From the NCBI GenBank assembly GCA_025602905.1, contig JAHLKI010000001.1, positions 2,480,001-2,544,000 on the forward strand: DNA of 64,000 nucleotides, written 5' to 3'. This DNA comes from Phlyctochytrium arcticum (Eukaryota; Chytridiomycota; Chytridiomycetes; Chytridiales; Chytridiaceae). This document shows, one piece after another, positions 1 to 64,000 of the stretch. The position numbers were made by a program, and so were the translations under genes. Numbering within the stretch: the stretch's first letter is position 1; each line of letters begins with the position of its first letter. The notes beneath the pieces are model-generated. The model was not told the DNA's origin. It searched no databases and saw nothing but the letters and a program-made list of their open reading frames with translations.

Positions 1-3000
1 GAGGTCAACATCGACATTTCTTTTCCATTGACCGGGATTGAGTTGGTCCGGATGGGAAATTTCACATTGGTGGAAAAGTGGGACAGGTCCTCTTCCATTG
101 ACATGAATTGGCTGGTGGACGACGCACTAAAACTGTCAGACGCGTTCATTTGACCGGACATGCGGGTAGTGGAAGTAGTCTCGTTGCACGGCCATGGTGT
201 TTTTTGGTGAGAGCTGGTGGCGGATGTGGAATGAGAGAAACGGGTAGCTGGGTCAGGAGGGGTAGATACTGAGATCCGGGAAAGTTGTTGGGAAATACGA
301 TTCAGTAAATCGGCTTGGGCGGCTGCCCAATCCTTCTCGGTTCGAAGGACAGTAGGTAGTGAATCGGTAGTAGGTGAAGCTGGTGAAGTTTGTGGTGCTG
401 GCGATTCATCTGTAATAAGCCCCGGTGGAAAAACGCTGCTACTGCCGACGGCAGATATCGCCTCCCCGGAGCCGAAAGGCGCCTCATTGACGACGAGCCC
501 ATCATCCACAGCTGTCGACAAACTCCCACCATCCGCACTATCCTCTAATAAAGCAGACACCGCGGTCGTGTCCGTCGTCAAGGAATCATTTCTGGCCGAC
601 AAAGTCGGCGGTAAACGATTTCCAAACGAGCCTGCTTGCGGTGAACAGTCGATCAACCCATCCCGTTGATCCATACTTGCCGTCAAGACAGATTCCTTGA
701 CAGGCGACTCGACCAGTGGTTCCCCGCTCACAGTGGACATGGCCCGGGCAGAACTGTTGATGGCCAGGGGACCAGTGGATGAATTTGTGTCACCGGTCGA
801 CCGTTTAACTGTCAAAACAGTCAGCGGGCGATCTTCATCCGAGTCTGAATCTGCTTCTGACGCATTGACTACGCGTAAGGGAGTGCGAGGTGCCCAAGTC
901 TGTTTGCGCAGGGACCCGGGATCCAAAAAGGAAGCTACTGTGCCTGTCCGGTCCAAACTAGAAAATGACCCGCTCCCCGACTGTTTACGTGAATCACTCG
1001 ACGGCCTGGAAGTCGGGTCAGGGTTCGCAGACGGGGGAGAATTAGCCACTGCAGACACGAGATTTTCCCGACTACGCCATCTGGACGTGGCAGATCCATC
1101 GCTTGATTGTCGGCGCTCTTTCATTAGCTTAACATCTACTTTGGGGTTGATTCCGCCTGGAGTAACTTTGATTTGCAGACTAATCCGCCGATGAAGACCG
1201 TGACCGGGTGCCACACTCCCCGAACGCTCCATGGCAGCAACTGCCGCATTCATGGGAACAGAAGAGGTCGGCATTCTCGCACCGCTTGTATCAGCCTCGG
1301 CGAAAGCTACAGCCAAGTCGGCAGCCGCCTGTTCGTCGAATAATGATTCACGCCGTTCTGGTACAGCGTATGATGGATGTTTCGTACGTGTATCGACAGG
1401 TGATCGTGGACTAGTCCTCTCTATTGTACTCTTTGACGCATTTATTGTGAGAGGGTGAATTGTAGGGGGGGCGCTGCCACTACCATGTTGTTGATGCTGC
1501 GCAAGCGGATTCTCGGAGTTGGCATCGGCCATAGAAAGAACACGCGGTTGGATTGGCTCATCTTCTGGTTCTTCCAGTATGGGGTCAGAGTACATGTCGT
1601 AATGTGGCCGATCACTGAAACGTGCCATAGGTGTCGTCACATCTCCCACCTGAGACGACTGTTCAGGTTGTGATTGCGGGACCACATTCTCTTTGCCAGA
1701 GCTTCTGACGTTGCCTAATTCAGATGTACCGACAACCTCCTCTTCCAACCCAAGTTCGCGGGACAAACTCTGTCCAAAGAGGTGATCCTCTTTGCCAACC
1801 AGGAGAGGGGCACCATTTTCTTGCTGGGCCCTGACAGTCCACATCCGCCGCGCAGGGTCATGTACCAAGTTTGGGAATGGCGCCAAAGGCTGCGCATGTT
1901 GATCTAATTCCGATGGTAACGTCCCAAGTGAAACTGCCCGCTGATTCTGCGAAGCCGTGCGACCAGCTTTAACTCGCCTCTTTGCACCCGCCGCAGTTCC
2001 GCCCGGAAACAATAGCGCTCGGCGTACTTTGCTCTTTGCCCGTCGCATACTAAATCGCCAATCGGTGGACGTGTGCGCTGCACCGCTATTCTTTAAGCTT
2101 GGGGCATTCTCTGAAACTTTACGATTATGTCCCGGGGGGTAGTAGATCTGCGGAACCGTTGCAACAAAATCTCGTTGCATGGGTGCGGATTCCACACGAG
2201 TAGTTATGTCAGGTGGGGTCTGCTTCTGCGCACCCGTGCCAGCATATGGCCCTTCAGTAACCGACACGCTCTCCTTGCTACCGTTTCGGCCTTTGTCTAA
2301 CGCGACAGAGACGATGGTGGTCGGACCAGCTGGCGAGACAGGTGGAGTAGATCGGGATATTGAATCATGTGTGGGAAATGCTACTACCGTTTCCGGCAAA
2401 TATGATAGATTTCTGGCGGTGGAAGAGTGAGTGCGCGCGGGCCAAGGAAATGCAGACGATGATGCTGGAGATGAGTAAGTATGGTGTGATTGCCAATCTG
2501 CCTGAGTATTGGGAGATTCGGGGGATTTGGGGGAGGGATAGATGTCGTTGTAGCGAAGAGTGATGACTGGTACGTCGCCGAGTTCTCCGTTGAGGCCCCC
2601 AAGGAGTGGCCCTTTCGACGAGGAACCGAGTGGTACTTCACCGACAGCCATTTCCGCTGAGGGAGCTACTGCGGGGGTCAGGAGGAATGATGATGCTGCA
2701 GCAGTATCGGCACTAGACGTACAAATGAATATCGATGACACCTAAATCGCAAGGTCAATGTACGTACCTGATTAACTTCCCAGTTGACGCCAGATCCTGC
2801 GTAACAGCATTCCAACTACTACTGTCGTACATGCTAATGGCTTGCGGCGAATCTTTATAAGGAACCGTGGGTGCTTCACCCAAGACATCGTCTCCAAATG
2901 CGGATAACGCAGGCTGAGATCTCAGCGCAGGTTCTCCAGCTTTGCCTGACGACTTTTCAGTAGAACTTTGATTTGCGGACAGCTGCATCTGCGTGGCCCA

Positions 3001-3084
3001 CTCTGCCAGCTCAGTCCCGCCATGCCTTAGCGAGTCCCCGCGCGGAGCAACTTCTACAAGTTCGTCGCTACCAGCGGTTGCCAT
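1..3084 (-). CDS. Large Ser/Pro-rich protein of unknown function, partial (runs off left edge)
   Basis: One minus-strand frame is open without a stop from about 2712 down to base 3, so the 3' end lies outside the window. An intron at 2767-2713 (donor GTACGT, acceptor CTAG, 55 nt) joins it in frame to an upstream exon with an ATG at 3084 (MATAGSDELVE). The product exceeds 1000 residues and is rich in Ser, Pro and Thr, with scattered acidic stretches and one basic patch (RFSMRRAKSKVRRALLFPG). I recognise no catalytic domain; it reads as a disordered scaffold or regulatory protein. The 5' end is uncertain: sequence upstream of 3084 stays open for about 25 codons with a hydrophobic segment, and an additional small 5' exon is possible. 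That the frame is coding is well supported by its length; the function is unknown. Confidence 0.75.
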
Positions 3085-3884
3085 TGGCGCGAGCAGCCAC
3101 ACAACAATACAGCTGAATACAGCTCTTCTGCAAATCAGCGAACACGGACCCCTCCGCCGCTATCGAAAAGTCTCTTTTCAAAGTTCTCCGAGGCTGAATA
3201 AAAGCAAAGGCCGCTGCTATCCGCGTCGCTTGAGCTCTCAGCTGTAAAACATCGGTTAGACTCATGGGATTTTTTCCACAAGCAGGATAATCGACATTGT
3301 TCCTACCTGATATTCCTATCTTGGCCGTCGATTTCTGCTGTCGTTTATACTCTCCTTGCAAGGTAATGGTGTTCAAATTTCAAAATGACTCCAAATTTCC
3401 AAAGCTCAGCCCAGCCGATTCTGAGCCGATCCACATTCCAGTGAACCGAGGACCGAACGAGCTGACTTTGCTTCAAGATGATGGCGAAATCTGCATAGAC
3501 AATTGACATTTTTATGGTGCAGGTGCTATATGAGCATCAAAAGCCGTTTCTATTGAAAGCACCACAACTCCATTTGATGTAGTCGGGGGTGGTTTTCCTG
3601 TCCCCGGCGGAAGGACACGTTCGGGACCGAAGGGAGTAGAATCACGCCTGCAGCTAGTTTATGACGGTAGAGAAGGCGTACGGCAAATACCTGTTATTGA
3701 AACGGAGGAGCAAAAGTGTGCCGGGCAATGCAGTAAAAGAAGCAACGTTTGAAATGTTGGTATGATAAATGTAAACAAAGAGGACAAGGAGGACCAAAGG
3801 AAAGTCGCGTCGTGAACTTCAAAATAACCACGCAACATCACGGAATTGCTTTACTTCAACTGTACGAACAGATTTTGGTAAAGG
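3085..3884. other. Intergenic region between divergent genes
   Basis: About 800 nt separating the minus-strand gene at the left from the SDR gene. It may contain non-coding 5' exons of the left gene: a 63-nt intron-like segment with donor GTAGGA, a TCTAACC branch motif and a TTTACAG acceptor lies near 3330-3240 on the minus strand. No clear TATA box or repeat was seen. Confidence 0.4.
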
Positions 3885-4724
3885 ATGCCCCGTAACCTCA
3901 TTCTCTTGACTGGCGCCTCGCGCGGATATGGCCGCGCTATTGCTGTCGAACTCGCGTCGTCTACGCTGGCGACCGCTCAATACACCGATGTTGTCCTTGC
4001 GGCACGCAATACTTCAGGTCTCGAAGACGTACGCAAAGAACTCATTTCCAAACTACCCGCGTTACATGTTGTTACCCATGCCGCCGACTTTGCCGATCCC
4101 GACGCAGACGCCGTGGCCGCCAAGCTTCTCGCGGCTATCCCACATCCAGCCATTGACTACACCCATGCCATTCTCATCAACAATGCCGGGTCTCTCGGGA
4201 CTCTTGCACGAATGCGCAACCAGGCAGCCGCCAAAGACATTGCACCTGCCGTCCATGTCAATCTCACTGCTCCCATGGCGCTGACGACTGCGTTTATGCG
4301 ACATTTTGCCGCGCAACAGCCCCAATCTGCTGCCGGACAGCTCGTTGACCCAACTCAGTCCACTCAACTCACGCTCATCAACATCTCCTCGTTGGCGGGT
4401 ATCCAGCCTTTTGACTGTTGGGGAGTCTACTGTGCGGTCAAGGCCGCGCGGGACATGTACCATCAAACCATCGCCGTCGAAGAGCCCAAGATCCGAACTC
4501 TCAACTACGCTCCGGGCCCGCTCGACACGGACATGCAGGATCGCATTCGCAAAGAAATGCCAGATGTGCCGCTGCGCGAGGTTTACACCTCTATGCACAC
4601 GGAGGGCAAGCTGGTACAACCTGCCGACTCTGCTCGCGTACTGATTCGGATGATGGAACAGAATGAGTTCCAAAATGGTGCTCATGTTGACTACTATGAT
4701 GTGGCAAAAGAGTATTCTTCGTAG
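3885..4724 (+). CDS. Short-chain dehydrogenase, sepiapterin-reductase-like
   Basis: Intronless 279-residue protein of the usual SDR length. The N-terminus carries the Rossmann nucleotide motif TGASRGYGRAIA (about residues 9-20), followed by NNAG near residue 99, a catalytic Ser in INISSLAG, and the YxxxK active site as YCAVK. The overall arrangement, including the long insert after the first helix and the APGPLDTDMQ segment, resembles sepiapterin reductase and its fungal relatives such as yeast IRC24/BZI1-type enzymes. By family, it would reduce a carbonyl with NADPH in the cytosol. Whether the substrate is a pterin or a diketone cannot be told from the sequence. The start is the first ATG, shortly after a stop-rich leader. 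Confidence 0.85.
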   Translation: MPRNLILLTGASRGYGRAIAVELASSTLATAQYTDVVLAARNTSGLEDVRKELISKLPALHVVTHAADFADPDADAVAAKLLAAIPHPAIDYTHAILINNAGSLGTLARMRNQAAAKDIAPAVHVNLTAPMALTTAFMRHFAAQQPQSAAGQLVDPTQSTQLTLINISSLAGIQPFDCWGVYCAVKAARDMYHQTIAVEEPKIRTLNYAPGPLDTDMQDRIRKEMPDVPLREVYTSMHTEGKLVQPADSARVLIRMMEQNEFQNGAHVDYYDVAKEYSS

Positions 4725-5396
4725 TAGCATTGGACGAATGATATCTGTTATACTCAAAACGTGTCGCTGGTTTTAATTTACATATACTCGGACGTCCTGG
4801 AAAGCATTAGACGCGCGCGCTGCGCGCCGGAAATAAGACATCCTGCCCAATTTCATCTTGACGGCCGCTCCCTGAATTTTTGTAAGTCGCATTTTCCCGG
4901 TTCCGACCGGATTTCCACCGGTTTCCAGGTCTGTGAAGGGCCTTTGGTCATCTGCATTCCAGATAAGCAGTCCTGGAAGACTCTGAAACATCTCGTCCGT
5001 TCAAAGTCCGCCATTTCACTACCCTGCGTGCTCCGCAACAAGCAAGCCATCACCGCGGAGCATCATGGGAATGAAAAATGCCTGCGAATCCCTTCTCAGG
5101 GCCGTCAGGAAATCAAGTAGGCCGTTTTAGACTTTGTTGATAATTGCACATTCTGGTTGATCGGGCAAGCCAATGTCAAATTGTCGCTTACGCGAGCAAC
5201 GCGAGCGGATCTCAAACGCGTCGGCGCTGCGCGTGCGAGTGCTGTTGCAACCTACCAACCGTTCACATTCCCAACGACATTGCGAAACAGGACATTCAGA
5301 TTTGGGCGCGGAAGCCATTCGAGGGGAACGGAGCAGAGCATCAGGGTGCCCGTCTGCGCTTTGTCGGATCAGAAAGAAAAGAAACTGGACGAGATT
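4725..5396. other. Intergenic region
   Basis: 3' flank of the SDR and 5' flank of the next gene. The frame of the downstream gene is open back to 5157 but has no ATG before 5397, so an upstream coding exon cannot be excluded. Nothing else was seen. Confidence 0.4.
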
Positions 5397-7672
5397 ATGG
5401 TGTTTGCTCCTGGGCTAGATGTCATCGACGGTCGAGCATCCTTCCCGGCTAGTACCCTGGCGCAATTAGCCAAATCCTCAGCAATGCCTAATACATCGGC
5501 CAGTCTCAGCACGGCGAATGTCAAGGCAGTAGAATCAGAGCGGAAGAAGAAGTCATTATCAGTGTCCAGCACTTCCACCCTGGAAGATCACCGCATAACT
5601 CACCCCGCGTCGACAACGTTTGCACCTCACGTTCAAATGTCGCCACATCTCCTAATGAATCCTCGCCGTATAGTTCGCGCTCATCCTTATGCCGCCCCAA
5701 AGTCGTCAACTGATCCATCCACTGGTCGAATGTCGCAAGCCGCTTCGCCTTTTCACGCTCCCGCATTGTCCATTCCACAGAGCAATGCATCGCTCGGACG
5801 ACAGCAAAGTTCCTTGGCGTCGTTCTTTCAGGATCAGCAGCAACTTCAGCAGCCATTTAGCTCACTCAATGGTGCCCAAGCTGCAAGAATGTGGAAGTCG
5901 TATAAATCTCCGATTGGGACTCCCATGGTTCCGTGGGCTACTCCAGCAGCTACTCCAGGCGGTGGATCGCCATGCGCTGGAACACCTTTGGTTTCCCCAC
6001 TCATGTCACCGTGCCACAACAACTCATACAGTGCAAATGGATATCTGACAGCAACATCTTCCGGAATACCCGGTCCAGTTGTGGCCCCTTCGCCTGCTTC
6101 CGAATCATCTCAAACCTCTGCTTTAGTCACCCCGCGAATGCCTCATCCGCCCACTCCTGGGCCTCTAACTCCTCACTCTCTGTCTTCTCAATCCGCCCTT
6201 CATCTCTCCCTTCTTCGCGTTCAACAGTCAAATCGCCATCGGCTGATGCTGTTACGTGATGTATCAATGGCAACCGCAGCAGGACATTTTCAAGCTTGTG
6301 AAGAACTGAAATTGTGGTGCGATGATCGAAGAGCTTATATTTCGGAACTGGCCGCCGACCTGGACTTTACATTACGGGTAAGCCCTCAGTACCTTTCTAT
6401 ACTCTCACGAGCTTTCACTGACATACTTTTTCGATTGTGTTGCAGACCGCCACAGAGCAAGCGCTCCTTCCGGGATTCAATCCTACTATCGTCCTTGAAG
6501 TTTTTCACGTTGTTGCCAAATACCGAGATCTCATGTTACCTATTGCAGCCGGTACAGATTTAATTGCAAGAAAGGTTATCATGGCACTGTCTCACAATCG
6601 TCATAATTTTTTAGAAAATTGCAGACTATACATAGACTGTCTTCTCGAACATCAGAAAACTCTGGAAGAGCCACTTACCCCAACTGCTTTGTCAAGAAAG
6701 CTTTCGTACCATGCACCGGTTCTGACTCGCTACGTTCCGCCTGAAAATCCCCCCGTCTCTCCCAGCAAACCCCATCATCATCACCACCACCACCATCATC
6801 ACCATCCACAAGCATCGATATTACGCCGTCACTTCTCTGACATGGACGCCGGTCAGTATTCGTCAACGGCCAACTCTTTAACGACTAGTCAGTTCAACCC
6901 AATGGCACCGGCCCCCGAAGGATTGCATGAGTTGATGGGAAGTGAATGCCAGACAGAATATGATTCGCAACAATCATATATGGGCGATGGCAGTGAACTG
7001 GACTTTGGAGGTGTCTCCGGGTCCGTCATGGATGAGCTGGAAATAGCTGGCACGGGTCCAGCCGCAAAACTGCCAAATACTGACACGGATGACTACCAAA
7101 ACCAAGTACATGCATGTCCCTCCAGCGTTAGCGCCGCGGGCGAGTACCAAAACGCAATGCATGCAGCTCCCCCCAGCGTTAGCACCGCGGGCGAGTACAC
7201 ACAGACTATTTCGGCAGATATCACGGCATTCGAGCTGGATCAGAGCTCCTTTCAACATTCAACATTTGTTCTGCCGACTACATTTTCACCGCCCTCCTCG
7301 TCTTCGCCGCCGCCTCAGCTTCCCGGGTCCACTCCACAAACACTCGTTTCCCCCACAACAAACATAGACACCCAGCCGGTATCAAATTTCAAGGCCCAGC
7401 ATGCGAAGCGGTCGTCCATGACATCTTTTCTCAGTTTTTTGAATAACGAAGAAGAAACTTCTCCACCATTGTCTCCAAAAAGAAAATCAAACCTTTCCAT
7501 CACCATTCCACCACCCTCTACCGACCCTGCAGATTTACTCATCTCCCCAACAGACGCAGAAAACCTTTTCGGTCAAATGAACGCTTCCCCAAACGGCACC
7601 ACTTCCGCTGAGGATGCGATCCTGTCCTACGACACCTACATCAATCTTGAGGTTACCCCGAGCCCAGTGTGA
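5397..7672 (+). CDS. Low-complexity protein with conserved helical middle, function unknown
   Basis: Two exons, 5397-6377 and 6446-7672, separated by a 68-nt intron (GTAAGC...TTGCAG) in phase 0, giving 735 residues. ATG 5397 (MVFAPGLDV) is the first Met in the open frame. The first 240 residues are Ser/Pro/Thr-rich. A well-ordered, probably helical block of about 130 residues follows (from LLRVQQSNRHRLMLLRD to about LLEHQKTLEEPL), spanning the intron. After that come a run of 12 His residues at 6774-6809 and a disordered acidic and Ser-rich tail with a duplicated 17-residue unit. I do not recognise the family. The ordered block is the part to search. Gene call is strong from the clean in-frame splice; function is unknown. 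Confidence 0.75.
7091..7192 (+). repeat. Two tandem 51-nt units inside a coding exon
   Basis: Units 7091-7141 and 7142-7192 encode variants of YQNxxHAxPxSVSxAGE. They are in frame and differ at about nine positions, so this is an older in-frame duplication in a disordered region. Confidence 0.85.
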
Positions 7673-7949
7673 CAACCCACATCTGAGCTGACTTTGGACA
7701 AATTCGAAACATTACACCTTTATCTATGCTATTTATGTTTTTAATCGGTGTATCTGGACTTTTTATTTAGCAAAACAGCGTATGCCCTTCCCAAACTTTT
7801 TACTTATGTATAGTTGCTTCTCCCTGTTGTTTTTCTTTTGGTATATATACTTAGTTTTGGCCGTGAGAGGATTTTAAATGATCTAAAAGTGTATATTTGT
7901 ACAAAATTCCCCTCAAAAAAATGTTTTGCAGATGGTACAGAGTGTAATT

Positions 7950-10900
7950 CTATGAGTCGGGTGCAGTAACCTTCTCTGTTGACTGATCGTGCTCTGGTGG
8001 TAGATGCCACCCTTTTCCAGCCCCTACGCGTGAGAACCAAGCTTTTATTGAACCAACCCTGTTCAAAAATCCCAAAACGGCCTCCTCTGTTTCTCCTGTT
8101 CGCTCCTCCACAACCCCAACGCTATAGCGCACCTTCATGACTTCAGTCTCAACCTTTTCAAGGTGCTCTGTGAGTGATTGAGAGCGGGCTTGGAGAGATT
8201 GGGCGAGGGCTTGGACTTGAGTGGTATGTGATTGGTAGGCCGCGAGGTGCTCCTGATGAGACTCTAGCACTTTGTCAAACGTTTGTAAGAGTTGAGGAAT
8301 TGTCGACTTGATTGAGTGGGATAAATGGGTGGTTTGGCGGGTGAGGTTTGAGCGGGAAACAGCGAGTCGGGGGTGGAGGGGAAGCTGTGCAGCGGCAGAT
8401 GTTGATTGAGCGGGTGATCGATCTGACGCACTGTCAAGGGAGACTTCGGTTGGTGCTGTCACCAGTGTTGTTGGAACAGATGGGGCGGGAGGGGCAGAGT
8501 TTGCATGAGGTCGAGGGGAATGGCCCCGCAATCCGCGGGGCAGGAGTGTGGGTGAAGGTTGAGGCGACATTGACATCACATCATCGGCGGGATTGTTGCC
8601 AGATCCGGCAGCTAGCAGACTCTGGCGACTGCTGGCCCCACTTCCTGTTCCCCCCGTTGAGATTTTCCCTTTACCAGGTGATAGCTTTTTTTGACTTGTA
8701 AGCAGAACGGGCGTGGTATTCGCATCCAGAGATCTCCTTGTTGGCAATTGCTGCTGTTCATGATTTTGCGGATCATGCGATGACTGTGATGATTGTTTTT
8801 GTTGTTGAGACTCACTCCTTTTCCTCCCCGAGGCCCCAACTTTACCACCTGAAAGAAGGTCTACTAAACCTCGCTCACTTTTACGGACACTGTCCAGGGA
8901 CACAGCTCGACGGTGACTCTTGGTCCTTTTGGTTGGTGATGCATCCCCAGCATTTGCGTCGTGGAGAGTGGCCCCATTGGCCAATGTAGATGCTCCTGCT
9001 CCATCACTAGGAGGCATAAGCTTACCATCAGGACTGGATTCGGAACCTCTGTTAGAGGCAGACCCCCTTCCGGGTCGCGTCAACGTCGACTTTACATGGT
9101 CTCGTTCCTCATCATCCCCGGAATCCGGTTCTATTGGCGGAGGCGACAGTAGAGGATTTTCGCCTATTTCGTCCATATTGTCCTCCATGGTAGATCTTGG
9201 CGGCAAGCTACTCGCGCGACGGCTAGGACTATCGTGAGAATATCCTCCAATTGAGCCTTTTCGACTTGGGGGGCGGCTTGTTACAATACGTAAGTGCTGC
9301 TGCTGTTGCGTATGTGAATGTAGTCTGCCCTCAACCGCGTCCTCGTCTTCTCCGTATACATCACCTCCACTCTCGTCAAACCCTCCGAGGGGATTAGTAG
9401 AATCCTTGACATTATGAGCGAATTGTTTCATTCCTTTCTTCACCGCCTTTCCTTTTTCTACAATGCCTTCTAGAGTGCGCGATGTTGAGTCTTTGAATCC
9501 TCTGAGCACCCGGGCGGGGGTAGCACGCAGACGTCCAAGTTGGGTTTCATCATCGGTTGTAGTGGCCTCTTCTACCGTGATGTGAGAATGATGGAAGGGT
9601 TGCGGGGTACTCAGACTGTGGGAGAGGGCCTCGTTTGATGCATTGGAAGCCGCGGTGGCGGGATTGTTAGAGAAGCGAGCAGCTGGTGTACCACCCATGT
9701 CTGAACGGAGGGACATGGCGGGTTGGGGAAGAAGGGAGGTTGCCGGGAAGCCATAATCTAAAGAATTGGGGGATGTGCGCGTCCCTGGAGAAGGCGTAGC
9801 CACACTAGGAGAAGACGCGGTTTGTGCCGCCATTGGGGAGGTACTCGCTGATGCAGACATGGGTGTAGGCTGAGATGCCGGTTGACCTATTATTGAACCC
9901 CCTGCGCTGCTTAGCTGCTGCTTTCCACCGGTCATCATCAAAATTCCAGATCCTTCGCCTGGTCCGACGGCCACAGCGACAGCAGCCAGTTCCCTCTTCT
10001 TCTCTTTGTCCTTCTTTCGACCCACTTGTTTCTCCATGCGTTTGGACGCACGCCAATGCTGCTTTAGGAACCAATCCAATCCCTGCGTTTCTCGGGAATC
10101 CCCATCTCGTGCGTCACCACCAATCATGCGGTCCATTCCACCTCCCTCGTAGTAATTCTCGTCATCTGAATCCATGTCGCGGTCCTTGAAGGGTCGTCTG
10201 TTACTTCCCGTGGGAAGACCAGTTATATTTTCAATTTTGGAACGCAAAACATTGACCGTTGTGGAGACAGCCGCCACGGCTTGAGCTTGAGGTGAGAGTC
10301 GGACGTACAGATAGTCAATTGCCGCAACTGTTTTGCGGTCAAATATCCGAGTAACGCGTAATCCTTGTGATTTCTGGAAACTCTTGATCTGACGCTCCAG
10401 GCCAACCTGATCAGCCATAGCGGCAACACCGGCACCTCCTTTTACAGTGTACCCGAGAGCGCCCAATCGCTGTCTTAGTTGCTCAACCGTTCGGAGAACG
10501 ACCGCCAGCAAGGCAGGGTCGCACCAATTCCCTGGATCGATTTCGGCATCCTGGAATGGCCCAAAAGTGTTGTAAAACTCTCTCAATGTGTCACTTGTCG
10601 TGTCACAGAGAAGACCATCCACATATTCTGCTGAAAATAAGGCAAGCATGACGAGCGCTTGTTGAACAAGGATCACCAGAGTCAGCACTGCTTGCTGAAA
10701 TGGAACAAGCGGTGATGGTTGTATGTTTGTCATATGATAGAACTTGTCGATAACGGCTTGAGAAGGAGGGCGGTAGGAGAGTAAAGAGCGTTCACCGCAG
10801 CCAATACGGCGAAGGTTGATGTTGACATGCAGAGTTTGCAATTCGGCATCAAAATCTCCGCTTGGGACGAGAAGGCAAGGACTGTATTATACGAAGCTGT

Positions 10901-11487
10901 TATTGAAAATGATGCCTTGCCTATACATGTCGGGGAATACAGACGAATTACCTGGACGCTTTGCTAAACCATTCTGCATTCCCAACCATCACAACACCAG
11001 GCCCCGTCTCGTGCATTCTCAGCTTGTCACCTTCAAATTGTTTGAAAGCACGGCGCACTGCCGGACTGTACGCAGAGGAGTCGGCACTAAACTCGGCAAC
11101 GGCCATATGGGCAATATGGTCTGCCCGACCGGTATAGACGGCAAATGTGCTAAAGATGCGATCGCGCGATAGGATCCAGTCGACATTGGTGTAAAGCTGG
11201 AACCCGGCGATAGATATGTGGGCGGTTATGAGAGTCAGGTGTGGGGATGATGTGTGGCAAAGAGCTTGCAATGTTTGCCGTTCGCCCGAGAGGAGATTCC
11301 TTGTTGATCCACCGCCCCGCGAGCTCCCACTGGCCTCAACATCAGCTACAGTTCTTGAGCCAAGATTCGCTTCATATGTCCAGCTATCCTTTCTTTCCTT
11401 GCTTGTTGCGGCGATGGCATCGTCATTGTCTCGGGGAGCACTGGCGGAGCTGCCGACACTCATAATCGCTGATCCTACACTCGCCAT
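7950..11487 (-). CDS. STB6/STB2-like Sin3-binding protein
   Basis: Two exons, 11487-10952 and 10860-7950, around a 91-nt intron (GTAATT...CCCAAG), phase 2, giving 1148 residues. The N-terminal half matches what I know of fungal STB6-type proteins: a segment GFQLYTNVDWILSRDR followed by FAVYTGRADH, then at the splice junction GDFDAELQTLHVNINLRRIGCGER and a PPSQAVIDKFYHM stretch. Next is a helical domain with a peptidoglycan-binding-like fold signature (LERQIKSFQKSQGLRV). The middle is disordered and Ser-rich; the last 110 residues form a coiled coil. Yeast STB2 and STB6 were found as partners of the Sin3 histone deacetylase scaffold, so a role in transcriptional repression is inferred. ATG 11487 is the first Met of exon 1. 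Confidence 0.7.
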
Positions 11488-13547
11488 TGACTATGCCCTG
11501 CTCCTAGGCACCGGACCAACGCCCCTGATACTCTGCCTTTATCGCAGTGGTGCAGTCCTGTCTCTCTTCTTTGGCTCTTCCACAGCATCCCTCATTGTTT
11601 TGGCGGCCGCAAGGTCATGACATTTCCGACCAGGACGCGCTTGTGGCGCAGGTCCAGCGGACTTTATCAAATTTCTTGTATCCCGATATAGGCAAATTGC
11701 CTGGATTGTCCCACGCTGTCCCACCTCTTGACACTCCGGCATCCTCTTGCATCGACGGAATGAAGTGGAAGGCATTCAGACAACTTTAGGTAAGGGATGT
11801 GCACCTTTTCACTGGGCTAAACACTGAACATGCTTGCCATAGATCATCGGAAGGTCGTCTTCAAAATGTGTGGGAGGAGGAGGATCTTGATATGTTTCAC
11901 TTTTGGAGCCCCTTGTTCGAGGCCCCCTTCCCTACCAAGTCTACTGTCAACAGATTTGTCCAAAAAGACAGTCTATGCTATGGCTATATATCCCCGCGGA
12001 TCCCGGCAACGTGTTTCGCATCTACTCGCGGTCCGTCAGTGGGAATCACCAGTAAGGATTTGGAAAGGGTTCATATGAACAAGCGAGCATCTCATCATCC
12101 TCTTCTACCTCCCCACCTCACACGTCCCAATTTCTTCAACCTTTTAACGTGGTTGTGTTTCAACCATACTCGTACAAGCACTATCATGGCGAGATATGAG
12201 CGAGCTCGACGCCCCATGCTACATCTTAGGACGGCGGATTGGGAAAAACAGAGATTGGAAGATCTCATGGCATGTGAAACCGAAGATGACGACGTCCGTC
12301 ATGAATTACCATCATTACGAGAGTCGCTGCAAACTCCAACGAGTTCCCCATCTCGGATTTTGTTGCACACCCGGAATGAGCACTCACACCGGCGCGCATC
12401 TCCCTTTTCCTCTTCCTCACCGGCGACAAACCACCTCGATAGCACTCTCAACAAAGGCTCACTTCATTCACCTTCACCTCCGGGTGGACAGGTGTATTTC
12501 TGACACCACCACCTAATGGTGAGGCCCCTTTTTCCCGAGATGAGTCGCCATCTGGGGAAAGGGCATGCAGCAAAATATATGGGTATGGCCACTCTCTCTT
12601 GTCATTTTGGACCTTCAAGCACCATCAAGCAGGGCCCAGGTTCGGCAAAGCCACGCACGGGAGCGCCCGCGCCACGACAAAAAAAAGTCCGATGGTATAT
12701 AAGCAGGCGCTGGGAGCATCCCCGCTTGTTCTTCAGGAAGTTATTCGGATTCATTGAATTGAGTACGCGTAACCCACTAAAACTATTAATCAATTTCAGG
12801 GTGTCATTATACGTCTGCGATTTACCAAATGTTGCGGGCGTTTCCATGCCACTCGAGAGCACCGGGCTTTTTCTGAAGGAGGCGAAAATGGCCGAAAGGT
12901 CAGCTTGGCCGTCTTCCTATTAAAGGGGCCCCACATTCTATTCTGCTACCGTCTTTATTATCAAAAGGAAGAAACTCTCATGGCACTATTGTGCATGTAT
13001 CCACTATTCAGATTCTGATTCCAGAAGTGTTTCCTGAATGCACCGGACCAGCGGGATGTATCGTCTATGCCCATGCAGACAGACTTTGCAATGATTGCAT
13101 TGAAGCGTTTGAAGCGGACTTGTGAGGAACTGAACCAGTTGTGGGTGTTTTTTGGGTTTTTTTATTTTTTAAAGAATCGCGACGACATCAAACAATCTAT
13201 AACCACCTCTCAATCAAAAAAAACCTAATCTACTGGTTGAATGTATCGAAAGGTGTGGTGAGCGTTGATTGTTTTGCCTCCAGGGCCCATGTGCGAATGG
13301 AACTCTTGTCGCTTGAACCATGTCTACTTTTTGGTGTTTTGAGTGAAATTTGTCGACGCCTTTTTTTGTGTTTTTTTTTTGGGAGGGGAATGGATGATGG
13401 GGATGGGGAAGTTGCGAGAAGAAGAGAATGATATCAAGGGAAGGGGGAAGGGGAGGGAATATATCAGAAGGGCATGTGAGGGGGGGAAGAAGGACAGATA
13501 AAGCAAGAGCGTCAAAGACAGACGCTTAGCGAGCGGTCGCATAATTT
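11488..13547 (+). other. Unresolved locus with probable multi-exon plus-strand gene
   Basis: Several coding-like pieces lie on the plus strand but do not assemble into one model. A frame ending ...SPLVLQE (to about 12740) joins in frame across a 60-nt intron (GTTATT...TTTCAG) to GVIIRLRFTKCCGRFHATRE, ending in GGENGRK before a possible donor at about 12900. A candidate terminal exon, 12968-13125, has 52 codons ending TGA and looks coding (TIVHVSTIQILIPEVFPEC, then two Cys pairs), but its phase does not match that donor. Earlier frames at 11547-11789 and 12185-12503 are also plausible. After 13140 the sequence is poly-T and G-rich with nothing recognisable. The family is unknown, and a broken or mis-modelled gene is possible. 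Confidence 0.35.
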
Positions 13548-16020
13548 TCAATGAATCTTGAGCATTTGTTTCAGATCATTCCCAATCTGAGTCAACATGC
13601 CTGTGCTTCCGCTTGCTGTGGATGACGAAGGGGTTCGGGAGGAGGATGCCGTGCCGTCCTCTCCGGTCGAGGGTTGGCGTTTCTGGTCCCGCGACTGTTG
13701 TGGCTGCTGTTGTTGCTGGGGTACAACGGCTTGGGACCGGTTGGCTGTTTGGGGTTGTTGACTTTGATTAAAGTCGTCCATATACGGTAGCGGAGGAGGT
13801 TGATGATGACCGCCTGGGCCATTGCGCAGCGGATGTCCCATCGGAGTCTGCGGTTTGTTCTGCTGGGCATGGGCCGTCAAGTCCATACCCATGGAGGTGG
13901 GCGCCGAATGCGGCGGGAACGGATGATGAGGAATAGGGTGCCCGTGTCCGCCCAAGTGCTGCTGATGAGGATGGAAGGGAGGCGGCACGTGCGATAGGTG
14001 GTGGGAATGGTGTGGGGGAATGTGTAGAGGATTATTCCCAGGGTGGGGAGCAAAATTCGGGTTATGGGTCGGGTGGCCGCTAGTGCTAGTGTTGTTAAAC
14101 ATGTAAAGATGACCGTTGCCCATTCCAGGGAAACCACCACCATGGTTTTCAGTCATGAACTGATGCTGCATTACTCCGTGCGGCTGATGAAGGTGGTGGG
14201 GGTATTGATGATGCTGCTGTTGCTGCTGCTGCTGATTTTGCTCTTGCTGTTCGCTTCTTGCGCCCTTTAGTAGAGAGAATAAAGCTTGGCTTTTTTGCCT
14301 CAGATCCTCGTCTGATCCCTTTCGGCTATTTTCATTTGCATACGGATCATCGTCCATAGCAAACATCTCATTGTCTGTAACATGGCGTCGTGGAGAAGGA
14401 GTGTTGATCATACCGCCGTGACCCGCATGGCCTGCCGACGACCGCGAAGCAGGTGTTGCCAAAGTTTCATGGGAAAATGTCCGAGCCGGCGGGCGGTGAG
14501 ATTGGTGCAGAGGAAGCACGGACGGGTAGTGAAATCCAGGATCCGGCAAAGATGATGATTCAGCAAACCGCGACGTACTGGTATGTTCCGTTTGTCGTTG
14601 CGAAGCTGGTCCGGCTCCATGACCGCCGCCTCCGCTCATGAGAAGATCGTTAAGCGGAACAGACTTTCGAGTAGCAAATACAGGTACTGGGAGAGTGTTT
14701 GCTGCCGGTGAGTTCTGAAACGTCGCACCGGCGTAAAGCCCGTCGTTACAAGTTACGACACCTTCCCCATTAACCATACCGTCGGGCTGTAGGCGGAGGT
14801 CAGGAGCACTTAAACGGCGCTGACGCCCTGTAGCAGAAGAGTTGGCACTGCGTGGTTTCCCATCAAGTGGCTGCTGATGTGTATAATCGGTAAAGTCTGG
14901 AGATACTGCAAATGGGTTATCGCCTACTTCACTCTTGCCACTCGTGGAAGGTTTGTTTCGGAGACCGGGGCGATGCTGCGGTTTAGGCCCAGAACTATTC
15001 GCAACACTATTGCTATTGCTGTTGCTTCGGCGTTTCTTTCCGTGGGAATCGGGCTGTTGCTGGCCGCCTTTATTCCCATTGTTTGATGCAGACTGGTTTG
15101 AACTGTAATTTGAATACTCATTGGGGGACGTGGAGACGCGTGTAGTCGCAGCACCTGCAGCAGCAGCAAACGCAGCGGCGGCAGCGGCTGCGGCTGCAGA
15201 TTTCACAGGGGCAGACGTTGCAGAGGTGCGTTCACCGCCGGTCCGGGCAGAATTTGGTCGAGTGTTGCCATTGCTGTTGGCTTTGTCATTGTTCTGCTGA
15301 GACTTGCGTGAAGCATTACCGTCTCCTTTCTCGGGACGGCTATAGAGTTGTAGCTGCTGCTGATCAGACGAGACTTGCAGAGATTGATTTTGCTTTTCCT
15401 TGCGTGGTACACTGGGACTGCCTTTCTCGCGAGATTGTTGCTGTCGCTTGTTCGGGGGTTGTAGAATCTGCTTATCTTGGGGATTCGGGGTGTTGTTGCT
15501 AAGAGACATGTGAGGTTGACTCTGACTCTTCCTTGGAGTAGAGACCGCGGACTTTTCCGTCGTGTCATTGATCGAGATAGACTCTTGCAGCTCAAGCTGG
15601 CCATTGCCGGTTTTCTCCTTGCGTCGAACATTTGGACTTCCTGGGCCTTTTTCGCGCGGTTGTTGCTGGCGTTTTGAGGGAGGTTGTAGTATTTGCTTTG
15701 GCTGAGAAGAGTTTGTGTCGGCCATTTTGCTACTGGAACTTCGCGGGCGTTGCGGTTTCTTGGCTACGGCTGCCACAATTTGAACGTTAGGATGACTTTC
15801 GTGAACAACATAGAGTGCTCAGGATAGCATCCATATAATACTTACATGTTGGGGATTGTGGTTGTTTCTCATTGCGTGGCTGGCGAGGAGACCCGCTGCT
15901 TTTACGGGTGGGAACTTGGCCACTACTGGCAGATCGGACAACGGGGCCAGCCATTGTTGATGCACTGGCAGGTCGACTAGATTGAAGAGGTGTCGAAGGG
16001 ATGGTAGCAGCAAGCGACAT
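13548..16020 (-). CDS. PNRC/EDC1-like mRNA decapping cofactor
   Basis: Two exons, 16020-15846 and 15769-13548, around a 76-nt intron (GTAAGT...GGCAG), phase 1, giving 798 residues. It is almost entirely disordered, with Gln, Ser, His and Pro runs and an alanine tract. Near residues 404-421 it carries the motif YAGATFxxSPxxxxLPVPxF. This is the bipartite sequence of PNRC/EDC1/EDC2 proteins: the YAG part activates Dcp2 and the LPxP part binds the Dcp1 EVH1 domain. Two N-terminal copies of a KQILQPPxKRQQQ element are present, and the C-terminus ends in a short helix (LKQMLKIH). By family it should promote 5' decapping in the cytoplasm. It is far longer than yeast EDC1 (about 175 residues). The motif is read directly; the role is inferred from it. 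Confidence 0.75.
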
Positions 16021-17061
16021 GAAATGTGGAACGGGTGTGAAGGGAGTTGGTTGTGAAGGGGTTTAAAGCTGATTAAGGGTAAAAGGTATCAACGTTTGCG
16101 AATGAAACAAATAGGCGTCAAAAGTTAAGCCGGAAAGGTGATGGCGGCAATGATGATGGTGGGATTTCAGCTGTTGGTAAATTGTAATTTGATTTCCGAG
16201 CAGAGCGGTAACAACAATGTTGCTGGGCGGATCCGCGTATTCGTCGCTGCCCTGATACCCGTGTGCGAACCTGCGCTAATATGACGATCGGGTCTATTAT
16301 CGGCTGCTTTCCCCGTGCAAAAATGTGAGCGGCTAGAGCTTGTGTATGTGGGTGAGATGAGGGTATGCTTTTACGTTGGGACGTCTCAACCACTCTAATC
16401 ATTCCTTTGCACTGGTGGCAATTCTAGAGCAATAGCTGATGACTCTCAATGGTGTTTGTGGCAACAAAAGTAACTTGATCAAAAAAGGTCAGCTGGGGAA
16501 CTGAGGACAATAGTAGGTAACTCCAAACAGGTGAGCGCTTACTCCTGCCAGTGTGGGTAAAGAATGTTCAAAGAATCAATCAGAACAGCAACACCCAAAG
16601 GATGTTGACAAGGTAAGATGCTTATAACGGCTCCTGCAAGTATCCCAGGCGGAATAAAAGGTTTGTCGCAGTCCGCGCTCGGGAGAACAATTGATGGGGT
16701 ACGTCACGCCGCTGTTCAAGACCACACGGCCGTAGGCAGAGAAGGAAACAAGGCGAGCTCTGCAGTGCTGGCGGCGAAAGAGAAGAATGCGGGAGGCGAA
16801 AGGATCAGGAAAGAAGGAAGCGAAAGGCTGCCGGGAGGAAAAGTCTATGGCAAATTGGGAGAGGAGAAAGACTGGAAAGTAGTGACATTTTGACGGCTTT
16901 TTCCCCCCGGGGGTCCTCATCACGTGAAGTTAGGGCTCGGGCGGCTGCGCAGCGATTGGTCATGTAAATTGTAAGTGTTTTCCCCAGACATTTTTTCGGC
17001 AGCAAGATCAAAAACTCTCGAGAGTTTTTGTTGTTGCTTCAGTGCTTTCATTGAGGGCAAG
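16021..17061. promoter_or_regulatory. Shared upstream region of the decapping cofactor and sirtuin genes
   Basis: A gap of 1041 nt between divergent genes. It contains a perfect 22-bp palindrome at 17009-17030 (left arm CAAAAACTCTC, followed directly by its complement), 31 nt before the sirtuin ATG, and a CACGTG-type E-box at 16921-16926. No coding frame here looks real. Confidence 0.5.
17009..17030. repeat. Perfect 22-bp palindrome upstream of sirtuin ATG
   Basis: Left arm CAAAAACTCTC is followed without a spacer by its exact reverse complement, centred on the XhoI-like core CTCGAG. It could form a hairpin in the 5' UTR or serve as a dimeric factor site. Confidence 0.9.
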
Positions 17062-18454
17062 ATGTCCTCTTCACCGCCAGGTCCCCGTCGCTCGCCCCGT
17101 AAACCGCTCGGCAAACCAAACACTCCCAGCAATCTCACTCCGCTGCAACAGAAAGAGCAGGATCCGTCTCTCAACATTATACCAGAACCCTCCCTTCATG
17201 CTATTGCCCAGTACATCAAGGAAAATAAAGTCAAGCAGATACTTGTATTGACCGGCGCGGGGATATCCACCAGCGCCGGGATTCCAGACTTTCGATCACC
17301 GGGAACAGGCCTGTTTGTATTCCATCAGATGGGACCGTTTGATCTATCGGAACTAACGTACGAATTGATGCAGATACGATAATCTCAAAAAGTATAACCT
17401 GCCGTACCCAGAAGCCATCTTTGACATTTCCTATTTTCGGCGTAACCCCCAACCCTTCTTCACGCTTGCCCGCGAACTATACCCAGGAACCTTCCGGTCA
17501 ACACCATGTCATTATTTCATCCGACTTTTGCAGGACAAAGGTATTCTACTACGAAACTTTACCCAAAACATTGACACGTTGGAGAGAATTGCCGGTGTTC
17601 GGGAAGAAGTCTTGGTTGAGGCACATGGTTCATTTGCGGGTGCAGCGTGCGCTGGAAAGACTACTGTGACATCGCTACCAAAACTAGCATCGTCTTTGGC
17701 ATCCGCAAGTGGAAATGACTCCTTAGCATCTCCACCTCTCCTTATCGAGTCGGACCAGGACTCATCCGACGATGATGACACATACAAGGTCGTTCATCCC
17801 GGATGCGGTAAAGTCTTCTCCACAGACTCTATCCGGGAGAGGATTTTCAAAGGCGAAATACCCATTTGCGACTCATGTCAAGGCTACATCAAGCCCGACA
17901 TTGTTTTTTTTGGTGAACAACTGCCGCCCAAATTTCATGAGGCCGTTGCAACCGATTTTTTCAAGACAGACTTGGTCATCATTATTGGGACTAGTCTGCA
18001 AGTCGCCCCCTTCTCGCAACTCATCAATCTCGTCCCCGCCACTGTGCCCCGCTTACTGATAAATCGGGAAATAGTAGGGATCGAGCCAGTGTCTCAAACA
18101 CGAGGTTTCGATTTTACGGGTGATCGACATAAATATCGTCGAGATGCCGTCTTTTTGGGTGGTTGTGATGACGGATGCTGGGCTTTGGCGGAGTTGCTGG
18201 GATGGAAAGAGGAACTGCAAAGTTTGATGGACAAAGAACTCAAGAAACTAAAGCCGGAGCAATCTTTAGTTTCGGATGAGAAGGCTGAGACGAAATCCGA
18301 CAAGCTTGCACAGGCAATTGCTGAGACTGCAGTTGAAAGTTCACATGGAGATTCGAAACTCGACGCAACATCGCCTACCACCGAAAAAGAACTCGATAAG
18401 GACGAAGCGGAACTCATTGCCGGGATGGAAAAGCTCATGTCTGATGTCAAATAA
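17062..18454 (+). CDS. HST2: SIRT2/Hst2-type NAD-dependent protein deacetylase
   Basis: Two exons, 17062-17312 and 17374-18454, around a 61-nt intron (GTTTGT...ATGCAG with ACTAACG branch site), phase 2, giving 443 residues. The splice restores the family sequence [23 protein letters not shown]. Visible motifs: GAGISTSAGIPDFRSP (NAD binding), TQNIDTLE, catalytic His at about residue 168 in EAHGSF, KPDIVFFGE and GTSLQVAPF. Zinc ligands are Cys 176, 228, 249 and 252. The first Cys pair, normally separated by four residues, is split by about 47 extra residues rich in Ser and Asp. The C-terminal tail is acidic and Lys-rich. Family members remove acetyl groups from tubulin or histone H4 K16, in the cytoplasm and, in mitosis, the nucleus. 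The assignment is firm. Confidence 0.95.
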
Positions 18455-18950
18455 CGACCTCACATATTGCACTGCCTCGAATGCATGAACGATGTTGGGG
18501 GCGGTTCACAACCGCTACAATTCAACCCACTGTAAGTTTCAAACAAGCCTACGTTACCGTTTCTACTCCGGTCAATTGCTGGTTGAACATCTTCTTCGCT
18601 GAAGAGCGCACCCAACGGAAACATTGGCATCGCACGGAATCGTAAAATCTAATATTGATCCTGCAGTTTGAAAAACAATAGTCGGACAAGCGATGACTGT
18701 CCGGAGGCTTTTGATCAACTTCAAAAAATCTTGTTAAAAAACACGAGACAGCGAAAAGGCTGTTAGCTATCACTACGCATTGCTAAATATCAAAATCTAG
18801 TAGGGTAAATAGATACAGCGAGCGCAAAACATGTACATAATGTTTCAAGTGGCTAGTGAAGGGAACTACAAACAGGAAATGATGATAAACTACTACGCGA
18901 AGATGGTTTTGTGTATGTAGTTGAGATGAAGGATATGGGGAATGCAATGT
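18455..18950. other. Convergent 3' flanks
   Basis: A 496-nt AT-rich gap between the sirtuin and ceramidase stops. No coding or repeat signal was seen. Confidence 0.5.
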
Positions 18951-19877
18951 TTACTGCAGTTTCTTGGCACGAAAGTCGGAGACGACTTTGGATGATTTGG
19001 GTGACTTGATGGCACACACGGGCAAGATCCCTCCAAGAAATTTCAGCTGAATGTCAGTGCGGCCGAGCACCAGGAGGCGGCAGTACTGAGCGGCTACGAC
19101 TCCCAAATAGCCTGAGTACCCTGAGAGCAAGTGCCACCACGCGTGAAGTTCCAGGCCAATACGGAATGGGTAGCCAATTTCGTTGCGGTGGTGCTGAATG
19201 GCTCCGCAGTGCAACTGGTCAGTGTTCCAGAGCGCGAAAGCAGTGAGAATGATGGCAACACAGGCAGCCGTCAACAGCCCCAGTGTAACAGCCTCTTTTG
19301 GGTGGGTCTTGCGAAGCTTTCGTAGGTTGATGAGGCCTGTAACAAGTTGCACCAGCGTCAGGACAATGAACATGGCCTGAAAGATGATGGGAGTCTTGAG
19401 AACGGCATACGAGGTAACGGTCGCAACGAAGGTGGCCAAGAGGGCTAATGGTATAACAATGGAGCGCTTCTTGTTGAACATCTCAAGGTGGCAGTAAATA
19501 AAGGAGCAGGTGGCCATGGCCATAGGGAGCTCATCCAGGAGTTGCATGGTGTAGAGTAATGTGCCGTGGAACAAAAAGCTGCCCATACCGACAATCATCA
19601 ACGTGGCAAAACTGAACATGAAGCGCTTTTCGGAACCCGTCTTGAAGCATGATGCAATACCGCAGATAGGCCACAGGAAGAAGACAAGGTTGGTGACAGC
19701 GTTCCAGTACTCGGCGAGGTAAGGTGTTACAATGTAGTTCTCCTCGCACCAGTCGAGGGTCGCAGAGGGTGGTCCCCAGTAGCCATTTTTTCCCAAGAGA
19801 ACAGAATATTGTGAATTGATGTTGAGGAGCGACGTTAGGTTAAAGCCATTCGTGGCCGACGCGTGAGAAGACGGCAT
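18951..19877 (-). CDS. Alkaline ceramidase (ACER/YPC1/YDC1 family)
   Basis: Intronless, 308 residues from ATG 19877; the open frame continues upstream but without an ATG. Family signature near the N-terminus: GYWGPPSATLDWCEENY, where the Glu and Asn belong to the conserved active-site region. Then follow FHGTLLYTMQLLDELPM and HAWWHLLSGYSGYLG, which supply the His and Asp/Ser metal and catalytic residues of the ACER fold. About seven hydrophobic segments alternate with short loops, as in the seven-helix ER or Golgi enzymes. The reaction is hydrolysis of phytoceramide or dihydroceramide to free base and fatty acid. The C-terminus is basic (KSPKSSK...RAKK), consistent with a cytosolic ER-retention tail. 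Strong assignment; substrate preference cannot be read from the sequence. Confidence 0.93.
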   Translation of the reverse strand: MPSSHASATNGFNLTSLLNINSQYSVLLGKNGYWGPPSATLDWCEENYIVTPYLAEYWNAVTNLVFFLWPICGIASCFKTGSEKRFMFSFATLMIVGMGSFLFHGTLLYTMQLLDELPMAMATCSFIYCHLEMFNKKRSIVIPLALLATFVATVTSYAVLKTPIIFQAMFIVLTLVQLVTGLINLRKLRKTHPKEAVTLGLLTAACVAIILTAFALWNTDQLHCGAIQHHRNEIGYPFRIGLELHAWWHLLSGYSGYLGVVAAQYCRLLVLGRTDIQLKFLGGILPVCAIKSPKSSKVVSDFRAKKLQ

Positions 19878-20524
19878 GCTGGCAAATGTAGCTAGCTCTA
19901 TATGAGGTGCCCGAGATGAGGTTCTGATAAAGCGCAAGGGCAAGACAAAGATGTAGAAGCAAGAGTGGAGGTTGAAGTTGTCCAAGCTGCTGTGGGGGAG
20001 GTTGAGGCGGGTCCAAGTTATGGGATATGTACAACAGGGGAGGGAATGGCGGACTCTCGTTGATTAAATACGTTTGTTCGTCCTCAGAATGTTTTCGTCG
20101 TAAGATTTGTGTCTAGGACGTCTTCAAGGCTCGTGAGTTGTCAACAAGTTATATTTAGACGAGGATGTTGCGGAGGAGTGCTGCAAATAGCAATGTCAGT
20201 CTGACTGTGGGGGGGAGAATCCGCAGGTTGCCGGCGGTAAGGACCCTTGTTCCGAATCTATTCCTGGCAGTTGTGGTAACGTGCAAAAACAAAGGCAATC
20301 CTTTTGAAGTCGCCTGATATTGTTTACTGGCTCTCGTGAGGTTATCCTGAGGTAAAAATAAAATAACATGCACCAGTAGGTAAGGTTGTGCTTAACGGGC
20401 ATAACAGCGAGACATGCTTGATTTAAAGACAATGCCATGGGATAGAAACAAGGGTCTGGTGACCTCTATTTCATTTAATGCTTCAATGCCACTTCATTCT
20501 TGGGTTCATCAGTCGGTCCCCCAG

Positions 20525-20778
20525 ACGCGTTGTTTCGGATGTGGATAACGTTTAGAGCATTGAAATAGTTGGCACTTTTTTTGCTCGTATTACTCGTACG
20601 AATACGAGTACTCGAGTAACATTAGATGGCCACACCTTTTCATAAGAATACATCAGGGCTTCCCCTTATTCCCTTTAATGTACGCATAAAGAAACACCAA
20701 CTTTTGTTGACAAGCCCATTTGTGCAAAGACCTCCGGGACCGACATCGACTGGCGCGCCAGACGCGTTTTTGACGCGT
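20525..20778. promoter_or_regulatory. Cluster of three MCB-type ACGCGT elements
   Basis: ACGCGT at 20525, 20762 and 20773. In fungi this hexamer is the MBF (Mbp1/Swi6-type) cell-cycle box. The last two sit 11 nt apart, about 265 nt before the RWDD1 ATG. Function here is inferred from the motif only. Confidence 0.45.
20584..20618. repeat. Nested inverted repeats
   Basis: CTCGTATT (20584-20591) pairs with AATACGAG (20601-20608). TACTCGTA (20591-20598) pairs with TACGAGTA (20603-20610). TACTCGAGTA (20609-20618) is itself a palindrome. Alternative hairpins or overlapping dimeric factor sites are possible. Confidence 0.8.
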
Positions 20779-21037
20779 ATATACGCGCACGTGTCGGCTT
20801 ACGCTAGGAAGTCATTTGTCCCCACAGAGCTAAATCAACTCAAGGCAGTGTTTCTTGGGAGGAGCTTGGAGCTGAGCTTGGAGAACCGAATTGACAATTC
20901 TGAGATTGTAAAAGCAGACAGAAAAGCGAGAGATCGACCTTTAACCGCTGTAGCGAATCAAAACTTGGTCTATCCATTGTGAGCTTCTCGTCAACGCTTT
21001 CTAGTGGCCTACATATCCACAGATTTTACTTGGCAAC

Positions 21038-21823
21038 ATGACGGACTATGGGGAAGAACAAGCAAGCGAGCTCGAAGTGTTAACATCAATCTTTCCCGAC
21101 GAGTTTGAACTTCTTGCTCCTGGTCCACCTGCCCACTTCCAGATCCATGTTATTCCCGAGTCTGTTCCTACCGCCGATATCCCTTCCGACCCCCAATGTC
21201 ACCTCGAAGTCACCTACACAGAAACATACCCAGACACCATCCCAGAATTGGCGGTTGTAAATGCTCAAGGGTTGGACGAGAGTGAAGTCGAGCAGCTGGA
21301 AGAAGAGCTCCGAAGTGTGGGGGAGGAGAGCTTAGGAATGGCCATGATATTTACACTGGCTTCAGAGTGTAAAGACCGGTTTGAACGGATATTGGAAGAG
21401 AGAGCGGACCGATTCGAGAAGGCCGAGGAGGAGCGGATAGCGCGGGAAGACGAAGCTGAGCGTATACGGCATCAGGGAACACGAGTCACGGCCGAGTCAT
21501 TTGAGCAATGGAGGGCCTCGTTTATGGCTGAAATTGTTGGTATATTGAAGCAGCCGAAAGGAGAAGATCTCTTGACCCCAGCTCAACGTGCGGCAGCATC
21601 CGTGGGCGGCCTCCTTGATCTCAAATCAGGCAAATCAACCAGATTAAATGGACGACAGTTGTTTGAGAAGGACAAGTCATTGGCCAAATCCGACATGGCT
21701 TACATGGAGGAAGGGGATGTGGATGTGGATGTCGCTCTATTCGAAGGCATGGAAGACCTGGATCTGGAAGATGAGGATGAAGAGGATACAGTGGCATCGC
21801 GCTTCAGGGAACAGGATGATTAG
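21038..21823 (+). CDS. RWD-domain protein of the RWDD1/GIR2 (DFRP2) family
   Basis: Intronless, 261 residues. It opens with MTDYGEEQASELEVLTSIFPDEF, the typical start of an RWD domain, which extends to about residue 115 and includes the YTETYPDTIPEL turn. A long charged helix follows (ERILEERADRFEKAEEERIARED), then the conserved GTRVTAESFEQWRASF block of RWDD1 proteins and a very acidic C-terminus. Yeast GIR2 and human RWDD1/DFRP2 bind and stabilise the DRG2/Rbg2 GTPase and contact GCN1 on ribosomes, damping GCN2 activation. This gene should act there, in the cytoplasm. Length matches the family (243-265 residues). Confidence 0.92.
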   Translation: MTDYGEEQASELEVLTSIFPDEFELLAPGPPAHFQIHVIPESVPTADIPSDPQCHLEVTYTETYPDTIPELAVVNAQGLDESEVEQLEEELRSVGEESLGMAMIFTLASECKDRFERILEERADRFEKAEEERIAREDEAERIRHQGTRVTAESFEQWRASFMAEIVGILKQPKGEDLLTPAQRAAASVGGLLDLKSGKSTRLNGRQLFEKDKSLAKSDMAYMEEGDVDVDVALFEGMEDLDLEDEDEEDTVASRFREQDD

Positions 21824-22131
21824 ATAAAACATCTCTCGGATGCCAAGTCTTGTTGCTATAGATCCGTGTGTATTTTAGGTGACGATCATAATGTAGCCCA
21901 GTACCATCTCTCTTGTACAAACCAATCCATTCTCATTGCCTTATGTATTTAAAGCAGTTTTTCAAATCATATTAAGTGTAGACGGACCGGGTTATATCAA
22001 GTACATACACAAAAAATACACAAATCATTGTTCTATCAAAGTGGGGGGGCACCGCCGCGCCGGTATCAACAAATAATGTATGCAAACTAGGATTGAGAAA
22101 CCCTGCATACATCCGTGCGCACTCAAACCAT

Positions 22132-25100
22132 CTAATGTTGCATTGGAGGGCCCATAGTCCCGTCCCTGGCTGGTACCGGTGGAGGAAACTGGCCATCATG
22201 TCGGAAAGTACATTTAGCACCATTTTTACAGAAACCTTGAGCGAAAAAGTAACAAGATTTTGTACCCCGCACTGCAGGGTGAGGAGGAGTGCCTGTGCCT
22301 GGAGGTGGGGGTGGGCCTGGATTTCGGCCGCCTCCACGTCCATGTTGAGTACCACCGCGTCCACGTTGAGGACGGTCGTACGGATGGGAGCGCTGGGGGC
22401 GACCTGGTGGATTGTTGCGATTGGGACCGGTGCCGGTAAAATTGCCTTGGTTGGAGGGTGCATTGGATGCTGTATTGGAAGGTCCCCACCGGGACTCGCG
22501 TTCTTGGCGCGGGGGATCGGACACGTTGCCGTATTGGGAATGCTGTTGCTGCTGGTTGGAATTCTGTGGTGGCTGTTGTTGCTGAGCGAGACTAAGGAGA
22601 GCAGCTAGAGAATTTTGCTGTTGCTGTTGATCATTCTGGCTCTGCTGACCTGCACCCGCGCCCAATTGCTATTTAAGAAGAAATCTTTGATTAGTATTGA
22701 AAAGATATATAATCAGAATGATCCCACATACCGAGAGAAGGGTCTGCAAAAGTAATGCATTGGCATCTAAACCAGACGATTGTTGCCCACCGAGGGCGGA
22801 CAAAAGAGTCGCCCCCAAGTCCATCGGGGGTGCAGCAGCTGCCGCCGGCGCAGAGGGATTCAATGCAGATAGAAGCGACGTCAGGTCCATTGGCAGAGAG
22901 CCGCCGCCACCCAAAGATGTACCCGCAGCAAGCGAGAGTAAGTCTGCTGGATTCGACGGCAAAGCCGACATTTGATCCTCTACCGGAATACGTTTCGTAT
23001 CAGCACCATCACCGATCCATGCATTCTCATCAGGTTCCGCTGGAGAATATGGAATCTGATCTTCCGTAAAATACGTAACGCTCAAGATCCCTCGTACTCG
23101 ATCTTGCTGTACATCCATTTCAACCGATTCCTTTGCCCATTCATACCGCTGGGGAGAAGAAATCAAGCGCGGGACATGCCATTCCTTGCTGGCAACAACG
23201 TCCACCGGAGGTCGTGATGATGGTGCCGATCGGAACGCTCGGTGGCCTTCTTGACGGTCAAAATCACGAGCGTTGCCTCGGACATGAGGTGTCATGGCAA
23301 ACTCTTCTTCTTGCTCATGCTGATTCGGGTGATGCTTTTCAATGTATCGAATGGCGACTAGTTTGTCATCTGATGCGAAGCGTACACGTTTCTTCTGGCG
23401 TGTGTTCCCCGAATCCGGTGTTTCTTGCTTGCTACTATTTCCATCTCTGCTGGTCGTGGTGCTCGATGTGGGTAGCGGCAATGACGTGTCGCGGTAACTT
23501 GGAATACTGGCGGCATCAATGAGCAGTGAGGATGTGGATGTGGGCATGGATGCTTTCGGTTGCGTCAAAGGTTGGAATATTGTGCTGTCTGCTCTCTTTG
23601 TACTTTCTCGAGAGGTATTAGATACGCCTTGCGTGCTTGGTGGCGGTGTTTCTCTACTTTCGCTCGACTTTTCACTCTTCTTGATTTTGGGCAGCGCAGC
23701 GTGGGACAGTGATTTGAAGATGTCAAAGTTATCTACGGCAGCCACTACTTTTCGATCTTCCACCTTCTTATCGGTCTTTTCCGCCGCAACTTTCGCTTTT
23801 TTACCGGAAGATGTACCACCTGCTTCCTCTCGAACTCGTTTCTTTTCAGTCTTGTCCTTATCTTCTGTTGCTGAGCGCGATATAAGTGCTTGCCATCGTT
23901 TCATAACCCTTCCGGCGGCGTCATTGATCATGGTAGTGTTGCGCTTCGCTTCGGGCCCATCTCCACAATTTGCGGTGGAAAAATACTTGACAACACGGCC
24001 AGTCTTCATTTCCCGCAAATCGTCCAGTTGAACGGGAAGTCGTTGAAGAACATGGAGAGTGGAGACCACAAACAATGCCACTTGCGTCTGATTCAGTGCA
24101 TCCTTTGCTTTCAAAAGCATTTTGGTAACTACACGTAAACCTTGTTTCTCTAAGAAGCTGGATGGATTTTTAAGTGTTAGGATACGCTTGTCTTTGAGCA
24201 TTAGTAGAAACCCCTACCTGTCTAATATTCGCTCATCGGGTGTGCGTTCCAATGCCTGCATAACACGCATTCGATCCGGCCATTCCACCGCATTCCCTCC
24301 AAATTTCGCAAACTGTACCGCAGACTTGATGTCCCGCAATCCCCCTCTCTCGTCCAAGCACGGTGTTAAAAGTGACTCGATAGATTGTGTCTCTTGCTCG
24401 GCACCTGATCCATCGCCATCTGAACCCGTACCATTTTTGTCAACCTGTTGTGATTGTGCCTTGCCGGAAGCAGTTGCTACCATTGCCGCCGCTGGCGTAG
24501 CCGTCGTATAGGCATGCGACGTAGGCATCGATTGTGGAGGAACGCCCGGGGTTGTTCGCATCCCGGCCATTCCTGCCGAAGCAGCAGCACTTCCCACAGC
24601 CGGATTTCCTTGAGGGATGCTCAGTGATGGTGACCCGTTAGCAAACGTAGCGCCATAGTTTAAGCCCAAATTCCTAGTGTGGAGTAATCGTTGAGCCTCC
24701 ATCATTTGCTGGGCCTTTTCCCGGAATTCTGGGTTCAGACTCTGAAAAAGAGGGTTGGCGGCAAGTGCAGCTGCGTAAACGGAGGCGGATGGTATTGACG
24801 GTACTCTGTTCATGTGTGCATTTGTAACCGGAGCGGCAGGGGAGTAAGTAGAGGCAGGATATACACCCCCCGGGTTTTGATTCACGTACTGATATAACAT
24901 TGCCGGTGTCGGCGCTGTGGTACCAAATGGATAAAGACCTGCGGATGAAGAGAATGGCTGTTGCTGGGATGAGAACTGCTGAGCCGCTTGATAGTTGGTT
25001 TGCCCCGGATTGCTTGTCTGCTGAATGCTGGTTGAATTTGCAGCAGCAGGAACAGCAACATTTCCACCCATAGTGGCAGCGGTTGTCAATCCTCCCACCT

Positions 25101-26417
25101 CCGACATATACTGTTGTTGCCCGGGTTGAATGGCGCCTGAAGACCCTACCGGAGAACCAGAGGCACCAGAGTTGGCATTCCTCATGGCAAAGTACTTCAT
25201 GATCATGCTGTTTGCATCTGCCGCAGCCGGTTGCAATTGCTGTTGTTGGGACACGTTGGGAAGGGATGAAGGGATCCCGCCAGGAAGCGTGCCAGGTAGT
25301 GTGCCTGGGAAGATGGACGCAGCTGCGGCTTGGGACATGGCTGGGTAGGTAAGGTAGGGATTAAGGGCTGCCAGGTATGGATTCGAAAAATGGAGAGCGT
25401 TCGTCGTTCCCGTGTTGTTGGTATATACAGAAGATGTAGGGGCCGGAGAGCCAGTAAATTGTGGTAACGGCGAGGATGCTGCGGTGGTGGATAGTGCTTG
25501 CAACTGGCCGGGGGTCCAAGTAGATGTTGAAGTAATGGGGATATGGTCAGATGCATTGTCCGTTTGTGAGTTCCTTTTCTTGCCCCGTTCGCGTGAGAAC
25601 CAATCTCGGATCTACAACCCAATTATCTATATTTCAGATCTTTGACTTTTAAACAAAAGACGCGTCGGTCTTACCTGCTTCTCAAGAAGGCCTGTGATGC
25701 GGACCATCTCTTTGTAAACTGCATCGCTCGGCTTGGGATCGGCCTCAAAATAGGTTCGCATTAGGTCGATTTGTTCTTGAGTAAACTTTTTCCGAGTCTC
25801 GACTATTGATGATGGTAATGATGATGGCGGTGGTGACGATGAGGGTGAAAGGGTATGTAAGTAGAGGAGGGAATGCAAAGAGAAGGATCAGAAACAGGAA
25901 TTAGTATCATCGAAATCAAGATCAAAAACTCTCCCCCTCCCTCGGTCAATGGTTTCCCAGATATTCACACGATCCCGCGGGTGTCTGATTATGCGGGTCT
26001 TTGTGACTGACCAATGGCTGATATTACAGAGGACGATTCTTGAAAGAACTACAGCCTCGTTCTCTCTCAACCACTGATTACTTATTTAGCAGGCTTGTTT
26101 TGTTTTCATCAAAGTAAATTTTTGGACTCTGGGTGACAGCACGATCTCGGAAAACGGACGACCCGCATTTCGCAGACCCAACGAAAGGTCGGGTATACTA
26201 TGAACAAGCAAATTGCCACTCGAGTCTTACCAGGTATTGTGGAGAGAGAAACGGAAGGATCGGCAGCCAACGATGCCCCGGCAGCCGTTGACGTTGCCGG
26301 CTGGGGCACAAAGGTAAAAAACTGTTGTTGCTGCATTGGCTGCAAAGGCTGGGAGTTGGGTGCCTGTGCCGGTGCCGGTGCAGACGACGTTGGTAGCCAC
26401 CCCGTCAGTGGAGGTTG

Positions 26418-26461
<44 letters not shown>

Positions 26462-26480
26462 AATCTTGCGAAGAATTCAT
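22132..26480 (-). CDS. PNUTS-like PP1 regulator with N-terminal homeodomain, TFIIS-N domain and C-terminal CCCH finger
   Basis: Five exons: 26480-26231, 25802-25675, 25611-24218, 24157-22732 and 22668-22132, all joins in phase, giving 1244 residues. Exon 1 holds a glutamine run. Exons 2-3 encode a homeodomain (RKKFTQEQ ... VRITGLLEKQIRDWFSRERGKKR). A TFIIS N-terminal (LW) helical bundle spans the exon 3-4 junction at about 560-660 (ERILDSFLEKQGLRVV). RVRF, a PP1-docking motif, is at 848-851, followed by a charged stretch as in PNUTS. A C-x7-C-x5-C-x3-H zinc finger is at 1205-1223, near the end. TFIIS-N, RVxF and terminal CCCH in this order is the layout of PNUTS (PPP1R10) and fission yeast Ppn1, which target PP1 to the 3'-end processing machinery. 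In the homeodomain, position 51, normally Asn, is Arg. The first intron (428 nt) is longer than the others, so exon 1 is the least certain part. Confidence 0.8.
26414..26458 (-). repeat. CAG/CAA trinucleotide run (polyglutamine)
   Basis: About 15 glutamine codons in exon 1 of the PNUTS-like gene, mostly pure CAG with a CAA-interrupted end. Likely length-polymorphic. Confidence 0.9.
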
Positions 26481-26977
26481 TTTCTTCACGCCGCGGACCC
26501 GCTTCCTCCTCTTGCTAAGTGACGGGTATTTGCTTATAAGAGACGTTATGCACCAGCGTAGGATGCGGGACCTCTGCTAGTCTTGTGCTCTGCGAAACTA
26601 AACCTGTCGCAGGACGCCAAGAACCAAGGCTCCTCCTTTTCCGCAATCTTTTGAACTAAAAGATTCTGATTTCGCTGTGATTTCGGGTGGTGTCGGTGGA
26701 AAGATATCGGCGAACGAAAGAGGGAAGGCCCAGCCACACGATGCTTGGGTAATCACTTGGACCTGCCACGTCACCTCATTTACCCTTTTTTGGCTCCAAT
26801 GGTAGAGTTCGATGGCCGCCGTTGCCAGCGCAGTGCCCGCAAAACTCAGACCAGATTACCCTCTCGAATCATCCCTTCGTTTGGAGGTTGCATCAGACAC
26901 AAGTCGTCTCATACAGTCCCATACAACCAAAGACCTTTCCACGAAGCTACGGTACTAGGGCTGTAGGACTGGAAAGC
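26481..26977. promoter_or_regulatory. Divergent promoter region, PNUTS-like and DNAJB12-like genes
   Basis: A 497-nt gap between divergent starts. No clear TATA box. A CCAAT pentamer occurs at about 26795. Otherwise nothing specific was seen. Confidence 0.35.
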
Positions 26978-28509
26978 ATGTCAATGAACAAGGACGAAGC
27001 TTTACGGTGTTTGGACGTCTCAAAAGCAAAGTTCCAGGCGGGAAACACAGAGGCGGCGCTAAAGTTTGCCAAGAAGAGTGCGAGTCTATGCGAAACACAA
27101 GAAGGAAAGGATTGGGTACGTCGGCGAGAAATTTGTTGGCGCGTCAGTGCAACTAACAGGAACATTTCGCAAACTTAGCTAGCGTTTTTGGCAAAGCATA
27201 GCTCGGAAACATCATCTACTGCCTCCTCGGGTTCCCGCCCATCAAGCAGCTCTGCTCGGTCACGCCCGTCGGCCTCTGCCAAAGCTTCTTCGGCAACTCC
27301 AGACGACAGCGATGCGTCCACATCTCGCCCGTTCACATCTGAGCAGGTGGAGGGCATAAAACGAATCAAGGTCTGCAAGACCAAAGGCGACTTGTACGCT
27401 ATCCTTGGGCTTGAAAAGGGGTGCTCGGATACAGAGATAAAAAAGGCATATCGCAAGGTATGTACTATTTGGGATGATGGCGTGGGCGGCCGACACTGAT
27501 ATTGCCTTTTACACAGCTGGCATTGCAATTTCATCCCGACAAATGCACGGCACCTGGCACGGATGATGCTTTCAAAGGTACATCTTTCAAACTCGTATTG
27601 TAACTGAGAGACCCAAAGTAATGATTCTTGCGCAGCAATTGGACATGCATTTGCCGTTCTGGGTGACGCGGATAAGAAGGATCGCTATGATCGCTACGGT
27701 GTCGACACAGATAGTCGAGGTGGTGGGGGCGGTGGTGGCGGGGGTGCTGCAAGTCCGTTCGGGGGCGGCTTTGAAACCGAGATATCGCCTGAAGACTTGT
27801 TCAACATGTTTTTCGGTGATCTTGGTGGATCAGGTACTTATCATGTGACACATTTGTCGCTCATTTTACCATCCCACTGATATATTATTTATGCAGGTGT
27901 TCGAATGCATAGCTTCACTGGGGGCTCAGGTTTTCGCACGCAGTCCTTCCGGCGGCATCCCGCGCATTCCAACATGCGGCCGCAGGCTCAAGCTACTCCA
28001 GCTCAAGCTCAGATCCTTCAACTCATCCAGCTACTTCCCTTCCTGTTCATTTTTGTACTCCCGTTACTGTCTGCCTTTTTCTCGTCAATATTCCCGGGCG
28101 CCGCACCGGAGCCCACCTTCAGTTTCGCTCAGACGTCGCAAAATCAGGCCGTCAAGACGACAAATGCACGAAGAGTTCCATATTTCGTAAATCAGCGTCA
28201 GTGGCAACAATGGGAACAAAGCGTCGGTCGACGTGGAAACGCCATCAACAGGTTCGAACAAGATATTGAAACAGAGGTCGGTTAAAGCCAATTTTCGGCA
28301 TGTTGCTTCGTAACTCATTTATTTCTGTTTAGTGGCATCGCACGTTGCAGCGGGCGTGTTCACAAGAGCAAGAGACCCGAAGGTTCAGAATCAATCAGGC
28401 CCAGGGTTGGTTCACTGTTGATGAACGGAGGCTCAAGGCGGCTCAAAATATGGCGATGCCTTATTGCGACAGGCTGGCCAAGTTTCCGACCGAAGGTTAC
28501 AAACCTTAG
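26978..28509 (+). CDS. ER-membrane J-protein of the DNAJB12/DNAJB14 family
   Basis: Six exons: 26978-27115, 27179-27457, 27517-27577, 27636-27833, 27897-28276 and 28333-28509, giving 410 residues; every join is in frame. The N-terminus (MNKDEALRCLDVSKAKFQAGN) is the family start. The J domain runs from DLYAILGLEKG, with the HPD motif in FHPDKC, to DRYDRYGVD. A Gly-rich linker, the ISPEDLFNMFFGD block and one transmembrane helix (LIQLLPFLFIFVLPLLSAFF) follow, then the DUF1977 lumenal or C-terminal domain ending in AQNMAMPYCDRLAKF. Family members recruit Hsc70 to the ER surface for membrane-protein quality control and tail-anchored protein insertion. HLJ1 is a functional analogue in yeast. All expected parts are present. 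Confidence 0.95.
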
Positions 28510-28940
28510 CACCGGTCGTTGATATCGAACAAGCTTGCTTGGCGCAAACTATTGAATCTGATCCACTGTCCACTCAGGACTTTAAAACCTCAGATTGCAT
28601 GACGTTCTCAGTCATCCATGCGGGCCTGTTGATCGGCAGCCGGCATTTGTGCTTAATGTATAGTGTTGCCTACATCCTCTTTTATTTTATTGTTGCATCC
28701 CGTCAAAAATCCTGCCGGAATATGGATTTGCTTGACCTTCCCACGGAGAGAAGGAACTGTCGATGTGGGAGTTTCTGAGTTCTTGGTGCACGTGATAAAC
28801 TCTGATTGCGTAATCCTATTGGCCGCTCCAAGATCCAAGACCCAGCTGCCGATTCCAGCTCCCCATAGCGGGAAGCCGGTTCTTCCCACTTGTATATAAC
28901 ACTCACTTTGCTAGAAAAAAAGCTAGATTGCAATCATACT
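28510..28940. promoter_or_regulatory. Upstream region of IFT88
   Basis: A 431-nt gap between the DNAJB12 stop and the IFT88 start. It includes a CCTATTGGCC inverted CCAAT box near 28816 and a TATATAAC run near 28891, about 50 nt before the ATG. No X-box (RFX) repeat could be picked out with confidence. Confidence 0.4.
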
Positions 28941-31900
28941 ATGTATTCCTCCAATCCTATGCGGTATGTTCGGGTCGGATTTGTTTAGAAAGCCCACTCA
29001 TTTTCAATTCGGATGCGCGTTCCTAATGAATGTTTACAGAGGACCTATGGGGCAAGATAGCGTTGATATGGCATCCACGGCAACCTTGGCACCTTCGGGA
29101 TCTATGGAAGATGATGACTTGTATTCCTTCGATAAAAGGGTATATCTCACATTTTTTAACTGTACTCGAGTTTCGGTCGGGAATTGATACTTGACTCTTA
29201 TCCGTAGGCTCCTGGTCCTAGTACATACCTTAGTGATGCCGGCCCCGGCACCCGAGCGGGGATCATGGGGACGAGCTTTGGAATGCCCCAAACGGCATTC
29301 AGGATGGGAACAGGGCGTGCGGGGGATGGGGGTGGCGGACCTGGGGCGAGGCCGATGACTTCAGTCCGGGCAGCAGGGTATTCGAGCCGGGGACGGCCTG
29401 GCATGGCTCCGGGGCAAAACTTTGATCCTATGAATCAAGGTGAGCTGGCTCTAGTGCTGGTGGTCATACTACGAGGGATTAACTGTCATATGATACCAGG
29501 CCGAACTGCCAGTGCCGGTGGTGTTTCTGGGTACCACAAACTCGAAGAGCCGCCAGAGGAACAGATCCGAAATCTCGAACGTAAAGTCACGCTACTAGTG
29601 GAAGAATCTACCCTTGCAGCTCAGGATGGTAACCTCCGCCTCGCTCTCGAAAAGGCCAAAGAAGCGGGCAAAAAAGAACGGGCCCTGTCTCGGCACCGTG
29701 AACAAGTCGAGCTGGGGGATCAGATGAACCTCGATCTCACGTATTGTGTTTTATTCAATCTGGCAAACCAGTATCAGGCCAATCAAATGTACCAGGAGGC
29801 TCTCAACACCTTTTCGGTGATTGTGAAGAATAAGTTGTTCAACCAATCCGGGAGACTGAGAGTCAACATGGGGAATATATACTTTGCACAGAAAAAGTAC
29901 TCACAGGCGGTTAAAATGTACCGGATGGCCCTCGATCAGGTTTCAAATGCCAATAAGGAGATTCGGTGGGTTTCATCGCTCAAAAGCCGTTACACTTGAA
30001 ACTCATACTGTTATGTGTTGTGAACTTTGATAGGCTTAAGATTATGCGCAACATAGGCAATGCTTTCATCCGTATGGGTCAATTCCAAGATGCCATTACT
30101 TCCTTCGAGGCCATCATGGAGGGAACACCAGACTATCACAGCGGGTTCAACCTCATTCTATGTTATTTTGCTCTGGGTGACAAAGAGCGAATGAAACGTT
30201 GGTTGCAACGCCTGGTAGCGGTGAAACTACCTGCTGTGGAAATGGGCGAGGACTTTGAGGGATCTCGAGGAGACCCTGAGAGCGGGGGTGAGGCTATTGA
30301 AGATCACGAAGTCTTTAATGAGGATGATCTGCGAGACATTGCCCGGAAAAGGTGCGTAGTACCGGTATTCATGAGATTGGCCGTTTTCTCACAAAAGAGT
30401 TCAGACGGCAAGCCTCCGAACGGTATATCATTCTGGCAGCCAAACTCGTCGCACCTAGTATCGAAAATACTTTCTCGACCGGTTACGACTGGATCACGGA
30501 TTTGCTGAAGAATTCTTCGCACGCGGCTATTGCTAGCGACATTGAAATCGCGAAAGCATTACAGTACCTCAAAGCCAAAGAATTCAGCCAGGTAACTACG
30601 CACAAGCTTTGTTCGTGTCGTGTGGGAAAACTCTAAATAAGATGAATCGCTTATATAGGCAATTGAAACCCTTAAATCATTTGAGAAAACGGATCAGAAA
30701 ATAATGGCAACTGCTGCTACCAATCTCTCTTTTATGTATTTCCTGGATGGCGACTTGAAGCAGGCGGAAAAATACGCGGACGTGGCTATTCAGAGCGATC
30801 GGTATAACGCAAAAGCACTTACAAATAGGGGCAATTGCTATTTCTCACGCGGTAGGACTGGTTCAACATGTTACCTTTTGGCTCACTATTAAGTGTGTTT
30901 CTTTCACTTAGGGAACCTGGATAAGGCTCGTGAGTTCTACCACGAGGCAGTCGGTGTTGACGCGGTCTGCACGGAAGCAATGTACAACATTGGTATGTTG
31001 AGCTTACCCAATTTAGTATGTAAATAGCACTGACCGTCCACGACAGGACTGGTCAACAAAAAATTGGGTCACTATTCGGACGCGCTCCGATGGTTTGAGA
31101 AGCTGTATGCAATTTTACGCAATAGTGCGGAAGTCATTTTTCAAATCGCCGATATGTGAGTTTGCTGCGCGCGTCACCTTTTGTCCGCGTTGCGCCTTAC
31201 TTTTCTTATTAGACACGACAAACAGGGCAATCATTCTCAGTGCCTTGAATGGTTCAACATTCTCATCTCCGTCGTTCCAACCGATCCTGGCGTTCTAGCC
31301 CGCTTAGGCGCAGTTCTCTCTCCCACCGATAAATCCCAAGCGTTCCAGTACTATTCAGAGTCATACCGATACTACCCATCAGCCATGGACGTCATTGCTT
31401 GGTTAGGAGCTTACTATGTCGAGTGCCAAGTATATGAGCAGGCCGTTCAGTTTTTCGAACGGGCGAGTATCATACAACCCGCAGAAGTCAAATGGCAGTT
31501 GATGGTAGCAAGCTGTTTCAGGAGGAGTGGCAATTACCAAGCAAGCTTGGAAATGTACAAGAAGGTGCACGAGCGGTTTCCGGACAATGTGGAATGTAAG
31601 TTTTCGAAGTTTGTGTTGTGCATTTCCGATACGAGAACCATGTAAAACTCATTCTCTCCCTGCCGGGACGGCATATTCCAGGTCTCAGATTCTTGGTCCG
31701 CATATGCACTGATTTGGGACTAAAACAAGTACACGAGTATGCCGAGAAATTAACTCGCGTTGAGCGAGCCAAAGAGCAGCGCGCAGCAGCTACCGGAGCG
31801 TCAGAAACATCTGGTTCGTCAAGAACAGCGGACCCTTACGTATCTTCTACTCCGACAGCTAGTGCTCGTGTCAGGGGAGGAACTTACTTGTCGGATGAGC

Positions 31901-32288
31901 CGGGAAGTGGGACTGGAAGTGCTGGCAGTATACCTCGAGCGTCAGTCTCGTTTGCGCCCTCGGGAGCGTCTCGGTCGGGTAGAGATGATGATGCACTTGG
32001 GCAATCGGCCAGGTCGGTGCGAAGCGGTGGGATGGGCGATATGGGGGAAGTGGAAAAGATAGGTAAGCTACCGTTCAAGATTCGTTATTGAGAACATCCG
32101 ACTTATCGTGTATGCCTGCTGGGCCAAAAGACCCAAACTTGCCAAAGCGACCCCAAACATCTCTAGTAAGCGTTCTCAAATTTGATACTCATGCTGCAAC
32201 CGTGTACTGACACTTTTTTCCTTAGCGACGTACCGCCGACGACGACGATTGGCAGGGTGAAAACGTTGATAACCTCCTACCCGAATAA
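28941..32288 (+). CDS. IFT88: Intraflagellar transport protein 88
   Basis: Thirteen exons: 28941-28963, 29040-29139, 29208-29439, 29500-29965, 30034-30351, 30405-30591, 30659-30851, 30912-30992, 31047-31155, 31213-31595, 31682-32062, 32131-32165 and 32226-32288. They give 856 residues with all phases matching. Alignment by eye to IFT88 is continuous: DDLYSFD and RPMTSVRAAGYSS near the N-terminus, then VEESTLAAQDGNLRLALEKA, DLTYCVLFNLANQY, EVKWQLMVASCFRRSGNYQ and a C-terminus ending DNLLPE. It is built of about a dozen TPR units followed by a Ser/Gly-rich disordered tail. IFT88 is a core subunit of the IFT-B complex that carries cargo along axonemes; it is essential for flagellum assembly. The first exon (23 nt) and exon 12 (35 nt) are very short. 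Identification is firm and marks the host as flagellate. Confidence 0.96.
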
Positions 32289-32559
32289 AACCCAAACCAC
32301 TAAATAAAGCTCTGAATCCTTCTTCATTTGTATTTATTTATTTTTCTCATAAACATATCAGCGCACAAGATGTCTTCAAAGTTCATCATCGGTAAGCGCA
32401 ATAGATATCAAGACCTTTATTTATCAATGATTATAAAGAGAATGCGGAAATGAGGAAAGTGGGATTGACAGAATGACAGATTACAAGAGCCACAATCTTG
32501 GACCGCCTGCAAAAGGTCTAGATACAAGATGCATACTGTATACAGTCTCCTGAGATAGA

Positions 32560-33866
32560 CTACTGTGGTGGTCCACCCTGGTTCAACATGTTGGCGACGT
32601 TCGGATCGCTCATCAGGCCGCTCAAAGCTTCAGGATTGGACATGACGGACTGGGCCCTAGAATATATGGTGTCAGGCTAGAACGCGATGGAAATGGCCTT
32701 TGGCTTACATTTGAGCAAATGCGGGGTTGTTCATCATAGACGCAATCTGTGGGTTTCCCATCATTTGTGACGCTGGGGCCGCATGGTTAGTTATAGTCAA
32801 GTATAGCATATGTTGCTCCCCACTAACCCATCTGCATGAAATTCGGGTTGCTCATCATGGAAGCAAAGTCAAATCCACCTCCAGGAGCTCCAGCGCCTGG
32901 AGTAGGAGAAGAGCGAACGGGTGCATCCTCATTCTCTTTGGCTTCGATCGCACTCAGGGTTTGGCGCATGGAAGCATTGGTCGAGTCCAGTTTGAGACCA
33001 TCTTGACATGCTTGTTTGGCTTCCTTCAATTTTCCGAGACAGAAGTACGCTTGTCTGGGCGGAATGAAAAGACCTGTCAGTCAGCGTGCAATATGTCGTG
33101 CTTGGATCATCTAAACTCACCCTAAACGGCCATATGCCTTGCTGTAGGTTGCATCAACATCGATGGCTTTCTTTGCATCACTGACAGCGTCATCGTATTT
33201 TGCGATCTGGCTATATGCAGCAGCCCTGATAAGACGAGTCAGTACACAAAGATTCGACATTGAAGCACCGACTGCACTATACCGGTTGGCGTAGAAGACC
33301 GCATTGCGCTTGTCCAGATCAATCGCTTGTGAGTAAAATTTGATGGCTCCGTCAAAGTCTTTTGCGGCCATAGCCTTGTTGCCTGCCCCCTTTAGTTCCT
33401 CCGCCTTTGCCTGATCTTCTGCCTGCCGTCAATGTTTAAGAGCCATGCACTTTGGCTGGTGTCAGTTGCTAAATACCTTGACTTCAGCTCCTTTGGACTG
33501 TGGTTGACTGGCAACGTTCTTCTCCTGGGTGGCAGTAAAAACGTTGAAGATTTGTTGCAAGGTAGCTGGCTTGATAGAGTATTCCTTGTCATCAGCGGTG
33601 CTCGAGTGATTAACGCCGAACGCCTCTCCAATACATTGGATGGCCACTGCAAATGTAATCAACATATTAGAAAGCCATTATGAACGCCCTGGCCAACACC
33701 TCTCCCAGACGCGGGCCCAGCAACGACCAAGAAAGTGCGATCTCCACAGTGTTAACCTACACTCAATTCCTTCGGCATCGTCGGTCTTGACTGCGCCTGA
33801 TTTGACCGAGTCCTTGAGAAAGTCACATATGGCGAATGCCAAGCGCTTTTGTTTTAGATCAGCCAT
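32560..33866 (-). CDS. SGT2: SGT2/SGTA, small glutamine-rich TPR co-chaperone
   Basis: Seven exons: 33866-33761, 33646-33477, 33422-33283, 33225-33121, 33054-32828, 32772-32709 and 32656-32560, giving 302 residues. The N-terminal dimerisation domain (KRLAFAICDFLKDSV ... EGIELAIQCIGEAFGV) binds the Get4/Get5 or Bag6 ubiquitin-like partner. A three-repeat TPR follows (GNKAMAAKDFDGAIKFYSQAIDLD ... AYSQIAKYDDAVSDAKKAI ... AYFCLGKLKEAKQACQDGL), then a Met-rich hydrophobic-binding region (ASMMSNPNFMQM, MMNNPAFAQM, LMSDPNVANML). By family it captures tail-anchored proteins after synthesis and hands them to GET3 with Hsp70 help. The C-terminus is shorter and less Gln-rich than in animals. The exon 1 donor (GTAGGT) was chosen because it restores GIELAIQCIG. 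Confidence 0.95.
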
Positions 33867-34659
33867 TGATAGTTGTTACGTTTGGTTTCAAGTTGTTCGA
33901 TCTTTTCAGTCAGAGATTGAAGTTTTCAAAGGTCAAACTTCAAACCGCCGCTCTGACCGCCGCTCATGGGTTGCGTGGCTGTGAAGTTCGCCGATGCCGC
34001 TTCAAGCAAATTGGTCATAATTCGAAATTCAAACTCCGAACGAGTCCGAAGTTCTCCGATCGGGACCCAAGGTTCTTTCCGCAAGACTTCTAGTCTCAAT
34101 CCTATGAACAATTTCTGGAGGCACTTGTCGATCCATAGAGCTCGGCCGGTATTGGAAAGGTCTGGGACCGCGGGCTTTTCGGTGGAAGGGACCGTGTCGT
34201 CCATCCTACATATATCACATTTCCTGCGGAACAACACAAGGACATTACAGCTCACCAGGCGGTTTCATCGTATGAAAAGGGTGAATTTGGAAGACGTTTT
34301 AAGCATCGAGTCCCGGCGCCATCACTCTTGTCATAAGTGGGATGACCATATGGAATCGGCCTGCTCCCGGGTTCTGGCGGATTTTCAGCGCTGGTAGAGA
34401 GGCTCACATCCTCTCTCGAGTAAACGACAATGGGTCCCAACGTTGTCTCTCAGCTGGGACCCAAGAATATTAACCACGCGGGATTCCAAAGGTTCCACTT
34501 GAGCAACAAGCAGTCTTAATTTTCCAGATGCTAATGTGAACCTTGACCGACATAGTCCAGTCACAATGGTCGGGAGAAGAATGGAAGGGGAGAAAGTTCT
34601 ATAAATCTCACCTATATCTAGCGTCCCCAACTTCACTACAACTTTCAGGTTTTTCGAAA
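33867..34659. other. Intergenic, left border of the metalloprotease array
   Basis: 793 nt. The right part shares blocks with the upstream regions of the other array copies, including a degenerate CTGGGACCCAA motif near 34455. A TATAAAT box is at 34600-34606, about 55 nt before the first metalloprotease ATG. No gene was recognised. Confidence 0.5.
34600..34606 (+). promoter_or_regulatory. TATA box of metalloprotease copy 1
   Basis: TATAAAT about 55 nt before the ATG. Copies 2-4 have the weaker equivalents CATAAAG, AATAAAG and CATAACG at the same place, in an otherwise conserved 60-nt leader. Copy 1 may therefore be the best expressed. Confidence 0.5.
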
Positions 34660-35928
34660 ATGACCAAAACATTCTGGTTGACTTGTGCCGTTCTGGCCAA
34701 CACTATCACCGCTTCCGTTTGGGCAGTATCTCAGTCATTTCTGGATACCGAGCTTCGCAAATACGACGTGCACCCCCTCGATGTATCAGGCATTCACAGC
34801 CGTGTCCTGGACATTTCTGCCTATGGCCGTCCATTCCGAATGATCCTGCAACCCAATCATGATATGCATATCGAAAGCGAGAAAGGTACCAACGCGACGA
34901 ACCCGCTCTATTTCAGAGGCCATCTTCAAGGCCATGAGCATGATCCGGTTCACCACCTTCGTCTCAATTTGATCAACCTAGGACGAGGGATCCAAGGAAT
35001 TTTTGAGGTGCAGGCAACAGAAGGCGGAAATCTTCACGAAACATACTTCTTTGACACCCTAGACTCTCATCCATCTGGCCTACCGCATGTAAGTATATGA
35101 TCAACGAAGATTCCGTTTCGAGGGTGACCAATCTAATCATTTGCTCCTTTTCAGTATGTGATTTACCGCGATCAGGACCATCACGACAGGATTGATGCGC
35201 CTGCCGATCAAGGTCATTTGAAGAGGATTCTAAGGCGGAGGAGACTGGAGGCACGTCAGGCCAAGGGTGCCCCGGGAGCAGGCGCAGGGGGCGGCACATG
35301 CAAGGTCGGACTGGTTGCCGACAGCTCTTTTGCCCAAACGCTTGGAGGACCTGACGGCGCACAGGCCCATCAACTGATGATTAGCACCGTCAATTCCATC
35401 GCGGGAATCTATGAGAGGACCTTTGGTGTGAAACTTGTACCGATCAAAACTGTCGTCGACAACAGCGATGTTTTGGGACTGCAGGGGATGGGTCTCAACA
35501 GCCCAGGGACGCCAAACCCTCAACTCGACCTTTTCACGGCAAAACAAGCTACGGTTAAACTGGACCCGCGAGAGTCTTGCGTGAACATTCTATTTACCTA
35601 CCGTGATATGAGCACTGCTCTGGGTGTCGCCAACCTCGGTACTCCTCAGGGAGGAGGCATTTGTGATCCACAGAGACAAACGTCAGTTTTCACATTCCGC
35701 AACCCCAACAACAAACAACCACTAGAATCTTCAAAACTTATAACAATCATTGCTCATGAATTGGGTCATTCCTTTGGTTCTGCCCATGATGAGCAATACC
35801 CCGCTTGTCAAGCAACAGCGAATCAGTGGGTCATGGCCGCCGTGGTCTCCGGTTCAACAACGTTCAGTGAATGTAGTATCCAGGCTATTCAAGCCCATAT
35901 GGCAACCTCACGCTGTTTGAGATTGTGA
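34660..35928 (+). CDS. Secreted ADAM-type (M12B) metalloprotease, array copy 1
   Basis: Two exons, 34660-35088 and 35155-35928, around a 66-nt phase-0 intron, giving 400 residues. A signal peptide (about residues 1-21) is followed by a reprolysin-type prodomain beginning LRKYDVHPLDVSG. A basic cluster at about 170-173 (RRRR) suits furin or kexin processing. The catalytic domain starts near GTCKVGLVADSSFAQ. The zinc site HELGHSFGSAHDE (344-356) has the HExxHxxGxxHD form specific to family M12B. The Met-turn (WVMAA) and TTFSECS follow. The protein stops there, with no disintegrin, Cys-rich or transmembrane part. The prodomain has no Cys, so no cysteine-switch latency is visible. A secreted endopeptidase is inferred; substrates are unknown. 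One of four tandem paralogues. Confidence 0.9.
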
Positions 35929-38702
35929 GATTTTGTAGCAAATGTCCAAAAGATGTGTTGTTTCCACGTTTATAGTAAAGTATATAGACTACATATAAAT
36001 ATTCGTCAGTCCGATGAAAGCCGGTCGTTCCGGACTATATTACATTTAGCACTCATGTAACATAATAGGATTTCCGCCATCGCAAGATGAGGGATCAAAG
36101 CTACAAGTCTGTAAAGTTCAGCATCCTGTCATCTCTCTGCAACTTTTAGAACTGACTTGCTTCTTGCGCATCTGGCTTCCTCGCCATCTGTTTGCTTTTT
36201 GCCATTCACTTTACTATATTCTAAATTTGGATTAGACATGCAATCCGCACGCTGCTAATGTCTCCAGCTCTCCACTTGCGACTTTGGTTTTAGGCTGGAG
36301 GTACCAGGATATCCAACTTCTCGAATGAACGAGTACAGTAGTGAGTGGGCAAAGTGGCATTACTGATGCTACCTTTCGAAGCGAAAGTATCTGATGAAGA
36401 TGGATTAGAATTATGGAATAAATGAAGGCTAGCTTTGGCTGGAGTTTGACACTGCTGCGGATGAAAGAATTATGATGGAGAATGCACAACTGGTGCGTCA
36501 AGGTCGGCCATTCAACAGTTCCCTGGAAATATGTATTTCTGTTAAACTTCTGTACTCTGACATCTATTATATTTTAGCTGATAGTGCTGTTAGTGTATTT
36601 CATAATCTGGTAATGCGGACGTCGTTTGTCCTGGACGATATTTAGGCGTATTGGGGGTAATGAGGCCCTGCCTGCCCGTTATAAGTGTGTATCCTTTATA
36701 AGTAAAAATAGTTATTGAGGGTGGGTGGGCAGAAAATCGTCGGTATCACACCCAGGAAACAGAAAGAACATCCAGGGATGCCAAGGGCAGGGGCACTTAC
36801 GGTACTGTAGTTATGTTGTATGGGGTAATCCCGGGTCTGCTACTTATGAACCTCCGGTACTTTCCGATTTCATTCCCATACCGTATACCGGTACCGGTAT
36901 GCTGTTCAAACGGTAACTTGTAAATTCGTAGTCTTTGCTTTGACATGTTCTGTGCTTATAAATTCTTTACTTTTACCGTATCTCACTTCATATTCTTTGC
37001 AGATTATTCTGCATTTCACTAATTTGACATATATACTGAATTGTTTGAACCCCTGAGCTCATGTTGTGTTAGCAACTACATGTATACAAAACGTAAAGGA
37101 GAATAGGATTTCGTTTGATAGTATGACGAATAACGTTATGCGGCGAATTCCTAAAACTTTGTTCAGCTTCACCCCTGTTTTGGTCGATCAAACCCTGTTG
37201 TGGATGCACTACTTCCTGTTTCAAACTTTTCAAACAATTTTTTGCATATTCATAACTTGATGTAGAAACCTCTAACGATGCGCTTTACAACTTTCTTTCT
37301 TCGTGGATCGTTCCATAAGGAGTATTAAATAAAATGTATCACTGGCAAGTTTCGGGCGGCTTTGCATTCAATTCATTTCCTTGTGGCATTGCCCGATATT
37401 CGTGCCGTCGACTGCTCTCCCGATTCTCTTATTGGTATAAGGCTGGTGAGATTGCCAGTGTGATTTGCCCCGGCGGTGGAATTGTAACTGTCCTTATATA
37501 ACGCTACCGGCATGTGGGATGAAAGGCACAGGTCCTGCTATGAAAAGAAGTACCTCCAGAAATTGTTCGGGAAAATTTGAGACTGCAAGTCTGAGGTCCC
37601 CGAAACCACGGAGTTGGCAACAACAAGGAGGCTCTTGATGCCAGCGCCAGCGTACCAGATCTGATACAACTACTCTGGGATCCTTGCCGGTCACTACAGT
37701 AAGGAAAGTGGTTACCATCTCGGATGTTCCCAATGGTCAACACAATCCGTGTAGAGTAGGCTAACGTAAATGGGACAAAACACAGTTAAAGAATGTATAC
37801 ATAAGTAGAAAAAATAGGATGGGTCATTACAAGCAGCATATTTCAAAGGAAATACTACGAAGTGAGAAGTTGCATACCGTACGCTAAAGATACTTTTGTC
37901 ATACAATGTTCAACTTGGCCATATTTCGTTAGCATCAACATTCTCATACTATTTGTTCCGGTACCCCTGTCCATCTCAGGTCAGGTCAGGAATTAAAAAA
38001 TGGGGTGCCAAAAATTGCTGGATGCCATGAAAAATGATCCCAAAACACTCTCCAACTGTGTCCACTACCCATCTAGATTACCTTGATATACTCAAAAACC
38101 ACCCCCAAACATTCATACTATTTGTTCTAGTACCCCTGTCCATCTCAGGTCAGGTCCGAATTGATTAAAATTCCTAGAAATTTTGAGTTAAAAAAGTTGC
38201 TGGATGCCATGAAAAAACATCCCAAAACACACTCACTCTAAGTGTGTCCACTACCCATCCAGAATACTTTGATACACTCAAATATGGGAGTAACCCGTTA
38301 CGCCGAATCGCTGCACTGGAATATAGAGACTCTTCCACTCCATATTGCAACGGTCAAAATTGGGCATTACGTGCTCAGAACATTCTCTGCAACGCGTTTG
38401 GCAGCATCACACGTTCAAGACCCCGTTGTCCGACCCTGATCTGTCGCCTGGGACCCAACTTTCCCCCCAGTTCCAGGTGATTCCAGTTACGCGACAATCA
38501 GTTTCGATTGTTCCAAATCCTTAATGTGAACCTTGAAGGATGATCCGAAACGGGATCAATCTTGCTCGTTGTAGCCAATATCCTCGCCATGAATCCAGTG
38601 AAGTCACAACAGCAGGGAAAAGAATGGAAGGGGACAAAGTTACATAAAGCCTGACCCGCATCCAGCGTTCCCAACTTCACTACAACTTTTGGTTCTTCGA
38701 AA
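35929..38702. other. Long non-coding gap in the array
   Basis: 2.77 kb without a convincing gene; AT-rich. The 3' part carries blocks related to the upstream sequence of the later copies (near 37575-37620), two 169-nt direct repeats (37945-38283) and the shared GATCTG...CCTGGGACCCAA block near 38435. This could be the site of a lost gene copy. Confidence 0.5.
37945..38283. repeat. Two imperfect direct repeats of about 169 nt
   Basis: Copy 1 starts at 37945 and copy 2 at 38114. Both start CATACTATTTGTTC, continue TACCCCTGTCCATCTCAGG, and later share TTGCTGGATGCCATGAAAAA and GTGTCCACTACCCATC. They diverge in the middle. No coding frame. Confidence 0.85.
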
Positions 38703-39972
38703 ATGGCTACATTGTTTTGGTTAACTTGTGCCGTTCTGGCCAACACCATCGTCACCTCCGTTTGGGCACTACCTCAGTCATTTTTGGATTCGAAGCTTCG
38801 GAAATACGAGGTACATCCTCTCGATGTCTCGGGCATCCACAACCGTGTCCTGGACATTTCTGCCTATGGCCGGCCACTCCGAATGATCATACGTCCTGAT
38901 CTTGACATGCATGAAGAAAGCGACCATGGCACCAACGTCACAAATCCGCTCTATTTCACCGGCCATCTGCAAGGCCATGAGTATGATCCCGTCCACTTTC
39001 TTCGTCTCAATCTGATCAACCAAAGACAAGGCATTCAAGGGATTTTCGAATTGCAGGCACCTGAAGGCAGAAATCTGTATGAAACGTACTTCTTCGACAC
39101 CTTGGACTCTCATCCATCTGGTCAACCTCACGTAAGTATCTGATCAAGGGAGGAGCTTTTTTGGGGAGGGTGACCAATCAAACCATTTGCTCTTTTAGTA
39201 TGTGATTTACCGCGATCAAGACCATCACGACAGAATTGATGCCCCAGCCGATCAAGGCCACTTGAAGAGGATTCTAAGGCGAAGAAGACTGGAGGCGCGT
39301 CAGGCCGACGGTAGCCCGGGAGCAGGAGCGGGGGGCGGCACATGCAAGATCGGCCTGGTTGCTGACAGTTCTTTTGCTCAAACGCTTGGAGGACCTGACG
39401 GGGCACAGGCCCATGAACTGATGGTTGGTGCCGTCAATGGAATCACCGGACTCTATGAGAGGACCTTCGGTGTGAAACTTGTACCTATCAAGACTGTCGT
39501 CGACAACAGCGATGTTCTTGGGTTGCAAGATATGGGTCTCAACAGCCAAGGGACGGCAGAATCTCAAATTACCCTGTTTACGGCGAAACAAGCTTCGGTC
39601 AATCTGAACACGCAAGAGAGTTGCGCCAACATCCTGTTTACGTTTCGTAATATGGGCGTTGCTCTGGGTGTCGCCGCTCTCGGTACGGTTCAGGGAGGAG
39701 GCATCTGTGATCCAAAAACTCAAGTGTCCGTTTTCACATTTCGAGACGTCAAAACAAACCAACCCCGGGTGTCCTCTGAAATTCTTAACACTATTGCTCA
39801 TGAATTGGGTCATTCATTTGGTTCGATGCATGACGAGCAATACCCCGAATGTAAAGCAACAGCAAGGCAGTGGATCATGGCCGCAGTTGTCTCTCAATCA
39901 ACAACTTTCAGTGAATGTAGTATCAAGGCTATTCGAGAGAAGATGGCAAGGGCAGCCTGTTTGCGATCATGA
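38703..39972 (+). CDS. Secreted ADAM-type (M12B) metalloprotease, array copy 2
   Basis: Exons 38703-39131 and 39199-39972 around a 67-nt intron at the same phase-0 position as copy 1; 400 residues. Signal peptide, Cys-free prodomain, basic cluster and catalytic domain are as in copy 1, with zinc site HELGHSFGSMHDE and a Met-turn in WIMAAVVS. The most variable part among copies is the loop between GLQDMGLNS and the ESC motif, about 60 residues after the catalytic-domain start; the prodomain and zinc site are nearly unchanged. This copy looks intact. It has an Asn-x-Thr glycosylation site in the prodomain (NVTNPLYF). Confidence 0.9.
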
Positions 39973-41237
39973 GCTATTGTGACAGGACTACAAAAGTTTT
40001 TGTGGCAGGATTACAAAAACAAGTGTTTTTTTCCATACTGTACAGTAGAGTATATAGCGTATATATGCAGATTCATCAGTACAATCAAAGCCGGTGTTCG
40101 CAAGCTTTAATACATTTCGAGATGTTCTCAACAGCCCGGACCATGATTGGTGCTGCGCAATACATCAGACATCATGCGCAAGCCTGAATGATACGAGAGA
40201 AGTAGAAGTAGCAACTTAATTTTTCCGCTGACATTACCACGCTCACAATGTCAATTATCAGCCAGTGAACTATGATAATGGTACGTTATAAAAGGAGCAT
40301 AAAATGAAGGAGTTTCTTGGGGAATCTACATAGATAAGCTAAATTAGAGGGATCGGGCTGCACAGAAGACATTATCTGGGCGAAATACACCCGGACATTC
40401 TTGGTCAGGGAATACGGGGTTCTTAGATGCGATGACATATTCGGGAGTTGGAGTTTTTGGTCGTAAACTTTATAAATCTTTTGGTCCAAGGTAACGACCA
40501 CGGAAGGTTGACTGACTCCATCTGCCCAAAAAAAATCTCCGACGATTACGAGACTTGGATCTTTACAATTCACACTGCAAAGATCTTCATAATGCGACTA
40601 GTTATTTAGCCCCCACCCACCATCCTTTTTTAGTTGTGCCTGTATGCTTGTGGATGTGGGGCTGATAAACAAGCTTTTGGGGAGCGTAGCTCGATTGTTG
40701 CTTCCCTTCGAAAATTTGAAACAGCAAGTCTGGGGTCCCGAAGCCAGGTAGTTACCCATATCGAACAGGTTTTTTGGACAGTAATTAAGAGTCTATATGC
40801 TGTGAAAATAATAAATCTCGGGAATCATCATCTCCGCTGCAAGTTTTGGGTATAAACTACGTTAACTTAAACGAAGAAAAGTAGAGTTAAACTAAAAGAA
40901 TTTATATCTAAGTAACAAGCATAAAGGATGGGACAAAGCAAAGACTACCGTATAAAGTTACGAACAGAATCTGTCAAAGTAAAAATTATGGCAACAATAC
41001 ATGTTCAAGGCCCCACTGTCAGGGCTGTCAGTGAGCCTGATCTGCTGCCTGGGACCCAAAAATCTTGCCACTTGAGGAACAACTAGTCTCGTTTTTTCCA
41101 AACCCCCCTGACGCAAACCTCGAAAGATGGGTTCTGATCCCAACAGCCGGGAGAAGGTTGGAACGGGAGAAAGTTAAATAAAGCCTCACCCGTCTTCCGC
41201 ATCCTCAGGTTTACCACAATTTTCAGTTTCTTCGAAA
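39973..41237. other. Array spacer between copies 2 and 3
   Basis: 1.27 kb. The 3' flank of copy 2 shares an AAAGCCGGT...TTAATACATTT block with the other copies. Blocks near 40613-40775 recur before copy 4 at 43617-43780. No gene seen. Confidence 0.6.
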
Positions 41238-42497
41238 ATGACCAAATCATTCTGGTTGACTTGTGCCGTTCTGGCCAACACTCTCACTGCTTCCGTTTGG
41301 GGGCTACCGCAGTCATTCCTGGATACCAAGCTTCGGAAATACGAGGTCCATCTTCTCGATATATCAGGCATCCACAACCGTTTCCTGGACATTTCTGCCT
41401 ATGGCCGTCCACTCCGAATGATACTGCGTCCTGATCATGACATGCATGTGGAAAGCAACCGTGGTGCCAACTTAACAAATCCGCTCTATTTTACCGGCCA
41501 TCTGCAAGGCCATGAGTATGATCCCGTCCACTTTCTTCGTCTCAATCTGATCAACCAAGGACAAGGGATCCAAGGAATTTTCGAGCTGCAAGCAACAGAA
41601 GGCGGAAATCTTTACGAAACCTACTTCTTTGACACCCTAGACTCTCATCCATCTGGTCTACCACATGTAAGTATCTAATCAATAGAGAGGCCTTTTTTTG
41701 GCCAATCTCACCATTTTGCTTCTTTCCAGTATGTGATTTACCGCAATCAGGACCAACACGACAGGATTGATGCGCCAGCCGATCAAGGTCATTTAAAGAG
41801 GATTCTGAGGCGAAGAAGATTGGAGGCACGTCAGGCCAAGGGTGGCCCGGGAGCAGGAGCAGGGGGCGGCACATGCAAGATCGGACTGGTTGCCGACAGC
41901 TCTTTTGCTCAAACGCTTGGAGGACCTGACGGTGCACAGGCCCATGAACTGATGGTTGGTGCCGTCAATGGAATCACCGGACTCTATGAGAGGACCTTCG
42001 GTGTGAAACTTGTACCTATCAAGACTGTCGTCGACAACAGCGATGTTCTTGGTTTGCAGGATATGGGTCTCAATGGCCAAGGAGTGTCAAACTCTCTACT
42101 TCAAAGTTTCATAAAGAAACTAGCTGCGGTTAAGCTGACCCCGCAAGAGAGTTGCGCCAGCATCCTATTTACCTTTCGTCACATGGGCAATTCTCTGGGT
42201 GTCGCAACTAGCGGTCCTGAAGATGGAATTTGTGATCCCCAGACTCAAACGTCCGTTTTCACATTCCGAGACCCCACAACCAACCAACCCCGGGTGTCCT
42301 CTGACATTCTCAACACTATTGCTCATGAATTGGGTCATTCCTTTGGTTCGTTGCATGACGAAGACTACCCCGAATGTAAAGCAACAGCACAGCAGTGGAT
42401 CATGGCGGCACATATCTCTAAATCAACAACGTTCAGTGAATGCAGTATCAAGGCTATTCGAGAGAAGATGGCAAAGTCGCCCTGTTTACAATCATGA
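41238..42497 (+). CDS. Secreted ADAM-type (M12B) metalloprotease, array copy 3
   Basis: Exons 41238-41666 and 41730-42497 around a 63-nt phase-0 intron; 398 residues, two fewer than copies 1 and 2. Zinc site HELGHSFGSLHDE, Met-turn in WIMAAHIS. The variable loop after the catalytic start (GVSNSLLQSFIKKLAAVKL) differs sharply from the other copies, and the following loop lacks the Gly-Gly-Gly of TPQGGGICDP (here GPEDGICDP). These changes fall in surface loops that line the substrate groove in reprolysins, so altered specificity is plausible. Reading frame is intact. Confidence 0.9.
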
Positions 42498-44290
42498 GCT
42501 TTTGTGGCAGGAGAAAGATATAGAGTACATATACATATTCATCAGTTCGACCAAAGCCGGTCTTTGCGAACTTTAATACATTTTACGATCCTGTCAACAC
42601 CCCCGGCCAGGATTTGCTGCGCAAGACATCAAGCATTAAGCCCAAGCATGAGTGATGCGAGAGAGAGAAGTCAGTTCTTGCGTTTTTACCTGACAGTGCA
42701 ACCCTCAAGGTAGCAATTATAGGGTAGTGAAATCTGATGATGGTGCATTATAAAAGGAACTTAAATGAAGGAGTTTCTGCACTTGGGGACCTACATACGT
42801 AACGTAGTTTGGTAAATGTACCCATCTATGCGGATAATAGTTGTTTGAAATTTTGATACTGAACCATACGTACTCGCCGCATACCTTGTTAGTATACGAC
42901 TTTAGTTCAATGCTAAAAAGTCTTTGTTTAACGTTTATAGGGAACGGCAAAAATTATCGGAAAATTGCACTCCGATGCGTATGAGATGATCGATGGCGGG
43001 AGGTCCGATGGTTCAACATCGCAACGGTTCACACGCGATCAGTTCCTTTGATAGCTTTTCCGACCTACACTGCCACGCTGAAGACAATCATGAATATGGC
43101 AAACATATTTCCGAGCAGGATCTGTTTTGGCTATTGAGGTATTTTCGGACACGTCCTCATGAGGTTTGCGTGTAGGTACTGTATAAGCAGTTCGTAAAAT
43201 GAATTTGTCGGGTAAAATCATGGTTTGGTTTTCCATTTTTCAGGTCGACAAAATGACAGTCAGCATTAACAGCGGTGCTTCACAAATCATAAACGATGCG
43301 AAGGGGTAGTAGGTATAAGAAGATCGGTTTGTTCTAAAGGGTGCTTTCCGTACTCAAAATTGGTTTATGAGAGAAGGTAGTGTACTGGATGTTGGCCCAT
43401 CCTCGAGTTTACGCCCGGGGGACGAGGAATATACTCAATGCACCCGGACATTCTTGGTCGGAAGTGATGGCATATATTAGCAGTTCAGTGTATCGATTTA
43501 AGTAGTGGGTTTGAGTTTTGGTCAAAAATTCAATGAATCTTTTTTGACCCAAAAAATTCTCCGACGCTTACGAGACTTGATCTTTACAATTTCACACTGC
43601 AAAGATCTTCATCTAGCCCCCACCCCACCATCCCTTTTGAGTTGTGCCTGCATGTTTGTGGATGTGGGGGAGTTAGGCCGTTCTGCATATGAGCGATCGT
43701 GGCCTAGATGGAGAAAGTTGAAACAGCAAGTATGGGGTCCTGAAACCAGGTAGTTACCCATATCGAACAGGTTTTTATAAAAGTAAGTAAAAGCAAGAGT
43801 CTACAAGTCAAATAGAAAAGTGAAAAGTAAAAAGTGAAATCGTATTGTATCGGGAATCATCGTCAGATTTGTACCCAAGGCTGCTAATAAACTATGTTAA
43901 CGTTAAAAGAAGGTAAATCGTTAAACTTAAAGTTAAAGAATTTATACACAGGGCTGAGAGCAAAGACTGTAAAGTCACGAACAGCATATGTCATGGTAAA
44001 AATTATGGCAACAATACACGTTCAAGACCCCGTTGTCATTGACCCTGATCTGTTGCCTGGGGCCCAAGTTCTTGCCACTCGAGAACAACTAGTCTCGATT
44101 ACTCCAAACCCTTTGACGTATACTTAGAACGATGTGATCTGATTCGGGATCAAAAAGCTGCTTGCTCGTTGTAGCTAATGGTCCTCGTCATGGATCCAGT
44201 GTAGTCAGAGAAGGATGGAACGGGAGCAAGTTACATAACGCTTCACCCGTCTTTCGCATCACCATATTACAACTTTCAGGTTCTTTGCCA
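42498..44290. other. Array spacer between copies 3 and 4
   Basis: 1.79 kb. It contains the duplicated upstream blocks near 43617-43780 and the TTCAAGACCCCGTTGTC block near 44021 also found before copy 2. Short frames look random. Confidence 0.6.
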
Positions 44291-45560
44291 ATGACCAAAT
44301 TACTCTGGTTGACTTGTGCCGTTCTGGTTAGCACTCTCACTGCTACCGTTTGGGGGCTACCGCAGTCATTCCTGGATACCAAGCTTCGGAAATACGAGGT
44401 CCATCCTCTCGATGTGTCGGGCATCCATAACCGTGTCCTGGATATTTCTGCCTATGGCCGTCCACTCCGAATGATCATACGTCCTGATCTTGACATGCAT
44501 GTGGAAAGCGACCATGGCACCAACTTGACAAATCCGCTCTATTTCACGGGCCATCTGCAAGGCCATGAGTATGATCCCGTCCACTTTCTTCGTCTCAATC
44601 TAATCAACCAAGGACGAGGCATCCAAGGAATTTTCGAAGTGCAGGCAGCAGAAGGCGGAAATCTTTACGAAACCTACTTCTTTGACACCCTAGACAATCA
44701 CCATCTGGTCAACCTCACGTAAGTGTATACTCAACGGAGAAGTTTTTCTGGAGAGAGTGACCCATCTAACCATTATACTCTTTCAGTACGTGATTTACCG
44801 CGATCAGGACCATCACGACAGGATTGATGCACCATCGGACCAAAGCCATCTGAAGCGCATTCTCAGGCGAAGAAGACTGGAGGCGCGTCAGGTCAACGGT
44901 GGCCCGGGAGCAGGAGCAGGGGGCGGCACATGCAAGGTCGGACTGGTTGCCGACAGTTCTTTTGCCCAAACACTTGGAGGACCTGACGGGGCACAGGCCC
45001 ATGAATTGATGATTAGCACGGTCAATTCCGTCACGGGAATCTATGAGAGGACCTTTGGTGTAAAACTTGTACCTATCAAGACTGTCGTCGACAACAGCGA
45101 TGTTATAGGATTGCAGGATATGGGTCTCAGCTGCGAAGCACTGCCAGACCCTCTACTTGAATTTTTCACGGCAAATCAAGCGTCGGTCAATCTCAACACG
45201 CAAGAGAGTTGCACAAATATCCTGTTTACCTTTCGCAACATGCAAAATGCTCTAGGTGTCGCCACTATCGGCACTCCTCAAGGAGGAGGAATATGTGATC
45301 CACAGAGACAAGCGTCAGTTTTCACATTTCGAGACGTCAACACCGGTCAACCCCGGGTGCCCTCTGAAATTCTCAATACGTTTGCTCATGAATTGGGTCA
45401 TTCCTTTGGTGCGCTGCATGACGAGACGTACCCCGAATGTAACGCAACAGCAGTGCAGTATATCATGGGTACATTTGCCTCTCAATCAACAACGTTTAGT
45501 GAATGTAGTATTAAGGCTATTCGAGAGAAGATGGCTAGGTCGCCCTGTTTACAGTCATGA
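44291..45560 (+). pseudogene. ADAM-type metalloprotease, array copy 4, frameshifted at the exon 1/intron boundary
   Basis: The same two-exon layout (44291-44718 and 44787-45560), but exon 1 is 428 nt instead of 429. One base is missing around 44693-44700, where the other copies read GACTCTCATCC and this one GACAATCACC. Splicing at the conserved GTAAGT donor then puts exon 2 out of frame, with a stop three codons after the join. Exon 2 itself is fully open (257 codons) and keeps HELGHSFGALHDE and the Met-turn region, so the damage is recent or bypassed. A GTCAAC site at 44708 would give a 417-nt exon 1 and keep the frame while dropping four codons, but it is a poor donor. Either a young pseudogene or a re-spliced gene. 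Confidence 0.75.
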
Positions 45561-46723
45561 TCTTTTGTGTGGCAGCAGGAATGCAAGAACAAGCGTTACT
45601 TTCTCCATATCTTACCGTAGAATATATAGAGTACATATACAGACTCATCTGTTCGACCAAAGCCGGTATTTGAGGGTTTTAATACATTTCACGATGCTGT
45701 CAACAGCCCGGACCAAAATGTGTGCTGCGCAATATATCAGGCACGCACCAAGCCCTCCTGACAGTGCTATTATCAAGCAGTGAAATAAGATCATGGTGTA
45801 TTATAACAGGAACTTAGAAGGGAGGAGTTTCTGCATAGGCAAGCATTTTTGAGCTTATTGGTAAATCTGAAGTATCACACATCTATGCGGATAAAAGGTG
45901 CCAGAAAACTTGATATTTCAACATACGTGCTCGCCGCATACCCTGTTATTTGGTTTGCGTACACCACTTTAGTTCAGTGCTGAAGTGCGAAGTAGTCTTT
46001 GTTCAAAGGTTTGGGCCAACTATTCACGATCATTTTTTGCGCTCGCCCTACCTATGTACCAGAATGTTGCAATTCTTACGTGCGTCCAATTGACCTGAGA
46101 ATGAAAAACACTCTTCATAAGATATGTGTCAGAATATGGGTCAAAATCATTATGAATATGGCAAACATATGTTCGAAAGGTCAACAGAACTCTGAACACA
46201 ACTTCCGTCGGGAATTTAATAATGTTAACGTAAAAAGACTAATAGAGATAAGTAAATGAATTTACACGTAAGTCAATTGTAAGGATGCATCAAAGCAAAG
46301 ACCCTGAAGTTGCGAACAGCTGGCGTAAAAATACGCTGTATGACTGTGCTCATTCAGTCAATTGACCTTGTAATATTCCCACATCATTATTGCACCTGTG
46401 CTTGATAATAAGATGAAGTTGATTGTATCACACCATGCATCACATATATGTCTCTCCCTTTATTTTTGGTGTCCAACGGAAGCTTTGATCGTGCTCCCGG
46501 AATTTCGGAATTTTGACCTCGCTCATCAATTTTTTAGTTCAGTAAAATTGCCTGGGCCGGCAAGCGCTTCCTTTACTCGTCAAATTTTCTCCGGAGAATT
46601 GAATAACTGTGCCATGCCAACTTGATCTCACGGCAAATTCGGGTATGCAACAGTTTATCCGTGTTTGTGGTTGTGTATGTACAAAATAGGGTCCCCCCCA
46701 AAAATAATCTATACAATCAAAAT
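45561..46723. other. Right border of the metalloprotease array
   Basis: 1.16 kb, AT-rich. The first 250 nt repeat the 3' flank of the other copies (AAAGCCGGT...TTAATACATTT). Similarity to the array spacers continues to about 46200. No gene recognised. Confidence 0.5.
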
Positions 46724-47034
46724 CTAAGATCGACCAGAAGCACCACCAGAGTGTCCAGCCTTGGAGTTTTGCGACTTGCCCGAGCCCGAGATGCCGGAAT
46801 TGGGGTGGTTGGCGGGGTACTCATCAAGGCTCTTGTTGTGGGGGCGGGAAGTGGATTTGGAAGCGGATGTAGAGGGGTGCTTGCCGCCGCTCTTTGTAGT
46901 CATGCCTTTAATACTTAATAGTTAGCATCCATCTTTTTTGTATAGCCCGGTTCTATAAGGAGATTCTTACCTGGAGTGAGGGCATCAGCGCTGGAAGGGT
47001 GCTCTTCGTGGTTGTCCTGGTTGTTGTCAGACAT
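46724..47034 (-). CDS. Small disordered hydrophilic protein, function unknown
   Basis: Two exons, 47034-46971 and 46905-46724, around a 65-nt intron (GTAAGA...TAAAG), phase 1, giving 81 residues. It is highly hydrophilic: an acidic Asn/Glu/His-rich start (MSDNNQDNHEEHPSSADAL) then a basic Ser/Gly/Lys/His-rich tail ending GGASGRS. There is no hydrophobic core, so it is disordered, in the manner of hydrophilins. The promoter has a TATAAAA box (about 47155-47161 read on the minus strand) and CRE-type sites further up, which fits a stress-regulated gene. I do not recognise the family. The clean phase match and promoter support a real gene despite its size. Confidence 0.6.
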
Positions 47035-47187
47035 TTTGCTATAGATTTTGTATAGGTGGTTGGAGTTTGTGGATTGTGGTTTGTTCAGTGGTTTGTTGAA
47101 AGATCTGGATGTGAATTTCTGAAAATCAGAGCGACGGCCGGCAGCGTTCGCCCTTTTTATAGCACTTTTTACCCACCCAAAAATGGC

Positions 47188-47231
47188 GACGTCAAAACAG
47201 AATTTCAACGCGTCATGGCCATATGACGTCA
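47188..47231. promoter_or_regulatory. CRE (ATF/CREB-type) sites
   Basis: A perfect TGACGTCA at 47224-47231 and GACGTCA at 47188-47194, about 155-200 nt upstream of the small hydrophilic gene. In fungi, Atf1/Sko1-type bZIP factors bind this octamer in stress responses. Confidence 0.55.
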
Positions 47232-47400
47232 GTGCTGATCTATGACATTTTGGCGGTGATATTTTTGAGTGAAAGGCCAATAACAGCGTTATATACAAAC
47301 AATAAAGGAGAGAATCCGGACAGCACAGGAAAAGAATGTATACAGAAAAAGAAATGTGATTGGGGAAAACGATGTAGCATAGAGGCATTCGAATGCATAA

Positions 47401-47420
47401 TGTGTGTGTGTGTGTGTGTG
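47401..47420. repeat. (TG)n microsatellite
   Basis: About nine TG units just beyond the 3' end of the SELENOO gene. Confidence 0.9.
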
Positions 47421-47447
47421 GGAAACGGTGAATATAGACAGGACCCA

Positions 47448-49382
47448 TTATGAAGAGCAGCTGCATTTCATGCCTTTGGCCCACGAAGGTACATCCCAGG
47501 ACCCCCATGTCCGTTGCTCCTCCTCGGTCCCATCGTCAAAGGGCCGTTGCAGCACTTTCAACAGTCCGCGAACCCCCGCGTACGATCCGCTCTCGGCTTC
47601 CGCAATAGCCCGCTGCGCCAAATGGTTGCGGAGGATATAGCGGGGATTGATGCTCAGCATACGGGCCTGCCGCGTTTCATCGGCGGCGGCGACTTCAGCG
47701 GGTGAAGGGATCGGTGAGAGATCTTGAAGCAGCCGAGCACGGTAGGTTTGATACCAGGTGTGGAGAGGGCCCGCCAAGGGATAGTGGTTGGCTAAGGGAG
47801 GTGGGGTAGCAGTGGGACCCGCCAGGGGTCCGGTGCTCAGCTCAAACGTGGAAGATGGATCTGGCAATATCGCGGAAGAGGTGTTGCTGGTAGAGCTTCC
47901 ATTGGAGGGTTTCTCGCAAGCGAGAGAACTCTCTGGTGCCGACGACGACGCCAAGCGAAACTCGGTACTCAGTGTCCGGAAGAACCAGGTATAATCAGCC
48001 TCTTCCTTTTCCAGTACAGCCAACAACGGCCGGACCAACAGCTCAAAGTCTTCATCCACAATATGGCTTAAACCAAGCTTGTTGGCCATGCGGGTGCGAT
48101 ACTCCCGTTGGTACGTGGTCCCATAATCAGTCAAGATCTTGCGCAACCCTTGTTCAGCAGCTTCCTTGTTTCCCCCGTGCTCGCCCACAATCAGGGGACT
48201 CACAGCAGAAGCCAATTTGCCCAAGTTCCAAAGACCCACTCCAGGCTGGGCCTCAAAGCTATACCGCCCGCTCGTATCGCTGTGATTGCAAACATAGCCC
48301 GATTCATAGGCGTCTAAAAACTGGAATGGGCCATAGTCCAGCGTGAGTCCCAGAATAGACATGTTGTCGGTATTCATGACTCCATGGCAGAATCCCACAC
48401 TCTGCCATCCAGCAATCATGACTGCCGTGCGTCGAACAATTTCTTGTAACCAATCCGAATACTTGTGCGGAGAATCTGAGGAAAGGATTTCAGGGAAATG
48501 GTGTTTGATGACCCAATCCGCCAAACTCCGCATCCGGTCAATATCCCCCCGCGCCAGGAAAATCTCAAAACTCCCAAAGCGAACCCAGGTTGGAGCAACC
48601 CTTAAAACAACTGCCCCCGTTTCCTCAGTCTCACGCTGGATCTTACGCGCCGAACCCACCAGCGACAACGCCCGCGTGGTCGGAATCCCCAAATGATGCA
48701 TAGCTTCCGAGCACAGAAATTCACGGACGGATGATCGGAGCACGGCAAACCCATCAGCAAATCTCGAGTAGGGGGTCAATCCAGCACCTTTAAGTTGCAA
48801 TTCATACTTTTCATCCTTCGGTGTGGTGATTTCGCCTAATGTGATGGCTCGCCCATCGCCAAGCTGACCGGCCCATGATCCAAATTGATGCCCGCCATAA
48901 CATAATGCCCATGGGTTGGTCCCTTTTGGCACTTCATTGCCAGCGGCAAACATGGTAAATCGCTTGCGCTCCAAGTCTGCTTCTTTGTGTCCGTTCTTTG
49001 GTGATGTTGCGGTCGATGGCCCATCTGGAGAGGTGGCCACCGGAGATGATGAGCCGGCGAGTGATACCCCACTCTCCACCTCCCCAACAACCCCATCAAT
49101 ATCCAACCCAATCATATCCGCACACGGTTTGCTAACCGCAATCAGCACGGGCCGGGGTTGGAGATCAGGCTCGACATACGAAAAGTGGGCAGCAGGGACC
49201 TGCCGCGGCATATGGGCGGCCTGGTTGCGGACCGCTGGGCGCTGGAAAGGGTCGCCGGGAGTCCGGGCATCGGGAACGAGTTCGCGAGTGAATGAATTGG
49301 TAAACAGGAGCTCAGTCAGGCTGCGACGTTTTGTCGTGGCGACCACTACTCTGTCGGCGACACCCTTGCACGACGCCAGCAT
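47448..49382 (-). CDS. SELENOO: Protein adenylyltransferase SelO (mitochondrial), Cys form
   Basis: Intronless; ATG 49382 gives 644 residues. Family motifs: NPWALCYGGHQFGSWAGQLG, ELQLKGAGLTPYSRFADG (nucleotide binding), REFLCSEAMHHLGIPTTRAL, HGVMNTDNMSILG with the catalytic-loop Asp/Asn, and DYGPFQFLDAY. The near-terminal INPRYILRNHLAQ block is typical. SelO is a pseudokinase-fold enzyme that transfers AMP from ATP to Ser/Thr/Tyr of mitochondrial redox proteins. The C-terminus reads CSCSS; vertebrates place selenocysteine third from the end, where this protein has Cys. The N-terminus (Cys, Val, Arg, Lys, Ser-rich) suits a mitochondrial presequence. Two low-complexity inserts, one before the AAGNEVPKGTNPW block and one near residue 490, lengthen it relative to bacterial YdiU. 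Confidence 0.95.
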   Translation of the reverse strand: MLASCKGVADRVVVATTKRRSLTELLFTNSFTRELVPDARTPGDPFQRPAVRNQAAHMPRQVPAAHFSYVEPDLQPRPVLIAVSKPCADMIGLDIDGVVGEVESGVSLAGSSSPVATSPDGPSTATSPKNGHKEADLERKRFTMFAAGNEVPKGTNPWALCYGGHQFGSWAGQLGDGRAITLGEITTPKDEKYELQLKGAGLTPYSRFADGFAVLRSSVREFLCSEAMHHLGIPTTRALSLVGSARKIQRETEETGAVVLRVAPTWVRFGSFEIFLARGDIDRMRSLADWVIKHHFPEILSSDSPHKYSDWLQEIVRRTAVMIAGWQSVGFCHGVMNTDNMSILGLTLDYGPFQFLDAYESGYVCNHSDTSGRYSFEAQPGVGLWNLGKLASAVSPLIVGEHGGNKEAAEQGLRKILTDYGTTYQREYRTRMANKLGLSHIVDEDFELLVRPLLAVLEKEEADYTWFFRTLSTEFRLASSSAPESSLACEKPSNGSSTSNTSSAILPDPSSTFELSTGPLAGPTATPPPLANHYPLAGPLHTWYQTYRARLLQDLSPIPSPAEVAAADETRQARMLSINPRYILRNHLAQRAIAEAESGSYAGVRGLLKVLQRPFDDGTEEEQRTWGSWDVPSWAKGMKCSCSS

Positions 49383-49841
49383 GAACAACTAAAGGGGGGG
49401 TAACACTTGGGAGAGTAAGTAAACTTGGAGAAAGGTCTGTTTACAGAGGCTGGATGGATCAAGGGGGATTTGAGCTTTTTGAAGTCGGCAGTTTTCGGCT
49501 AATTGCGTCAGCACGATTCGGAGGTCCTCCATATTATGCCAGAGTACAGTGCCTCACGGAAAAAATGTATGAACAGACTACAGTAGAGCAAGCATTCATT
49601 AAATAGTGCAAATGAAAAGCATGTTTCCAATCTGCCTCCTAAAAAACCAAGATGTCTGCCCCCCCAAAAAGAATATCCATCCACAAATGTACAGTGTTGA
49701 AGGATCTGAGAGCATTTTCTGTGGTGATGACAGACCAGGCGATAGCACCTATGCAACAAATACAGACGCTGGTCAAGGATTTGCTTCGTCCATCCATTCA
49801 AGACTCTTTGCGTTTAACAAACACATAGTCTACTTCTTTGA
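49383..49841. other. Gap between two minus-strand genes
   Basis: 459 nt between the SELENOO start and the small membrane gene's stop. No coding or repeat signal beyond short random frames. Confidence 0.45.
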
Positions 49842-50333
49842 TCATGATCGAACGGTTGTAGTCCCGCTCGACTGATACCCTTGTCCAAACGTTTCTTGCC
49901 ACCATACCCACCCCGCCCACCCCGCATTCACCACATAAAAAACTACCACGCCCGCCAAAGCAACCTTCATCCCATTCCAAAGGGTCCGAATAGCACCTTT
50001 TATCAATGCGACCAGTGTGGTGACGGCCAGGTACGCTGCTAATCCGGCCAAGAAAATAACGAGGGGATGTGAGAGGGAAATGTTCGATGGGAGGAGCGAA
50101 TTCAGGTGGGATATGCTTGTGCTCCCCCCAAATGCCAGGGAGAGGGGGAATGGGAGCTCGGGGAGTAGGCTGCTGAATGGGGTTTGGGTGTCTCTGATGG
50201 GATACTGGTAGTTTTTGTCAGGGTGAGGGACGTCTTTCTCCACTCGGGCCGTTGCTGATCCAAGCTGAAGCATGATATGGAAGAGGATAAATAGTACACG
50301 GCCTGCAGGTGAGATCCATGGTGGGCGAGACAT
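49842..50333 (-). CDS. Small membrane protein, possibly APQ12-like
   Basis: Intronless, 163 residues from ATG 50333. An N-terminal hydrophobic stretch (VLFILFHIMLQLGSA) may be a signal sequence or first helix. A hydrophilic Pro-rich segment follows, then two closely spaced transmembrane helices (LVIFLAGLAAYLAVTTLVALI and VALAGVVVFYVVNAGWAGWVW) joined by a short amphipathic stretch (KGAIRTLWNGMK). Two helices with an amphipathic connector, plus the size, recall APQ12, an ER/nuclear-envelope protein needed for nuclear pore assembly and lipid balance. I rest this on topology alone, so the name is tentative; that it is a membrane protein is clear. Confidence 0.45.
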   Translation of the reverse strand: MSRPPWISPAGRVLFILFHIMLQLGSATARVEKDVPHPDKNYQYPIRDTQTPFSSLLPELPFPLSLAFGGSTSISHLNSLLPSNISLSHPLVIFLAGLAAYLAVTTLVALIKGAIRTLWNGMKVALAGVVVFYVVNAGWAGWVWWQETFGQGYQSSGTTTVRS

Positions 50334-51433
50334 GTTTTATATCAGCTTGCAATCACTCTCTGTCAAGAAACTTAGCACCGGTCAATCTTTACTTTTGCAC
50401 ATCTCCCCTCTTACCTATGTACTTGTTTCCGACCGGTGTTTGCCCGCCTTTTTAGTATCGTGAAAGGTGTGAGGATTGTTTTGAGCGCGAGAGTTTCTCA
50501 AACTTCAAAATCTGTGGAATGGCTGGCAGTGGCACAGCAATTGCCGTCACTGAATTCCAAGAAATGGGAAAGCCCATCCTGGACACAGTTTACGCTGTTT
50601 TTGGGTATTTTTACTCCATTTATGGAATGTTAAAGGCCAGTCTTGGATGGAATGAGAACGGGAAGGCTTTCTCAGTCAGGATGCATCTATCATCTGCAGA
50701 GCTGGGAATTTCGACAGCAAGATAAAACCCATTTCGTTGCTCAGTCGAGAAGTTTTCCCCAAATCCAGACTTCTTTCCGCGCTTGTCGAAGCGAAACCGT
50801 CGTGAGAGCAAACACCACGTTCGATCGATCATTCCATGAACAGGCGGATTTTGTACCAAAGATTGGGAAGACAAAATGTTCTGGCCAAGTTCTTTTCTTG
50901 CATCGACACAGATGGCAGCCAGAGGCGTTCGGCAATAGCGGCTGGGTCCGAATCTGTAAGGTGTTCCCATGGCGTTAACGTGGGGTTCCCGCTCATCTTC
51001 AATGGTTGTTTGGTATCGCCCCATCTTTAATTATTCGTTGCTTACCTTTTCTCATTCACCGGGGGGTCTCTTCCAAGGCCGAGAGAGCGTCTCGGCTGAC
51101 CCGGCCACCCATCACGAGATCAATAGACAAGATTAAGATGCTTGACTTCATCCTCGACATCAAGACTGGAATTGACCCAACACGGGTTTCCTCCAGCTCC
51201 GTCTTCAAAATACAGTGATGGATTATGTAGTCGATATGCTGGCCTGAGCCGTAGATGTTGAGATCTACGCGCGGCGTCCAACTCGGATTTCGACAAGTGG
51301 GCCAGGAAGTGGCCTGCCAAGACACGATGAGTGCCAACACAACCCGAAAAATGTTGCACGAAAAAGAGTTCAAATGAATCAAAATATTAATAATTTAAAA
51401 ATATAAAAATATATAAGACTTCAGTTGGTTTGC

Positions 51434-51859
51434 TGCCAACATTTGCAGAGCCTTGGGAAAAGTTGCCGCAACGATCGCGGTCTGGTGTTCGGCTTGTTCG
51501 ATCCCGACATGCAATGATATGCCTCAGATCAGCTCCGAAGCCCATAACAAGCATACAATCGGCCTCATCCAGGACGATGTATTGGGATGAGGCCGATGTA
51601 TTGACACTTCTCGAAGCCAATCTTGCCTTTGGCCGATAAACTCAAGTAAGCGTCGTGGGGTGGCAATCAGCATGTGGCACCCCTGCGCGATTTCCCGTCC
51701 CTGTTGCGGGGAAGCAATGTTAGTTTTTAGTCTGCTTGTGGTAAATCAAAAATGAATCGAAAGCGGTAGACCTACCTGTTGACTAAACGATCCTCCATCG
51801 CGGTTCGTACAAATGAACGGTAGGTAAACTTGATTGCTTCATGATGGATCTGCGTAGGG
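51434..51859 (-). pseudogene. Decayed DEAD-box RNA helicase fragment, DED1/DDX3-like
   Basis: Pieces of the first RecA domain occur in the right order on the minus strand but in different frames. AIKFTYRSFVRT lies at about 51800-51850, GREIAQGCHMLIATPRRL (motif Ib) at 51645-51702, YIVLDEADCMLVMGF (motif II) at 51535-51590 and TAIVAATFPKALQMLA (motif III, SAT changed to AAT) at 51440-51500. At least two frameshifts separate them. A 75-nt intron-like element (GTAGGT...ACTAACA...CAACAG) sits between the first two, so the copy arose from genomic DNA, not by retroposition. The Walker A region is not seen. Further degraded helicase sequence may extend to about 51050. The functional DED1 must lie elsewhere in the genome. 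Confidence 0.75.
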
Positions 51860-52000
51860 ACGATAAAAAGGCTCTTGCGAAAGAATGTGCTTCTTGACGT
51901 GGGAATAAGTAAAAAAAACTCTGATCTATACCTCACGGGAGGAGCACCTCAAGGCTCCCATTATATAGTGGTTACCCTTATCGCCTCGACGTTGCCGAAC

Positions 52001-52110
52001 ACGAATCCTCTGGACCCCGAATCGACTCGACGCTGCCAAATCAACTCATGTTTTCCTTGGCAAACCGAAAACGGGTCCTCTGGACCCTGAATCGACTCGG
52101 CGCTGCCAAA
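52001..52110. repeat. Two 40-nt direct repeats
   Basis: Units 52001-52040 and 52071-52110 share TCCTCTGGACCC and GAATCGACTCG, then CGCTGCCAAA, and differ at about four positions, with a 30-nt spacer. A weaker third piece (CTCGACGTTGCCGAA) lies at 51985. Confidence 0.85.
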
Positions 52111-52336
52111 CGCTCGCGAGGCACGCGTTCCCTTGTCCCCCTGAGCCGAGCGCAGCTGGTCCTTCTCCTGCATCTGCCTATAAAAGGCCCGTCTACCTCA
52201 TGTCGCCAGAGGCCATTGACCACGGAGGAAAGGGTGTGATTCGGTTTATGGTGATATGTATGGGGAAGTGTGGTACTAACAATGATTAGACAAGAATATG
52301 GTGGGGAAATATAGAGTTGATACAAGAAGATGTACA

Positions 52337-55300
52337 CTAAAAGTCATTGAACACATCCGCCATGGCTGCCTCGGTTCGCGCGAAATCCCATTCGCTACTA
52401 GAATCATCGCTGTCCGAATCTTCTGCATAGTAGTGGGTCTGCTGGGCCCCTGACTCCGCGGCGCTAGGTGAACCTCCCAAGTGGATGCGTTCGAGACCGA
52501 GGGATAGTGTGTCTACTTGTTGGGTCACACTGGGAACCGGTTCGGGGCGAGAGATGGGAAAAGGGTAGTAAGTTCGCGCGTCACGAAGGGTCGCTGCCTC
52601 TGGAGAAAGGGGTGTAATGGCAGTGCAATCGTCCTCGGCGGCAGCGGCAATGACGGTGTTGAACACTGTTCCTTGGCGGCGCCGTTCGGCTGCCGACTGA
52701 TTTGCAGCCTCTCGTTGTTCTTGCTGCTCTCGGTGCTGCTGAATCTCCAACTGGATTCGTCGCGAATCCATTATCCGTTGCAAGAGAATATACATGGGCG
52801 TCTCATCGTCGCCATCCGCCTCGAGCGCCTCTGTCACTGTGCTTGCTTGGGTAATTGCTGGTGAAGGGGGAGTACGGGTGACAGCGGGCGGGGAGGCTAC
52901 AGCTGATGGTTCTGGTGATTCGCCGTCCAAGAGGGGTGGTATTGGCCCCCGTGCTCGTCGGCAGCGCCGGATGCCCAGTTCACTCGAATTCGGCGGCGAA
53001 TGTTGTGTAAGGTGCTGCACGCGTCGAGGCGGTCCATACCCCGTATACATGGCATTACTATTCCGGCGACGAACAATGGCTGCACGCTGAGGTGGAGGAG
53101 TCAGATTTCTAACCCGATGAAGACCCCTGGCTGCTGAAGGGTGAGAATCCATGGGTGCGACAGCCGCTGCAGCTGCAGCTGCCGCCGCCGCTGCCCCTAT
53201 AGCCTGTACAGATCGCCGAGGTGCAGCTGGTGAGACCTGCGCGCCGCTCTCTCTTCGCCCGCGCATCAGTCCGAAAGCATTTACGCGTCGGCGAATAGCG
53301 CGTGAGCGCCCTGTATCTGCACGCATCCCTAAGGGCACAGCTGGGCGGGGAGTACGATGGGTTCGGGCGGCAAACAGGGCACGGATGGCTATCTGTCGGC
53401 TGCGATTAAACGAAAAATCGCGCCGGGATGGGATAGGCGGCGCACTCGGTCGAGATGTGGTCGTGGTCGTTGGAGGGGTAAGCGGTGGTGAGGAGGAAGA
53501 AGATTCGGTTTCGGCGTTTGGTCCATTACCAGAAAGATAACGCTCTGCGAGTTCAACCAACGTTGGGTCAGGGGCTTCCCGCAATTTCTAGACATTGTCG
53601 CGTCAAAAAAAAAATACGAAATCAGAAGCAAAATAGCATTCTCACCTGCGCAGCAACCTTTATTCCCGCCCGGTCCAGTAACTCTCGCGCATGAGTAAAT
53701 TGGTCTTCTAGGCCGACCACTCCAGGGTGCACCAATGCCAATGCAAGCCGCATTGCTTCACGCAAATAGCGGAGCACATCAGCTTCTTCATTTTCATCTT
53801 CCTCGGGCAACATGGGAACCACCTTGGGCGTCGATCGGTACCCTCTTGTTCGTACCACTGTATTGCTGAGCGTGACAAACAATTGATGTGCTCGCTCCTC
53901 CAGACCAGCCCAGCGCCGCGAACTGGCCGCGGCGGCTCGCAACGTCATGTGAGCAAACGGCAAAAAAGTTCCCAAGCAAGGTGTAAAATCGTCGAAATCA
54001 TCCCAGGCGAAATGCAGGAACCGGGAATTAGAACCCGCCACTACATCCATTCCCATCATGGCCAACTTCCAGCCCCCTTTTTCGATGATGATGGTCAGAA
54101 CTTCCATGCCTACCCGGCGCAGGGCGAGTGGTGGACGGGTCGAGGTTGCGGTGTACAGGGACGGTTCGGCGATCCGGGACGCAGTAGAGTGTTTATGCTT
54201 GCGAGATGAGGATTTATCCGATGATGCTGGTGGATCATTTCCATCTCCTCGCGTCGTAGGACCTGTAGTAGATCGGAAAACGCAACGTTCGAGATGATCC
54301 GAGTGATCATGGTGCTCTTGCCAGAATCCGAAAATCGTGCGGCAAAGATCAATCATTACTTTGGGGGTATCGCACAAATACGCGTAGGCTGGAAATGTCT
54401 CACATAGGGTGCGGAGTGTGCGCAACACCTCTAGCTGTAGCGTCCAGTCGTCGTTGGTTCTGGGGACCAAAATCGTTAATACACCACGCACACTTTAGTG
54501 ATATTTTCTTACTCACTTGGACGGTTTGAAGGCTATAAATTCCAGAATCCGTGAGACATAGTCCAGGCCATGATACTGCAGAAACCCGGCCGTCCACCTA
54601 TAGACATCGTGACGTTTGAGCATCCAGCCGACATACATAAAACAAATACGCCAAAACTCACCCGACATGCTCGCACGCCAAACAAACCCTCAACTCCTGC
54701 ATAACTTCCAGCAAAAATTTGTCACTGGTATCCAGCTGCGCTCCTTCCGGTACGTAAACCGCAAACACCATAATAAAATCCAGCGGAATCGACAATTTCA
54801 TCGTCATGCACATATCCTGCCCTACGCCTTCCACCATCCTATGGGGCAGGTATGACCGGAGAGGTGGTCGGAGGGGGGGTTGCCCCCGCCGGCGCAAGTG
54901 GAGATTGATGGCCTGGCGGTTGTCGAGGCGGGCCGCGGTTGAGATGGCATATTTTGAGAATTGCTCGGATCGGTCTCGGTAGGTTTTGACTAGGTCCCAC
55001 TTGGCTTCCAGGCCTAGATTCAATTGAGCTGCGGCGAGTGGTTGACGAGTGCGGCCTGTCGTGGATGGAAGTAGATTTGCCTGACCAGATCCCATCAATA
55101 CTCGCAAAAAACTAAACATCTTCATCATGGTTCTCACCATAATCTCGTCAAACCAAGCATCAACCACACTAGCTTCCGGCATCACATCCTCATCATCAGC
55201 AACTTCCCCATCCACAGCTTCAACCGCCGACACGACACTTTCGGGCACGGCGAGTGTGGCTGTCGAGTCCTTGGCCAGTCGCGGATCGACCAAATGAGCT

Positions 55301-55380
55301 TGCGTGCATGGCTGCTTGAGCAACTCTTCGGTCAAGGGGGGAGTGCCCAGGGTCGTTGAGTCAGTCCGCCGGGAAAACAT
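52337..55380 (-). CDS. Armadillo-like helical protein, possibly formin-type GBD/FH3 related
   Basis: Four exons: 55380-54662, 54597-54517, 54459-53646 and 53587-52337, all in phase, giving 954 residues. After a 60-residue disordered start, helices predominate through about residue 530: KWDLVKTYRDRSEQFSKYA, then EVMQELRVCLACEHVGWTAGFLQYHGLDYVSRILEFI, QLEVLRTLRTLCETFPAYAYL and LREAMRLALALVHPGV. The spacing, with a leading KWxLV element and paired helices carrying LR.L. and GL..L, resembles the GTPase-binding/FH3 armadillo region of formins, but no FH1 or FH2 follows. The C-terminal 420 residues are Arg- and Ser-rich and disordered, with an alanine run at 53158-53200 and an acidic end. Cytoskeletal regulation is a guess. 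Gene structure is well supported. Confidence 0.7.
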
Positions 55381-56233
55381 TTTTGCAGCTGTTCGACAGG
55401 AGCTATTGGACCCTCGGCGCTTTGTTGTGTGCTAATGTTGTTTTTTGTGGAGATATCAGTTCCTTGAAATTGTCGCATGTTAGTCTCAATTACGGCTATC
55501 AGAGGACTATGAAAGCCTTTGGCTTACCCCAGGATAACGCAAACCTCCACAAAATCCAATCCAAAACCAAAAACAGAAACCTTCGCCGGCAGCAAGCTCC
55601 AAAACAAAAGCAAGCAAAACTTCGTTCTCACTCGCCCTCCCCTCAATCACAATTGGAGTCTTAAAAGACGGACGACCCGGTTTCGCCACAAACCCTCAAA
55701 AAACACCAAAGAACGTCGTCTCTTTTTCCCGCCCTGGGTCCTATGTCACAAGGTCTGTCGCAGTCAATTGTCGACACTAGGTTGAAGATACCACGTCTTT
55801 ACGCGTTCTACCCGTATTCAAGGTTGGGGGAGACGACGTGATCCGTAAAGGATCATTGCTCGCACCAAGCATTTTGGTGGAGCAGGACTAAAGTAATCAT
55901 TTTTAGGTTTGAGAACAGAAACGACCAATTCTAGGCCCGTCCCGGACAAAATAGAGCTCCTGTCAGGTGAGAAGTCGAAAGTATGCAACCCTATGGGCGT
56001 CGATTTCTCCGGAGTGGTCGCGGCGCGGAAGTTGAAAAATTGACCATTACGTAAACACAAACAATACTCAGGGACGCGTATGGAACTCCTCCAACCCTAA
56101 AGCTTGTGAACCAATCTTGCCCATGTCGCCCACTGAGGGGGGAGGGGAATAATTATACTAGTGTAGCCTAATTCGCTACGAATAAATACAGTAGTTTGAT
56201 CTACAACTTCTATCTGGCAATCTATAAGCAGGA
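55381..56233. other. Intergenic gap
   Basis: 853 nt between two minus-strand genes. It has a poly-purine/CCAAAAC-rich patch near 55540-55620 and nothing recognisable otherwise. Confidence 0.4.
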
Positions 56234-58319
56234 TTACAACTCGGGTTCATCGCATCGGGCTAGAAACAAACAGCAGATTTGGATCAACATATTATCAGAT
56301 CCAAGAGAAGAACGTGGACATACCGCGTTTGGAAGGTCGATTTTCTTCCTCAGAGCCCGGATGATGCGACATGTCTTTGTCCTCTGCGACATCAGCCGCG
56401 GGTGCTCCAGTGACGGTGGGCGTAATTGGGCCATTTATGGCACCATCAGCAGTGTTGGCAAACAGCTGTTCGGACTTGGGTACTGGTTGTGTTTCCTCGG
56501 GAGCGATGCTTTCTGATTCGGGAAGAATGGGGGTAGTCAGTTGTTCTGTGATGGTGGATGGAACAGTTTCAGTCTTTGCTGCAGCGGCAGCAGCTTCTGC
56601 AGCAGCCTTGGCAGCCGCTTTCTTTTCCTTTTTGGTCCCCTGACCCCCTCCGGCCGGGTTTCTCAAAGTTCCATCGACGCGGACATATGGTTGCAAGGCC
56701 CACGTTGGGATCTTTCGGAATCCATCTGCGTCGAGCTCATACTCGCCGTTGGGTGGTGTGTATATATCCGCGCCATTAGATGCAACCTACGGATGGCTAG
56801 GTAAGAACCGGTAAGAATTCAATCACATACAGGAAAACCTACCAAAAGGCGTTCTTTAAGTTGTGCCACGAGGTCGATAAATATATCGATTGAATTGGCC
56901 TTGGCAAACTGACCCCGAATATCTGTGTGCTCGGGCAAGCTTAAAGTTTGAATTAGCACAAAGGGACCTGTATCGAATGCCAGATTCGCAGTGGGCTTAC
57001 CATGGTTTGAACATTTTAAACATGTGCCCGCGGATAGCACCCAAATTCGCACTCTTCGGAATCTCCTTGCATATCTGAAGGTACTCTTCTGCCAATTTCC
57101 AAGAAGCATGATGCTTTCCAGTAAACAAGCCAGGATTATACAAGTTCCCCTCTGGAGGGAGGGATCAGGATCTGAAGTCTGTATCGCGTGGCAGCACGTC
57201 AACATACCTGCAGACATCACTCCATCAACTCCTGTCATAGCAATACAGCGTTCAGCATCTTCATGATAGAGAATGTTTCCATTGGCAAACACTGGAATGG
57301 ATACAGCTTCCCTAAGCGGATGATTTAATATGAGCCCGGATGCTGACTGCTTTGAGGACATACTTGACACGTTTGATTTGTTCCCAGTCAGCAATTCCAG
57401 TCTTGTGTCCTTTCTGATCTCGAACTCGTCCGTGTACGGTCAGAAGCTACTCATACTTTGTCAGTTTATTGCAACTTGAATGACTTTGACACGGAGGATA
57501 GATTGACAATACCTGACAACCAGCTGCTTCAATCATTTTCGCGTACTGTATTGTCCTTTCCACATCCGGGAATATCCTTATCTTGCATGTCACGGGTACA
57601 GCCAGCTCCTTGTGCAATGTTGACACTATTCCGCCCGATTATAAACAAAGAGTCCAAAAAGCAAACGGGGACGACGTACCCATGCTCGCGATAAGTTCCC
57701 ACTCGTCCTGCAGGAAAGACCCATATCTCCCTCGCTTTGCGATGTGTTGCGGACATCCAAGGTTGATATCTACTGCATCGCATTCGTTCTCCACGAGTTT
57801 GGCAGCCCGTAGGAGCAGTTCCGGATCGTTGGCACAAAACTGCACAAAGGAGACCATGTATGAGTGATTTCTGAGTATTCCATCGGCACTCCTCAAGAGC
57901 ATTCTCTGATTTACCTGCACAATCAAAGGTCGGTCCTCTTTCCCAGTTTGCCAGTTTTCAGTTTTGTATTTACCGTCAGGCTCGCCGAACAAGCGGGCAT
58001 GGAACATGGGTGTATAGCAAAGCTGGGCACCATACCGGTTCGAGAGGATTCGCCAGGCCTATCAATGTGTCAAATACAGTTTGACGCAAGCGCAAGCACA
58101 CTGCCAGCATACATATTCAGACTGATCCACCATGGGCGCGACAATGAATTTTGGGCTCTTGAGGACCTCGCGGTAAAACTCATAGCCTCCAAGCTTGGTT
58201 CGTGTCATTTCGAGCGTTGATACAAGAGTTTGAAGTCGTCTGGTCTGAAGGAGGTTCACGGCAAGTTGTTGAAAGCGGAATACAGGAGGAGAAAGGCGAG
58301 ACAGAACGGTTTTTCTCAT
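56234..58319 (-). CDS. DUS1: tRNA-dihydrouridine(16/17) synthase
   Basis: Ten exons: 58319-58113, 58058-57915, 57839-57680, 57625-57513, 57446-57364, 57311-57208, 57151-57001, 56939-56843, 56786-56324 and 56259-56234, giving 515 residues. Family motifs across the joins: [55 protein letters not shown] (catalytic Cys in the GCPQ loop), [35 protein letters not shown] and [15 protein letters not shown]. The FMN enzyme reduces uridines in the tRNA D-loop with NADPH. The C-terminus adds a Lys/Ala-rich coiled tail and a disordered region. Upstream of [11 protein letters not shown] (58208) the Met at 58319 adds a 37-residue Arg-rich, amphipathic leader that could be a mitochondrial presequence. The last 26-nt exon is the least certain. 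Confidence 0.93.
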
Positions 58320-58950
58320 ATACGGTCTGACTGAAATTTCTTGCAGTACCACAAGTAGCAGTATAGTGGCTTTTCAAGTGAACAAATTGATCTTGGGCCC
58401 CTCTAGGTGTTGAACATGCCTTCAAACTTCAAAAAAAACTTTTGGTCCAAACTTTGACAAGTTTGGCTCACGTCAGCAACCAGTCAACCACATTCGAACC
58501 GTGACGTGATGGTCGCGAAACGATCTAATGTTCATGCTTTCGTTAGTTGGATGGTTCAACCGAGTTATACCCAAAGCATTAACAAAGACTTATCGCTAGA
58601 GGGTGAAAGTGCAGGAGAAATGTGTTGTCAATTTAAATAGTTAGTGCACGGCAAGGTCCAATCTTTCCATCAATGGGATGGCAAGGTCGGCACGACTGTG
58701 CAAGACCCGTGTCCGTGTCAAAAGGGTCGCTGAGTTTTTTGGGGGGTGCTCCTCATCGCGCAATGTCTCTGACATGAGAAGAAAAGAGAGCGCGGGTATA
58801 TAAGGGAAACGGGGTTCTTAAACTTCCTTTGTGTGTTTTATCTACCCTACAAAAACTGCACTTTTCACTTGACTTTTGGTTCATCTCATCCTACTTTATT
58901 GGAAAGCAAAAACCCTACCAAAGAAATACTTGCCAGTTCTCATTTATCAA
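58320..58950. promoter_or_regulatory. Divergent promoter region, DUS1 and SERBP1-motif gene
   Basis: 631 nt. On the plus strand a strong TATATAAG lies at 58797-58804, about 150 nt before the ATG at 58951. No repeats seen. Confidence 0.5.
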
Positions 58951-59397
58951 ATGACCCGTACGCACGCACACTCTGCCGGCCCGGCTGCAGCCCAGCACGA
59001 CAGGCACCTTCAGCGCCACTCAGACAGTACCTCAGCCCGCTCATCCAAGAAGGGAGGTGGTGGATCTCACAACTGGGGCAATGTAGATGACGCTGTCGAG
59101 ATTGCCGAGGAAGACATGTACTTGGCAGACGAGGCAGAAGAAGAGACTATTGCGCAGCAGCGCCGCCGCTCCTCTGGCAATGTCCAGGTAATAGTGCCTT
59201 GTTTATACCTCTAGCCAAGTATGAATTCTCATCATGCCTTTATTGGATAGGTGATGTCTGCGGAAGAATTCACTGAAGCGCATGGTGTTGACCCCGACAC
59301 GGCCCGAGAAACCAGTCGCGCTCGCGACACGGTATGTTTTTACAATTATTTTCTCACGGCCACCACGATCTTACCTGATCATATAATCCAGGCGTAG
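58951..59397 (+). CDS. Small ribosome/mRNA-binding protein with SERBP1/Stm1-type motif
   Basis: Three exons: 58951-59187, 59251-59331 and 59392-59397, the last holding only one codon and the stop, giving 107 residues. Residues 22-50 read RHSDSTSARSSKKGGGGSHNWGNVDD. This matches the RRHSGSDRSG...KRGGSGSHNWGTVKDE core of SERBP1/HABP4 and yeast Stm1, which contacts the mRNA channel of dormant ribosomes. The rest is acidic and Arg-rich and disordered. The protein is much shorter than SERBP1 (about 400 residues) and lacks RGG boxes. A strong TATA box suggests regulated expression. By analogy, a role in ribosome hibernation or mRNA binding is inferred; other short stress proteins with a GxGxxNWG motif are the alternative. 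Confidence 0.7.
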
Positions 59398-59641
59398 GGC
59401 ATTCGCATCGCATACCCTTGAGGCACTTGTTTTCAGAATATTAAGATGCACTCCCTCTGTCGTCAATGCACATACTTGCTGTGGTTTTCTTTTTTATGAC
59501 TTTCGTTCTTGTACGATTATCTCATAAGAAATTTAAAGTAACCCTTCTACTTTCACTTCAAAGAGCATCGATTCATATTGATAGGATATTTTACTTTGTG
59601 GCTTTTTGCAAGCTTCTTGTGTGTATTTATTGAGCGATACT

Positions 59642-62254
59642 CTATTTCGCGATATCCCCCCGAAGAAAAGGGTATGTCCGCCACATGCGGTTGATGGTTT
59701 CCATTCGCTGAGCAACCGTCCACTCAGAGGCACCATCAGCCATTGTGGTACCGTGTTTCTGAAAGTCATTTTCCACGCCCCCGTCACCAGCCTCCAATTC
59801 CCTCAAGTCTTCGACAAATGACTGTCGGAGATTGTCTCTATGCGGGATGGATTTGACGCATTTGCGCAACAGATAGACCTCGCACAGTAACAGGCCGTGC
59901 GCTTTGTGAGGCAAAACTTGAATGGGAGATTTTAGATGATTGGACTGATTCAAGAGGCGATCGATATTTCTGAATTTGATACTACGTTAGTATATGGCTT
60001 ACCTTTAAGCCGGTCCTAGGGTTTTAGCTTACCTCAGACTTCCCCGAATCATCCGGTAAGTCTTTTCCCGATTCTTGTCCTTTGATCCGCGCAACAATGT
60101 CCGGGTTTTGGTGGTAACGAGCCAAGTAACCATGAGCGAGGGGACAACGGCCAGAAAAGCGAAATTGAGCTCATTCGACCGCAAGAGTTTATCCATGGCC
60201 GCAATGGTCATTTCCCCATCCACTTTGGCCTTTTGCACTTGAATAAGAACCGCACGAATGAGATCCCCTGTAAGGTATGATCAGTATCAAATGACCTAGA
60301 TGAAATTGACACGCACTAGCATCTTACCGCGGAGGGCATTTTTCAATGGTGACTTGATCTCTTCCGTGTAGCGGTCCAGAACAAATTTCAGATCACCATG
60401 GTTGGCTTGTTCGGCAACTTGATTCAAGATGGCTGGGTCTACCACACCCTGATCTTTGGCATAATCTACTACCATCGTCGCAAGTGCCTGGTCGCATCAT
60501 TGTAAGACAAACGGGACGCGAAAGAATACATTAACCTCGACTCACATTCAGATCAGAGTTGAGCGACTCTGCAGAAGTGATTGCCAGGCGGGCTTCCTTG
60601 TGCCTTACTGTTGCGTACACTTCCTGCAACGGCTTGACAATCCACTCGGCAAAGAAGCTGTATAGCGTGTCCTGCGCATTGAGTACATACTTGATGATAT
60701 CTTCCTTTTTAACAACAAGGGCAGCTTTGGCAGTATAGGCTGACAGCGCACCGACGGTCAGCGGAAACCAATAGCGAGTGAGGCGCGATGGCCGTCCGTA
60801 TTTGTTGCGAAGGCGTGTGAATGACCATTCAAGAGAGATGAATGATGTGTAGGCATGGTGAAGTTCGCTGTATAATTCAGGAACGGGTATAAGTTTGTCC
60901 GAATGCGCAATCTCTGATGATAAATCGTTCTGTTAGATCAATTGAATCCCCATGCAGAACCGTGCTATTAAATACCTTCTAGGCGGGTCATATCCATCCA
61001 CATCAACTCTTCTTCCGCAGTCATATCATCAGCGACCTTTGCAATCTTGTCCAAAATGGCATTCATGAGACAGATTACACTTGAGACTGTTTTATGCAAG
61101 TCTCTTGTCCCGTCGTCGACGTGGCTGTTGGAAAGTCGAACGCCCTTGGGCGACTTGCTAATCAGAGATCTTCGGATAGCTCGCGACTCAATCTCAATAC
61201 CGTGATCAGTGAGTAAACCGAGACAGCTAGCCTCCACTTCTCGCGCATTTTCTAAGCGCTCACGTTTAATTTTGATCTCATGCCGTGCAAGCTCGATGAT
61301 TGTGGGTGGGGGTCGGAGCGTAGATAAGCCTAATCCAAGAAACGTCGTTGAGACGGGGTTTTTGCGCCGTCGAATGTCTTCCACTCGGTTGACGAAGCGC
61401 TGGGAAAATAGTCGGAATTGAGGTCGGAGATGGGTGGGTTGATGTGAGCGGACAGCTTGAATGAACGACTGCAAGAAACGGTACAGCTTTTTTGGAAGGG
61501 TCTGTACAACATAGTAGAGTGACCGGGCGGTCGAACATTCCTGATCTCGCCAGTACGAAATATCTGGGGGAAGGCTGGTGGACGCCATGAGCAGCCGATG
61601 CAATATATGAGCATGCAGAACAGCCGCAATCTTTGCAGCAACAGCTAGTTCCGCCGTTTCGTAGCGACTTTTTGAAGGTCCTGGAGATGCCGCCGAAGAG
61701 CTAGAATATAAAACATTCTTGATCTTGTCCAACTTTTCAGCAGCTGCCTCTAGTGACGGTAAGGCGTCTTCGGCCAAAGTGCTATCGCTGTGCCGGCCAA
61801 GGGGCTGTCCTTTGAAAGCCGAGTCCTCCAGCACATCCGATAAAGCTAGGATATCTGCTTGAACTTTATCCGAAGCGCTTGTTATTGATCCATCTTCCGT
61901 GACCTCGTTGAGGGTATTATTGAACAATCGGCGGTAGGTATGTTGAACGTCAAAGTGGTCAGGATCGAGTCGAAACAGCGAGTCAATCGCTCTCAGCTGC
62001 ACTTGCAAGCGCTCTGATACAAAGCCCATCTTTTCCACCTCCGCCCGTCCACTCTTAATAAAGGCTCTAGCAACTTGATCTACTGCTCCTTCCAGCTCGA
62101 GATCACTCCTCACAATTTCGGTTGTCCCCAGTCCGTGGTCGTCACTTCCACTCGAGTCACTTGCGCAGCACCGACTCGAACCAGATCTTTCAGATCGATT
62201 GCATCGAATTGCGCAATTTCCGAAGAGTTCCGAACAAAGTTGGACCTTCGCCAT
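59642..62254 (-). CDS. NCA2: NCA2, nuclear control of ATP synthase protein 2
   Basis: Five exons: 62254-60976, 60913-60546, 60487-60328, 60267-60033 and 59969-59642, giving 789 residues; all phases match. Exon 2 has no early Met, so it is easily overlooked. Family features: TRLEEIAHSDKLIPVPELYS, then HHAYTSFISLEWSFTRLRNKYGRPSRLTRYWFPLT. A short hydrophobic stretch follows, then ALRGDLIRAVLIQVQKAKVDGEMTIAAMDKLLRSNELNFAFLAVVPSLMVTWL, which is the hallmark NCA2 block ending in a transmembrane helix. The C-terminus includes LPHKAHGLLLCEVYLLR. NCA2 is a mitochondrial membrane protein; in yeast it acts with NCA3 on expression of the mitochondrial ATP6/ATP8 mRNA. ATG 62254 starts a leader with Cys, Ser and Arg. 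Confidence 0.93.
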
Positions 62255-62376
62255 CTTGCCCAATCCTCAAACTGTCTCTGTTCCAGCAAGTCTCATCTGC
62301 TGCCAGGAGGACTTCCGCCGTCCACCTCCATCTTTCATCTCCGGCTGCTACTGCATCAACGAGATCCATCGCAACC
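62255..62376. promoter_or_regulatory. Compact divergent promoter between NCA2 and IPP1
   Basis: Only 122 nt separate the two start codons, so both mitochondrial/energy-related genes probably share one promoter. It is C/T-rich on the plus strand, typical of a leader of a highly expressed gene; no TATA box. Confidence 0.5.
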
Positions 62377-63441
62377 ATGACTGAGTACAAACCCCGTGTG
62401 ATTGGGGCTCCCAACACTTTGGAGCACCGAGTGTACCTCGGTATGTTTTTACTTGTATCTTGCAAAACAGCTTGATAATTGATGCTTTTGTAACAGAGGA
62501 CTCTACCGGAAAGGTCGTGTCGCCTTTCCACGATATCCCCCTCTACGCCAACGCTGAAAAGACTATCCTCAACATGATTGTCGAGATCCCCCGGTGGACC
62601 AACGCCAAGCTCGAGATCTCCAAGGATGAGGCCTTCAACCCCATCAAGCAAGACATCAAGAAGGGAAAGCTTCGCTACGTGCGCAACTGCTTCCCTCACA
62701 AGGGTTACATTTGGAACTATGGTGCTTTCCCCCAGACCTGGGAAGACCCCACATCCGTCCACCCCGATACCAAGGCCAAGGGAGACAATGACCCATTGGA
62801 TGTCTGCGAGATCGGTGAGAACGTTGGTTACACTGGCCAAGTCAAGCAGGTCAAGGTGCTGGGCACAATGGCTTTGCTTGACGAGGGTGAAACCGACTGG
62901 AAAGTCATTGCTATCGATGTCAACGACCCCTTGGCTTCCAAGCTGAACGACATTGAGGATGTTGAGAAGCAGCTTCCCGGTCTGTTGCGCGCCACCAATG
63001 AATGGTTCCGCATCTACAAAATCCCTGACGGCAAGCCCGAGAACAACTTTGCTTTCTCTGGAGAGGCCAAGAACAAGAAGTACGCCACCGAGGTTATCAA
63101 GGAGTGCAATGAGGCATGGCACGGTTTGATCACCAAGGCCGTCTCCAACAAGGGCGACGGGTTTGAAGTTACCACGTACGTTGATGATCAGTGTCGTAAT
63201 CAGGAAAATCTTACTCATATTTGTTTATATCTAGTGCCAACACCACTGTCTCTGACTCCCCATACAAAGTTGGTGCCGACTCTGCTGAGGTGAAGGCCGT
63301 GCCCGCCGCTTCCCCAAAGCCTGCAGCTCCCATCGATGCGTCTGGTATGTACCGTTGTTGGCAAATATGACATACACATATACTGACCTTCTTCCTGCAG
63401 TTGACAAATGGTTCTTCATTTCTGGCCAGCCCAGCCTGTAA
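62377..63441 (+). CDS. IPP1: Inorganic pyrophosphatase
   Basis: Four exons: 62377-62440, 62497-63175, 63235-63344 and 63401-63441, giving 297 residues. Family I eukaryotic pyrophosphatase: [46 protein letters not shown], and the metal-binding signature [10 protein letters not shown], followed by [26 protein letters not shown] and RNxxGxY-like [12 protein letters not shown]. The C-terminal VDKWFFIS ending is typical of fungal IPP1. It hydrolyses pyrophosphate to phosphate in the cytosol, driving biosynthetic reactions. Codon use is biased to C-ending codons (AAG, AAC, GGT, ACC), as expected for a highly expressed gene and unlike its neighbours. Confidence 0.97.
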
Positions 63442-63642
63442 GCCATAGCTATTTTTTTTACCTGCGTCTGCGCCGTCAGATTTCATTTTATTTGCAATTA
63501 TCAATCAATTCCACGTAAACATCAATGTGTGCAATGAGAGTTGTCCGCATCGTCGTGAAAGCACCAAGCTATATGAAAGGGGTATATTGGAACATAATAG
63601 CTACAGATTAAAGGTACAGAAAGAAAGCCTAGGAATCCATAA

Positions 63643-64000
63643 TCAAGATGCAAAGACTGCATGTACATTGGCGAACTCGGATTGCGTTTTGAATAGCACG
63701 CAACGTTTTCCAATTGATGCGGGTTGGTTAGGTGGGTTGGGCAATCGCACGCGTCCGATTCGCATGAGTTTACGGTTGGCGTTGGACTGTAAAGTTTCAA
63801 GGGGAATCCAGTTAGTCAAATGGTCATGCGAAGTACTCTGGGGCAGCTTACCTCTGAATATGCTCCAGTGCTGCCGGTGTTTCCGACAACTTTCCGGATC
63901 TTATCACTAAGAACCTCGCTTCGAGAGGCTAACTCGCGCATTCGGTCTTGCGTTTCGCGTTTTTGGATTCTTGGGTTGTGTTTGATGGACACCCATTTGC
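63643..64000 (-). CDS. 3' end of an unknown gene (runs off right edge)
   Basis: A minus-strand frame enters at the right edge (64000-63852) reading KWVSIKHNPRIQKRETQDRM and RELASRSEVLSDKIRKVVGN. A 65-nt intron (63851-63787, GTAAGC...TTACAG) joins it in frame to a last exon, 63786-63643 (SNANRKLMRIGRVRLPNPP...), which ends TGA. The first part looks helical and charged. No family recognised from the roughly 97 visible residues. Confidence 0.5.

What the first reader, a model, noticed from the sequence alone, without database searches (positions are those of the whole stretch)
34660..45560. Tandem array of four secreted ADAM-type proteases without disintegrin domains
Seen: four genes in the same orientation, each with signal peptide, Cys-free prodomain, RRRR cluster and HExxHxxGxxHD zinc site, a single intron at the same phase-0 position, and a stop right after the catalytic domain. 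Known: fungal ADAMs (e.g. fission yeast Mde10) are usually single, membrane-anchored and carry a disintegrin region. A short, soluble, clustered form is unusual, and in chytrids protease expansions accompany host or substrate digestion. The array looks like recent local expansion in a housekeeping neighbourhood.
Basis: partly seen in the sequence, partly recalled or inferred. Interest (0 to 1): 0.85.

Follow-up and report, generated by a model that had tools for sequence, protein, structure and literature searches.

The report
Chytrid array of secreted ADAM-type proteases
A chytrid fungus carries four side-by-side copies of a gene for a short secreted zinc protease whose core resembles animal ADAM10/ADAM17 but which lacks their adhesion domain and membrane anchor; the fourth copy looks broken, and what the enzymes do is not known.

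Summary
The window is from Phlyctochytrium arcticum. Four tandem genes (A 34660-35928, B 38703-39972, C 41238-42497, D 44291-45560) encode about 400-residue secreted pre-pro M12B metalloproteases with one shared phase-0 intron and a stop right after the catalytic domain. D is one base short in exon 1, so canonical splicing frameshifts it; the public model uses an unlikely donor. A fifth, unlinked short copy lies on contig C33 and a disintegrin-bearing ADAM on C10.

The short proteins carry the ADAM10/17 cysteine set, their best fold matches are ADAM17, and a catalytic tree puts them beside ADAM10/17-like proteins (94/84; 97/92 with five long rows dropped). Grouping with C10 is not rejected, and raw profile scores are highest for bacterial-type proteins. 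No other fungus was named in three protein searches. The array is not very recent (dS 0.30-0.54) and shows signs of gene conversion. Clustered S8 and M36 proteases exist in the same genome, so clustering is ordinary there. Most likely role: secreted digestive endoproteases (inferred). New variant of a known kind.

The parts
34660..35928 (+). Copy A: exons 34660-35088 and 35155-35928, intron 35089-35154; 400 aa by canonical splicing (public model P0001 has 393 aa)
38703..39972 (+). Copy B: exons 38703-39131 and 39199-39972, intron 39132-39198; 400 aa (P0002)
41238..42497 (+). Copy C: exons 41238-41666 and 41730-42497, intron 41667-41729; 398 aa (P0003)
44291..45560 (+). Copy D: exon 1 44291-44718 is one base shorter than in A-C, near its 3' end, so the frame is lost with the canonical intron 44719-44786; exon 2 44787-45560 is open. 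Probably a young pseudogene.
40523..41138 (.). Spacer before C, 70% identical to the spacer before D (43545-44143): part of the duplicated unit
46224..46319 (.). Spacer-like stretch downstream of D, 73% identical over 107 columns to 40861-40967: possible trace of a further unit or of the unit's old end

Best explanation
The array encodes secreted zinc endopeptidases of family M12B that consist of little more than a zymogen prodomain and an ADAM10/17-type catalytic domain. Shown from sequence: signal-like N-terminus, Cys-free prodomain, basic cluster, catalytic domain with all zinc ligands and the ADAM10/17 set of six Cys, then stop. Inferred: the zymogen enters the secretory pathway; the prodomain helps folding and blocks the active site without a cysteine switch; a kexin/furin-type protease cuts at the basic cluster; a soluble enzyme of about 210-220 residues leaves the cell and digests protein outside it. 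A, B and C are probably working genes whose catalytic domains have diverged while gene conversion keeps parts alike; D is probably a recently broken copy. The family probably arose from an ADAM10/17-like ancestor by loss of the disintegrin, Cys-rich and membrane parts, followed by duplication; it is not a recent truncated copy of the fungus's own C10 ADAM.
Confidence: 0.6

Rival explanations
1. The short family is a truncated, fast-evolving offshoot of C10-type fungal ADAMs; its resemblance to ADAM10/17 is retained ancestral cysteines plus long-branch effects.
For: Union with C10 is not rejected by the AU test; the prodomains of both contain a similar (Y/F)(R/K)DQD stretch (by eye).
Against: C10 lacks the first Cys pair, scores only 29.1 bits against the catalytic profile, gave no match to the prodomain profile, and has no intron at the shared site (by eye).
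Confidence: 0.2
2. The family came from bacteria by horizontal transfer of a secreted short M12B protease and gained an intron.
For: Same signal-prodomain-catalytic layout and an AYGR prodomain motif in bacterial-type proteins; they give the highest profile scores.
Against: Union with the 22 close bacterial-type rows is rejected (p-AU 0.0004); none of the 24 bacterial-type rows has the first Cys pair; a profile of the five chytrid proteins alone did not list the bacterial group at E<=10.
Confidence: 0.1
3. The enzymes act on the fungus's own cell surface or spore/zoospore coat in development, as the fission yeast ADAM Mde10 does in the spore wall, rather than in feeding.
For: Mde10 is needed for the normal outer spore wall (passage of PMC9214231).
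Against: Mde10 is of the membrane ADAM kind (recalled); the short proteins have no anchor. Nothing here tests the timing of expression.
Confidence: 0.15
4. Copy D is a working gene that uses the upstream GTCAAC donor, as the public model says.
For: Exon 2 of D is open to its stop (257 codons) and dN/dS of pairs with D is not raised; the public model P0004 is in frame.
Against: B carries the same GGTCAACC letters as ordinary coding sequence; GTAAGT is intact 11 nt downstream; none of the 11 other donors read here (5 short genes, 6 in C10 placed by me) has C at +3; D has an odd number of mature Cys.
Confidence: 0.2

Closest known systems
ADAM17 (TACE) and ADAM10, MEROPS M12B
   Same: Catalytic fold, HExxHxxGxxHD, Met-turn, the six-Cys set starting at TCK, basic processing site before the mature domain
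   Different: No disintegrin, Cys-rich or transmembrane part; no Cys in the prodomain
Fungal ADAMs (fission yeast Mde10; the C10 gene of this fungus)
   Same: M12B zymogen made for the secretory pathway
   Different: C10 has disintegrin and a TM-like segment, seven exons and lacks the first Cys pair. Mde10's own sequence was not compared here.
P-I class M12B enzymes of vipers (catalytic-only forms)
   Different: Different Cys set (recalled) and unrelated lineage; an analogy of layout, not a claim of membership
Bacterial-type short secreted M12B proteins (one named: a Steroidobacteraceae MAG protein)
   Same: Signal-prodomain-catalytic layout, AYGR prodomain motif
   Different: Lack the first Cys pair (24 of 24 rows); most of those aligned carry a Gly/Ser-rich C-terminal tail

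Membership tests
MEROPS M12B (adamalysin/reprolysin) | HExxHxxGxxH zinc site followed by Asp, and a Met-turn | tested here: met
   present in A, B, C, D exon 2 and the C33 protein
MEROPS M12B (adamalysin/reprolysin) | Family profile above curated cut-off | tested here: met
   Reprolysin_5 67-80 bits, cut-off 27
MEROPS M12B (adamalysin/reprolysin) | Reprolysin fold | tested here: met
MEROPS M12B (adamalysin/reprolysin) | Proteolytic activity | not testable with these tools
   no expression or enzyme data
ADAM (full architecture) | Disintegrin domain | tested here: not met
   no Pfam match in the proteins; the genome's only PF00200 match is on C10
ADAM (full architecture) | Transmembrane anchor | tested here: not met
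   no 19-residue stretch above KD 1.5 after residue 30; stop right after the catalytic domain
ADAM10/17 branch (catalytic domain only) | N-terminal Cys pair of the mature domain | tested here: met
   5 of 5 short proteins; that the two Cys pair with each other is recalled from ADAM17
ADAM10/17 branch (catalytic domain only) | Groups with ADAM10/17 in a tree | tested here: inconclusive
   94/84 in the full tree, 97/92 and 98/90 without long rows, but union with C10 not rejected
P-I venom metalloproteinases | Common descent with that class | not tested
   no such sequence was put in a tree
   neither listed for the short proteins; no M43 match in the genome at E<=0.001

The most novel reading that the evidence does not exclude
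A chytrid lineage turned an ADAM10/17-type sheddase, a branch not otherwise seen in fungi in these searches, into a family of free, catalytic-only secreted proteases by losing the adhesion and membrane parts. The copies have diverged in the catalytic domain, including the segment after the Met-turn that should shape the S1' pocket (AAVVSG, AAVVSQ, AAHISK, GTFASQ in A-D), so they differ in what they cut: an independent parallel to the domain-loss route described for P-I venom enzymes.
Probability: 0.35. Interest if true: 0.55.

Novelty: new variant of a known kind. Interest (0 to 1): 0.4.

Why it matters
If right, a fungus holds a minimal, soluble ADAM10/17-type catalytic unit with its own prodomain, useful for asking what the non-catalytic domains of ADAMs are needed for and how old the ADAM10/17 branch is among fungi and animals. 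It would also be a case of domain loss plus tandem duplication of an M12B protease in a fungus. As a gene array in a genome with other clustered proteases it is ordinary.

Tried and rejected
Bacterial origin was considered because one search returned 83 proteins, 5 own and most of the rest of one bacterial type (only P0073 is named, as a Steroidobacteraceae MAG; I call the others bacterial by resemblance). That profile contained one such protein, P0006. A profile of the five chytrid proteins alone returned 14 proteins, 5 own and 9 others, of which 8 carry the first Cys pair. The bacterial union was rejected by the AU test.

No remnant protease gene was found in the spacers by tblastn at E<=1. 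A divergence hotspot at residues 251-285 (22 of 35 columns replaced) is not significant by replacement-to-silent ratio against the rest of the mature domain (p 0.38, chosen after looking), so no positive selection is claimed. M43 in the own genome: none at E<=0.001. tRNA genes in the window: none.

Papers. Searches that touch M12B/reprolysin, ADAMs and fungi: 0 papers hold M12B, chytrid and metalloprotease; 63 papers, 20 listed; 33, 15 listed; 84, 15 listed; 2,855, 12 listed, none of the 12 holding M12B or reprolysin; 71, 12 listed; no listed title is about such enzymes in chytrids; four papers name P. arcticum. Passages only were seen of PMC7804941, PMC8887899, PMC9214231, PMC8778642, PMC4885070, PMC10406608, PMC3796257 and PMC6690862; others only as listings. 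The Mde10 paper is not held.

Limits: the three protein searches score only proteins 0.55-1.75 times the query length that share short words, and only the 7,992 and 7,991 candidates sharing most words, so most long fungal ADAMs could not appear.

Full report
Host and place. The protein search identifies the genome as Phlyctochytrium arcticum, a chytrid fungus. The window is contig C1, 2,480,001-2,544,000, of a 31.48 Mb, 91-contig assembly. Of ten window ORFs scanned, nine have a Pfam match: a short-chain dehydrogenase, a peptidoglycan-binding-like domain, SIR2, ceramidase, a TFIIS-like domain, two TPR pieces (IFT88-like, recalled), SelO and inorganic pyrophosphatase. The 'housekeeping neighbourhood' is fair.

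The genes. Copies A-D lie in one orientation at 34660-45560. Each encodes about 400 residues: hydrophobic N-terminus; Cys-free prodomain with one sequon, N78, shared by all five short proteins; basic cluster LRRRRL; then a mature domain from GTCK with HELGHSFGxxHD, a Met-turn and six Cys (seven in D); and a stop straight after it. Pfam models above cut-off are all M12B. The single intron (63-68 nt in A-D, GTAAGT) sits after codon 143 in A-C, at the matching place in D, and at the matching place in a fifth gene on contig C33. Protein identities are 76-84% within the array and 55-59% to C33, leaving out nine codons of D.

Copy D. Exon 1 is 428 nt against 429 and canonical splicing gives an early stop. 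The database model P0004 instead gives an in-frame protein four residues shorter than 400, which needs a GTCAAC donor 11 nt upstream of GTAAGT. Copy B has the same letters there as plain coding sequence. D also carries a seventh mature Cys and an altered post-Met-turn segment. Exon 2 is still open and dN/dS of pairs with D is not raised. A young pseudogene is the simplest reading; use of the weak donor or an assembly error remains possible.

The rest of the family in this genome. Six M12B loci were found: the four of the array, C33, and an ADAM on C10. The C10 gene, spliced by hand, encodes 792 residues with catalytic domain, disintegrin (61 bits), further Cys-rich stretch and a TM-like segment. 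PF00200 has one match in the genome, in that gene.

Relatives elsewhere. A single-sequence search found the five own proteins and one bacterial-type protein at E<=0.001. A profile including that protein found 83 proteins, mostly of that bacterial type. A profile of the five alone found 14 proteins at E<=10: five own and nine others, two of them named as nematode disintegrin-bearing proteins. In a 41-row catalytic alignment (row labels mine where no name is given) the first Cys pair is present in all 5 short proteins and all 9 ADAM10/17-like rows, and in none of the other 27. The tree joins these two groups with 94/84, and with 97/92 or 98/90 after dropping five or eight rows. Union with the 22 close bacterial-type rows is rejected (p-AU 0.0004); union with C10 is not (0.0695, 0.147, 0.176); nor is C10 with the ADAM10/17-like rows alone (0.0594). 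Against this reading, raw catalytic-profile scores are highest for bacterial-type proteins (61.8 against 54.5 bits for the best ADAM10/17-like row and 29.1 for C10), and the prodomain profile alone finds nothing significant outside the family.

How the array evolves. Between copies dS is 0.30-0.54 and dN/dS 0.23-0.39: purifying selection overall, and not very recent. The 98 informative sites split 38, 35 and 25 over the three possible pairings and are clustered (48 equal neighbours; 11 of 10,000 shuffles reach this). B and C share a 119-nt identical run, while neighbouring 25-codon windows are 89% and 68% alike. Both point to gene conversion or unequal exchange. In A-D the mature domain has 83 replacement and 45 silent columns, residues 23-189 have 36 and 47 (Fisher p 0.0028, columns taken as independent). 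The segment after the Met-turn differs between the copies; that it lines the S1' pocket is recalled knowledge of metzincins. Upstream DNA shares blocks between the copies, among them a CTGGGACCCAA-like and an ATAAA-like stretch, so they may be regulated alike.

Context. The genome has 31 S8 matches, eight of them within C5:800,324-857,450 and three within C28:266,362-272,729, and ten M36 matches, in about five genes by position, two of them adjacent on C1. Whether those are secreted was not tested. Clustered proteases are therefore not special to M12B here.

Conclusion. A family of catalytic-only, secreted M12B proteases with an ADAM10/17-type catalytic domain, seen so far in one chytrid, in a small array with traces of gene conversion and one probably dead copy. 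Digestive function is the default inference; nothing here tests it.

Noticed in passing
G000 C5:800324-857450, C28:266362-272729, C11:493149-496710: Clusters of S8 (subtilisin family) matches: eight, three and two in these stretches.
   Followed up: no
G000 C1:994177-998904: Two neighbouring M36 (fungalysin) genes; about five M36 genes in the genome by position of the matches.
   Followed up: no
window 34660-35928 and 44291-45560: Public gene models P0001 and P0004 use other splice sites than the sister genes.
   Followed up: partly
window 37937-38282: Two adjacent copies of a 160-175 bp sequence, 79% identical, in the A-B spacer.
   Followed up: no
window 46149-46319: Spacer-like stretches downstream of D with no protease gene after them.
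   Followed up: no
L005 2583-3449: ORF of 288 aa beside the C33 copy with a helix-turn-helix-like stretch (by eye).
   Followed up: no
P0084, P0085, P0086: Short eukaryotic-type proteins (377-390 aa) with an ADAM10/17-like catalytic domain, a Cys-rich stub and a TM-like segment but little room for a prodomain.
   Followed up: no
L024 1224-3290: Burkholderia multivorans ORF of 688 aa, a secreted M12-like protein.
   Followed up: partly
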